Shown: in pieces, positions 1 to 46,722 of the stretch
Numbering within the stretch: the first letter of the stretch is position 1
Layout of the letters: every line of letters begins with the position of its first letter
From: Massilimicrobiota sp. An134
Lineage (GTDB): Bacteria; Bacillota_I; Bacilli_A; Erysipelotrichales; Coprobacillaceae
Reading direction: 5' to 3'
Length of the DNA: 46,722 bases
Assembly (NCBI RefSeq): GCF_002160815.1
Contig: NZ_NFLH01000018.1
Span: forward strand, 1-46,722
The notes under the pieces: model-generated
What the model was told of the DNA's origin: nothing
Seen by the model: the letters and a program-made list of their open reading frames with translations, nothing else
Databases searched by the model: none
Program-made: the position numbers and the translations under genes

Positions 1-67
1 TAGAAGGAATACCCACTATTATTATAAAAGTTTGCAGAATTAAATTCTATCATTGGATTTGTAAAAT

Positions 68-109
68 TAAATTCCATATAAATTGATTTAGGGATGGAAT
101 TTAGTTTTT
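68..109 (+). terminator. probable terminator of an upstream gene
   Basis: A 10-bp stem (TAAATTCCAT at 68-77 pairing with ATGGAATTTA at 94-103) is followed by a short T run. No gene is visible before it inside the window, so it would end a gene lying to the left. The stem is AT-rich, so the call is tentative. Confidence 0.4.
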
Positions 110-155
110 CAATTTACGAGATCCGTTAATCAGTGAAAATGCATGTGATTATAGC

Positions 156-183
156 TTACACTCTGGTCATAATATGATATAAT
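156..183 (+). promoter_or_regulatory. promoter of the SNF2 helicase gene
   Basis: TTACAC (156-161) and a perfect TATAAT (178-183) are separated by 16 bp and lie just ahead of the ribosome site of the helicase gene. Seen by eye only. Confidence 0.45.
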
Positions 184-207
184 AAAAAATTGATTGGAGG
201 AATCATG

Positions 208-3200
208 ATGCTTATACAGGAAAAAGAAATCAGACGTATTGTGCAAAATGAAAAGGAATATCGTTATGGTCGTTTTATGGATATGAAAGAATATTTAGAA
301 AGAATGACGATCTCCTATGATGAAAATAATCACTGTTATAGAATCAATGCAAGAATTTCAATGTCAAATGATAAATTGATTGTATCTATGAAAATCTCAC
401 AGGATGGGGAGATTATTCAATCTCATTGTAGTTGTCCTTTAAAAGGACAATGTCGTCATATTGCAGGAATTTTGTTCTTTTTAAAGAAATTAGAAGTGAC
501 ATCTTTCCCTTATTTTTATGAAAAAGATGATCATTGGAATAAGCAACAGCAACTCTTAAAAATAGAAAAACAACGACAAGAACGCATCCTGCATAAAAAA
601 CAGCAGGAATCATTAGATTTGATTCATTTATATAAAGATCAGTTATTAAGAGAATCTTTTGTTCCATTTATTTCACAACAATATCAGCTTAAAGTCTTTG
701 TTCAACAAAAAAAGAATCAATTATGGGTTGCTTTTAAAGTTTTAACATCGACTCAAAGCTATATGATTAAAAATATTGATTCCTTTTTAAAAGCCATTGA
801 ACATCATGAACATTTACAATACAGCAAGAATTTTGAATTCATTCATAGTAGGGAAGCTTTTGATGAAGACTCTAGAGAAATCATTGATTTTATGAAAAAA
901 AGCTTTTTAAAAAATCAGTTTATTCAACAGTGTGTTATCAAAGTATTAATGATACAGGATGATATAGATGAATTTTATAATATCATGAGTGCTTTACCTT
1001 CTTCTTATTGTGATATTGCTTTTGATAAGAAGAATTATACGATTCCCTTAGATATTTCCTTAAAAGAAGACAGCTATGTTTTAGATTTAGCTGATTATAA
1101 TGAATTTGAAGATGTGATGATATCCTCACAATATTTATACAGTTTTCATAATGATACTTTATATCGCTATATGTTCCATGCGCCTATCCAAGCTATCACA
1201 TTTATCAAAAAGTGGATGGAAACCAAAGGCGGTTTCTATATTCCTCAAAATGCTTTAATGGATTTTTATAAATATGTTTTATATGATTTAAGTGATGATA
1301 TTGATTTAAAGACACATCTTTTTGATGCCTATCATCAGGAAGATATGATTAATCTTTATGCTGATATGACGCGTGATGATCAGATTTGTGTTCAATTAGA
1401 ATATATTTATGATGATCATATCTGTTATGGTTTTGATGAAGATAATACGCATAAATCAAAGAAAGCAGATTTAATAGAAGATTATTTGCGTCCTTATATT
1501 GAAGATATTGATGATCATATGATTTATCTTCAATATGATCATGATTTTACTTATCAGTTTTTAAAAGAAAGCTTGCCATATCTTTCGCATTATTGCCAGA
1601 TTTTTGTCAGTGATGCCTTAAATAGTTTTTCTCAGGTTACACCAGTAGATATACAGGTGGGTGTACATCTGCGTCGAGGCTTATTGTCTATTGATATTCA
1701 TAGTATTCATGTCCAAAAAGAAGAACTTATAGATCTATTAAAAGCTTATAAGAAAAAAAGAAAATTCTATAAGTTAAAAAATGGTCAGATTCTTTCGTTA
1801 GAAAATCAGGAACTTCAGGATTTGGATCATCTGACACATTCTTTATCACTGAATATGAAAGATATTGTGGGAGGGGAGATTCAAATTCCAACTTATCGTC
1901 TGTTTGAAATTGATCAGATGATGAATCAGGAATCTTCTTTACATTATCAAAGAAGTGCTGAATTAAAGAAATGGACGGAAGACTTTAAACAAAGAGAATA
2001 TGATTTTGATATTCCTCAACATTATCAAAGTATTTTAAGAGATTATCAGAAGCTTGGTTATCAGTGGTTAAGACTGATGGAACATTATGGTTTTGGTGGT
2101 ATTCTGGCTGATGATATGGGGCTTGGAAAAACATTACAGATGATTACTTATTTTGATAGTTTAAAAGGACAAGGAACACATATGGTTATTGCGCCTGCAA
2201 GTCTGATTTTTAACTGGCAGGATGAATTTCAAAAATTCTCTCAAGATTTAAAGGTTTTATGTGTTTATGGTCATAAAGAAGCCAGAGAAAAGCTTTTAGA
2301 ACATAAAGAAGATTATGATGTTGTGATCACATCTTATGATTATTTGAGAAGAGATATTGAACTGTATGAAACATATCAGTTCCATACAGTTGTGATTGAT
2401 GAAGCTCAAAATATCAAGAATCCTAAAACACGAAATGCCATTTGTGTAAAGCGTTTAAAGGCTAAACAGCGTTTTGCTTTAACCGGAACACCGATTGAGA
2501 ATTCATTAGCTGAATTATGGTCAATCTTTGACTTTTTAATGCCTTATTATCTCTATCATTATCACTACTTTTTAGAACAGTTTGAACGCCCTATTGTAAA
2601 AGAACATGATGAACAAAAACAGGAACGTCTCAAACAGATGATTACACCATTTGTTTTAAGAAGAAATAAAAAAGATGTTTTAACAGAATTACCAGAAAAA
2701 ATTGAACAGACGATCTATATGCGTTTTAATGAAGAAGAAGAGAAACTTTATCTGGCTAATCTTGTCCAGGTTAATAAATCTTTACAGGAAAAACTTCAAG
2801 TTCAACAGTTAGGACGTATTGATATTCTAGCAATGTTGACACGTTTAAGACAATTGTGCCAAGATTCACGTTTATTATATCAGGATATACAAGAGCCTTC
2901 TTCAAAGTTAAAAGGATGTATGGAACTGATTCATTCTTTAAAAGATAATCATAAGAAAATATTATTATTTTCTTCATTTACTTCATTATTACATTTGATT
3001 GAAGAACAATGTCAAAAAGAACATATATCTTATTATCTTTTAGATGGTTCGACTTCAAAAGAAAAACGTAAACAAATGGTTGATGCTTTCCAAAATGATC
3101 AAACAACATTATTCCTTATTTCTTTAAAAGCAGGGGGGTCAGGTTTGAATTTAACAAGTGCTCAAGCTGTCATTCATTATGACCCATGGTGGAATATGTC

Positions 3201-3417
3201 AGCGAAAAATCAGGCAACAGATCGTGCACATCGTATTGGTCAGTTAGAAAATGTTCAAGTATTCTCATTGATTATGAAAAATACAATTGAAGAAAAGATA
3301 ATGGAATTACAAAAACAAAAGAAAAACTTAGCAGATACTTTTGTTGAAGGAAATGAAGGAACGATTAGTACCATGAGTTTAGATGATATGAAATCGTTAT
3401 TTGAGATCTCGTCATGA
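208..3417 (+). CDS. SWIM zinc finger SNF2-family DNA helicase
   Basis: Large Swi2/Snf2 ATPase of about 1,069 residues, probably translocating on double-stranded DNA to remodel protein-DNA complexes. The N-terminus carries a SWIM zinc motif (CxC then CxH, residues about 74-90) with a long helicase-associated region behind it. The ATPase core follows: Walker A GLGKT near residue 630, a DEAQ box near 728, LTGTPIEN, and the C-terminal helicase lobe ending in the ATDRAHRIGQ motif near 1,000. An upstream TTG at 190 would also open the frame, but GGAGG at 196-200 lies inside that extension and is 7 nt from the ATG at 208, so I chose 208 (ATG 205 is a close alternative). It stands alone, with its own promoter and a terminator over its stop codon. 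The family is common in Firmicutes; the exact cellular role is not known to me. Confidence 0.9.
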   Translation: MLIQEKEIRRIVQNEKEYRYGRFMDMKEYLERMTISYDENNHCYRINARISMSNDKLIVSMKISQDGEIIQSHCSCPLKGQCRHIAGILFFLKKLEVTSFPYFYEKDDHWNKQQQLLKIEKQRQERILHKKQQESLDLIHLYKDQLLRESFVPFISQQYQLKVFVQQKKNQLWVAFKVLTSTQSYMIKNIDSFLKAIEHHEHLQYSKNFEFIHSREAFDEDSREIIDFMKKSFLKNQFIQQCVIKVLMIQDDIDEFYNIMSALPSSYCDIAFDKKNYTIPLDISLKEDSYVLDLADYNEFEDVMISSQYLYSFHNDTLYRYMFHAPIQAITFIKKWMETKGGFYIPQNALMDFYKYVLYDLSDDIDLKTHLFDAYHQEDMINLYADMTRDDQICVQLEYIYDDHICYGFDEDNTHKSKKADLIEDYLRPYIEDIDDHMIYLQYDHDFTYQFLKESLPYLSHYCQIFVSDALNSFSQVTPVDIQVGVHLRRGLLSIDIHSIHVQKEELIDLLKAYKKKRKFYKLKNGQILSLENQELQDLDHLTHSLSLNMKDIVGGEIQIPTYRLFEIDQMMNQESSLHYQRSAELKKWTEDFKQREYDFDIPQHYQSILRDYQKLGYQWLRLMEHYGFGGILADDMGLGKTLQMITYFDSLKGQGTHMVIAPASLIFNWQDEFQKFSQDLKVLCVYGHKEAREKLLEHKEDYDVVITSYDYLRRDIELYETYQFHTVVIDEAQNIKNPKTRNAICVKRLKAKQRFALTGTPIENSLAELWSIFDFLMPYYLYHYHYFLEQFERPIVKEHDEQKQERLKQMITPFVLRRNKKDVLTELPEKIEQTIYMRFNEEEEKLYLANLVQVNKSLQEKLQVQQLGRIDILAMLTRLRQLCQDSRLLYQDIQEPSSKLKGCMELIHSLKDNHKKILLFSSFTSLLHLIEEQCQKEHISYYLLDGSTSKEKRKQMVDAFQNDQTTLFLISLKAGGSGLNLTSAQAVIHYDPWWNMSAKNQATDRAHRIGQLENVQVFSLIMKNTIEEKIMELQKQKKNLADTFVEGNEGTISTMSLDDMKSLFEISS

Positions 3418-3429
3418 GATCTTTTTTTT
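3404..3429 (+). terminator. rho-independent terminator overlapping the helicase stop codon
   Basis: AGATCTC (3404-3410) pairs with GAGATCT (3416-3422) across a 5-nt loop and runs into eight T residues. The helicase stop codon lies within the hairpin. Confidence 0.8.
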
Positions 3430-3462
3430 GTGCAAAAAATGCTAGTTTTTGGGTAAAAAACA

Positions 3463-3500
3463 TGTAGAAATATGTCGAATTTTGTAGAAAAATATACAAT
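3463..3500 (+). promoter_or_regulatory. three 10-bp-phased TGTMGAA repeats before the LytTR gene
   Basis: TGTAGAA, TGTCGAA and TGTAGAA begin at 3463, 3473 and 3483, exactly one helical turn apart, followed by a possible -10 box TACAAT at 3495-3500. LytTR-domain proteins are known to bind short direct repeats spaced by a helical turn or so. Because the gene behind the site encodes a LytTR protein, this is a plausible binding site, perhaps autoregulatory. The assignment of the protein to this site is inference. Confidence 0.5.
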
Positions 3501-3611
3501 ATTTAGGCAAATGTGCATTTTATTTATTACAGACATAGGTGTTCTATAAACTTCTCTTGTGTTTTGATATAAAAATGCATTTTATATATCTATATGGGGA
3601 GGGATGAAAAC

Positions 3612-4082
3612 ATGAAGATCATCTATGATGAAAATGAACAAATGAATCATCATGAATTAAAACTTGTTTATCATCCCAAAAACAAAAAATTAGCACAGCT
3701 TTTATTAAAACAATTTACTGAAAATTTAGGTGAAGTTGAACTCTATGATGAATACCATAATAAATATTATGTCCCCCTTTTGGCTATATACTATTTTGAA
3801 ATGGTAGACCAAAAGTTTTATGCCTATACTGAAAAAGATGTCTATCGTATTTATTGTGTGAAAATGGAACGCTTAAAACAGCGGGTACAGGATTATGGCT
3901 TTTATCAGATTAATGTGCGGACACTTGTGAATATCAGACATGTGAAAACTTATAAAATTCAAAGAGGGAGTCGGCGTAGAATTATTCTTGATAATGATGA
4001 TATTTTAATTTCCAGTCGGCATTATAAGCCGGAGTTTGATCGTTTAGAACATGATCTTAAACATGGTGAAATTGAAATATAA
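3612..4082 (+). CDS. stand-alone LytTR-domain transcription regulator
   Basis: A 156-residue protein with a C-terminal LytTR DNA-binding domain (about residues 50-150: the YxVPLLxIYYFE start, then INVRTLVNIRHV and the basic RRRIILDNDD strand) and no receiver domain. Such proteins act as dedicated transcription factors, often with a small membrane partner (DUF3021), which is absent here. An ATG at 3594 opens the frame but overlaps the GGGGAGGG ribosome site; the ATG at 3612 has that site at normal distance. The upstream region carries three phased TGTMGAA repeats that resemble LytTR sites. It is the first gene of a cluster holding three more LytTR regulators. Confidence 0.85.
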   Translation: MKIIYDENEQMNHHELKLVYHPKNKKLAQLLLKQFTENLGEVELYDEYHNKYYVPLLAIYYFEMVDQKFYAYTEKDVYRIYCVKMERLKQRVQDYGFYQINVRTLVNIRHVKTYKIQRGSRRRIILDNDDILISSRHYKPEFDRLEHDLKHGEIEI

Positions 4083-4085
4083 AAA

Positions 4086-4109
4086 GAACGAAAGAAAAAT
4101 CTTTCGTTC
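4086..4109. terminator. hairpin behind the LytTR gene
   Basis: A perfect 10-bp stem, GAACGAAAGA / TCTTTCGTTC, with an AAAA loop. On the plus strand no T run follows; read on the minus strand it is followed by TTTTT. It may end transcripts from either side. Confidence 0.5.
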
Positions 4110-4114
4110 ATGAT

Positions 4115-4198
4115 GCATCACATATAAATAAGGATGTAAGAAGCCAGGTTCATTTAGGCTAAGTCACAATCTTATTTATATCTTCTATATATTGATGC
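4115..4198. other. long imperfect stem-loop, gene-free stretch
   Basis: The gene-free stretch between 4110 and 4378 contains an extended inverted repeat: GCATCA / TGATGC outside (4115-4120 and 4193-4198), a perfect 11-bp arm ATATAAATAAG / CTTATTTATAT (4122-4132 and 4171-4181), and AGCC / GGCT near the loop. It could be a small RNA, an mRNA 3' element or a relic of a small mobile repeat. I cannot assign it to a family, and I see nothing else in this stretch. Confidence 0.35.
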
Positions 4199-4378
4199 GG
4201 TTGCTGATGAGAAAAATCCCTTTCTTTTTTATTTTATAAGTTCATTTTCATACATCAATATACAGGTGTTCTTTAAAGACAAATTTATTATAACGAATAA
4301 ACAAATAAAAAACGAATTGAAAAGCATAAAAACCATGAAAAGAATAATAAATTTACAGATTCGTCAAAAAAAGAATGT

Positions 4379-4408
4379 AAAAAAAATTACAGTTTTATCA
4401 AACTGTAA
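4379..4408 (-). terminator. terminator of the XRE gene
   Basis: On the minus strand TTACAGTTT pairs with AAACTGTAA (4387-4408, 4-nt loop) and is followed by eight T residues (A run at 4379-4386 on the plus strand), 12 bp behind the XRE stop codon. Confidence 0.8.
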
Positions 4409-4420
4409 GATTTCCTGTTA

Positions 4421-4660
4421 TTATTTATCTAATTCTTTAATTCCATAAAATTCATTTTTCTTTTCCACGTTTTCGCAAATATAATCTAATGACGCTTTAT
4501 AAAAACGTGAGAAACGAATAAGTTTAGGAACAGAAGGTGTTCTTTGATCAGATTCATATTGAGAAACAATAGGTTTAGACATTTTTAATGCTTCCGCTAC
4601 TTGCTTTTGTGATAATCCCGCTTCTTTTCTTAATGCTTTTAATCTTTGACCAATACTCAT
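4421..4660 (-). CDS. small XRE-family helix-turn-helix regulator
   Basis: A 79-residue Cro/CI-type DNA-binding protein. The HTH occupies residues about 5-60, with LSQKQVAEALKMSKPIVSQYE forming the two recognition helices, and a short acidic/basic tail without an effector domain. An AAGGTGG ribosome site precedes the ATG. It is transcribed away from the REC-LytTR pair, and the shared control region carries phased LytTR-like repeats (4741-4770) oriented toward this gene. It probably represses a few local promoters; the target is not visible. Confidence 0.85.
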   Translation of the reverse strand: MSIGQRLKALRKEAGLSQKQVAEALKMSKPIVSQYESDQRTPSVPKLIRFSRFYKASLDYICENVEKKNEFYGIKELDK

Positions 4661-4680
4661 GTTTTCACCACCTTAAAGCT

Positions 4681-4770
4681 ATTATACACTACGAAGATTT
4701 GCTTTAGGTAAATTCATCATAATTTCAACTCTTTTGTCATTCGACAATTCTCGACAAATTTCTACAAATT
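4681..4770 (-). promoter_or_regulatory. XRE-gene control region with three phased TGTMGA repeats
   Basis: On the minus strand a perfect TATAAT (4686-4681) lies ahead of the XRE gene with only a poor -35 box. Further upstream three 10-bp units occupy 4741-4770; on the plus strand they read TCGACAATTC, TCGACAAATT and TCTACAAATT, i.e. TGTCGA/TGTAGA on the minus strand. The weak -35 box plus an upstream site fits an activator-dependent promoter. The activator could be any of the neighbouring LytTR proteins (inference). Confidence 0.5.
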
Positions 4771-4823
4771 GGCATAAAAATGACCAAAAATGGGAGAAAA
4801 GTGGACTGATTTCTCATTGCAAA

Positions 4824-4851
4824 TTGACTACAATAAAATTATCAAGATAAT
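4824..4851 (+). promoter_or_regulatory. promoter of the tandem REC-LytTR genes
   Basis: TTGACT (4824-4829), 16 bp, then GATAAT (4846-4851), placed 21 bp ahead of the start codon at 4873. Confidence 0.55.
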
Positions 4852-4872
4852 TAAAGAAGGGGAGAGGGAACA

Positions 4873-5622
4873 ATGAACATTGCTGTATGTGATGATCAGC
4901 TGGATTATTTAAACTTGATTAAGAAAAAGCTTATTGAATGTTTTCATGAACCAGAAATGGAATTAAATGTTTATACTTTTTCTACAATTCAAGAGATGCT
5001 GTATAGTACAAAATTTCGTTGTTATGAATTTGCATTCATTGAAATGAAAGTCGAAAATGATCGTGGTATTGAAGCAGCTTATCGATTAAGAGAACTGAAT
5101 CGTGCCTGTCAGGTTGTCTTTATTAGTGATCAATATTATCACATTCATGAAGCATTTGCGGTAAAGGCAAGGGAATATTTACTAAAACCCATTAATACAA
5201 AGCAATTTCAAAGTGTTTTTGATTATTTAATGGATTGGTATTTGCATCAAAATGTCAAATTTGTCATACCCATTAGAGAATTAGGACGTAAACGTATTTT
5301 TGATGTTGATGAAATCAAGTATTTTGAAACTTATTATAATGATTTAGAAATTGTAACGGTGGATGATCAGCATTTCATGACACATGTTAAAAATCGTTAT
5401 AAGTTACGACCAGTATTAAAGTCACGATGGTTTATGCAAGTGAATCAAAGTGTTTTAGTGAATATGAAATGTATTGATTTTTTAACGGATCGTAATGTTA
5501 TTTTAAAATCAAGGGAAGTCTTTCCGACAAGTCGTAAAACATTGATACAAAATCATCTTTTATTTGAAAAATTTTTAAAAGAAAAAGAAGAAAAAGAAAA
5601 ATTAAGGAATGGGGAGAAATAA
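4873..5622 (+). CDS. LytTR response regulator with Glu in place of the phosphoacceptor Asp
   Basis: A 249-residue protein with an N-terminal receiver domain (1-115) and a C-terminal LytTR DNA-binding domain (about 130-235). The receiver has the acidic pocket D7-D8 and the conserved Lys (LLKPI), but position 57 is Glu (FIEMK), where the two neighbouring regulators have Asp (YLDIEL, FLDIEL). Phosphorylation by a kinase is therefore unlikely, and Glu can mimic the phosphorylated state, so it may be constitutively active or respond to something else (inference). GGGGAGAGGG precedes the ATG. The next regulator gene starts 1 bp after its stop, so the two are co-transcribed. Confidence 0.88.
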   Translation: MNIAVCDDQLDYLNLIKKKLIECFHEPEMELNVYTFSTIQEMLYSTKFRCYEFAFIEMKVENDRGIEAAYRLRELNRACQVVFISDQYYHIHEAFAVKAREYLLKPINTKQFQSVFDYLMDWYLHQNVKFVIPIRELGRKRIFDVDEIKYFETYYNDLEIVTVDDQHFMTHVKNRYKLRPVLKSRWFMQVNQSVLVNMKCIDFLTDRNVILKSREVFPTSRKTLIQNHLLFEKFLKEKEEKEKLRNGEK

Positions 5623-5623
5623 A

Positions 5624-6337
5624 TTGAGAATTGCGGTGATAGATGATGAAACATTTTACATTCAAGATGTTTATTCAAAAATAGAAAATTTTAAACAGTC
5701 ATTTCATGATATAGATATTGAGGTTGATACATTTACTCAAGGAAAGGAATTTTTAGATAGTTTTGAGGAACATCCATATGATTTGATTTATTTAGATATT
5801 GAATTAAATGATATCAATGGTGTTCATTTAGCTCATATGATTCATGAGAAAAAAGCTTCAACAATGATTATTTTTATGACAAGTCATATGAGTTATATAC
5901 ATCAGTCTTATGTTGTTAATGCTTTTCAATATCTGACAAAACCATTAAAAGATCCACTTTTTACATATGAATTGAAAAGAGCTATCAAACATTATCAATA
6001 TATGCAAAAAGCTTTTGTATTTCCAACTTCACAAGGACGTATTATTTTTAATCTATCAGAAATTATATATTTAGAAACAGCTTATAAAAATTATAAGATT
6101 CATACAACACGTGGTGTATATTATGGTTCTTTAAAAGCTGTCAATAGTATTAGAAAAGCATTGTTAGATTATACGTTTGTTAAAATTCAAAGAAGTTTTA
6201 TTGTGAATATGGAACATATTGTCAAAGTTGATAACATATTATTATATATGTCAGATGAAAGCATGCTGATGGTTTCAAAGAAACGCTATAAAGAGTTTAA
6301 AAGAAGATTCTATCAATTTCTAGCTGATAAAAAATAA
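5624..6337 (+). CDS. LytTR response regulator (AgrA/VirR type)
   Basis: A receiver domain with intact acidic pocket (IDDE) and phosphoacceptor D58 (YLDIEL), followed by a LytTR DNA-binding domain, 237 residues in all. The ATG at 5609 overlaps the upstream gene and lies inside the GGGGAG ribosome site. The TTG at 5624 sits 7 nt behind that site and gives the usual N-terminus (RIAVIDDE), so it is chosen. No kinase gene lies on this strand; the closest histidine kinase is convergent at 6360-7637. It may pair with that kinase or dimerise with the Glu57 regulator made from the same transcript (inference). Confidence 0.88.
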   Translation: MRIAVIDDETFYIQDVYSKIENFKQSFHDIDIEVDTFTQGKEFLDSFEEHPYDLIYLDIELNDINGVHLAHMIHEKKASTMIIFMTSHMSYIHQSYVVNAFQYLTKPLKDPLFTYELKRAIKHYQYMQKAFVFPTSQGRIIFNLSEIIYLETAYKNYKIHTTRGVYYGSLKAVNSIRKALLDYTFVKIQRSFIVNMEHIVKVDNILLYMSDESMLMVSKKRYKEFKRRFYQFLADKK

Positions 6338-6362
6338 GACCATTTTTGAGTCTTATTTTTTA
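6329..6362. terminator. bidirectional terminator between convergent genes
   Basis: AAAATAAGAC (6331-6340) pairs with GTCTTATTTT (6350-6359). T runs on both strands make it usable by the regulator gene on the plus strand and by the kinase gene on the minus strand. Confidence 0.8.
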
Positions 6363-7637
6363 TTTTTGTAAGACAACTCTTAAAATAACTTGATCATGCT
6401 TTACTTCATATTTGGCTTCACCATGATAGCGTTCTGCCATTTCTTTAATACTGCTAACACCAAATCCATGAGCAATTTTATCTTTTTTACTTGTTTTATG
6501 AAAAGTTGGATGACTTCCTTCTGGAATAGAATTTTCAATATAAAGAATCACATGTGTCTGTTTGCTTTGAAGCTTTAATGAAATATGTTTTTCACCATCT
6601 ATGTTCTCACATGCTTCTTTGGCATTATCTAATGCTAAACTGATAATTAAAGCTAAATCACCAGGAACAATACTTCCTAAATGTAATATTTTAGAAATAT
6701 CTTCATCATATTGAATACCCTTTTCTTTAATACTTTGAATATGAGCATTCAATGCACCATCAATCGCTGCAATACCAGTATGTGTTAATGCCTGATATGC
6801 TTCAACATGTGTTTTTAAGTTCTGTTCAATATAATTCTTTGCTTCTTCATATTCTTCTTTTTCCAAATGTGATTGTAAAATAATTAAGATGTTATTGAGA
6901 TTATGGTTAATCTTTCTAATCTCTTTTTGTTGTTGTTCTCTTTGTTGGTTAAATTCTTTTTCTTTCTCCAAGTTCTGTATAATAGATTCTTGTAAATGCT
7001 TATCTTTTTCATATTTCGTTTGCATTCTATCAAAACATATTAATGCAATAATGCTGATCATGACAGTGAAGATGTAAGTACGGGCAATTGTGGGTATGAA
7101 AAATAATACATTATTATTTAAGATAAAAGTTAAACTAAAATATGTAAATACTAGGATATATAAATTTTTAAATTTTCTTAAGTTGTTAATTCCTTTTAAT
7201 TTAAAAGAGAATAAGGTATATGAAAGAAATTTTGAAATACAATGGACAAAAATAAAATGTGAAGTTGAGAAATCAGTATAGTTTATTGCAACTCTTGTAT
7301 CGAAAATCCAAGAAATAAATAATGTTGTTATACAAAATATAAACCAATTAATAATAATAAATATACTGATTTGTTTAATGAAATTAATCGTAGAAACTTT
7401 CCATTTATGAAAAAGTAATGTTAAAATTATGAAAGTTAAAGCATAAATAATAATATTAATTTTTATATTAGTTGATAACGTTAAACCGATAAATACAAAA
7501 GTATATAACAAATAACACATATTTTGGGCTTTGTCTTGATAGATATTATGATAGATATTTTTTAAATAAAAATCTAATAATAATATATCTAAAATGGCAA
7601 TAAAGGCTTTACAAAATAGATTTAATACAATTGTCAT
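6360..7637 (-). CDS. AgrC-like membrane sensor histidine kinase (GHKL)
   Basis: A 425-residue HPK10-type kinase. Residues 1-205 form about six membrane helices, followed by a charged coiled-coil linker (205-240). The H-box INHNLNN contains H245, the usual phosphorylation site, and the C-terminal GHKL ATPase has the N-box LALDNAKEACE and the G-box HGFGVSSIKE. This layout is that of peptide-sensing kinases such as AgrC and ComD. Its start is 3 nt behind the stop of the regulator gene at 7641-8354, so the pair forms one operon. No AgrB or AgrD gene is near; the ligand is unknown. The small secreted protein divergent to the operon is a candidate partner or output (inference). Confidence 0.88.
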   Translation of the reverse strand: MTIVLNLFCKAFIAILDILLLDFYLKNIYHNIYQDKAQNMCYLLYTFVFIGLTLSTNIKINIIIYALTFIILTLLFHKWKVSTINFIKQISIFIIINWFIFCITTLFISWIFDTRVAINYTDFSTSHFIFVHCISKFLSYTLFSFKLKGINNLRKFKNLYILVFTYFSLTFILNNNVLFFIPTIARTYIFTVMISIIALICFDRMQTKYEKDKHLQESIIQNLEKEKEFNQQREQQQKEIRKINHNLNNILIILQSHLEKEEYEEAKNYIEQNLKTHVEAYQALTHTGIAAIDGALNAHIQSIKEKGIQYDEDISKILHLGSIVPGDLALIISLALDNAKEACENIDGEKHISLKLQSKQTHVILYIENSIPEGSHPTFHKTSKKDKIAHGFGVSSIKEMAERYHGEAKYEVKHDQVILRVVLQK

Positions 7638-7640
7638 AAA

Positions 7641-8354
7641 TTACATCTCCTTATCTATAAAATTAAAATATTTTTCTTTGAATTCTTTGCGAATTCGTTT
7701 CGTTAATGGGAGAATATCATCATTGGTCATTGTGATGTAGTCAAAACAGAATGATTTGACATGTTTAAAATTAATGATGATACTTCGATTGAGTTGGAAG
7801 AAATGATATTCTAGTAATTGTTGTTTGGATTTCGTTATGGTTTTAAGATTACCAAAATAATGATGTTTGGTTGTTTTTAACTTGTATTTACCATAACTTG
7901 TTTCTAGATAGAGAATTTGATCAGTTTTAATATAAACCTTTCCCTCAGTTGTCGAAAATAATACTGTACGATTTAAACGCTTATAAACCTGATTTGCATG
8001 ATGAAGTTCTCTTTGAAATAATTTTTGATCAATAGGCTTATCAATAAATAAATCAGCTCCAATCCACATAGATTCAGGTAAATAATAGTGATATGCTGTA
8101 ATAAAAATAAAAATACAATTTGCTTTGATATCTTTAATCATTTTAGCTAATTCAATACCATTTTGAGAGTTATCAAGCTCAATGTCTAGAAAAACAAGAT
8201 CATAAGGTTCAATTCTAAATGCATCAATTAATTCATTACCTTTTGTATATCCATCTATGATGGTGGGCTTTGTGTCATGAAACTCATAGTTTTTAATCCT
8301 TTCCATAATATTTTGTACATAAAATAATTCGTCGTCACATATTGCGATACGCAT
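7641..8354 (-). CDS. LytTR response regulator paired with the AgrC-like kinase
   Basis: A 237-residue protein with receiver (ICDDE pocket, phosphoacceptor D57 in FLDIEL, Lys in FIDKPI) and a LytTR domain (about 135-235). First gene of a two-gene minus-strand operon with the kinase. The ribosome site AAGGAGGT is strong. TGTC/TGTA/TGTC motifs phased at 10 bp lie directly ahead of it (8371-8395 region), suggesting autoregulation. It is divergent from the secreted-protein gene at 8523, whose promoter it may control. Confidence 0.9.
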   Translation of the reverse strand: MRIAICDDELFYVQNIMERIKNYEFHDTKPTIIDGYTKGNELIDAFRIEPYDLVFLDIELDNSQNGIELAKMIKDIKANCIFIFITAYHYYLPESMWIGADLFIDKPIDQKLFQRELHHANQVYKRLNRTVLFSTTEGKVYIKTDQILYLETSYGKYKLKTTKHHYFGNLKTITKSKQQLLEYHFFQLNRSIIINFKHVKSFCFDYITMTNDDILPLTKRIRKEFKEKYFNFIDKEM

Positions 8355-8370
8355 AATTTCTACCTCCTTT

Positions 8371-8396
8371 TTGACAACTATCTACATTATATGACA
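8371..8396 (-). promoter_or_regulatory. phased TGTC/TGTA/TGTC motifs at the regulator promoter
   Basis: On the minus strand TGTCATATAA, TGTAGATAGT and TGTCAAAAAG follow one another at exact 10-bp steps and end at the ribosome site. A TATAAT box is embedded between the first two motifs, so a protein bound here would cover the -10 region. Weaker match than the sites at 3463 and 4741. Confidence 0.35.
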
Positions 8397-8427
8397 AAGA
8401 TTTTTATATCAGAAAAAATACCCAAAG

Positions 8428-8456
8428 TGTGCATTTTTATAGTTAAAATATGCACA
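8428..8456. promoter_or_regulatory. dyad operator-like sequence in the divergent control region
   Basis: TGTGCATTTT and AAAATATGCACA form an inverted repeat between the divergent regulator and secreted-protein genes. TGTGCATTTT also occurs ahead of the stand-alone LytTR gene (around 3512-3521). It looks like a protein-binding site; the binder is unknown. Confidence 0.4.
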
Positions 8457-8522
8457 AATTTTATATATAGAATAACTTTTTTGAGTATTTTGGTAGACTA
8501 TTGTCGAAAGGAGGTGAGGGTT

Positions 8523-8954
8523 ATGTCAATCCAAAAAAAGGTTATGGCGTTAGGTTTAAGTTTTCTTGTTTTAGGAGGAACAATGACTTCAGCTTTAGCT
8601 TATGTATATGAACAAGGAACAAGATATCAAACGGTGACACACAGAAATATTCCTGCTTGGGGAGGAGAACATTTTGATACAACTTATGGAAGTAAAAAAA
8701 CTATGACAAGTCAAATTGGTACATTTAAAAAGACACATGGGGATGCAGCTTTAGGAAATTATGCTGAGTTAGTAGATATAAATAAAAATTATAAATCTAA
8801 TCTTGTAGGAATTCCTTTAGATAGAATGATTCTTGTGAATGAACATGGATGTAGTAAAGGAACAGTATATTTTACCTGTGTAACATCTCACAATTTTGAA
8901 CCTAGCAATACTTGTGATGTCACTTTGAAGTTTAGTGCAGACAATTTGTACTAA
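8523..8954 (+). CDS. small secreted protein of unknown function
   Basis: A 143-residue protein with a clear signal peptide (basic MSIQKK, hydrophobic LGLSFLVLGGTM, cleavage likely after SALA at residue 26). The exported part is rich in Thr, Gly, Tyr and polar residues and has three Cys near the C-terminus (EHGC, FTC, NTC), so it probably folds as a beta-rich domain. The signal peptide resembles those of lactococcin 972-like and DUF2712-type secreted proteins, but I cannot place the body in a family. The frame is open from 8391, but AAAGGAGGTGAG at 8507-8518 fixes the start at ATG 8523. TTGTCGAAAG, a LytTR-like half site, overlaps the ribosome site. Likely output or signal of the adjacent kinase/regulator pair (inference). 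Confidence 0.75.
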   Translation: MSIQKKVMALGLSFLVLGGTMTSALAYVYEQGTRYQTVTHRNIPAWGGEHFDTTYGSKKTMTSQIGTFKKTHGDAALGNYAELVDINKNYKSNLVGIPLDRMILVNEHGCSKGTVYFTCVTSHNFEPSNTCDVTLKFSADNLY

Positions 8955-8987
8955 GTAAAAAGAGCCAACTTTTAGGTTGACTCAATT

Positions 8988-9020
8988 AGTCTAGTTGATT
9001 GATTTCAACTAGGCTTTTTT
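8988..9020 (+). terminator. terminator of the secreted-protein gene
   Basis: AGTCTAGTTG (8988-8997) pairs with CAACTAGGCT (9006-9015), one wobble pair, followed by TTTTT. A second short hairpin (GAGCCAAC / GTTGACTC) precedes it. Confidence 0.75.
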
Positions 9021-10318
9021 GTTATGATGACTTCTTTGATACGACGATCTTGAATCTTGGTGATCTGGAAAGTTATGTTATCTATGTGAATTGTTTTCGT
9101 TGTACCATCTTTTGGGATAGAACGAAGATGACTGTATATGTAACCACCAATGGTATTGTAATCTTCATCTTCTGGAAATTGAATACCTGTTGCTTCGATA
9201 AGATCTTCGATATCTGTATTTCCATTGACACGCCATTGTGTTTCATTGATTTTTTGAATATCTGGGCGCTCACGTGAGTCATGTTCATCATAGATATTTC
9301 CAAAGATTTCTTCAACTAAGTCTTCTAATGTAATGATTCCACTGATACCTCCAAATTCGTCAATAGCAATAGCAAAATGAATATTTTTATTTTGCATATC
9401 TGCAAATAAATCATCAGCTCTCATGGAATCTGGAATAAAGTATGGTTTTGTAAGAATCTTTTCAAATGGTTTCTTTTTTGTTTGGAGATTCAACAAATAA
9501 TCTCTGACATGTAAGACACCGATAATGTTGTTTTCATCGTTTTGATAAACAGGATAACGTGATAATCCAGTATTTTGAATGATTTTAATAATCTCTTCTT
9601 GCGAGGCATCTGCTGAAATACAAACAATATCAACAGAAGGTGTCATAATTTCAGAAATATCTGTATCATTAAAATCAAAAATATTTTGTAGCCATTCACT
9701 TTCATCTTCATCTAAAACGCCACGTTTTTCACCGAGTTCGATCATTGTCAAGATTTCTTCTTCGGTGATGCTATCTTCTTCAGCTTCTGTTTTTAAGTGT
9801 AATAGTTTTAAAACGGCATTGGTTGAAAAAGATAAGAATTTGACAACGGGGTTCATAATTTTTGCAATCATTAAAACTGTGCCACATGAGATTTTAGATA
9901 CTTCATATGGTTTTTGCATGGCAATTCTTTTAGGAACCAATTCACCTAGAATTAAAGTAAAATAAGATAAAATAATTGTAATAACAATGACTGATAGTGT
10001 ATCAAGGACATTTAATGGGATACTTGTGATTCCTAAATCCTGTGATACCCATTGAACAAGGTATTCTGAAAAGTTATCAGCCGCAAAGGCACTTCCTAAA
10101 AATCCAGCTAACGTAATTCCAATTTGAATTGTTGATAAGAATCCAGAAGGTTCTTGTAGAAGAATTAATAAGCGTTTAGCTGTTTTTTCACCATTTTCAG
10201 CTTTTTTCTCTAACTGTGTTTTGTTTAATGATAGTACAGCAATTTCTGTTGCTGCAAAGAATGCATTCAATAAAATTAAAATAATCTGCAATAATAATTG
10301 CGAGGGTATAGAGTCCAT
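9005..10318 (-). CDS. CBS/CorC-domain membrane protein (HlyC/CNNM family)
   Basis: A 437-residue protein with an N-terminal DUF21 membrane domain (three to four helices within residues 1-170, starting LLLQIILILLNAFFAATEIAVLS), a pair of CBS domains (about 205-330, ITLEDLVEEIFG at the end of the second) and a C-terminal CorC/HlyC domain. The family (YhdP/YrkA, CorC, CNNM) is linked to divalent metal export and adenine-nucleotide sensing; the old name hemolysin is misleading. The gene is preceded by a yybP-ykoY riboswitch and terminator, so expression should rise with manganese. That points to a role in Mn or related metal efflux here (inference from the leader). Confidence 0.9.
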   Translation of the reverse strand: MDSIPSQLLLQIILILLNAFFAATEIAVLSLNKTQLEKKAENGEKTAKRLLILLQEPSGFLSTIQIGITLAGFLGSAFAADNFSEYLVQWVSQDLGITSIPLNVLDTLSVIVITIILSYFTLILGELVPKRIAMQKPYEVSKISCGTVLMIAKIMNPVVKFLSFSTNAVLKLLHLKTEAEEDSITEEEILTMIELGEKRGVLDEDESEWLQNIFDFNDTDISEIMTPSVDIVCISADASQEEIIKIIQNTGLSRYPVYQNDENNIIGVLHVRDYLLNLQTKKKPFEKILTKPYFIPDSMRADDLFADMQNKNIHFAIAIDEFGGISGIITLEDLVEEIFGNIYDEHDSRERPDIQKINETQWRVNGNTDIEDLIEATGIQFPEDEDYNTIGGYIYSHLRSIPKDGTTKTIHIDNITFQITKIQDRRIKEVIITKKPS

Positions 10319-10363
10319 AACTTCACTCTCCTTTTATTTTTTGGCTCTATATGTTTGTGATAC

Positions 10364-10402
10364 AAAAAAAAGACAACTACCACAACACTGCAATAAAAGT
10401 CT
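10364..10402 (-). terminator. riboswitch expression-platform terminator
   Basis: On the minus strand GAC-TT-TTATTGC pairs with GTGGTAG-TT-GTC (two mismatched positions, several G-T pairs) and is followed by eight T residues (10371-10364). Its 5' arm contains the GAGACTTTT end of the aptamer, so ligand-bound aptamer and terminator exclude each other. Confidence 0.6.
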
Positions 10403-10490
10403 CGTTATTTCATATATAAAACCGGCTAATAAACTTAGCGTGATGTCGATTATATAACATCATGAAATGATGCTAACTACTCCCTTTTAT
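10390..10490 (-). ncRNA. yybP-ykoY manganese riboswitch
   Basis: The leader of the CBS/CorC gene starts AAAAGGGAGTAG (10487-10476 on the minus strand), has TTAGCCGG in the middle (complement of 10422-10429) and AACGAGACTTTT at the 3' side. These match the conserved boxes of the yybP-ykoY family (GGGGAGUAG, GCCGG, GAGACCUUU), known Mn2+ sensors. Binding of Mn2+ would hold the 3' box in the aptamer and stop the overlapping terminator from forming: an ON switch. Identified by eye from conserved boxes, not by a covariance model. Confidence 0.72.
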
Positions 10491-10497
10491 GTGTTCT

Positions 10498-10537
10498 ATT
10501 TTATCATATTGCACGTAACTGTCAATATTGTTATGAT
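10498..10537. promoter_or_regulatory. overlapping divergent promoters
   Basis: Minus strand: perfect TTGACA (complement of 10520-10525), 16 bp, TAAAAT (complement of 10498-10503), feeding the riboswitch. Plus strand: TTGCAC (10509-10514), 17 bp, TATGAT (10532-10537), feeding the acetyltransferase gene. The two overlap, so they may compete for polymerase. Confidence 0.55.
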
Positions 10538-10567
10538 AAGAGTATGTAAAAAAGAGGTGAAGCATAT

Positions 10568-10963
10568 ATGAAACTTGAATTACTGGAATACGTTCATGAG
10601 CATTTGCCTAGGGGCTTTACGCCTTATTATATTTATGCCATTATGGTTGATTCAATAGAAGTGGGGCGTTTAACTTTTAGAGAAGGAACCATACAACAAC
10701 ACTATTTTGATGGTCATATTGGTTATCATATTGATGAAGCTTATCGTGGTCATCATTATGCTTATCAGGCTTGTTTGCTTTTACAAAAACAATTACAGTT
10801 TCATCAGGTGATTTTAACTTGTGATCCTCATAATCAGGCTTCTTTACGTACTATTCAAAAATTAGGCGCAAGATATATAGAAAGAAAGGTTATTCCTGCA
10901 AAACAGCGTCGTTTTTTTGCGAGTGATGAAAAGGAAAAAATGGTTTTTATTTGGGAAATATAA
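10568..10963 (+). CDS. GNAT-family N-acetyltransferase
   Basis: A 131-residue acetyl-CoA-dependent acetyltransferase. The fold is seen in the IGYHIDEAYRGHHYAYQA stretch (residues about 50-67; acetyl-CoA pyrophosphate loop and helix) and in DPHNQASLRTIQKLGARY near residue 85-102, the typical Asn-rich C-terminal motif. The substrate cannot be told; the sequence resembles the RimJ/RimL-like and small-molecule branches. AGAGGTGA precedes the ATG. It has its own promoter and lies just ahead of sbcD. Confidence 0.85.
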   Translation: MKLELLEYVHEHLPRGFTPYYIYAIMVDSIEVGRLTFREGTIQQHYFDGHIGYHIDEAYRGHHYAYQACLLLQKQLQFHQVILTCDPHNQASLRTIQKLGARYIERKVIPAKQRRFFASDEKEKMVFIWEI

Positions 10964-10980
10964 TGTGTTTGTTTTATAAT
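10951..10980 (+). promoter_or_regulatory. promoter of sbcD-sbcC
   Basis: TTGGGA (10951-10956) and a perfect TATAAT (10975-10980) spaced 18 bp apart, overlapping the end of the acetyltransferase gene and just ahead of the sbcD ribosome site. Confidence 0.4.
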
Positions 10981-11000
10981 AATGGAAAAGGAGGCATAAC

Positions 11001-12128
11001 ATGAAGTTTGTACATATTGGGGATTTACATTTAGGGAAAGTCATACATCAATATTCTTTATTAGATATTCAACGTGAATTGTTATTTGAATTATTAACAT
11101 ATATGGATGAACAGGATATCCGTTTATTAGTCATTGCAGGTGATGTTTATGATCGTTTGATACCAAGTCAGGAGGCAGTGAATTTATTAGATGATTTTTT
11201 AAGTCAGGCTTTACTAACTTATCATATTCAGGTTTTAATGATTAGTGGTAATCATGATAGTAGAGATCGTTTACATTTTGCAAGTTCTATTTTATCTAAA
11301 AATGGTTTACATATTGAAACATATTTAAAAGAGAATATGGCTTTTGTAGAGTATGGAAAGACAAGGTTTTATTTATTGCCTTTTGTCAAGCCATCACAGG
11401 TGAAAATGTTATATCCTGATCAGGACATGCATGATTATCAAAGTGCGTTATCTTTTTATCTTTCCAAGCAAAGTCTTGACTATGATTATCAAAATATACT
11501 GGTCACACATCAATTTGTTGGACATTCTAGTGTCACAAGTGAATCAGAAGTTCCATTAAGTGTAGGAGGCAGTGAAATCATTGATGCTTCTTTATTTGAT
11601 GATTTTGATTATGTCGCTTTAGGACATCTTCATGCACCTCAAAAGGTGAAACGTGAAACGATGCGTTATAGTGGATCTTTGATGTGTTATTCTTTTGATG
11701 AAGTGAATCAAAAAAAATCTATTGTGATTGTGGATACAGATGATTTGTCTATCACAACCCATGAATTACATCCACGTCAGACCTTAAAAAAATATCAAGG
11801 TACATTTGCACAGTTTATGCAAAATGATTTTATTGAGAAAAAAGATGATTTTTTAGCTTTTGAATTATTAGATGAAACCATTGTTCCTCATGCGATTGAA
11901 CAACTTCGTGTTTTATATCCCCATCTTTTACAGATCACTTATCAATATTTAATGAAACATAATCAAACAAGTTCATTTCAACCGATACAATCTATTCAAC
12001 AGATGGATACTTTGTCATTATTTGAACAATTTTATCAAGATGTCAAAAGTCAAAAATTAAATGACTTACAAAAAGATGTTGTCAAAACATTATTGGAAAA
12101 GGCAGGTGAAGAGAGTGAGAATTATTAA
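11001..12128 (+). CDS. sbcD: exonuclease subunit SbcD
   Basis: A 375-residue Mre11-type metallo-phosphoesterase, nuclease subunit of the SbcCD complex that opens hairpins and processes DNA ends. All metal-binding motifs are visible in order: GDLHLG near residue 7, AGDVYD near 48, SGNHDSRDR near 82, VTHQF near 168 and GHLHAP near 208, followed by the capping domain. AAAGGAGG precedes the ATG. The end overlaps the sbcC start by 14 nt, so the two are translationally coupled. Confidence 0.95.
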   Translation: MKFVHIGDLHLGKVIHQYSLLDIQRELLFELLTYMDEQDIRLLVIAGDVYDRLIPSQEAVNLLDDFLSQALLTYHIQVLMISGNHDSRDRLHFASSILSKNGLHIETYLKENMAFVEYGKTRFYLLPFVKPSQVKMLYPDQDMHDYQSALSFYLSKQSLDYDYQNILVTHQFVGHSSVTSESEVPLSVGGSEIIDASLFDDFDYVALGHLHAPQKVKRETMRYSGSLMCYSFDEVNQKKSIVIVDTDDLSITTHELHPRQTLKKYQGTFAQFMQNDFIEKKDDFLAFELLDETIVPHAIEQLRVLYPHLLQITYQYLMKHNQTSSFQPIQSIQQMDTLSLFEQFYQDVKSQKLNDLQKDVVKTLLEKAGEESENY

Positions 12129-15100
12129 ATTAACAATGAATGCTTTTATGACCTATAAAGATTTCACTGTTGTTGATTTTGAAAATATGTTAGATCATGG
12201 CTTATATTTAATTAGTGGACCAACAGGTTCAGGAAAAACAACTCTCTTTGATGCGATTACGTTTGCTTTGTATGGAGAAGCCAGTGGTTCACATCGTCAT
12301 GTTTCTTATTTTCGCAGTGACTTTGCGGATGCAAAAGATGAAACGTATGTAGAATTGACTTTTGAATTACATCAGCATATCTATACAATCAAGCGTTCAC
12401 CGACTTATTATCGTGAAGGCTATAAAACACCTAAAAATGCCAATGCTTATTTAGATGATGGAGAACACATGATTGAAGGAGTTAAAGAAGTCAATGCCAA
12501 AATCAAGGAATTATTGGGTGTTGATGTTCATCAGTTTAAACAGATTGTCATGATTGCACAAGGTGAGTTTACGAAACTGATTTATGCCAGCAGTGAAGAA
12601 AGAGAACGTGTTTTACGTCATGTTTTTCATAGTGAATCACTAGTTGTTTTTGAAAATCTATTGAAAGAACAGGTGAAAACTTACAAAGATCAGTTTTTAT
12701 TATCATCACAAGCTTTATCATCACGTTTTTCCATGTTGCAGCTAGATTCTGCGTTTATGGACATGCATCAACAGGAATTCCATCCTTCCTATATTCAGGA
12801 GGCCACTTTGGAAAATGAAAAGCTTCATGATCAGTTACAACACTATCAGACATCGTATCAAAATGCGAAGACAAGCTATGATCAGTTTGCGAATCTTTAT
12901 TATCAAAAACAACAACAAAATCTTCAATTATCAGAATTACAACAAATCACACAACAATATCAGACTTTACAAAATCAAGAAAAGATGATGGCTTCATTGA
13001 AACATGATTTAGATCAAGTGACAGCCATCAAAGATCATCAATCTTTATTAGACCAGTATCAACAAATCAAACTATCATATCAACAGGCCATGAATCAAAA
13101 ACAAAAAGTTCATAAACAGTTAGAAACTTCTCAAAAACAGTTTGAACAGCTTGAAAGAGAATATCAGCAATTAGAAAAAGAGAAACAACAAAAAGATCAG
13201 CTTTTATTAGATATTGATAATACCAAACAATCTTTAGAAAAATATCAACAATATCATCAGCTTCTCCAACAATATCAAAACCAGTACAAACAATATCAAT
13301 CTATGCAAAACGATTATCAAAATTTACAGTCACGCTATGAAAAGTTAGACAATCGCATTCAACGTGATCAGGAAAATGTCAATCGTTTACCGCGCTTAGA
13401 ATTGGAATTAGAACAAAATGAGAAAAATGTCAAAGATATTAATAAAAAAAGAGTCATGATTCATGAACTCAGTCAGTTTTATGATGAATGGAAATCTTTA
13501 GAAGATCATCACTATGATTTGTCAGTGAATTATCAAAAGAAGCATCAAAAATATGAAGATATATTAGTCAAATATCGCCATGAAGATGAGCTCTTCCGTC
13601 GTCAACAGGCAGGCATTTTAGCATCTCATTTAAAAGAAAATGAACCTTGTCCAGTCTGTGGCTCAACGCATCATCCTCATTTGGCTCAACTGGAAACATC
13701 GGTTTTATCTTCTCATGAATTAGAAAATTTATCTCAACAGGTAGAAGTGCTTAATCAACAACAACAGGAAGCATATCAGGACGTTTTCCAACAAAATGAA
13801 TTTGTTCAACAAATGAAAACACGTATTGAGATGTTAAAAGAGCAGCTGGATATTCAAGAAGAATTATCAAAAGAAGTTTTTATTCGTTTATTATCTGATA
13901 TTGTACAGGTTATTGATGAACAGGAAAAAACATATCAGAAAAAATATAATGATGTGATTTATTTAAAGAAGATTCAAAAAAATCTGAAACAGGATCATCT
14001 TTTACTTCAACAACAGAATCAATATCTACAGGATATGCAAAATCAGATTATTGATAAAGAAAAACAGTTATCTTTATTACATCAACAATATACACAGCTT
14101 CAAGAAGAATATCATTTTTCTAATGAACAAGATATCTCTGTTTTATTGAAACATCAACAAATACAATTTCAACAGCTAGACCAGCATATTCATGATATTG
14201 AAAATCAATATCATCAATGCCAAAAAGATATTTCTGTTTATACGCATCAGCTTGAAACATTCTCTAGTCAAATAGATGATTTAGAATCAAAACAGGAAGC
14301 ATATACACAGCGTTATCAGGCATTTATTGATCAATACTTTGAAAGTGAAGAACAGTTTTTAGATTATCAAAAACGTCAACAGTCTATTTTCAATCAGGAA
14401 AAAGATTATCAGAATTATATCATTCAAAAAGAAGCGTTAGGGAAACAAAAACAGCTTTTAGAAAAGAAAACCAAAGATTATCACATGACTGATTTGTCTT
14501 TAGAAAAACAACAGTTAGATGCATTGGCACAAAAACGTGATGAAACTTATACACAATATCATGAGACTTTACATGTTTATAAGCAAAATCAGGAAACATT
14601 AGATCAGTTAGATAAGGATTATCATAAAAATCAGGATATTTTTGAAAAGTATACACTTTATCAGGATTTATATGATTATACATCAGGAAAGAATCCTTTA
14701 CGTATGTCTTTTGAAAGATATGTTTTATCAGCTTATTTTGAACAGATTCTCGAATTTGCAAATATTGAGCTATTAAAAATGACACAAGGACGATTTGCCT
14801 TGTATCGTAAAAAAGATGTCAAAGGTGTTAAACAACAAGGATTGGATTTAAGTGTTCTGGATTATGAAACGGGAATGATGCGAGATATTCAGTCTTTATC
14901 AGGTGGAGAATCTTTTAAAGCGGCTTTATCACTGGCTTTAGGTCTATCGTCTATGATTCAAAATTATGCCGGAGGCATTGAATTAAATACGCTATTTATT
15001 GATGAAGGTTTTGGGACTTTAGATCATGAATCTATTGATCAGGCTTTATCAGTTTTAATGGATTTAAAGAATGATCATAAGACGATTGGTATTATTTCTC

Positions 15101-15189
15101 ATGTTGATGAATTGAAAGAAAGAATTGATACTCAGATTATTGTAGAAAAAGGACAACAGGGCAGTTCATTACATATTGAAAGGGGATAA
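12115..15189 (+). CDS. sbcC: exonuclease subunit SbcC (Rad50-like SMC ATPase)
   Basis: A 1,024-residue Rad50-type ATPase, partner of SbcD. Walker A GPTGSGKT at about 35-42, two long Gln-rich coiled coils around the zinc hook CPVC near residue 512, signature LSGGES near 928 and Walker B LFIDEGFGTLD near 960. The frame is open from 12061, but that start lies inside sbcD and has no ribosome site; GTG 12115, with AGGTGA upstream, gives the usual N-terminus RIIKLTMNAFMTYKD. The very high Gln content of the coiled coil is notable but typical of AT-rich relatives. Confidence 0.95.
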   Translation: MRIIKLTMNAFMTYKDFTVVDFENMLDHGLYLISGPTGSGKTTLFDAITFALYGEASGSHRHVSYFRSDFADAKDETYVELTFELHQHIYTIKRSPTYYREGYKTPKNANAYLDDGEHMIEGVKEVNAKIKELLGVDVHQFKQIVMIAQGEFTKLIYASSEERERVLRHVFHSESLVVFENLLKEQVKTYKDQFLLSSQALSSRFSMLQLDSAFMDMHQQEFHPSYIQEATLENEKLHDQLQHYQTSYQNAKTSYDQFANLYYQKQQQNLQLSELQQITQQYQTLQNQEKMMASLKHDLDQVTAIKDHQSLLDQYQQIKLSYQQAMNQKQKVHKQLETSQKQFEQLEREYQQLEKEKQQKDQLLLDIDNTKQSLEKYQQYHQLLQQYQNQYKQYQSMQNDYQNLQSRYEKLDNRIQRDQENVNRLPRLELELEQNEKNVKDINKKRVMIHELSQFYDEWKSLEDHHYDLSVNYQKKHQKYEDILVKYRHEDELFRRQQAGILASHLKENEPCPVCGSTHHPHLAQLETSVLSSHELENLSQQVEVLNQQQQEAYQDVFQQNEFVQQMKTRIEMLKEQLDIQEELSKEVFIRLLSDIVQVIDEQEKTYQKKYNDVIYLKKIQKNLKQDHLLLQQQNQYLQDMQNQIIDKEKQLSLLHQQYTQLQEEYHFSNEQDISVLLKHQQIQFQQLDQHIHDIENQYHQCQKDISVYTHQLETFSSQIDDLESKQEAYTQRYQAFIDQYFESEEQFLDYQKRQQSIFNQEKDYQNYIIQKEALGKQKQLLEKKTKDYHMTDLSLEKQQLDALAQKRDETYTQYHETLHVYKQNQETLDQLDKDYHKNQDIFEKYTLYQDLYDYTSGKNPLRMSFERYVLSAYFEQILEFANIELLKMTQGRFALYRKKDVKGVKQQGLDLSVLDYETGMMRDIQSLSGGESFKAALSLALGLSSMIQNYAGGIELNTLFIDEGFGTLDHESIDQALSVLMDLKNDHKTIGIISHVDELKERIDTQIIVEKGQQGSSLHIERG

Positions 15190-15194
15190 GCCAA

Positions 15195-15404
15195 ATGAAA
15201 CTGATTTATAAATATCATCGTATGACAGCCAAGGTTTCAGGTTTTGGAATCACTGAATATCGTTTTGAAAAGTTGCATGAGATCATTGATGGTTATGCAA
15301 GTGAAGGATGGCGTTATGCGGGTTGGATTCCAGTTTTGCAAAGAGGCAATGGTTACATAGAAGAAATAGATTTGGTTTTTGAAAAAGAAAAAGTCGAGTC
15401 CTAA
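15195..15404 (+). CDS. DUF4177 family protein
   Basis: A 69-residue protein matching the small DUF4177 pattern: an N-terminal beta strand (MKLIYKYH), a helix (YRFEKLHEIIDGYASEGW) and two further strands (RYAGWIP..., EEIDLVFEKE). The family is widespread in Firmicutes and its function is unknown. The gene starts 5 bp behind sbcC and so belongs to the same transcript. Confidence 0.75.
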   Translation: MKLIYKYHRMTAKVSGFGITEYRFEKLHEIIDGYASEGWRYAGWIPVLQRGNGYIEEIDLVFEKEKVES

Positions 15405-15432
15405 TTGCTTTTTAGTTAAATTCTTGTATAAT
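15405..15432 (+). promoter_or_regulatory. promoter of proS
   Basis: TTGCTT (15405-15410), 16 bp, perfect TATAAT (15427-15432). The leader that follows is only about 30 nt, so there is no room for a T-box, unlike many synthetase genes in Firmicutes. Confidence 0.6.
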
Positions 15433-15467
15433 AGTAAGGTAAATATTAGAGAAGGGGTATAGAAAAA

Positions 15468-16904
15468 ATGGCAAATAAAGTAAAAAATGATGCGATTACA
15501 TCAAGAGATGAAGACTTTGCGAAATGGTATACAGATGTTTGTCGTAAAGCCGAATTAATGGATTATTCAAGTGTCAAAGGGTTTATTATCTATCGCCCAT
15601 ATGGTTATGCGTTATGGGAAATGATTCAAGCCTATATGGACAAAAAATTTAAAGAAACGGGACATGAAAATGTTTATATGCCGATGTTAATCCCTGAATC
15701 ATTATTAAAAAAAGAAGCTGATCATGTTGAAGGATTTGCGCCTGAATGTGCAGTTGTCACACGTGGTGGATTAGATGAATTGGAAGAACGTTTATTGATT
15801 CGTCCAACATCTGAAACATTATTTTGTGAACATTATGCAAAGATTGTCAATTCTTATCGTGATTTACCAAAATTATATAATCAATGGTGCTCTGTTGTGC
15901 GTTGGGAGAAAACAACAAGACCATTTTTAAGAGGTTCAGAATTTTTATGGCAGGAAGGACATACGATTCATGCAACAGCAAAAGAAGCGAAAGAAGAAAC
16001 AATGCGTATGTTGGATATCTATGAAACAACTGCCAGAGAATTATTGGCTATTCCAATGGTAACAGGTAGAAAAACAGAAAGAGAAAAATTTGCAGGAGCA
16101 GAAGAAACATATACAATTGAAGCTTTAATGCATGATGGAAAAGCATTGCAGTCTGGAACCTCACATTATTTTGGTGATGGTTTTGCGAAAGCTTTTGATA
16201 TGAAATTCTTAGACAAAGATAATCAGCTTAAATATGTTTATCAGACTTCATGGGGTGTTTCAACACGTTTACTTGGAGCGATTATTATGGTTCATGGTGA
16301 TGATAATGGGTTAGTATTACCGCCAAGAGTCGCACCAACACAAGTGATGATTATTCCAATTCAACAACAAAAAGAAGGAATCTTAGATAAAGCTTATGAA
16401 CTTCAGGCTCAATTACAGGCTAAAGGTATCCGTGTGAAAGTGGATGCGAGTGACAAATCACCAGGATGGAAGTTCTCAGAAGCTGAAATGCGTGGTATTC
16501 CATTACGTTTAGAAGTTGGTCCAAGAGATTTACAGAATGGTCAATGTGTTGTCGCTAAACGTGTGAATGGTGAAAAATTAACTTTAGCTCTTGATGAGAC
16601 ATTACCAGAAAAATTAGCTCATTTACTAGATGAAGTTCATGAAGAAATGTATCAGAAAGCTTTAAAATTTAGAGATGAACATATCACTGATGTCACAACT
16701 TATGAAGAATTTAAAGACGTTTTAAATAACAAAGGTGGTTACGTTAAAATGCCTTGGTGTGGTGATGAAGCATGTGAAGTGAAGATCAAAGAAGACACTG
16801 CTGCAACATCACGTTGTATTGATACAGATGCTCACGCTGATGGGGTTTGTCCAATTTGTGGTAAGAAAGCAAAACATATTGTTTATTTTGCAAGAGCATA
16901 TTAA
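15468..16904 (+). CDS. proS: prolyl-tRNA synthetase, short (archaeal/eukaryal-like) form
   Basis: Charges tRNA-Pro with proline. The 478-residue protein lacks the editing insertion of the long bacterial form and has the C-terminal zinc-binding domain of the short form (CGDEAC near residue 430, CPICGKK near 465, ending in FARAY). Class II motifs are visible: [14 protein letters not shown] (motif 1 region), [24 protein letters not shown] (motif 2) and [12 protein letters not shown] (motif 3). GAGAAGGGG precedes the ATG. Monocistronic, with its own promoter and a strong terminator. Confidence 0.96.
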
Positions 16905-16983
16905 AACTATGGAAAAAAGAAATGAACTTCATGATTTGAATTTCCAAATCATGAAGTTCACTTCTAATCACCATAGTTTTTTT
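16903..16983. terminator. nested bidirectional terminator
   Basis: A perfect 15-bp stem (16924-16938 with 16945-16959) sits inside an outer stem AAACTATGG / CCATAGTTT (16904-16912, 16971-16979), flanked by A and T runs. It serves proS on the plus strand and the pentapeptide gene on the minus strand. Confidence 0.85.
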
Positions 16984-17578
16984 ATTCCTTGATTTTGACT
17001 TTTAATAAATGGATGAGAGCTGGAGCCTGATTATAGGCGATGATAGCCCCAGCAATATCTTGAGAAGATGTCATGATGCCTTCAATCTGACATGAAGATA
17101 AATCAATGTGAGAAAGTGAAGCATGGAGAAATTCACATTCTCGTAAATCGCATTCATCAAAGCTTGTTTTTGTCATTTTGACTTCTACAAAACTGGCATT
17201 TTGTAGACAACAATGTTGAAACTGCACTGTTTTATTATGCATGAATGCAAAATTCGCAAATGAGCATAGACATTCTTGAAAAATAACCTGATCAAAGATG
17301 GATTCAGAAAAGTCAGTACCCATCAATTTACAGTTTTCAAAACAGACATGTCTAAAAAGTGTATGGTTCAATTTGATATTGGATAAATCACAATGAATAA
17401 AAGTGACATTGACAAAATAACTGTTTTCAAAAGAAACATCTTGAAAATCAATATGTTCAAACTGACAATGTTGAAAGTCTTTATGTTTGAAATGACTATC
17501 AAAAATAGCTTCATCCTGATAATGTTGATCTATGATTGTGTCTTGAGCTAAATCTGTTTTGAAACAATGCTTATCCAT
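16982..17578 (-). CDS. pentapeptide-repeat protein
   Basis: A 198-residue protein built from about 25 A(D/N)LxX-type repeats (for instance FEHIDFQDVSFENSYFVNVTF), predicted to form a right-handed quadrilateral beta-helix. Relatives include McbG and Qnr, DNA mimics that protect DNA gyrase, but most family members have no known function and I cannot say this one does that. It is unusually rich in Cys and His (for example QHCCLQ). It has its own ribosome site (AAAAGGAG) and shares a terminator with proS. Confidence 0.85.
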   Translation of the reverse strand: MDKHCFKTDLAQDTIIDQHYQDEAIFDSHFKHKDFQHCQFEHIDFQDVSFENSYFVNVTFIHCDLSNIKLNHTLFRHVCFENCKLMGTDFSESIFDQVIFQECLCSFANFAFMHNKTVQFQHCCLQNASFVEVKMTKTSFDECDLRECEFLHASLSHIDLSSCQIEGIMTSSQDIAGAIIAYNQAPALIHLLKVKIKE

Positions 17579-17721
17579 AATGAACTCCTTTTCTGATATT
17601 TTTCATTATCATAACATAGAATGATAGAAAATGAAATCATACAGAGTTGTTCCTTTTCAAGATACATTTCTTCTTTTTTAGATGTGTTTGTGATAAAATA
17701 GGATAAAAATGAGGTGTAAGT

Positions 17722-18552
17722 ATGCAAAAGAAGATTGCTTTAATTAATGATATGACAGGATTTGGAAGATGTGCGATTGCGGCTATGGCACCTATTGTAT
17801 CCGCTATGAAGATACAGGCTGTTCCTATTCCTACCGCTATTTTATCAACCCATACCCAATTTCCCGTTTATTATTTTGATGATTATACATCAAGGATGAA
17901 AGATTATATCCAGACTTATAAAGATCTGCATTTAGAATTTGATGCCATTGCGACAGGCTTTTTAGGTTCTGAAGAACAGGTTGATATTGTGATTGATTTT
18001 ATACAGACTTTTAAAAGAAAAGAAACGTTTATTCTTGTGGATCCTGTGATGGGAGATCATGGAAAATTGTATATGACATATACACCTGCCATGTGTCAGA
18101 AGATGAAAGAACTGGTTCAATATGCGGATTTAATGACACCGAATTTAACTGAACTTGTCACTTTAGTTGATCGCCCTTACCCTGAGTCTTTGCCTTCATT
18201 TGATGAACTCAAAGAGATGTGTGAACAGTTATCAAGACAAGGACCATCTCATATTGTTGTGACAGGTATACCGTTTAATGATAAACAGATTTTAAATTTT
18301 ATTTATAATAAACATGAAGATTATCAGATTGTAATGGTGGATCGCATTGGTAAAGATCGTTGTGGAACAGGAGATGTTATTGCGGCTGTCATAGCAGGAA
18401 GCTATTTGAATGGATTGAGTTTTTATGAAAGTGTCAAAAAAGCAACAGCCTTTGCTTCAAAATGTATTCGCTTTTGTGAACAGACACACGTCCCTCATCA
18501 TTATGGTTTGAGCTTTGAAGAATATTTATATGAGTTAGGAGAAGATTTATGA
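17722..18552 (+). CDS. pyridoxamine/pyridoxal kinase (PfkB/ThiD-like)
   Basis: A 276-residue ribokinase-fold vitamin B6 kinase that phosphorylates pyridoxal, pyridoxamine or pyridoxine in the salvage route. Visible: the N-terminal INDMTGFGRCAIA, the substrate loop STHTQFP, VDPVMGDHG near residue 107, TPNLTEL near 138 and the anion-hole CGTGD near 215 with the catalytic Asp. Annotated in relatives as pyridoxamine kinase (PdxY/PdxK-like). The stop overlaps the next start (ATGA), so it is coupled to the radical SAM gene. Confidence 0.9.
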   Translation: MQKKIALINDMTGFGRCAIAAMAPIVSAMKIQAVPIPTAILSTHTQFPVYYFDDYTSRMKDYIQTYKDLHLEFDAIATGFLGSEEQVDIVIDFIQTFKRKETFILVDPVMGDHGKLYMTYTPAMCQKMKELVQYADLMTPNLTELVTLVDRPYPESLPSFDELKEMCEQLSRQGPSHIVVTGIPFNDKQILNFIYNKHEDYQIVMVDRIGKDRCGTGDVIAAVIAGSYLNGLSFYESVKKATAFASKCIRFCEQTHVPHHYGLSFEEYLYELGEDL

Positions 18553-19190
18553 TTTTATATACAATACACGGCAATGGTTATCAGGATATCAGTGAATTAG
18601 CTTCATTAGAAGATGTTACAGTTTATGTTAATTTAACCAATCGTTGTCCTTGTGCCTGTACATTTTGTTTAAGACAGACAAAGGAAATGGAAGAAGGGCA
18701 TAGTTTATGGCTTAAAGAGGAACCGACTGTTGAAGATGTGATTAAAGAGTTTCAAAAATATGATTTAGATGATTTCCATGAAGTTGTTTTCTGTGGTTTT
18801 GGTGAACCCTTAGAAAGAGTGGAAGATGTGATACAGATTGCAGGGATTTTAAAGCATTTTCGAAGAGATTTACCTATTCGTGTCAATACCAATGGTTTAG
18901 CTTGTTTGATTCATCAAAGAGATGTAACACCTGAATTCAAGGGAAGAATTGATACAGTTTCGATCAGTTTAAATGCTCCTGATGCTAAGGAATATGATGC
19001 ATTAACACGCAGTCGTTTTGGGATAGAGTCTTTTCAGGCTATGCTTGATTTTGCAAAGTCTTGCCTAGAGTATGTTCCATTTGTTGTGATGAGTGTTGTA
19101 GATATTATTGGTGAAGAGAAAATAAAGAAATGTCAGGCAATTTGTGATGATTTAGGCGTGACTTTACGTGTCCGTCCTTTTGAAGAGTAG
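18549..19190 (+). CDS. radical SAM protein, TatD-associated type
   Basis: A 213-residue radical SAM enzyme. The 4Fe-4S motif CxxxCxxC is C33, C37 and C40 (NRCPCACTFC, with an extra Cys at 35); GFGEPL near residue 80 is the SAM-binding GGE-like motif. Short length and sequence resemble the family found beside TatD nucleases and annotated TatD-linked; no tatD is in this window. The substrate is unknown. It overlaps the kinase gene by 4 bp and precedes the tyrosine phosphatase by 12 bp, suggesting a three-gene operon. Confidence 0.85.
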   Translation: MILYTIHGNGYQDISELASLEDVTVYVNLTNRCPCACTFCLRQTKEMEEGHSLWLKEEPTVEDVIKEFQKYDLDDFHEVVFCGFGEPLERVEDVIQIAGILKHFRRDLPIRVNTNGLACLIHQRDVTPEFKGRIDTVSISLNAPDAKEYDALTRSRFGIESFQAMLDFAKSCLEYVPFVVMSVVDIIGEEKIKKCQAICDDLGVTLRVRPFEE

Positions 19191-19202
19191 GAGAGTGAAA
19201 AT

Positions 19203-19940
19203 ATGTTATATATGACAAGAGAACAGCGTCAGATTCAATTAGAGAAAATGGTTAATACAAGAGATTTAGGTGGTTATGAAACACAGGGTGGAATGTATAG
19301 TCGTGCTCATAAGTATATCAGAGCGGCTGCACCTACTTATGCAACTTCAAAAGACATTCAGACTTTAAAGAATTATGGTGTTAAAGTTGTGATTGATTTA
19401 AGAAGTGATTTTGAAAAAGAGTGTCAGCCTAATCCATTTCAAAATGAAAAAGATATTGATTATTATGAAGTGAATTTATTTGATTCTACTAAAGCCGCTA
19501 TTGTTCCTGAAGAAGTGAAAACTTATAAAGACTTAGGTGGTGTCTATATTTATATGTTAGAAGGGATGAAACATAAATTTAAAGAATTGTTTGATATCTT
19601 TGTGAAATATCCTTATGAAGGCGTTATGTTTCATTGTTCTGCTGGTAAAGATCGTACAGGTGTCACTGCAGCTTTATTGTTGGATCTGATTGGATGTCAT
19701 GAATATGATATTGTGAAAGATTATAGTGAATCTTATGAAAATAATATAGATATTAATGCGTCTTTGGCACAAATGATGGATAATGAAGAAGCGAAACAAT
19801 ATTTAAGATCTTCACCTCGATATATGATGGAGTTATTGGATTATTTAAGAGAACATTATGGTAGTGCTAAAGAGTATTTATTGGAAATTGGGTTAAAAAA
19901 TGAAGAAATTGAACAATTAATTGAGAATTTTACAATTTAA
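19203..19940 (+). CDS. tyrosine/serine protein phosphatase
   Basis: A 245-residue cysteine phosphatase with active-site P-loop HCSAGKDRTG, catalytic C145 and Arg six residues on. The N-terminal NTRDLGGY and IDLRSDFE segments mark the Y_phosphatase3 family (Mycobacterium PtpB-like, also phosphoinositide phosphatases). The substrate is unknown. GGAGAGTG precedes the ATG. Last gene of the kinase-radical SAM-phosphatase run. Confidence 0.9.
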   Translation: MLYMTREQRQIQLEKMVNTRDLGGYETQGGMYSRAHKYIRAAAPTYATSKDIQTLKNYGVKVVIDLRSDFEKECQPNPFQNEKDIDYYEVNLFDSTKAAIVPEEVKTYKDLGGVYIYMLEGMKHKFKELFDIFVKYPYEGVMFHCSAGKDRTGVTAALLLDLIGCHEYDIVKDYSESYENNIDINASLAQMMDNEEAKQYLRSSPRYMMELLDYLREHYGSAKEYLLEIGLKNEEIEQLIENFTI

Positions 19941-19952
19941 AAAAGAAAAATG

Positions 19953-19992
19953 CCCTCTAAAATGCGTATATAAGTATTAGGAGGGATTTTTT
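19953..19992 (+). terminator. terminator-like hairpin that contains the next ribosome site
   Basis: CCCTCTAA (19953-19960) pairs with TTAGGAGGG (19977-19985, one bulge) and six T residues follow directly, up to the ATG at 19993. The 3' arm is the AGGAGGG ribosome site of the next gene. It can act as terminator for the phosphatase gene and hide the ribosome site from upstream transcripts. Confidence 0.6.
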
Positions 19993-20427
19993 ATGGAAAA
20001 ACATTTAACTTTAAAACAGAAGGATCATGTCGCAAGGAAAATTTATAAAACTTATCAAAGAGCCCAGTTAGATATCCTGTATTTGAATCAGCATTATAAT
20101 TATTATCCACAGGTTGATATGTTTAAAGTGAAAGACACATCATCTTCATATCATAATGGTGATGAGAAAATGATTAAGCAATTAGAGCGTAAGCAGAAAT
20201 TAGAAAGTTTTGTTGGGATTATTCATCAGATACATAATCATTTATCAAAAGACACTTATGAATTTATTGAACATGAGTATATTAATTATTATCAGGCTTC
20301 ATGGTGGATGAGCTTTTATTCACGTGCCAGTTATTATCGTATGAAACATAGAGCTTTGGATGAATTTATAGAGTGTATTCAGATATTTTGGAGTGAAGAG
20401 GAAATTTTATCTTTGTTGGAGTCATAG
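19993..20427 (+). CDS. MG284/MPN403-like protein
   Basis: A 144-residue all-alpha protein. The C-terminal part (IEHEYINYYQASWWMSFYSR then ASYYRMKHRALDEFI) resembles the MG284/MPN403 family of Mollicutes and Erysipelotrichia and, more distantly, ArpU/sigma region 4-like helix-turn-helix proteins. A nucleic-acid role is possible but unproven. The start codon follows a terminator-like hairpin whose 3' arm is the ribosome site. Confidence 0.6.
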   Translation: MEKHLTLKQKDHVARKIYKTYQRAQLDILYLNQHYNYYPQVDMFKVKDTSSSYHNGDEKMIKQLERKQKLESFVGIIHQIHNHLSKDTYEFIEHEYINYYQASWWMSFYSRASYYRMKHRALDEFIECIQIFWSEEEILSLLES

Positions 20428-20527
20428 TTTGAAAAAGAGTAGAAAAATAAACATTTATTTTATACAATAGAAATAAGAAATCAAACATAGACATGGTTTA
20501 TGGAATGGATATAAGGAGATTTGATTG

Positions 20528-21580
20528 ATGAATGTAGAAATTATGAATGTTGGAACAGAATTATTATTGGGTGAAATTGTGAATACCAATGCCACACTTT
20601 TACAAAAGGTATGCAAAGATTTAGGATTTAATGTGTATTATCAAAGTGTTGTGGGTGATAATCCTCAAAGATTATATGATTGTTTAAAGATTGCTTTTGA
20701 ACGTGGGGCTGACTGTGTCATCACAACAGGAGGACTCGGACCTACGACAGACGATTTGACTAAAGAACTGTCAGCTAAGTATTTAGGCTTGGAAATGGTT
20801 TATAATGAAGAAGAAGCACGAAAAGTAGATATCAAATGTCGCTATTGTACAGGTGTTGACCAGATTCCTGACAATAATTTTAAGCAGGCTTATTATCCTC
20901 GAGACGCTTATATTTTAGAAAATGATATGGGAACAGCTAATGGCTGTGCCATGTCTGATGGACAACGTATGATCATTAATTTACCTGGTCCACCTAAAGA
21001 ACTGCAATATGTTGTTGAACACTCTTTGATTCCTTATCTTACCAAATGGAAACAAGATACGATTTATACTTATGAATATTTAACAATGTTTATTGGTGAA
21101 AGTAAGATTGATGAAATGTTGAGAGATTTGATTGAAGGTCAAAAAGATGTTTCTATAGCCTTATATGCTGGAGAAGAAACAGTACGTATTCGTTTGGCTG
21201 TTAAAGCATCTTCTCAAGAGGTGGCTGATGCCTTGATGAAAGATGTGAAAATGGAAATAGAACATCGTATGGCTGAATATATCATTCAAGAAAAAGATTT
21301 AAAAGCAGCTGTACTCAAAAAACAGCCCAAAATTTCTTTGACATATCATGGTGACTTTCGTTTTCATGATGAATGGTTGAAACCATTGATGCATGAGTCT
21401 GCTAATATTCATATCATGGTTTATACAAGACAGGAATCTCTTGGAGAAGTTGTCTGTGTATCTATGAATGATGGTTATTTTGAAATTCCAACATTTGTGA
21501 AAGCTGAATATTCTTATGCGAAAGTAGAAGCTAGATTTGTAGCAAAACTCTACCAATATATAGTGAGACATAATCAGTAA
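20528..21580 (+). CDS. CinA-type competence/damage-inducible protein with divergent C-terminus
   Basis: A 350-residue protein. The N-terminal MoaB/Mog-like domain is typical of CinA: NVGTELLLGEIVNTN, TTGGLGPTTDD near residue 72 and NLPGPPKEL near 157. CinA proteins hydrolyse ADP-ribose or deamidate NMN through two domains, but here residues about 250-350 do not show the usual C-terminal NMN-deamidase motifs, and the protein is some 60 residues shorter than standard CinA. The ATG at 20528 (rather than the TTG at 20525) has AAGGAG at the right distance. Monocistronic. Confidence 0.82.
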   Translation: MNVEIMNVGTELLLGEIVNTNATLLQKVCKDLGFNVYYQSVVGDNPQRLYDCLKIAFERGADCVITTGGLGPTTDDLTKELSAKYLGLEMVYNEEEARKVDIKCRYCTGVDQIPDNNFKQAYYPRDAYILENDMGTANGCAMSDGQRMIINLPGPPKELQYVVEHSLIPYLTKWKQDTIYTYEYLTMFIGESKIDEMLRDLIEGQKDVSIALYAGEETVRIRLAVKASSQEVADALMKDVKMEIEHRMAEYIIQEKDLKAAVLKKQPKISLTYHGDFRFHDEWLKPLMHESANIHIMVYTRQESLGEVVCVSMNDGYFEIPTFVKAEYSYAKVEARFVAKLYQYIVRHNQ

Positions 21581-21688
21581 AAATATGGTATTTTTGAAAA
21601 CTATTCCTATGTTTGTATAGTGAAAGTGTTTACATTTTAATAAAATTGAAAAAATATTGATAAAATCAACATAATTTTAAATTTTTAG

Positions 21689-21716
21689 TTGCATGAAAAC
21701 AAACTTTATATATAAT
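21689..21716 (+). promoter_or_regulatory. promoter of an unidentified small RNA
   Basis: TTGCAT (21689-21694), 16 bp, perfect TATAAT (21711-21716). No protein gene follows on this strand. Confidence 0.55.
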
Positions 21717-21721
21717 AGGAG

Positions 21722-21912
21722 TTGTCCAAAGGGACAATGTGTATATCATATCATAATATTCCTCGATATACATGGAAAGCAAAGTATTCATATAATTTAC
21801 TCAAAATGATCCCTGTTAGAGGCAGCAGTCTAACAGCCAAATAGTGAACAGCAGCGCTATGGATCGATATAAGAAAAGAGCGATATTTCAGGGTGTATCG
21901 CTCTTTTCTTAT
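21722..21912 (+). ncRNA. putative structured small RNA, family not recognised
   Basis: Behind a good promoter lie three perfect hairpins: TTGTCC/GGACAA (21722-21737), TGTATATC/GATATACA (21740-21772) and CTGTTAGA/TCTAACAG (21813-21836), then a strong terminator. No open frame on the plus strand fits. I compared it by memory with 6S RNA, SRP RNA, T-box, purine, c-di-GMP and THF riboswitches and saw no match. As nothing codes downstream on this strand, a stand-alone regulatory RNA of about 180 nt is the best reading. It fills the stretch between the CinA-type gene and the LysR gene. Confidence 0.5.
21871..21910. terminator. strong bidirectional terminator
   Basis: AAGAAAAGAGCGATA (21871-21885) pairs perfectly with TATCGCTCTTTTCTT (21896-21910). 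It ends the small RNA on the plus strand and the LysR gene on the minus strand. Confidence 0.8.
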
Positions 21913-21913
21913 G

Positions 21914-22795
21914 TCATTCATTTTGAAAAACTGGTAAAAGTTCAATGAATTTGGATGTGGCAGGAGTCAATGTCTTGCGTGAAAGATAAGCATATCCAAT
22001 GCTGCGTTTAGGTAAAGCGTGCGTGAGATTCACTTCATAAATCTGGTGACTATCCAGTTCATGTTGTGAGAATTCTTTAATCACACAAGCTTTTCCTAAA
22101 TGATTTTTAGCAGCTTCTAAAAGAAGATTATGAGAACCCAGTTCAATGCTAGGGTTTAATAAGAAACCTTGCATAGCAAAATAGTCATCAACAAACTGTC
22201 TGGAATTTGAATTTTTCTCTAACATGATGAGAGGTTCATTCACAAGCTCTTCCATTGTATATGAATGAGAGTCTTGATGTGAGCTGACAAAAATATCATG
22301 AATTTGTAAACATTCACGAATGGTAATGGCTTCATCATAAAGAGGCATATTAATAAATCCCAAATCAATATCTCCTGTTTTTAATAAGTCTATGATTTCC
22401 AGACTGGTACGATTGACCATCTTGATTTTGACATGAGGATAATGCTGGTGAAAAAGAACAAGATAAGGCATGATATAGTTTTCGCTTAATGTGTCACCGG
22501 CACCTATAAGCAGTTCTCCCTGATTTAATTCATGAAAATGGGCAATTTGATTTTCAGCACTGGTAATTAAGGATAAGGCTTCAGAAATCTTCTGATGGAG
22601 GATTTGTCCTTCTTTAGTCAAAATAACCCCTTTAGATTGACGAATAAATAGTTGCGTATGTAATTCTTTTTCTAAAAGACGAATGGCCTGACTGACAGCG
22701 GATTGTGAAATAAAGAGATTTCTGGCAGCGAGAGAAAAAGAAAGCGTTGAGGCGGCCTCATTAAAGATTTTATATTGTTCTAGTTTAATGTTCAT
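21914..22795 (-). CDS. LysR-family transcription regulator
   Basis: A 293-residue regulator with an N-terminal winged HTH (YKIFNEAASTLSFSLAARNLFISQ..., residues 7-60) and a periplasmic-binding-like effector domain (about 90-290; GELLIGAGDTLSENYIMPYL start). Similar to CysL/YwfK-like regulators that sense small anions or metabolites; the ligand is unknown. It is divergent from purA, the classic LysR arrangement, so it may control purA-guaA and itself. The shared control region has a TTGA-N4-TCAA dyad. Confidence 0.88.
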   Translation of the reverse strand: MNIKLEQYKIFNEAASTLSFSLAARNLFISQSAVSQAIRLLEKELHTQLFIRQSKGVILTKEGQILHQKISEALSLITSAENQIAHFHELNQGELLIGAGDTLSENYIMPYLVLFHQHYPHVKIKMVNRTSLEIIDLLKTGDIDLGFINMPLYDEAITIRECLQIHDIFVSSHQDSHSYTMEELVNEPLIMLEKNSNSRQFVDDYFAMQGFLLNPSIELGSHNLLLEAAKNHLGKACVIKEFSQHELDSHQIYEVNLTHALPKRSIGYAYLSRKTLTPATSKFIELLPVFQNE

Positions 22796-22868
22796 ATTAG
22801 CTCTCCTTATATCAATGTTTTTAAATATTAATTTTACTAATGTTTTGTTTTATTTTATAATAGAAGTG

Positions 22869-22925
22869 TTGATACGTCAATTATGATAAATTTTGATTGT
22901 ATATAGGAGTCATATTTTATATAAT
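22869..22925 (+). promoter_or_regulatory. purA promoter and possible LysR operator
   Basis: TTGTAT (22897-22902), 17 bp, TATAAT (22920-22925) form the purA promoter. Just upstream, TTGATACGTCAA (22869-22880) is a short dyad of the kind LysR proteins bind. No purine riboswitch is visible in the short leader. Confidence 0.45.
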
Positions 22926-22954
22926 ATTGATGTAAAAAGAAAGGATGAAGTTTT

Positions 22955-24232
22955 ATGGCTGGTGTGGTTGTAGTAGGAAGCATGTGGGGAGATGAAGGTA
23001 AAGGAAAAGTTACTGATTATCTTGCCCAAAAAGCTGATGTTGTTGTACGTTATGCAGGAGGAAACAATGCAGGACATACAATTGTGTATGATGGAAAGAA
23101 ATTTGCATTGAAATTAATACCTTCTGGAATTTTTAGTGGACATGAAGTTATGATGGGAAATGGGATGGTTGTTAATCCTAAAGCCTTTTTGGAAGAAGTC
23201 AAATATTTAAATGATGCGGGTATTGATACAAGTAAGATTCGTGTCAGTGATCGTTGTCATGTGATTTTACCTTATCATCTTGAAATTGATGCGATTCAGG
23301 AAGCAAGAAAAGGAGATCATAGCATTGGGACAACAAAACGTGGTATTGGACCATGTTATATTGATAAGTATAGTCGTATTGGTATTCGTATGGGTGAGTT
23401 TGTTGATGAAGACTTATTTTTAGAAAGATTGAAAGAAACTTTCCCAATGAAAGTGATGGAATATCCTGAATTAGAAGGACAATTCACTGTTGAAAGTATT
23501 TTTGAAGAATATAAAGAATATGCCAAAGTGATCAAACCACTTGTTTGTGATACAGGAATGTTATTAGATCAATATTTACGTGAAGATCGTAAAGTGTTAT
23601 TTGAAGGTGCACAAGGCGCTATGTTGGATATTGATTATGGAACTTATCCATATGTAACAAGTTCTCATCCAGGCGCTAATGGAGTAAGTGAAGGGACTGG
23701 TATTGGGCCTTTATATATTAAAGAAGCGATTGGGATTATCAAATCATATACAACACGTGTAGGAGCTGGACCTTTCCCAACAGAATTACATGATGAAGTT
23801 GGAGATTTTATTCGTGAAAGAGGACATGAATATGGAACAGTGACACAACGTGCAAGACGTACAGGATGGTTTGATGCAGTTGTTGTCAATCAATCACGTA
23901 GAATGTCTAGTTTAACAGGAATTGCTTTAATGTTATTGGATGTTTTAAGTGGTTTAGATACCATTAAAATCTGTACGGCCTATAAATATAAAGGTGAAGT
24001 GATTCATGGTTTACCTTCTACAATTAAAGGTATTGAAGAAGTGGAACCTATTTATGAAGAAATGCCTGGATGGAAAGAAGATATTACACATGTGAAATCT
24101 TTTGAAGAATTACCAGTCAATTGTCAAAATTATATCAGACGTATTGAAGAATTAATTCATTGTCCAATTGTCATGTTCTCAGTAGGACCAGATAGAGAAC
24201 AGACAGTTGTTTTAAAAGATATTCAATTTTAA
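22955..24232 (+). CDS. purA: adenylosuccinate synthetase
   Basis: Catalyses the GTP-dependent step from IMP and aspartate to adenylosuccinate, the first committed step to AMP. The 425-residue protein has the standard length and motifs: GSMWGDEGKGK at 8-18 (P-loop and catalytic Asp), the NNAGHT loop, GTTKRGIGPCY, the QGAMLDIDYGTYPYVTSS signature near residue 220 and TGIALMLLDVL near the C-terminal third. GAAAGGATG precedes the ATG. guaA starts 12 bp downstream, so both IMP-consuming branch enzymes share one transcript. Confidence 0.97.
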   Translation: MAGVVVVGSMWGDEGKGKVTDYLAQKADVVVRYAGGNNAGHTIVYDGKKFALKLIPSGIFSGHEVMMGNGMVVNPKAFLEEVKYLNDAGIDTSKIRVSDRCHVILPYHLEIDAIQEARKGDHSIGTTKRGIGPCYIDKYSRIGIRMGEFVDEDLFLERLKETFPMKVMEYPELEGQFTVESIFEEYKEYAKVIKPLVCDTGMLLDQYLREDRKVLFEGAQGAMLDIDYGTYPYVTSSHPGANGVSEGTGIGPLYIKEAIGIIKSYTTRVGAGPFPTELHDEVGDFIRERGHEYGTVTQRARRTGWFDAVVVNQSRRMSSLTGIALMLLDVLSGLDTIKICTAYKYKGEVIHGLPSTIKGIEEVEPIYEEMPGWKEDITHVKSFEELPVNCQNYIRRIEELIHCPIVMFSVGPDREQTVVLKDIQF

Positions 24233-24244
24233 GGAGGGAAATGA

Positions 24245-25792
24245 GTGAAGAGAGAATTAGTCATTGTTTTAGACTTTGGTGGTCAGTATAATCAGTTAGT
24301 GGCTAGACGTGTTCGAGAATGTAATGTTTATTGTGAAATTTATTCATATAAAACTGATCTTGAAAAGATTAAAGAAATGAATCCTAAAGGAATTATTTTA
24401 ACAGGTGGACCTAACAGCTGTTATGAAGCAGATTCACCTACATATTCAAAGGAATTATTTGAACTTGGTATTCCTGTTTTAGGATTATGTTATGGGGCAC
24501 AATTAATGCAGCATGTTTTAGGTGGTAAGGTAGAACGTGCTGATGTGAGAGAATATGGAAAATCTCATTTAATTGTGAGTAAAGAAAATTCAGCTTTATT
24601 TACAGATGTGCCTAAAGAATCAACTTGCTGGATGAGTCATTTTGATTATATTTCTGAGATTGCTGATGGATTTGAGATTTCATCTTATACAAAAGATTGT
24701 CCAGTGGCTTCATGTGAAAATGAAGCAAAGAAATTGTATGCCATTCAATTCCATCCTGAAGTTTTACATACAGAATATGGAAAAACAATTTTATCTAACT
24801 TTGTCTTGAATGTTTGTGGATGTTCAGGAGATTGGCGTATGGACTCATTTGTTGAAGAACAAATCAAAGCGATTAGAGAAAAAGTTGGAGATGGAAAAGT
24901 CTTATGTGCCTTATCTGGTGGAGTGGATTCATCAGTAGCAGCTGTTCTTCTTTCTAAAGCGATTGGAAATCAATTGACTTGTGTATTTGTTGATCATGGA
25001 TTACTTCGTAAAAACGAAGGTGATGAAGTGGAAGCTGTTTTTGGATCTGAAGGACCATATGAATTAAACTTCATTAGAGTAAATGCGCAAGAAAGATATT
25101 ATGAAAAATTAAAAGGTGTGACTGAACCTGAAGCCAAAAGAAAAATTATTGGTGAAGAGTTCATTCGTGTCTTTGAAGAAGAAGCAAAAAAGATTGGGGC
25201 TGTTGATTTCTTAGTTCAAGGAACAATCTATCCAGATGTTGTTGAAAGTGGATTAGGTGGAGAATCTGCGGTCATCAAGTCACATCATAACGTAGGTGGA
25301 CTTCCTGATTATGTAGATTTTAGAGAAATCATTGAACCATTAAGAGATTTATTTAAAGATGAAGTTCGTAAAGTGGGATTGGAATTAGGTATTCCTGAAT
25401 ATTTAGTATTCAGACAACCATTCCCAGGACCAGGACTTGGTATTCGTATTATTGGTGAAGTGACTGCTGAAAAAGTGAGAATTGTACAAGATGCAGATGC
25501 TATTTATCGTGAAGAAATTGCCAATGCTGGATTAGATCGTACAATTGGTCAATACTTTGCAGCACTGACAAATATGCGTTCTGTTGGTGTCATGGGTGAT
25601 GAAAGAACTTATGATTATGCGATTGCTTTACGTGCTGTCAATACAATTGACTTCATGACTGCAGAAGCAGCACAAATTCCTTATGAAGTTTTAAATAAAG
25701 TAATGTCAAGAATTATTAACGAGGTTCGTGGTGTGAATAGAGTATTCTATGATATTACATCGAAGCCTCCTGGGACTATAGAGTTCGAATAA
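24245..25792 (+). CDS. guaA: GMP synthase (glutamine-hydrolysing)
   Basis: Converts XMP to GMP with glutamine and ATP. The N-terminal glutaminase has nucleophile C82 (GLCYGAQ) and the FHPEV pair; the ATP-pyrophosphatase has the P-loop SGGVDSS at about 224-230; the C-terminal dimerisation domain ends [13 protein letters not shown]. Total length 515 residues, as usual. The start is GTG 24245 with AAGGAGGG 6 nt upstream. The last dozen codons use TCG, CCT CCT, GGG and ATA, unlike the surrounding codon choice, and the defence island begins directly behind. This fits an integration event at the guaA 3' end (see findings). Confidence 0.97.
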
Positions 25793-25845
25793 AAAGCTAA
25801 CTCAAAAATAGCTGATAAATAAAGTGTATTTTGAATATTAAAAAG

Positions 25846-25882
25846 AAAATGACCTTAAAAAGTTAAAAAATGGGTCATTTTT
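25846..25882 (+). terminator. terminator of purA-guaA
   Basis: AAAATGACC (25846-25854) pairs with GGTCATTTT (25873-25881), with a T run on its 3' side. Confidence 0.7.
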
Positions 25883-26366
25883 GCTTAGAAAAAGATATCA
25901 AATTTAGCGATTAAAAGTGTACTCTATGGGTACTTACATTATTTTCGAATGAAAGCTACAAGTGAAGAGAAAAAAGAGTGGTAAACAAAGGCAAAACATA
26001 TTCATCATAAATAAAAAAATAAGAGTAGCAGTCAAAGCCTGCAATAACATTAGAAATACTGCTGAGAAAATAGTTATTAAGGAAATGATTGAAGCAGGTC
26101 AAACCAACTTCTTTTTAATATATTTTTCAATAAAAGTGTGTAAGTAATTTTATTACATTTTACACTTATATTGAAATAATTATTTAGTTTGATTTTTATT
26201 GAGAGTTTATGTGCATAGAAGTATAATTATAACGATATACGATCTTCTATTTAATGTTGCTATCGTGAAATTTTTGTTAATGAAGAGATACGTATGGTCG
26301 TAATATAATTTTTATATCAAATTAAATTGTATAAGATGAGTCAAAAAACAGGATGGTGGTATAATT
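25883..26366. other. gene-poor left edge of the accessory island
   Basis: About 480 bp with no convincing gene. A 61-codon frame at 25962 starting with GTG is Lys/Asn/Ile-rich, has no good ribosome site and looks like chance or decay. A weak stem (AAGTGT...ACACTT, about 26132-26168) lies behind it. This stretch separates the housekeeping purA-guaA operon from the restriction genes. Confidence 0.5.
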
Positions 26367-28892
26367 TTGAAAGGTTCAGAATGCAGATTGATTGAATATA
26401 TGGATGGTTCAAAGAAACGTTTTATAATTCCTGTGTATCAGCGAAATTATGATTGGAAGACTGAAAATTGTAAGCAACTTTATGATGATTTGGTAAAGGT
26501 TGTTAAAAATCACAGAAATAGTCATTTTTTTGGTAGCTTAGTATCAGTATATGAGTCTTCTGGTAGAAATACTGAGTTTCTTGTTATTGATGGTCAACAG
26601 CGTTTAACAACTGTTTCGTTGTTACTTTTGGCAATGTATAACCTAATTTCAAAAGAATTAGTTGTAGTCGAGGAAAAAACATTAGCAAATCAAATTTATG
26701 AAGACTTTTTGGTTGATAAATATCAGCCAAAGGAAACACGTATTAAATTAAAACCAGTTAAGAATGATAGAGAGGCATTTGATAAGTTGTTTAATAGTGA
26801 AGATGAATATATACGCGATTCAAATCTAACTACGAATTACAATTATTTTTATGATCGCATAAAAAAACAAGAGGTTACAGTTGATGAATTATTCGATGCT
26901 ATTTGTAAGCTTGAAATTATTAATATCACACTTAGCAATGATGATAATCCTCAATTGATTTTTGAGAGTTTGAACTCTACTGGACTAGATCTTAGTGAAG
27001 GAGATAAAATTCGCAATTTTATTTTAATGGGATTACCAGCAAATGTTCAAAATGAATATTATGATAAGTATTGGAATAAAATTGAAATTTGTACTAAATA
27101 TGATGTTAGTTCTTTTATCAGAGATTACTTAAGTATTAAACAACAAGCAATTCCATCTCAAAAGAAAGTGTATATTAATTTTAAAGAATTTGTTGAATAT
27201 ACAAAAATTGAAACAGAAGAACTATTGAAAGATATGTTGGCATATGCTAAAAGATATCAAGTACTTCTAAACGGAAATAGTGTTGATAAAATATTGAATG
27301 CTTGTATCTATAGATTGAATCGTTTAGAAACAACAGTAACGAGACCATTTTTTTTGGAAGTTTTAAGATTATTTGATGAAAATAAATTGAATATTGATGA
27401 TGTTTCGGATATTTTTATAACAACTGAAAATTACTTGTTTAGAAGAAATATTTGTGATTTACCAACAAATGCTTTAAATAAAATTTTTTTGATGTTGCAT
27501 AGAGAGATTATTCGATACGATGGAACTGATAATGATTACGTATCTAAATTTAAATATACATTATTATCAAAAAAAGATAGAGCACGTTTTCCAAATGATG
27601 ATGAATTTGCTCGTGATTTTACCGAACGACAAATTTATTTAATGAATAGTAAAAATAAAATCTATATCCTAGAACGTATTGAAAATTTTGGCACTGTTGA
27701 GGATAAGGATATTTATGGTCATTGTGATGATGGAACATATTCAATTGAACATATAATGCCCCAACATCTTACTCCATTATGGCAAAAAGAACTTGGTGAA
27801 AATTATGAATTAATTCACGAGGAGTGGCTTCATAGAATTGCGAATTTAACTTTGACTGCTTATAACTCAAAATATAGTAATAGCTCTTTCGTAGAAAAGA
27901 AAAATATGCAAAATGGTTTTTTAGACAGTGGAATACGAATGAATACTTATATTGCTCAAAAGGATAAATGGACATTAGCTGAACTTAAAGATAGAAGTGA
28001 TTATTTAAAAAATAAAGCATTACAAATATGGTCTGCACCTATAACAGATTATTTACCTGCTGAAAAACAGATGGATAGCGTTACGTTAGGAGAAGATATT
28101 TCTTTAAGTGGAAGACAAATTGTTCGATTTAGTTTTAAAAAAGCTGAACAGCCAGTAACAAGTTGGGTAGATATGTATGAAAGAGTCGTGAAGTTGCTAC
28201 ATGCTGATGAAAAATCAGTATTAAATCACTTAGCAGCACAAAAAGGAGATTATGATTTATCGGTATATTTTAGTGATAATAAAAATACGTTAAGATCTGC
28301 GCTAGAAATTGATGAAAATATCTATACAGAGAAAAACACAAGTACTGATATGAAATTATCTATTTTACGCAGGCTAGTAAAATTGTATGATGTCGATCCT
28401 GATGATTTTGTGTTTTATTTAAGAGATGAAAACGAGGAGAATGAAGATGAACCGGGTAGCCGTTTCGAATTGAGAAGACGCTATTGGACTTATGCACTTG
28501 ATTTTATTCATGAAGCACATGGAGATAAATCTTTTAGCAATGTTAATGCAACGATAGAAAATTATATTTCTGGATTTATAGGTGTTAGTGGTTTTTCAAT
28601 TAATTGTGTTGCTAATTATGATTCTGCGAGAGTAGAAATGTATTTAGGAAAATCTGATAAAGAGATTAATAAGAAAACTTTTGATATGCTAATTGTAAAT
28701 AAAGAGAAAATTGAAGCAAGCTTAGGAATTTCTTTGAGTTGGAATAGGAACGATGAAGCAAAGGCGTCGAAGATTTTTTATCAATTGAATAATGTAAGTA
28801 TTGAAAATGAAGTAGATTGGCTTCAAATGGCGAGATTTCATGCTGAATGGAGTAAAAAATTCTATGATGTAATTGTTCCGTACTTGCGCTAA
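26367..28892 (+). CDS. DUF262/HNH(DUF1524)/DUF4268 protein, GmrSD-type restriction candidate
   Basis: An 841-residue single-chain relative of the Type IV enzyme GmrSD. The N-terminal DUF262 (ParB-like) domain has IDGQQR at 74-79, the nucleotide-binding/hydrolysis motif. The DUF1524 HNH-type nuclease motif SIEHIMPQ has E461-H462 and P465, followed by HRIANLTLT and N/K-rich helices, and the C-terminus (about 700-841; RRYWTYALDF, FSINCVANYDSARVEMYLG, DWLQMARFHAEW) matches DUF4268. Family members cut modified phage DNA (GmrSD) or restrict phage in other ways (for example SspE, BrxU). The TTG start with GGTGG upstream keeps the family N-terminus. First gene of the defence island. Confidence 0.85.
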   Translation: MKGSECRLIEYMDGSKKRFIIPVYQRNYDWKTENCKQLYDDLVKVVKNHRNSHFFGSLVSVYESSGRNTEFLVIDGQQRLTTVSLLLLAMYNLISKELVVVEEKTLANQIYEDFLVDKYQPKETRIKLKPVKNDREAFDKLFNSEDEYIRDSNLTTNYNYFYDRIKKQEVTVDELFDAICKLEIINITLSNDDNPQLIFESLNSTGLDLSEGDKIRNFILMGLPANVQNEYYDKYWNKIEICTKYDVSSFIRDYLSIKQQAIPSQKKVYINFKEFVEYTKIETEELLKDMLAYAKRYQVLLNGNSVDKILNACIYRLNRLETTVTRPFFLEVLRLFDENKLNIDDVSDIFITTENYLFRRNICDLPTNALNKIFLMLHREIIRYDGTDNDYVSKFKYTLLSKKDRARFPNDDEFARDFTERQIYLMNSKNKIYILERIENFGTVEDKDIYGHCDDGTYSIEHIMPQHLTPLWQKELGENYELIHEEWLHRIANLTLTAYNSKYSNSSFVEKKNMQNGFLDSGIRMNTYIAQKDKWTLAELKDRSDYLKNKALQIWSAPITDYLPAEKQMDSVTLGEDISLSGRQIVRFSFKKAEQPVTSWVDMYERVVKLLHADEKSVLNHLAAQKGDYDLSVYFSDNKNTLRSALEIDENIYTEKNTSTDMKLSILRRLVKLYDVDPDDFVFYLRDENEENEDEPGSRFELRRRYWTYALDFIHEAHGDKSFSNVNATIENYISGFIGVSGFSINCVANYDSARVEMYLGKSDKEINKKTFDMLIVNKEKIEASLGISLSWNRNDEAKASKIFYQLNNVSIENEVDWLQMARFHAEWSKKFYDVIVPYLR

Positions 28893-29085
28893 AATTCATT
28901 AGTTGATTTAGTAACTTTTTTATTGGTTAAAAGGACAAGCAGATAAATTTAATGATATAGCAGAAAAATATTTAAGGGAATGAAATTGTTTCTTATCTTT
29001 AAGTATCTATCGTTAAGAGAAATGATCTTAGATGTTTGATATAAAAATAGTTAATATTAAATATTTATAGTCGGAGGGAACAACA
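28893..29085. other. short intergenic stretch with a possible gene relic
   Basis: A 19-codon reading frame (28925-28984) reads WLKGQADKFNDIAEKYLRE and looks like the tail of a lost gene. No promoter or terminator is clear, but GTCGGAGGGAACAAC before 29086 is a good ribosome site. Confidence 0.25.
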
Positions 29086-30189
29086 ATGAAAGATGTTGAT
29101 TTCACTAATTTTAAATTAAGTGACATTGATAAAGAAATAATAGAAAAAGATAAAATTAAATACAAAAAGAAAATAAATCAAGTTGTATCTAAAGCAAGAA
29201 GGACTTCTAAAAAAAGTAGATGTTTGATATGTGGAAGAGAAGTAGACAGTTTTTGCAATTCTCATAGTATACCTGCGTTTTGTTTAAAACAAATTGCAAA
29301 TCAAGGAAAGGTATATTATTCTAATAAATTAATAGATTTACCATTTATGGATACAGAAAAAGGAATTAAAAATTCTGGAACTTTTCATTTGATATGTCAA
29401 AAATGTGATAATACAGCCTTTCAAACATACGAGAATCCTATTAGCTATAATGATAAAATCAGTGGAAAAATGTTAGCTGAAATCGCCATGAAGAATTATT
29501 TGAAACAAATAGATAAAAGAAATATTGAACTTGAAATGCCTAAAGCATCTAGAGAATTAGGAATTAATTATCCTATCGGAATTGAAAGACTATATGAAGA
29601 AGTGAAAATGTTAGATTTGAAAGAATATTTGTCTTGTTTTTACAAGGCGAAGCGGTTAAGTCAAAAGGAAGATAATACAGAATATTATTTGTTTAGTCGT
29701 ATTAAATTGGACTATACAGTTCCTATTGCATTTCAAGGTACTGTGGCTTTAATAACAGATTTAGATGGAGCAATTATAAATAATATTTATAATAAAGATT
29801 GTAAATATAAAATTGCAAACTTACATATTTGTATTTTCCCTTTTGAAAGCAAAACGGAGATTTTAATGTTTGTAGAAAATACACATAAGAGATATAGAAA
29901 GTTTTATAAAAAATTTAATAAACTGCCTCTTGAATTAAAGTTATCAATCATTAATTACATAATATTTTTATATACTGAAGATTATTTTATTTCAAAAAGT
30001 GTTAGAGATGATATTATAAAAAATGAATCATTGAGAAATGTCTCTCTACAATCATTTGATACACTAGTTACTTCTCCTAATATTAATCCAATAGAGGAAG
30101 CAAAGAAAATTTTTGATTTAAATAATCATGATACAATTCCTAATATCTTATCAATTGAATTTGCAATTAAAAATGACAATGCAAAATAA
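29086..30189 (+). CDS. zinc-finger HNH-like protein of unknown function
   Basis: A 367-residue protein. Residues 46-110 show CLIC (C46, C49), then C57, SHSIPAF with H60, and a second CxxC (C104, C107) before NTAFQTYEN. Two CxxC knuckles around an S-H-x-I-P helix is the layout of treble-clef HNH-type nucleases, so it may be a DNA or RNA endonuclease, but I do not recognise the family. The C-terminal two thirds (130-367) have no motif I know. Strong ribosome site (GGAGGG). Position between a GmrSD-type gene and RhuM in the island suggests a defence role (inference). Confidence 0.6.
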   Translation: MKDVDFTNFKLSDIDKEIIEKDKIKYKKKINQVVSKARRTSKKSRCLICGREVDSFCNSHSIPAFCLKQIANQGKVYYSNKLIDLPFMDTEKGIKNSGTFHLICQKCDNTAFQTYENPISYNDKISGKMLAEIAMKNYLKQIDKRNIELEMPKASRELGINYPIGIERLYEEVKMLDLKEYLSCFYKAKRLSQKEDNTEYYLFSRIKLDYTVPIAFQGTVALITDLDGAIINNIYNKDCKYKIANLHICIFPFESKTEILMFVENTHKRYRKFYKKFNKLPLELKLSIINYIIFLYTEDYFISKSVRDDIIKNESLRNVSLQSFDTLVTSPNINPIEEAKKIFDLNNHDTIPNILSIEFAIKNDNAK

Positions 30190-30272
30190 TTATATATTAT
30201 AAGGTATAAATCAAAATTTGAATATTTCATAATATACATTATAAACCTCTATAAATAATTATATTTTCGAAG

Positions 30273-30306
30273 AAGGTGTTTCTATATGAATAGAAGCACT
30301 TTTTTA
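30273..30306 (+). terminator. terminator of the HNH-like gene
   Basis: AAGGTGTTTCTAT (30273-30285) pairs with ATAGAAGCACTTT (30290-30302), including two G-T pairs, followed by a T run. Confidence 0.75.
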
Positions 30307-30476
30307 TTTTCTAAAGTCAATAGAAATTTAATTTGAAGAACAATTTTTGATTTATAAAAAAGAGAATGAAAAAGAGAATGAAAAACTTAAATTAAAATAA
30401 AAGCAAATGATAGTTAAATCACTTTATGATATAATGTTTAAATAAGAGACTAAATATATAATATACCAGGAGAAAT
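30307..30476. other. intergenic stretch with a short gene relic
   Basis: A fragment reading YKKENEKENEKLKLK and a stop (about 30354-30401), with a repeated AAAAAGAGAATG, looks like the end of a lost coding sequence. A TATAAT near 30430 may serve the RhuM gene. Confidence 0.25.
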
Positions 30477-31460
30477 ATGACAATGGATAATAATTCAAAA
30501 ATGATTATTTATACAACAGAAGATGGTTTGGTGAAAATAGAAACAACTTTTAATGATGAAACAGTTTGGTTATCGTTAGATCAAATGTCATCATTATTTC
30601 AGAGGGATAAATCTACTATATCTAGGCATATTAAAAATATTTTTGATGAAGGCGAATTAATTAAAGAATCAGTTGTTGCAAATTTTGCAACAACTGCCAG
30701 TGATGGAAAAACATATCATGTTGATTACTATAATCTAGACGTAATTATCTCTGTTGGCTATCGTGTAAAATCAAAACGAGGAGTTCAATTTAGAATATGG
30801 GCAACTAATCTTATTAAAGAATATATGAAAAAAGGTTTTGTGCTTGATGATGATCGTTTAAAAGAACTAGGCGGTGGAGGATACTTTAAAGAGTTGCTTG
30901 AAAGAATTCGAGATATTCGCGCATCTGAAAAAGTATTTTATAGACAGATACTTGAAATATATGCTACAAGTATTGATTATGATCCAACAGCTGATGTTTC
31001 TATCCAATTCTTTAAAAAAGTACAAAATAAGATTCATTATGCTATTCATGGTGAGACTGCAGCTGAAGTTATTTATCATAGAGCAGATGCTGAAAAGGAA
31101 TTTATGGGTTTAACTACTTTTGCAGGTAATCAACCAACACTAAGAGAAGCAAAAATTGCAAAGAATTATCTCAATGAAAAAGAGCTAAAGGCAATGGGGC
31201 AACTTGTGTCAGGATATCTTGATTTTGCAGAAAGACAAGCACAGCGTGAACAAGTGATGACAATGGAAGACTGGGTCAAACACCTAGATAATATTTTAAC
31301 GGTCACTGGAGAACAATTATTAGTTGGCAATGGTTCGGTTTCTCACCAACAAGCTATGGAAAAAGCTGAAACAGAGTATAAGAAATATAAAGCAAGAACA
31401 TTAAGTGATGTAGAAAGAGATTATTTAGATGCAATAAAGGAGTTAGAGAATTTGAAGTAA
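30477..31460 (+). CDS. RhuM-family protein
   Basis: A 327-residue protein of the virulence RhuM family (first named from a Salmonella island). Typical N-terminal stretch ETVWLSLDQMSSLFQRDKSTISRHIKNIFDEGEL (residues about 30-63; a helix-turn-helix-like segment), YYNLDVIISVGYRVKSKRG near 85, and the C-terminal Fic/Doc-like neighbourhood NYLNEKELKAMGQLVSGYLDFAE. Often found in defence islands next to Type I restriction genes; the molecular function is not established. CAGGAG is 4 nt from the first ATG and 10 nt from the second (30483), so either may be used. Confidence 0.85.
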   Translation: MTMDNNSKMIIYTTEDGLVKIETTFNDETVWLSLDQMSSLFQRDKSTISRHIKNIFDEGELIKESVVANFATTASDGKTYHVDYYNLDVIISVGYRVKSKRGVQFRIWATNLIKEYMKKGFVLDDDRLKELGGGGYFKELLERIRDIRASEKVFYRQILEIYATSIDYDPTADVSIQFFKKVQNKIHYAIHGETAAEVIYHRADAEKEFMGLTTFAGNQPTLREAKIAKNYLNEKELKAMGQLVSGYLDFAERQAQREQVMTMEDWVKHLDNILTVTGEQLLVGNGSVSHQQAMEKAETEYKKYKARTLSDVERDYLDAIKELENLK

Positions 31461-31740
31461 CTTCATCTATTACTATGTTTGAAATTTAGTTTAGTGTCAA
31501 AAAATCAATGATTTCTATTTAAAACTATTATTGTAAGAATAGACATGAACTATGAATTAAAATAATCAATTTTTGTGATTGTTAATGAATTCCTTTTTGC
31601 TTTAAAGATAAATCATTTATTAATTTATTTCCAAAAATAATATTTTCATTTTTGAAAAATTTTATGGTTGATTTAGTATTGAAAATTATAGATTTTATTA
31701 TTTAAATAAGTATAATATTTATTAATAATGAGTTATTTAA
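31461..31740. other. very AT-rich gene-free stretch
   Basis: No open frame of note. A perfect TATAAT at 31711-31716, without a clear -35 box, is the likely start point of the structured RNA that follows. Confidence 0.4.
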
Positions 31741-31926
31741 CCTCAAGACATCCTATGATGACGAGTGACGGTTCTGACTCGTCGGTAAAATAAAAAATGA
31801 CCGAGAATTTGATGATGTGTGAGAGCAAAGACACATCGGTAAAATAAAAAATGGCTCAAGGATGCAAAATAGAGGAATCTATAACATCTTCTTTTAGGCT
31901 GTTGGCTTTTTGTTTGCCAACAGCCT
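31741..31926 (+). ncRNA. tandem-pseudoknot RNA, family not recognised
   Basis: Two consecutive elements share one plan. Element 1: stem GACGAGT/ACTCGTC (31760-31766, 31777-31783), loop bases CGGT (31769-31772) pairing with ACCG (31800-31803). Element 2: stem GATGTGT/ACACATC (31814-31820, 31831-31837), loop GAGC (31823-31826) pairing with GCTC (31854-31857). Both have a 10-nt loop and an identical 16-nt linker GGTAAAATAAAAAATG, so each forms an H-type pseudoknot, and the stem bases covary. An outer stem CATCCT/AGGATG (31749-31754, 31859-31864) and CCTC/GAGG enclose them. A hairpin AGGCTGTTGGC/GCCAACAGCCT (31896-31926) closes the unit. Confidence 0.6.
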
Positions 31927-32235
31927 GAATGCTATTTATTGTTTGATTTTTTAGTTTTAAAAGAATTTCATACGTCAAAGAATTTTTATGATAGCGATGA
32001 CCAATAAAATGACTAAATAAATGACCAAATAAAAATGGAGTTATTGATTTATCGATTAACTTATAAAATAAATAAAGACATATTTTAGCTTTATTTTATC
32101 CAATTATAAGTATTATAATTGATTAAAGAAGATTTATATGTATTGATTTGCATGGTTTCCATATGGTGGTTCTTTTAAAATATATTTTTTCTAATATAAT
32201 GATGATGAAGAAAGTAAGCATAAGGAGTAAAGAAT
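31927..32235. other. gene-free leader with short direct repeats
   Basis: Around 31995-32040 a 12-13 bp unit of the type ATGACCAAATAAA occurs three times, loosely resembling the linker of the pseudoknot elements. A TATAAT near 32198 and a purine-rich ribosome site precede the membrane-protein gene. Nothing else seen. Confidence 0.35.
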
Positions 32236-33075
32236 ATGAAACAAGGTAAGGTTATACTTTTTGATATTATTGTTGGTATTGTTGTTTGTTTAATGTGTAT
32301 CAGCTTTTCAGCAAAAGATATGATTGTTCAAACGGTTAATGAAGGAGCTATTGGTCACGCAGTAGCCATTCGTATTATGGATGTCGTTGATGAAGCTTTT
32401 CCTGATACACCTATTGATACATTGGTTGATATTCAAGAGGCTCTTGGAAATTCAGAAGCTCTTGATACAATTACAGGTAAGTATATTGATGCAATGAGTG
32501 ATGCTATATCAAACAATCAAGTTCCTCAATATCCTGATATTTCCAATGATTTAGTCACATTAGCAAATGAAACGATTAATACAATAGAAAATCATTTAAA
32601 TATTGAAATAAGTGAATCACAGCAACAAGTCATTCTTTCACAACTTCTTGAAAAAAGTCAGGATATTGAATCATCAATTCAAACGTATACTGATTCTCTT
32701 ATAAATACAAGTTATTTACCTGATGTTCAATCAATGCTTATGAAGATGTATCAGTTTATAACATCTTGGATCTTTAGGTTTATTCTTCTGATTGTTTTGA
32801 TTATTAGTGTTTATTTGATTGTTTCTTGGAAACAATCACTGAATAAAATTATGATGCATTTAGGCATACCAGTGTTCATTGTGGGAATTGTTGTTGCATG
32901 GATTATTCCAAGTATTGCTCAAAGTATTGGATTTGAACTTACAAATCATTTCTTAGGGAGAGCAATGTACATCAATACAAGTATGATGCAGATTATAGGG
33001 ATGATAGTGCTTGTTATAGGGATTGCTTTGATACTGGTATCAAAGATTATTCAACGCAAAAAACAAACAGTTTAA
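32236..33075 (+). CDS. membrane protein of unknown function
   Basis: A 279-residue protein with one N-terminal membrane helix (residues about 8-25), an extracellular acidic helical domain of about 145 residues (VDEAFPDTPIDTLVDIQEAL..., NHLNIEISESQQQVILSQLL), and three C-terminal helices (about 175-197, 207-230, 250-272) ending in a basic RKKQ tail. I do not recognise a family with known function. It stands alone between the pseudoknot RNA and the Type I locus. Its codon use and spacing are less decayed than the flanks, and its chromosomal-style start region (AAGGAG) suggests a functional gene. Confidence 0.65.
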   Translation: MKQGKVILFDIIVGIVVCLMCISFSAKDMIVQTVNEGAIGHAVAIRIMDVVDEAFPDTPIDTLVDIQEALGNSEALDTITGKYIDAMSDAISNNQVPQYPDISNDLVTLANETINTIENHLNIEISESQQQVILSQLLEKSQDIESSIQTYTDSLINTSYLPDVQSMLMKMYQFITSWIFRFILLIVLIISVYLIVSWKQSLNKIMMHLGIPVFIVGIVVAWIIPSIAQSIGFELTNHFLGRAMYINTSMMQIIGMIVLVIGIALILVSKIIQRKKQTV

Positions 33076-33612
33076 AATGTATATAAAATAAATATTTAAA
33101 AGTTTTATAATTTAGCTAGATGATAAATAATAGTATGGGGAATATAGATGTTTTGATTAAAGTCTATTTGTTGAATGTGTTAATTCATAAAAGATTAAAA
33201 TGATAATTTTTCACTTTTTAATATAGTATTGCATAATTAACTATTCAAACTAATATTGGATATAAAAATATTAATGTTTGTTTAGAATAAATGGTTTGAT
33301 TTGGAAAGTGAATTAAAATTTATTAAAATCATAAAATCAAAAAGCAGTATAAAAAAATTAAAAAATCTATTAATCAATGAATATGTCATTATTCTATTTA
33401 TAGTTATATTATGAAATATAAAGAACTGTATAATGAATGATTTTTATCACATATTCAATAAGTATAGATATTTATTTTATTGAAAATACTTTCGATATTT
33501 ACAAAAACCATATTTACAAAAAACTTGCCAAATATAAAGAAAGTATTTTTTTGTTTACAAAAATATTTTATAATATTATTTAGCAGATATTTGTCAAGGA
33601 AGATAGAATATA
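33076..33612. other. gene-free stretch with a hairpin and TTTACAAAAA repeats
   Basis: AAAATACTTTC (33483-33493) pairs with GAAAGTATTTT (33539-33549) and runs into T residues, a possible terminator. Its loop holds two copies of ATATTTACAAAAA, and a third TTTACAAAAA follows at 33554. A TATAAT (33569-33574) may start transcription of the Type I locus. No coding frame is convincing here. Confidence 0.4.
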
Positions 33613-33839
33613 GATGTTTGCTACAATAAGTTTTTCTAAATGTTGATAGATAAGTATTTAAAGGAAACAGAATTTGCTAAATAGTAGATATAAGTCAAAA
33701 TACTTTAGCAAAACTTTCTAGAAATGAATTTGTATCAATGGAATTATTTATCAAAATTTTTAGAGGCTTAAATTGTACAGTTGACGATGCATTAGAAATC
33801 TTACTAACAAAAAGAGAGGATGATGATAGTGGCAAGTAA
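33613..33839 (+). pseudogene. broken XRE-family regulator ahead of hsdM
   Basis: In two frames the DNA reads YNKFF*MLIDKYLKETEFAK, then, after a one-base loss near 33681, DISQNTLAKLSRNEFVSMEL followed by FIKIFRGLNCTVDDALEILL and a short tail ending at 33839. That is a complete small HTH regulator (the SYNKLWKMLIDK... type common in Firmicutes) inactivated by a stop codon and a frameshift. Its end overlaps the hsdM start by about 10 bp, so it was the first gene of the operon and probably its regulator. Intact copies may exist in related strains. Confidence 0.75.
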
Positions 33840-35334
33840 TAATGCAAATATTGGATTTGAAAAACAAATATGGGATGCAGCTTGTGTTTTATGGGGTCAC
33901 ATACCCGCTGCCGAATATAGAAAGGTTATAGTTGGATTAATATTTTTACGTTATATTTCAAGTGCCTTTGAGAAAAGGTACAATGATTTAGTCAAGGAAG
34001 GATATGGGTTTGAGGATGATAGAGATGCCTATATTGAAGAAAATGTTTTCTATGTTCCTGAAGAAGCAAGATGGGAACAAATATCGTCAGCTGCACATAC
34101 TCCAGAAATAGGTAAAGTTATTGATAATGCTATGAGGGCAATTGAAAAAGAAAATAAAACTTTGAAAAATGTGCTTCCAAAAAATTATGCAAGTCCTGAT
34201 CTTGATAAAAGAGTATTAGGAGACGTTGTTGATTTATTTACTAATATGGATATGGGAAACACAGAAGAAAGTAAAGATTTATTAGGAAGAACATATGAAT
34301 ATTGTATACAACAATTTGCTGCATATGAAGGAGTAAAGGGTGGTGAATTCTATACACCGTCAAGCATTGTTAAAACGATTGTTGAAATTTTAAAACCATT
34401 TGATAATTGTAGAGTATACGATCCGTGTTGTGGATCTGGGGGAATGTTTGTCCAAAGTGTTAAATTTTTACAGGCTCATAGTGGAAATAGAAATCATATT
34501 TCTGTTTATGGACAAGAGTCAAATGCTGATACTTGGAAAATGGCAAAAATGAATATGGCTATTAGAGGAATAGATGCAAATTTTGGGCCTTATCATGCAG
34601 ATACATTTTTTGAAGATTTACATCCAACTTTAAAAGCCGATTTTATTATGGCAAACCCACCTTTCAACTTATCAAATTGGGGGCAGGATAAATTAAAAGA
34701 TGATAAACGTTGGAAATTTGGTATTCCACCTGCTGGAAATGCAAACTTTGCTTGGATTCAACATATGATACATCATTTAGCGCCAAATGGGAAAATTGGT
34801 TTGGTTCTAGCTAATGGCGCATTATCATCACAGACGTCGGGTGAAGGAGAAATACGTAAAAATATTATTGAAGCTGATCTTATAGAAGGAATAGTTGCTC
34901 TACCTCCTCAATTATTTTATAGTGTTACAATTCCCGTTACTCTTTGGTTTATATCAAAAAATAAAAAACAAAAAGGAAAAACGTTATTTATAGATGCTCG
35001 TAAAATGGGACATATGGTAGATAGAAAACATCGTGATTTTGACGATGAAAAAGACATAAAAAAACTTGCAAATATATTTGAAGAATTTCAAAATGGAACA
35101 TTAGAAAATGTAAAAGGTTTCTGTGCTGTTGTAGAAACAGAAGAAATTAGAAAACAAGATTATATTTTAACTCCTGGCAGATATGTAGGAATTGAACAAC
35201 AAGAGGATGATGGAGAACCCTTTGATGTTAAAATGCAACGTTTAACTTCTGAATTATCTGACATGTTTGAAAAATCTCATGAATTAGAAGAAGAAATACG
35301 TAAGAAGTTAGGAGTCATTGGATATGAAATATAA
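33829..35334 (+). CDS. hsdM: Type I restriction-modification methyltransferase subunit HsdM
   Basis: Adenine-N6 methyltransferase subunit of about 501 residues. An HsdM N-terminal helical domain (FEKQIWDAACVLWGHIPAAEYRKVI...) is followed by the SAM-binding motif DPCCGSGGMF near 197-206 and the catalytic NPPF near 276. ATG codons at 33820 and 33823 are in frame, but AGAGAGG ends at 33819; GTG 33829, 9 nt away, gives the family N-terminus MASNN. It modifies the site named by HsdS and, with HsdR, restricts unmodified DNA. The stop overlaps the first hsdS start. Confidence 0.93.
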   Translation: MASNNANIGFEKQIWDAACVLWGHIPAAEYRKVIVGLIFLRYISSAFEKRYNDLVKEGYGFEDDRDAYIEENVFYVPEEARWEQISSAAHTPEIGKVIDNAMRAIEKENKTLKNVLPKNYASPDLDKRVLGDVVDLFTNMDMGNTEESKDLLGRTYEYCIQQFAAYEGVKGGEFYTPSSIVKTIVEILKPFDNCRVYDPCCGSGGMFVQSVKFLQAHSGNRNHISVYGQESNADTWKMAKMNMAIRGIDANFGPYHADTFFEDLHPTLKADFIMANPPFNLSNWGQDKLKDDKRWKFGIPPAGNANFAWIQHMIHHLAPNGKIGLVLANGALSSQTSGEGEIRKNIIEADLIEGIVALPPQLFYSVTIPVTLWFISKNKKQKGKTLFIDARKMGHMVDRKHRDFDDEKDIKKLANIFEEFQNGTLENVKGFCAVVETEEIRKQDYILTPGRYVGIEQQEDDGEPFDVKMQRLTSELSDMFEKSHELEEEIRKKLGVIGYEI

Positions 35335-35863
35335 CACATATACGATGGCTGATGTTTTAGAAGTAATTATTGATTATAGAGGTAAAACTCCAAAAAAATC
35401 AGAAAAGGGTATACCAACATTAAGTGCTAAAACTATTAAAAATGGATATATTGATTATTCAAAATGTTATTATATTTCATCTGATGAATATAAAAAATTT
35501 ATGGTTAGAGGTTTTCCTAAAAAAGGAGATGTTTTATTAACTACCGAAGCACCTCTTGGGGAGGTTGCTAAATTAGATAGGGATGATGTGGCAATTGCAC
35601 AAAGGTTATTAACTTTACGAGGGAAAAAAGGTATTTTAGATAACGATTATTTGTTGTATTTTTTACAATCTCCAAATGGACAGTATTTATTAAAATCTAG
35701 AGAATCTGGAACAACAGTTACAGGTATTAAACAAGCAGAGTTTAGAAAAATACAATTAGAGATTCCTGAGTTTGCAATTCAAAAGAAAATATCATCTGTA
35801 TTATGTATATTAGATGACAAAATTAAACTGAATAATCAGATAAACAATAATTTAGCTTATTAA
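35324..35863 (+). CDS. hsdS: truncated specificity subunit HsdS (5' half, one target domain)
   Basis: A 179-residue HsdS half: one target-recognition domain (YNTYTMADVLEVIIDYRGKT... to FRKIQLEIPEFAIQ) and the central helical repeat ILDDKIKLNNQINNN, then stop. Full HsdS has two such domains (about 400 residues). The frame ends right behind the 16-bp inversion repeat at 35840-35855, and its natural second half lies inverted downstream (35860-36525). So this is the expressed stub of an hsdS gene in the OFF orientation. A half subunit can sometimes work as a dimer; that is not decided here. ATG 35324, with TTAGGAG upstream, overlaps the hsdM end. Confidence 0.85.
   Translation: MKYNTYTMADVLEVIIDYRGKTPKKSEKGIPTLSAKTIKNGYIDYSKCYYISSDEYKKFMVRGFPKKGDVLLTTEAPLGEVAKLDRDDVAIAQRLLTLRGKKGILDNDYLLYFLQSPNGQYLLKSRESGTTVTGIKQAEFRKIQLEIPEFAIQKKISSVLCILDDKIKLNNQINNNLAY
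35840..35855 (+). repeat. hsdS inversion repeat, copy a
   Basis: ATAAACAATAATTTAG, within the central repeat region of the first hsdS. Direct orientation. Confidence 0.8.
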
Positions 35864-36570
35864 ATTTCTACTCTTGAAACATCAATATCACCTGACATTA
35901 ACTTTGACAACAAGGAATCACGCAACTCTTTTAAGTATGTATTCTCATAATATGACGATTGTATTTTTTCCAACATTGGTAATATGACATCGTTAAATTC
36001 TTTTGCTACTTTTAAAGATGGAATTGAGATTTCCATATCTCCTAATCCTCCATCCCATATAGCATATGGCATAGTGGAACCTTTTGAAGTTGTCTGTGCA
36101 TATTCGATGCTACTATCTAAGTCACAACAAAGCAAACAATATGAAAGGTATTCAGGATTATGTGGCACTAATGTAAAACAAGTTGTCCTTGTAATTCCAT
36201 CACAAGGAGCTAAAACAACACGGTGAAAATACACACGCATTGCACCAATGATAATGTCATTTTTTGAAAATGTTACTAAACTGCTTTTTGCCTCTTCGTT
36301 AAGTTTGAATTCTGAGATTGCGAACGTTTTCATTGGTATTACATCAATTGGAAGATATGGTAACTCTGTGTTTTGTCCAGCTTTGATTGAGTTGCGTTTC
36401 AATTTTAAAATATCTTTAAGTTGACCCGTTCTCCAATCTATGGGCATTACGCCACCAAAAGGTTCAAAATCGATAAACCAAGACTTATAAAGAGCTCGTG
36501 CTTGCTGCTCTAAATTATTGTTTATATATGTAAAACTCTTGTGAGTGGCAAGAGTTAATAAGAAGAACAA
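35860..36570 (-). CDS. silent inverted hsdS cassette (C-terminal half)
   Basis: On the minus strand a reading frame carries the second half of an HsdS: INNNLEQQARALYKSWFIDFEPF, a target-recognition domain and the C-terminal repeat LRDSLLSKLMSGDIDVS. It has no start of its own that makes sense; the first dozen codons are read-through from the flank, and the homology starts at the inversion repeat (36510-36525). Inversion between the repeats at 35840 and 36510 would fuse it in frame to the first hsdS to give a full two-domain subunit. Stored, not expressed, in the present orientation. Confidence 0.82.
   Translation of the reverse strand: MFFLLTLATHKSFTYINNNLEQQARALYKSWFIDFEPFGGVMPIDWRTGQLKDILKLKRNSIKAGQNTELPYLPIDVIPMKTFAISEFKLNEEAKSSLVTFSKNDIIIGAMRVYFHRVVLAPCDGITRTTCFTLVPHNPEYLSYCLLCCDLDSSIEYAQTTSKGSTMPYAIWDGGLGDMEISIPSLKVAKEFNDVILPMLEKIQSSYYENTYLKELRDSLLSKLMSGDIDVSRVEI
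36502..36525 (-). repeat. hsdS inversion repeat, copy b
   Basis: On the minus strand ATAAACAATAATTTAG is followed by AGCAGCAA. The 24-bp unit is shared with copy c; the first 16 bp are shared with copies a and d. Inverted orientation. Confidence 0.8.
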
Positions 36571-36606
36571 CCACTCTCTATGTGTTCTCGAAAAAGGAGA
36601 ATATAT

Positions 36607-37593
36607 ATGAATGAAATTATAAAAAATATGATATTACATGATATGGTTACATGTTTAGATGATAATCAATATGAAAAATTAAATTGCATACTTATAAAAG
36701 TATTGTCTAATTACCAAATTGAAGAGATTCAAAGTGCAACAAATGACAAAACGAATCAACACTATATAGATTCATTTTTATCAGCCAAAAGATTAGAAGG
36801 ATGCTCTGAAAAATCACTTAAATATTATAAATCAACTATTGAAATAGTACTTAATTCAATAAATAAATCTATTAAAAATGTTACAACTAATGATTTAAGA
36901 GATTATTTAACACAATATCAGGAAGAACATGGATCAAGTAGAGTGACAATTGATAACATACGACGAATATTATCTAGTTTCTTTTCTTGGTTAGAGGATG
37001 AAGATTTTATTATAAAAAGTCCTGTTAGAAGAATACATAAGGTTAAATCTGCTTCTGTTATTAAAGAAACGTATAGTGATGAATCATTAGAATTAATGAG
37101 AGATAATTGTGATAATTTGCGAGATTTAGCTTTAATTGATATCTTGGCTTCAACTGGGATGCGTGTTGGTGAATTAGTGTTGTTAAATAAAGATGATATT
37201 AACTTTAATGAAAGAGAATGTGTTGTGTTTGGTAAAGGTGATAAAGAACGTATCGTTTATTTTGATGCTAGAACAAAAATACATTTACAAAATTATTTAA
37301 ATAGTCGAAATGATGATAATAAAGCATTATTTGTTACTTTAAGAAAGCCATTTAATCGTATTACCATTAGCGGGATAGAAACAAGAATTAGAGAGATGGG
37401 GAGAAAATTAGATATCCATAAAGCTCATCCTCACAAATTTAGAAGGACGTTAGCAACAAAGGCAATTGATAAAGGAATGCCCATTGAACAATTGCAAAAA
37501 TTATTAGGGCATCAAAAGATTGATACAACATTGCAATATGCAATGGTTAAGCAAAGTAATGTAAAAATCGCACATAAGAAATATATTGGATAG
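36607..37593 (+). CDS. tyrosine recombinase, probable hsdS invertase
   Basis: A 328-residue XerC/D-type site-specific recombinase. An N-terminal core-binding SAM-like domain (about 60-150) is followed by the catalytic domain with STGMRVGEL (first Arg), HPHKFRRTLAT (H-x-x-R), LLGHQKIDTT (second His) and the nucleophile Tyr in TLQYAMVKQ. It lies between two hsdS segments flanked by inverted copies of one 16-bp sequence, the usual place for the enzyme that inverts hsdS cassettes. AAAAAGGAGA fixes the start at 36607 rather than the ATG at 36580. Its end abuts the next hsdS gene. Confidence 0.9.
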   Translation: MNEIIKNMILHDMVTCLDDNQYEKLNCILIKVLSNYQIEEIQSATNDKTNQHYIDSFLSAKRLEGCSEKSLKYYKSTIEIVLNSINKSIKNVTTNDLRDYLTQYQEEHGSSRVTIDNIRRILSSFFSWLEDEDFIIKSPVRRIHKVKSASVIKETYSDESLELMRDNCDNLRDLALIDILASTGMRVGELVLLNKDDINFNERECVVFGKGDKERIVYFDARTKIHLQNYLNSRNDDNKALFVTLRKPFNRITISGIETRIREMGRKLDIHKAHPHKFRRTLATKAIDKGMPIEQLQKLLGHQKIDTTLQYAMVKQSNVKIAHKKYIG

Positions 37594-37603
37594 GGGGATT
37601 TTT

Positions 37604-38797
37604 GTGAAAGATTGGATAACTTGTAAACTATCAGATTTAGGTATGATAGTAGGAGGTGCTACACCATCAACTAAACAAATACAGAATTATGAAAATGGAA
37701 ATATTTCTTGGATAACGCCAAAAGATTTATCTTGTTTTAAGGACAGATATATTGATAGAGGAGAAAGAAATATAACAGAATTAGGATTAAAAAGTTGTTC
37801 AACTCGATTGATCCCTAAAAATTCAATACTTTTTTCTTCACGAGCACCTATAGGCTATATTGCAATTGCTAATAAAGAATTATGTACTAATCAAGGATTT
37901 AAAAGTATAGTTCCTAATGAGAACATAGATTATTTATTTTTGTATTATCTATTAAAGTATAATAAAAGTAATATAGAAAATATAGGAAGTGGTACTACAT
38001 TTAAAGAAGTATCAGCAACTGTAATGAAGCATTTTGAAGTGAAAATTCCTAAATCAAAAAATGAGCAAAGAAAAATAGCATCAATATTAGATTTAATAGA
38101 TAATAAAATTGAATTGAATAATAAGATAAACAATAATTTAGAGCAGCAACTCTGTGCAATATTTAAAGAATTATTCTCTGAATATATTGATTCGCTTACT
38201 GAATCAAGTACAACTCTTGGTGATTTAGTTACAAGTATTGATAACAGGGGAAAAACACCCCCTCTGTCATCTGAACCAACAAACTATCCAATTATTGATG
38301 TAAGAGCACTTTCAGGTACATCAAGAATTGTTGATTATAATAACTGCACAAAATATGTCTTAGAGGAAACTTATAATAGTTGGTTTAGAAGTGGTCATCC
38401 TAAACCTTATGACATTCTTATTTCAACAGTTGGAAGTCTTGCTGAAATGAAAATATATCTTGGTAATATCGGCTGTATCGCTCAAAATGTTGTAGGTTTT
38501 AGAAGTAAAGGAATATCTCCTTTATACATATATCAATACCTAAATTATATAAAAAATGACTTAGTCTCATATAATATTGGTTCTGTACAACCAAGTATAA
38601 AGGTTACACACATTGTAAAACATCCTATATATGTGCCTTCAGAAGAAAAATTAAATTCTTTTGACATAATTGCTCGTGCAATGACAGAAGAAATTTATTC
38701 TAATTCTAAAGAAATAGAAAAACTTAAACTCCTAAGAGACACTCTTTTACCAAAATTGATGTCTGGTGAAATTGATGTTTCCGACATTGAGTTTTAA
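37604..38797 (+). CDS. hsdS: full-length specificity subunit HsdS
   Basis: A 397-residue S subunit with two target-recognition domains: first about 1-165 (LSDLGMIVGGATPSTKQ, NGNISWITPKDL), the central repeat LDLIDNKIELNNKINNNLEQQ, second about 200-370 (TTLGDLVTSIDNRGKTPPLS), then the C-terminal repeat LRDTLLPKLMSGEIDVS. The two domains read the two halves of a split recognition site. GTG 37604 follows AGGGGG by 6 nt. The inversion repeat runs through its centre (38126-38141) and a reversed copy lies just behind its stop, so this is the currently assembled (ON) cassette. Confidence 0.92.
   Translation: MKDWITCKLSDLGMIVGGATPSTKQIQNYENGNISWITPKDLSCFKDRYIDRGERNITELGLKSCSTRLIPKNSILFSSRAPIGYIAIANKELCTNQGFKSIVPNENIDYLFLYYLLKYNKSNIENIGSGTTFKEVSATVMKHFEVKIPKSKNEQRKIASILDLIDNKIELNNKINNNLEQQLCAIFKELFSEYIDSLTESSTTLGDLVTSIDNRGKTPPLSSEPTNYPIIDVRALSGTSRIVDYNNCTKYVLEETYNSWFRSGHPKPYDILISTVGSLAEMKIYLGNIGCIAQNVVGFRSKGISPLYIYQYLNYIKNDLVSYNIGSVQPSIKVTHIVKHPIYVPSEEKLNSFDIIARAMTEEIYSNSKEIEKLKLLRDTLLPKLMSGEIDVSDIEF
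38126..38149 (+). repeat. hsdS inversion repeat, copy c
   Basis: ATAAACAATAATTTAG followed by AGCAGCAA, in the central repeat of the full hsdS. Direct orientation. Confidence 0.8.
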
Positions 38798-38801
38798 GCC
38801 G

Positions 38802-38817
38802 CTAAATTATTGTTTAT
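38802..38817 (-). repeat. hsdS inversion repeat, copy d
   Basis: CTAAATTATTGTTTAT on the plus strand, 4 bp behind the hsdS stop codon. Its outer flank (GTATGTAAC) resembles that of copy b (ATATGTAAA), showing that both cassettes have the same architecture. Confidence 0.8.
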
Positions 38818-38856
38818 GTATGTAACTTTATAATAGATATGGAAGGAGGGAGATCA

Positions 38857-40116
38857 ATGGAAAATAAAGATTCTAATTTGGGTTATGGTATCGAAATCAC
38901 TTCAGTTGGTGCATTTATTGATGTAATAAAAAAATTGAGAAGTGATGAAGATGGATCATCTACGGAAATTTACTTTAGAGGACAAGAAGTAGATTTCTGG
39001 GGAATAGTACCTAGCGTTTTCAGAAATGATATGCTCAGTGTTGAACATAAGCTTATGAGAATTCCATTACAAAAAAATCCTTTTGATTTTAGAGATTTGA
39101 ATGATACTTTTGATATCATGACAAAATATCAACATTATGGCATGTGTACTAGGCTACTTGACCTTACCACAAATCCACTGGTTGCTTTGTATTTTGCATG
39201 TAAACTTCATGGTAAAATTAGATATCAAGATGAGGAAAAAGAACCAAACGGGGTTGTGTATTTTGCTAAATATTATCCTTCGCAAGTAAATGATATTAAT
39301 GTTAGAATTGTTACCACTTTAGCTAAATATAATTTAGATAGAGAAAATACAATTAAGGATGTTTTAGATAAATTAGTTAAAGAAAATATTATAAGTAATG
39401 ATAACAGAAAAAAGTGGTTAGAAAAGGAACATATAAAAGAATTTATTGATATTATCCAAAGTAATTACTTGATTATTCCAACTTATAGTAATGAAAGATT
39501 AAAAAAGCAAAGTGGAGTACTATTGTTAGTTAGTTCATTTACTGTTGAAATTAATGATGCGGTTGAGAAGGGAATTATCACAAAGAGTTCAAGAAATTTG
39601 AGAAGTGAATTTGATGATAACTACTTTTATGTGCTAGGTGAAAATAAAAACTTAATTCTTAAAGAACTTGATTTATTGGGAATAAATGAGTCAACCTTAT
39701 TTCCAGAATTGGAACATCAATTAAGTTATATTAAATTTATCCATCAAGATCAAACACATCCTGTTAGTGATTTTCATCAATATGAAGAGAATTATAAAAA
39801 TATAATTGACTATGAAAATGTTAATGAAGAAATATTAAATAAAGAGTTTATTACTGAAATAGAAAAGTTTTTATCTACTTGTTTAGATAAAAATGAGTGC
39901 AAGAGTATTTTAGAAATTGTTAAAGATAATTTAGTAGTTGATTGGTATAAAAGAGAAAATATACGAAGCAAGATTAGGAGAAGCATTAGTACCTATTGTT
40001 TATCAAGTGTAAATCTGTTGAATGGAAAAAATCCTGAATTTTTAGTTGACAATATAATGAATATTATGAATGAGTTAATAAAAAAGCATATGATTAACAA
40101 TGAGAATGGAGAATAG
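38857..40116 (+). CDS. FRG-domain protein
   Basis: A 419-residue protein with an N-terminal FRG domain: IYFRGQEVDFWGIVPSVFR near residue 38-56 and YQHYGMCTRLLDLTTNPLVALYFAC near 90-115. FRG proteins recur in defence and mobile regions; their activity is not firmly established. GGAAGGAGGG places the start at ATG 38857 (the frame is open from 38839). The gene is inserted between hsdS and hsdR, with the hsdR start 1 bp behind its stop, so it is co-expressed with the restriction system and may modify it or act as a second line of defence (inference). Confidence 0.85.
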   Translation: MENKDSNLGYGIEITSVGAFIDVIKKLRSDEDGSSTEIYFRGQEVDFWGIVPSVFRNDMLSVEHKLMRIPLQKNPFDFRDLNDTFDIMTKYQHYGMCTRLLDLTTNPLVALYFACKLHGKIRYQDEEKEPNGVVYFAKYYPSQVNDINVRIVTTLAKYNLDRENTIKDVLDKLVKENIISNDNRKKWLEKEHIKEFIDIIQSNYLIIPTYSNERLKKQSGVLLLVSSFTVEINDAVEKGIITKSSRNLRSEFDDNYFYVLGENKNLILKELDLLGINESTLFPELEHQLSYIKFIHQDQTHPVSDFHQYEENYKNIIDYENVNEEILNKEFITEIEKFLSTCLDKNECKSILEIVKDNLVVDWYKRENIRSKIRRSISTYCLSSVNLLNGKNPEFLVDNIMNIMNELIKKHMINNENGE

Positions 40117-40117
40117 T

Positions 40118-43100
40118 ATGGAACAGTTATTTACGGAAGCTAGTTATGAAAATTCAATAATAGAATTATTTGAAAATATGGGTTATGAACATGTTTATGG
40201 TCCAAATATTGAAAGAGACTTTTATAGTCCATTTTATGAAGAAGAATTAGAAAATTCATTACATAATATCAATAGAGGATTATCATACACTGCATTGCAG
40301 GAAGCGGTAAATAAGTTAAGAAATATTGAAAATGGTTCTTTAGTTCAAAAGAATATAGTATTTATGGATTATTTACAAAATGGAATAACTGTTAATTATT
40401 TTGATAATGGTGAAGAAAAGTCAGATATCGTTTATCTTGTTGATTATAAAAATATTGATAATAATTCATTTGTTATTGCTAATCAGTGGACATTTATTGA
40501 AAATAGCACAAAAATACCTGATGTTATATTATTTTTAAATGGTATTCCCGTTGTATTAATGGAATTAAAATCTCCTTCTCGAGAAGAAACTGATGTATCA
40601 GATGCATATAGGCAGCTAAGAAATTATATGAAAGAAATTCCTAGTATGTTTGTTTACAATGTTATATGTGTAATGAGTGATCAATTGAGCTCTAGGGCTG
40701 GAACTATTACTTCTGGGATTGATCGTTTCATGGAATGGAAAACAGTGGATGGTAATAAAGAGAATACACAACATGCTCAATTTGATACTTTTTTTGAAGG
40801 AATGTTCCAAAAAGAAAGATTATTAGATATTATTAAAAATTTTGTATGTTTTTCTAATGATGGTATAGAAAAATTTAAAATTTTAGCAGGATATCACCAA
40901 TATTTTGCAGTAAAGAAAGCAATTGAATCTACGAAAAATGCTATGGTTTCTGATGGTAAAGGTGGAGTTTTTTGGCATACTCAAGGTAGTGGTAAATCAT
41001 TATCTATGGTATTTTATGCACATTTATTACAAGAGGAATTAAATAGTCCAACGATAGTTGTTATTACAGATAGAAATGATTTGGATGATCAATTGTTTGG
41101 ACAATTTTCAAAATGTAAAGATTTTTTAAGACAGACACCTATTCAAGCAGAAAATAGAGAACATTTAAGATCTTTGTTAGAAGGTAGAAAAGCAAATGGA
41201 ATTATCTTTACAACAATGCAAAAGTTTGAAAATTATGACAGTTCATTATCACAAAGAAGAAATATTGTTGTGATGGCAGATGAAGCTCATCGAGGTCAAT
41301 ATGGATTGACTGAAAAAATAAAAATAACAAAAAATAAAGATGGTGAAGAAATAGCCACCAAAGTTATTGGGACTGCAAGAATGATACGTAATAGTTTACC
41401 AAATGCAACTTATATAGGGTTTACAGGAACTCCTATTTCGACAAAAGACAGAAGTACAAGAGAGGTTTTTGGAAATTATATTGATATTTATGATATGACA
41501 CAAGCGGTTGAAGATGGGGCAACAAGACCTGTATATTATGAAAGTCGAGTTGTTAAATTAAAATTAGACCAAGAAACTTTGAAATTGATTGATAATGAAT
41601 ATGAAATAATGGCTAATAATGCTGATGAAGAAGTCATTGAAAGAAGTAAAAAAGAATTAAGTCGTATGGATGCTATTTTAGGGGCTGATGACACCATTAA
41701 TTCTTTAGTTGATGACATTTTATATCATTATGAAAATAATAGGGAACATTTATTAACTGGTAAAGCGATGATAGTTGCTTATTCAAGACCAATTGCTATG
41801 AAAATATATCAACGTATTTTGGATCTACGCCCAAATTGGACACAAAAAGTTGCAGTTGTCATGACTTCTGGAAATAATGATCCTGAAGAATGGCGAGATA
41901 TTATAGGAAATAAAAAATATAAAAATGAATTAGCAAAAAAATTCAAAGATAATGAAAGTGAATTAAAAATTGCTATTGTTGTCGATATGTGGCTTACTGG
42001 TTTTGATGTCCCATCCTTAGCAACTATGTACATATATAAGCCTATGGCTGGACATAACCTTATGCAAGCTATAGCACGTGTTAACCGTGTTTATAAAGAT
42101 AAAGAAGGTGGACTTATTGTTGACTATGTTGGAATAGCAGGAGCTTTAAAACGTGCTATGAATGATTATACTTCTAGAGATAAAAAGAATTATGGCGATA
42201 CTGATATTGCTAAAGTAGCATATCCTAAATTTTTAGAAAAATTATCTATATGTCAAGATTTATTTTATGAATATGATTATTCTAATTTTAAGGAAGGAAC
42301 TGACTTAGAAAGAGCAAAAACAATTAGTGGAGCAGTCAACTTTATTGTTGATATATCCAGAGAAAAAGAAAAACAAGATTTTCTCAAAGAATCATTATTG
42401 CTACATCAAGCATTATCATTATGTTCTTCTTTAGTAGAAGAAGATTTACGCTTTGAAGCGGCTTTCTTTGAATCAGTTCGTGTCTTAGTTTTGAGATTAA
42501 GTAATACAGGTGTAAATAAAAAAATTTCTTTAAAAGAAATGAATGAAAGAATAAATGAATTATTGAAATATAGTATAAAAAGTGATGGAGTTATCAATTT
42601 GTTTTCTGATGTAAAAGAAGAGATTTCTATATTTGATTCTAAGTTTTTAGAAGAAGTTTCAAAAATGAAAGAAAAAAATTTAGCAGTAGAATTATTGAAA
42701 AAATTAATTGCTGAACAAGTTAGCATTTACAAACGAACAAATGTAGTTAAGTCTGAAAAATTTAGCGAAAGAATTCAAAGAGCTCTAAATAGTTATTTAA
42801 ATGGAATGTTAACTAATGAAGAAGTTATTCAGGAGTTATTAAATTTAGCAAAGCAGATTTCAGAATCACAAAAAGAAGGAAATAAGTTAGGGTTAACTAA
42901 TGAAGAATTGGCTTTTTATGATGCTTTAACGAAACCACAAGCTATTAAAGATTTTTATGAGAATGATGAATTAATTGCATTAACTAAAGAATTGACAGAA
43001 ACATTACGAAAAAATAAAACAGTTGATTGGCAACGCAAAGAATCTGCAAGAGCAAAAATGCGTATGTTAATTAAAAAACTATTAAAAAAACATAGATATC

Positions 43101-43177
43101 CACCAGAAGGAATGTCTGATGCTGTTCAAACAGTTATGATTCAATGTGAACTATGGGCAGACAATACTGATATTTGA
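40118..43177 (+). CDS. hsdR: Type I restriction endonuclease subunit HsdR
   Basis: Restriction and translocation subunit, about 1,019 residues. PD-(D/E)xK nuclease: D135 (PDVILFLNG) with E149 and K151 (VLMELKS). SF2 motor: Walker A TQGSGKS with K293, DEAH at D388, YIGFTGTPI near 430, VDMWLTGFDVPSL near 625, and the IARVNRVY motif VI; the C-terminal helical domain binds HsdM/HsdS. All catalytic residues are present, so restriction should be active when a matching HsdS is made. ATG 40118 has GGAG 6 nt upstream; the earlier ATG at 40100 lies in the FRG gene. Confidence 0.95.
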   Translation: MEQLFTEASYENSIIELFENMGYEHVYGPNIERDFYSPFYEEELENSLHNINRGLSYTALQEAVNKLRNIENGSLVQKNIVFMDYLQNGITVNYFDNGEEKSDIVYLVDYKNIDNNSFVIANQWTFIENSTKIPDVILFLNGIPVVLMELKSPSREETDVSDAYRQLRNYMKEIPSMFVYNVICVMSDQLSSRAGTITSGIDRFMEWKTVDGNKENTQHAQFDTFFEGMFQKERLLDIIKNFVCFSNDGIEKFKILAGYHQYFAVKKAIESTKNAMVSDGKGGVFWHTQGSGKSLSMVFYAHLLQEELNSPTIVVITDRNDLDDQLFGQFSKCKDFLRQTPIQAENREHLRSLLEGRKANGIIFTTMQKFENYDSSLSQRRNIVVMADEAHRGQYGLTEKIKITKNKDGEEIATKVIGTARMIRNSLPNATYIGFTGTPISTKDRSTREVFGNYIDIYDMTQAVEDGATRPVYYESRVVKLKLDQETLKLIDNEYEIMANNADEEVIERSKKELSRMDAILGADDTINSLVDDILYHYENNREHLLTGKAMIVAYSRPIAMKIYQRILDLRPNWTQKVAVVMTSGNNDPEEWRDIIGNKKYKNELAKKFKDNESELKIAIVVDMWLTGFDVPSLATMYIYKPMAGHNLMQAIARVNRVYKDKEGGLIVDYVGIAGALKRAMNDYTSRDKKNYGDTDIAKVAYPKFLEKLSICQDLFYEYDYSNFKEGTDLERAKTISGAVNFIVDISREKEKQDFLKESLLLHQALSLCSSLVEEDLRFEAAFFESVRVLVLRLSNTGVNKKISLKEMNERINELLKYSIKSDGVINLFSDVKEEISIFDSKFLEEVSKMKEKNLAVELLKKLIAEQVSIYKRTNVVKSEKFSERIQRALNSYLNGMLTNEEVIQELLNLAKQISESQKEGNKLGLTNEELAFYDALTKPQAIKDFYENDELIALTKELTETLRKNKTVDWQRKESARAKMRMLIKKLLKKHRYPPEGMSDAVQTVMIQCELWADNTDI

Positions 43178-43384
43178 AAATAATCACAAATGAAATATTG
43201 AGTACAAGATAATAGGAAACTAATATAATAAAAAGATAAGTTTGTATAGACGCTTAAGATAAGTTGTGAAGTTATCCTGCTGGTTGGGTACGTACTGACA
43301 ATTAAAATATATTTTCGAAACAATTTTATTATTTGATTTTAAAAAGACAATGACTTAGAAGGACGAATGGGAGAATAAATTATA

Positions 43385-46105
43385 ATGGATAATATAAATA
43401 ATAAATTATATAATATTAATAAAAATATTTGTAAAAATTTAAATTTGATTTCTGAAGAGAATAGAGGATTTATTTCACAAAATTTATTAGCACAATTTCG
43501 TACATTAGTTGAGATATTGGCTGTAAAATATTATATGAAGTTTACAAAACAAAATCTATCATATAATTGGGATGTAATACGCGAAGCAAGTAAATATTTA
43601 AAGAAAAATCCTAAATTGATTTTTTTGAATAAATTTCATAATTGTCTACAAATGACAGAATCCCATTATATTCAGGATGAAGATGGATCAGAAAGATTAA
43701 TGTTAGAGTATTTTGAATATTTATTAGAAATAAAGCAGTTTGTTAAAACTGAAGATAATATTGATATTTTAGATAAGCTATATAAATATCCAATGGATAT
43801 AGATCCAAAACTTCATGATTATTATTTGAAAATTAATCACCTATTTTCTTTGTATGAAAATTATGCTCCATTTTCTAATTCAAAGGGTCAAAGATGCTAT
43901 GTTCAAAAATTCAAACCTATTTTCATAAATAATGATTTAATTTATGAAGTTGTACTTACTCCCGCTGATGATAAAATAAGTAAATTTGACAGAGTGATAG
44001 CTTTTACAAAATATAAATTATTGACCAATTATGCAATAAAAGTTGATATTGTTCAAGATAAAATTAATGTTATTGATAGTGAAATGCCCATATCCTTAAT
44101 AATGGGATGGGAATGTTCAATTAGGCCTTGTGAATTGAGTAATTTTTCTAGATTGATAGGAATAAAAACTGATTTAAAAAGTAATAGTAATGAATATAAA
44201 AATATAATGAAAATATTAACATTAAATGAAATTAATTTATTAGATATGGTACAATTGGATCAATACTTTTTTGAAGAATATTTGCGTGAAATAAGTTTCT
44301 CAGTAAGAAAAGCAGAATATATTGATGTATTAAATAAATGCAAAAATATTATTGATAATAATATTTCTGGATCAAATGTAATACGTTATTTATTATATAT
44401 TATGAATAACAGAGTTTTGAAAAAACAATATGGAGAAGAAAATGATAATCTATCTAAAATGTATTTAGATTATGGATGTATTCCTTTTGATAAAATGCCT
44501 TTTGTTACTTCACTTAAAGCACATAATCCTAGAATATATGACTTAATGTATTGTTTTGATTTCAAAAATCATGAGTTTGAATTTTTACCACGTTATATAA
44601 AAATAAATACAGAAAATAGAGGAGTATTATATACTGATAAGTCAGAACTAATTAATTTTAAACAAATTGATGATTTTAGTTTACAGTACAATAATAAATT
44701 ATATTATAAACACACACATCGAAAGCTATTAGAATATAAAAATTATTTATATATTAGTCAATATGAAAAAGATGCTATAAATATAATAAATAAAATTCTT
44801 GAATTATCAAAATATGGAATTGAAGGTTATAAAGATTCTGTTGAATGGTGGCTAGCAAATCAAGAAAATCAGATAGATGATGATACTAAAAAACAAATTC
44901 TAAAAAATTTGTTTATTTCGTCATCTGTTGCTATGATTTATGGAGCTGCTGGAACTGGTAAAACAACATTGATTAATTATATATCTAAATTTTTTGCTAA
45001 TAAGAAAAAGTTGTATTTGGCAAATACTAATCCAGCTGTTGAGAATTTAAGACAGAAAGTTAATATATCAAATTCGGATTTTACAACAATAGCAAGTATA
45101 AATAAAAAATTATCGTATGATATTTTAATAATTGATGAGTGTAGCACAGTTAGTAATCAAGATATGGCAAGAGTTTTAAATAGCATTAATTTTGATTTAC
45201 TAATTCTAGTGGGAGATATTTATCAAATTGAGTCAATATATTTTGGAAATTGGTTTAAAATCGTAAGATACTTTATTCCTTCATCATCTATTTTTGAATT
45301 AACAAAACCATTTAGAACAGAAAAAGAAGAACTTTTGGATTTTTGGCAATCTGTTAGAAATATAAAAGATGATATGATTTCTAAAATGGTTGCATATGAT
45401 TTTACAAAAAATATTGATAATTCAATATTTAGTAAAACTTCTATTGATGAGATTGTATTATGTTTAAATTATGATGGTTTATATGGTGTAAATAACATAA
45501 ATAAATTTTTACAAAGTAGTAATCTTAATAAAGAGTATATCTTTAAATTAAATACATATAAAGTAGGAGATCCTATATTATTTAATGATTCAAATAGATT
45601 TTCTCCATTAATACATAATAATTTAAAAGGTAAGATTTATAATATCAATGATAAAGATGATGAAATAATTTTTCAAATTATACTCAATAAAAGTATTAAT
45701 GAATTTGATGTTAAACACTATGAAGGCCTTAAATATATAGGTAATGATGCTGCATCAAGTAAATCAATTATTGAATTTAGTGTAGCAAAAGAAGATGATT
45801 CTGATAAAGATGTAGAATCATATGATAGTGTTATGCCTTTCCAGGTTGCATATGCAGTTTCAATTCATAAAGCTCAAGGATTAGAATATGATTCAGTCAA
45901 AATAGTGATTACTAGTGATTCTGAAGAAAAGATAACACATAATATTTTTTATACTGCGATTACTAGATCAAAAAATGAATTAGCTGTTTATTGGACTCCT
46001 GAAACAATGAATAAAATTATGAATTCTTTTGAAAAGAAAGATGGGTTTAAAGATGCTTGTATTCTTGCAAATAAATTTGGTTTAAAAGCAAAGAAAAAAA
46101 GATAA
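43385..46105 (+). CDS. SF1 helicase with large unknown N-terminal region
   Basis: A 906-residue protein. Residues 1-500 show no domain I recognise. The C-terminal part is an SF1 (RecD/UvrD-like) helicase: Walker A GAAGTGKTT with K526, Walker B IIDECS with D584-E585, VGDIYQIES (motif III), and UvrD_C_2-type motifs VSIHKAQGLEYDSVKIVI and YTAITRSKNEL. Helicases with such N-terminal extensions occur in several phage-defence systems, where the unknown part carries the effector or sensor (inference). Very AT-rich, Asn/Ile/Lys-rich codon use. The ribosome site GGGAG is rather far (about 13 nt) from the ATG. It lies 200 bp behind hsdR and may be independent. Confidence 0.78.
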   Translation: MDNINNKLYNINKNICKNLNLISEENRGFISQNLLAQFRTLVEILAVKYYMKFTKQNLSYNWDVIREASKYLKKNPKLIFLNKFHNCLQMTESHYIQDEDGSERLMLEYFEYLLEIKQFVKTEDNIDILDKLYKYPMDIDPKLHDYYLKINHLFSLYENYAPFSNSKGQRCYVQKFKPIFINNDLIYEVVLTPADDKISKFDRVIAFTKYKLLTNYAIKVDIVQDKINVIDSEMPISLIMGWECSIRPCELSNFSRLIGIKTDLKSNSNEYKNIMKILTLNEINLLDMVQLDQYFFEEYLREISFSVRKAEYIDVLNKCKNIIDNNISGSNVIRYLLYIMNNRVLKKQYGEENDNLSKMYLDYGCIPFDKMPFVTSLKAHNPRIYDLMYCFDFKNHEFEFLPRYIKINTENRGVLYTDKSELINFKQIDDFSLQYNNKLYYKHTHRKLLEYKNYLYISQYEKDAINIINKILELSKYGIEGYKDSVEWWLANQENQIDDDTKKQILKNLFISSSVAMIYGAAGTGKTTLINYISKFFANKKKLYLANTNPAVENLRQKVNISNSDFTTIASINKKLSYDILIIDECSTVSNQDMARVLNSINFDLLILVGDIYQIESIYFGNWFKIVRYFIPSSSIFELTKPFRTEKEELLDFWQSVRNIKDDMISKMVAYDFTKNIDNSIFSKTSIDEIVLCLNYDGLYGVNNINKFLQSSNLNKEYIFKLNTYKVGDPILFNDSNRFSPLIHNNLKGKIYNINDKDDEIIFQIILNKSINEFDVKHYEGLKYIGNDAASSKSIIEFSVAKEDDSDKDVESYDSVMPFQVAYAVSIHKAQGLEYDSVKIVITSDSEEKITHNIFYTAITRSKNELAVYWTPETMNKIMNSFEKKDGFKDACILANKFGLKAKKKR

Positions 46106-46159
46106 TAAGAATTAATTTAAAGGTAATCTAAAATAATGAGAACTCTCCAGTTATTGGGG

Positions 46160-46310
46160 TCTAGATTATCATGGGATAAATCATACCCTAAACAACTGAA
46201 GAATTATGAAGGTGGATATATCTCATGGATTATCTGAATATTCTGGTATAACAGAGCAGAGCCATGCTGATTGCTGTTGAGAGCCATTTTGATAATAAAA
46301 TTAAATAATC
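46160..46310 (+). pseudogene. hsdS relic
   Basis: The DNA reads SWDKSYPKQLKNYEGGYISWII then stop (46169-46237), matching the TPSTKQIQNYENGNISWIT part of the full HsdS in this window. Further on, IAVESHFDNKIK then stop (about 46272-46307) resembles the central LIDNKIELN repeat. Most of the target domain is deleted. It marks the end of a decayed second specificity gene. Confidence 0.55.
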
Positions 46311-46349
46311 AAAAATACCTTCTATAAGTTGTAATTGATTATTCTGCTC

Positions 46350-46460
46350 AAGTTGACCAATCATTCCGATTATGCTGACCAACTATTCCGATATCCCTGA
46401 TCAACCAACATTGTTCTCGACATTCTGATTATCCGGACCAGCTATTCCGATCAATCTGAT
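46350..46460. repeat. 22-bp imperfect repeats, terminal region of an IS21-family element
   Basis: TGACCAATCATTCCGATTATGC, TGACCAACTATTCCGATATCCC and GGACCAGCTATTCCGATCAATC (starting 46354, 46376 and 46435) are versions of one unit. Multiple short repeats at the ends are typical of IS21 elements, and an istB remnant lies beside them. Confidence 0.6.
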
Positions 46461-46470
46461 CAATAATGAA

Positions 46471-46500
46471 ATCCTGATTATTGTTTAATCAGGATCCTTT
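46471..46500 (+). terminator. hairpin behind the IS21-type repeats
   Basis: ATCCTGATTA (46471-46480) pairs with TAATCAGGAT (46486-46495), followed by CCTTTT. Confidence 0.5.
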
Positions 46501-46506
46501 TATTTA

Positions 46507-46722
46507 TTATCGACTTCTCATTGATTTATCACCTAGTATCTTTATTGTATGTGATTTTGGTACGATTCTATCAAGATGTCTGTCTGCATAATATTTAATC
46601 TGTGTTATGGATGCTTTGGATTCCGCAAAATGTGCATTATTGATCAGTCTTTCTATCTTATGTATACGCTGACTGTCAACTTCGGCATCAACCAATAATT
46701 CCAGTCTTTGATCAAATGTCAA
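46507..46722 (-). pseudogene. istB fragment (IS21-family helper ATPase), cut by the window edge
   Basis: The minus strand reads MTFDQRLELLVDAEVDSQRI and onward to HADRHLDRI-like residues (YADRHLDRI), matching the N-terminal third of IstB, the ATPase that assists the IS21 transposase. The frame is open to the window edge, so the first 30 or so residues lie outside. Instead of going on to the Walker A motif it ends after about 71 codons in unrelated sequence, so the ATPase core is lost by an internal deletion. The element cannot move on its own. Confidence 0.7.

Follow-up and report, generated by a model that had tools for sequence, protein, structure and literature searches.

The locus and its receiver pocket

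The window, the whole stretch of 46,722 nucleotides analysed here, has a GC content of 29.6%, and the genome to which it belongs (2.56 Mb) holds 12 LytTR matches. A cluster of regulatory genes lies within its first 9 kb (Table 1). One of them encodes a LytTR response regulator, with a receiver fold in its N-terminal part and a LytTR domain in its C-terminal part, which matches the Pfam families Response_reg (E 1.1e-8) and LytTR (E 2.5e-7), both above the cut-off. The closest named record comes from a Massilimicrobiota metagenome assembly and shares 87% protein identity. Residues 51 to 59 of the protein read YEFAFIEMK and place a glutamate, E57, at the phospho-acceptor position; we refer to it as the E57 regulator. 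An earlier note on this DNA had described this glutamate and the aspartates of the two neighbouring LytTR regulators, and the sequence reads as it said: RR2 carries its aspartate in YLDIEL (position 58 if translation starts at the TTG at 5624, 63 if it starts at the ATG at 5609) and RR3 carries D57 in FLDIEL. The pocket of the E57 regulator is otherwise whole, with the acidic pair D7 and D8 and the switch lysine K105 (in K-P-I), both of which the note had also pointed out, and with S85, the serine that follows beta-4. A receiver-like domain without at least one of the residues D, DD, T and K has been defined as a pseudo-receiver, and as aspartate-less when D is missing (PMC12632262). Judged by its residues, the E57 regulator belongs to both categories.

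Table 1. Genes and sequence features of the E57 regulator locus (positions in the window)
Feature	Position	Strand	Remarks
Small XRE-type HTH regulator, divergent, 79 aa	4421..4660	-	Orthologue in 13/14 E57-regulator genomes
Upstream half of 21-bp-period direct repeat (AAAAATGACC), putative LytTR site	4776..4785	+	Only significant genome match
Downstream half of direct repeat (AAAAGTGGAC)	4797..4806	+	Abuts -35-like hexamer
Putative -10 (TACAAT)	4829..4834	+	Read from anchored promoter alignment
Pseudo-receiver LytTR response regulator (E57 regulator), 249 aa	4873..5622	+	Pfam domains, AlphaFold model, PDB match
Codon 57, GAA, Glu at phospho-acceptor position	5041..5043	+	
Codon 86, GAT, Asp at T+1	5128..5130	+	Acidic in 13/14 orthologues
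LytTR DNA-binding domain of E57 regulator	5296..5541	+	Pfam
LytTR regulator RR2, canonical Asp, probably co-transcribed	5624..6337	+	TTG start, or ATG at 5609
GHKL-type histidine kinase, convergent	6360..7637	-	Pfam; least conserved gene of locus
LytTR regulator RR3, canonical Asp	7641..8354	-	Upstream of kinase in kinase operon

A single base separates the reading frames of the E57 regulator and RR2, which share a strand, and a Shine-Dalgarno-like sequence is present, so that the co-transcription with a normal regulator proposed previously is likely. With a glutamate at position 57, and with the kinase located on the opposite strand in an operon with RR3, the E57 regulator does not qualify as the cognate partner of the neighbouring kinase.

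Several other genes of the window and of its genome deserve mention. A LytTR protein of 162 aa that stands alone, with no receiver (3594-4082), adjoins an SNF2-like gene in all five genomes of the genus. A probable secreted protein with no Pfam match (8391-8954) lies between RR3 and a CBS-domain-like gene; it is conserved beside an RR3-like gene in genera g1, g15, g19 and g16, and the lengths of its homologues suggest that translation really begins at the ATG near 8523. Two further LytTR proteins, L099:4558-5199 (G000:C45) and L101:5494-6114 (G000:C15), have N-terminal halves that Pfam does not recognise as receivers, and each follows a gene without a Pfam match that by eye encodes a membrane protein. 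The region 33820-40116, examined by eye in translation, looks like a type I restriction-modification island with a methylase-like gene, several specificity-like ORFs on both strands and a recombinase-like gene (36580-37593), an arrangement that suggests a shufflable specificity gene.

Orthologues, position 57 and conserved neighbours

Searches covered 43 genomes from the family and, at E values up to 1e-15, 315 from the order. They recovered 14 orthologues of the E57 regulator (window included) from 6 genera, all within the family of the window. Identity to the window protein is 87-94% within its own genus (g1, n=5), 74-76% in g15 (n=1) and g19 (n=2), 49% in g5 (n=1), 30-37% in g11 (n=4) and 29% in g3 (n=1). 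In a tree of 61 LytTR regulators the 14 sequences group together in a single clade (SH-aLRT 100), and RR2 and RR3 are sisters (SH-aLRT 98) outside it; the tree was built with a quick method and contains several long branches, including that of the g3 sequence (G006), so its deep placements are weak. The possibility that the E57 regulator originated as a duplicate of RR2 was rejected on this quick tree, in which RR2 groups with RR3 and not with the E57 clade.

Position 57 is occupied by Glu in nine of the 14 orthologues, by Asp in two, and by Ser, Ala and Gly in one each. The glutamate bearers are the five g1 sequences, the g15 sequence, both g19 sequences and G006. In the eight orthologues from g1, g15 and g19, D7, D8, S85 and K105 are all intact and Glu57 is invariably present; its codon is GAA in all eight, and there is therefore no synonymous change at this site to show its mutability. 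The five orthologues with another residue at position 57 each lack at least one other pocket residue. This includes both Asp57 bearers, G008 and G022, which have replaced D8 with Lys or Gln, G022 having also lost the Ser and Lys positions. G006 retains Glu57 and has lost the rest of the pocket. Since every one of the 14 lacks at least one of the five canonical receiver residues, all of them are pseudo-receivers. The earlier note had asked whether Asp prevails among orthologues, as expected of a recent change; with Asp in just 2/14, both without the second pocket acid, that objection falls. A recent mutation or a sequencing error at codon 57 was likewise rejected, given Glu in the window, four congeners and three sequences from two other genera. 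As read from these alignments, Glu57 is a natural feature that is both fixed and old.

Of 47 further LytTR receivers sampled across the family and the order, 40 carry Asp at this position. Note that this sample consists of loci returned for their resemblance to the query or to LytTR, is non-random and includes orthologues of RR2 and RR3. Six of the 53 aligned loci had been set aside: L012 (the query), L001, L002 and L009 (no receiver in frame), L004 (N-terminal half unrecognised) and L087 (wrong frame picked). The seven receivers without Asp comprise L011, L027, L029, L030 and L037, which belong to one further pseudo-receiver family, and the glutamate bearers L006 and L064. This second family of LytTR pseudo-receivers, seen at L098:3467-4180 (G000:C12) as well as L027, L029, L030 and L037, occurs in 5/5 genomes of the genus. 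Its members have Gly or Ser in place of Asp and Gly in place of Ser/Thr, and no kinase adjoins the gene in the genome of the window.

A second change affects the pocket. The residue that follows the switch serine (T+1), D86 in the window, is acidic in 13 of the 14 orthologues, the exception being a Lys in G023. Among the 40 Asp-bearing LytTR receivers sampled, it is acidic in one (L050), which also lacks the Ser/Thr; a Fisher test on these counts takes no account of relatedness among the sequences and is given no weight here. By alignment, where canonical relatives have Asp and a small or polar residue, the E57 regulator has Glu57 and the acidic D86. A review has suggested that a branched T+1 residue may hinder phosphorylation in BldM (PMC12632262), and by analogy an acid at this position may do the same. 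The same pair of Glu and acidic T+1 was observed in an independent Glu-type LytTR regulator, L064 (L100:6230-6916, G040:C11), which reads FLEMDL.

The neighbourhood separates a constant from a variable part. The XRE gene divergently adjoins the E57 regulator in 13 of the 14 genomes, adjacency in G021 being taken from coordinates; no XRE orthologue was found at E values up to 1e-15 in G006, where the contig starts 389 bases before the E57 gene. Among the 29 remaining genomes of the family, one (G028) has an XRE orthologue, which is not adjacent to an E57 regulator. RR2 directly follows in 11 of the 14 loci and retains its Asp in 10 of these 11. It is absent downstream of the orthologues of G021 and G023, and in G008 the contig ends at this point. 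Past RR2, the loci of g1, g15, g19 and G006 continue with a convergent GHKL kinase, 26-67% identical to that of the window where matched, and then with RR3 where the contig allows. Thus, the XRE gene and the E57 regulator make up the constant unit and the kinase branch its variable surroundings.

Substitution patterns were compared with pairwise Nei-Gojobori counts, in which dS exceeds 1 in many pairs and ratios are consequently rough. Between the window and G002, the receiver half of the E57 regulator is 0.93 identical (dN 0.031, dN/dS 0.023), compared with 0.76 for RR2 (dN 0.173, dN/dS 0.31) and 0.77 for RR3 (dN 0.129, dN/dS 0.125). Against G027, the corresponding identities are 0.68, 0.53 and 0.50. 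Overall, in the genus of the window, g15 and g19, neither half of RR2 or RR3 is as constrained as the corresponding half of the E57 regulator, whose LytTR half is more conserved than its receiver half in all eight pairs compared. Deeper in the clade the receiver erodes. The stronger purifying selection that acts on the E57 receiver relative to both neighbours indicates that it is not decaying.

A direct repeat in the promoter

Promoter alignments were anchored on an A-rich heptamer beside a -35-like TGA, which was present in 12 of 13 upstream regions (G021 gave no anchor match). In all 12, a TANNAT hexamer lies exactly 25 nt past the repeat heptamer, and it is because of this fixed distance that we assign the promoter. 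A second reading of the promoter is possible in the genus of the window, with TTGACT at 4824. A generic scan for promoters and terminators was uninformative, since it returned 11 promoter-like sites against 14.6 expected and did not pick out the putative -10.

When the 9-mer at the anchor was compared with sequence upstream in nine promoters (G002, G004 and G032 excluded as near copies, and G021 without an anchor), the copy at a distance of 21 bp matched on average at 6.67 of 9 positions, compared with at most 4.78 for other offsets from 9 to 35. Repeats spaced two helical turns apart are usual in the LytTR family. The tandem LytTR domains of the ComE dimer bind two direct repeats (PMC12482169). 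Within the window the repeat scores 29.6 and the next best site 17.4. Genome-wide, a profile of 10 sites returned the gene's own promoter as sole significant match (E 7e-4), followed by a site at 0.6, so that no further target in the genome was significant with this profile; since the promoter was itself part of the model, its score is not independent and it is the absence of others that counts. A wider regulon was considered and rejected, the repeat pattern matching 7 times in the genome versus 9 for the reversed control. The single significant repeat, located at the gene's own promoter, points to local autoregulation of the E57 regulator.

The repeat is still present in G008, G020, G022 and G023, whose orthologues lack Glu57, and the g11 and G008 orthologues without Glu57 keep their XRE neighbour. 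Taking the clade as a whole, the circuit therefore does not require the glutamate. Furthermore, the repeat is retained in G023 in the absence of RR2, which makes the E57 regulator the likelier binder. In the part of the intergenic region nearer the XRE gene (about 4690-4730), and at the same place in relatives, inverted repeats of the form TTCGCAA-N12-TTGCGAA were seen by eye; they are clearest in G020, weak in the window, and could be an XRE operator.

Mode of action and alternative readings

The AlphaFold model of the E57 regulator, computed with a 14-row alignment, has a mean pLDDT of 87.2 and a pTM of 0.60. Its closest PDB fold by Foldseek is full-length ComE (4cbv, E 1.8e-14), and the ComE D58E receiver (4mld) ranks sixth. 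Full-chain TM-scores are only 0.44-0.48 with rmsd above 10, and the two domains are therefore placed differently than in the PDB matches.

Receivers in which Glu replaces Asp are already known, among them CmrT and the engineered ComE D58E. The best-studied aspartate-less receivers carry other output domains, and most of those described are orphans. As a group (ChxR, RitR and others) they share with the E57 regulator the missing Asp, for which Glu is the commonest replacement (26%; PMC4395418). The accessible text of the open-access literature on atypical or aspartate-less LytTR receivers, and on the regulators of this bacterial group, yielded no characterised LytTR pseudo-receiver. The E57 regulator brings the acidic T+1 and the XRE partnership as features of its own.

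The likeness to ComE D58E of Streptococcus pneumoniae extends to the fold, the residue change and its position, the LytTR output and the direct-repeat target, which is putative for the E57 regulator. The combination of Glu with Thr/Ser and Lys that would mark such a phosphomimetic is present as E57, S85 and K105 in 8/8 close orthologues. However, ComE D58E was engineered, and wild-type ComE has an Asp and the ComD kinase. The substitution is reported to raise the level of dimer about 70-fold over the wild type (PMC6010298) and to permit constitutive competence, and the D61E form of the LytTR regulator CdtR is described as partly active (PMC12482169). CmrT of Clostridioides difficile is one member of the co-transcribed pair of Asp- and Glu-bearing OmpR-family regulators of CmrRST. 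It resembles the E57 regulator in its natural glutamate (E53) and the retained T/S and Lys, it is co-transcribed with the Asp-bearing CmrR as the E57 regulator probably is with RR2, and it differs in its OmpR-type output, DGD in place of DD, and a kinase in the same operon (PMC12548384). The E57 regulator has instead a LytTR output, which sets it apart from pairs of the CmrR/CmrT type. Its DD is intact and its T+1 residue acidic, an XRE gene diverges from its own gene, and the kinase closest to it is encoded on the opposite strand.

We favour, with a probability of about 0.58, the reading in which the E57 regulator is a true pseudo-receiver LytTR factor that is phosphorylation-independent, probably constitutively dimeric, controlled by dosage and part of a local autoregulatory circuit. 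Its receiver would no longer be phosphorylated at the usual site, and Glu57, together with S85 and K105, would hold it as an active-like dimer in the manner of ComE D58E. This dimer would bind the 21-bp-period repeat at its own promoter, and its activity would depend not on a kinase but on how much protein autoregulation and the XRE regulator allow to be made. RR2, the GHKL kinase and RR3 would make up a separate, fast-evolving and phosphorylation-dependent branch, which the E57 regulator may modulate. Confidence differs among these components. From its residues, we hold with high confidence that the regulator would act independently of phosphorylation. That it is active as made is held with moderate confidence, constitutive activity being plausible by analogy with ComE D58E and CmrT, and that Glu57 alone would cause the activity is held with less than moderate confidence. 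The grading follows from the small effects of replacing the natural glutamate compared with the active ComE D58E: in ChxR it can be replaced without loss of DNA binding (PMC4395418), and E53A in CmrT is reported to lower toxicity only slightly (PMC12548384).

The earlier note had linked co-transcription to heterodimers or a constant basal activation. Pairing of the E57 regulator with RR2, which would bias RR2 towards constant basal activation or alter its phosphorylation, fits the position of RR2 directly downstream in most loci and its conserved Asp. Moreover, CmrR and CmrT co-purify and a heterodimer model has also been proposed for them (PMC12548384), and wild-type CdtR together with a D61E copy gave more target expression, for which the authors consider a functional heterodimer (PMC12482169). 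The E57 orthologues of G021 and G023, however, stand alone without an adjoining RR2, which argues against this as a function of the whole clade; the quick tree also places RR2 nearer to RR3 than to the regulator with Glu57, and RR2 evolves much faster than the latter. We consider this reading unlikely. It is decidedly unlikely that the receiver has become a new sensor, with the acids D7, D8, E57 and D86 binding a metal or reacting to pH, or with C23 and C79 as redox-responsive residues. These residues, along with S85, K105, C6 and C200, are invariant in the eight close orthologues, whose first 120 residues include only 58 invariant ones, and ligand- or disulphide-regulated pseudo-receivers are known (PMC12632262), but C6 is also found in many canonical LytTR regulators of the sample and some of the acids are missing in G008, g11 and G006. 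Finally, the piecewise loss of the pocket in distant orthologues (g11, G006) might suggest a dead or dominant-negative receiver, in a gene that decays or whose product only competes with RR2 or RR3 for DNA, a reading rendered highly improbable by the strong constraint on both halves described above and by the lack of any internal stop across the eight close orthologues.

A more far-reaching version of the favoured pseudo-receiver reading, which we regard as quite unlikely, is that of a two-gene divergent switch inherited as a unit within one family. An XRE repressor would face a permanently-on pseudo-LytTR activator, the acid-rich pocket (D7, D8, E57 and D86) would lock the latter on or sense metal or pH, and the kinase branch would be a later, dispensable attachment.

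A 2025 review calls the on/off switching of pseudo-receivers a mystery and treats the idea that a natural glutamate might serve as a built-in phosphomimic as a hypothesis (PMC12632262). The clade of the E57 regulator provides a natural series in this respect, in which Glu is kept where the pocket is whole and the position varies where other pocket residues have been lost, and its engineered counterpart, ComE D58E, has a solved structure. The contributions of Glu57 and of the acidic T+1 could be told apart by comparing members of the clade.
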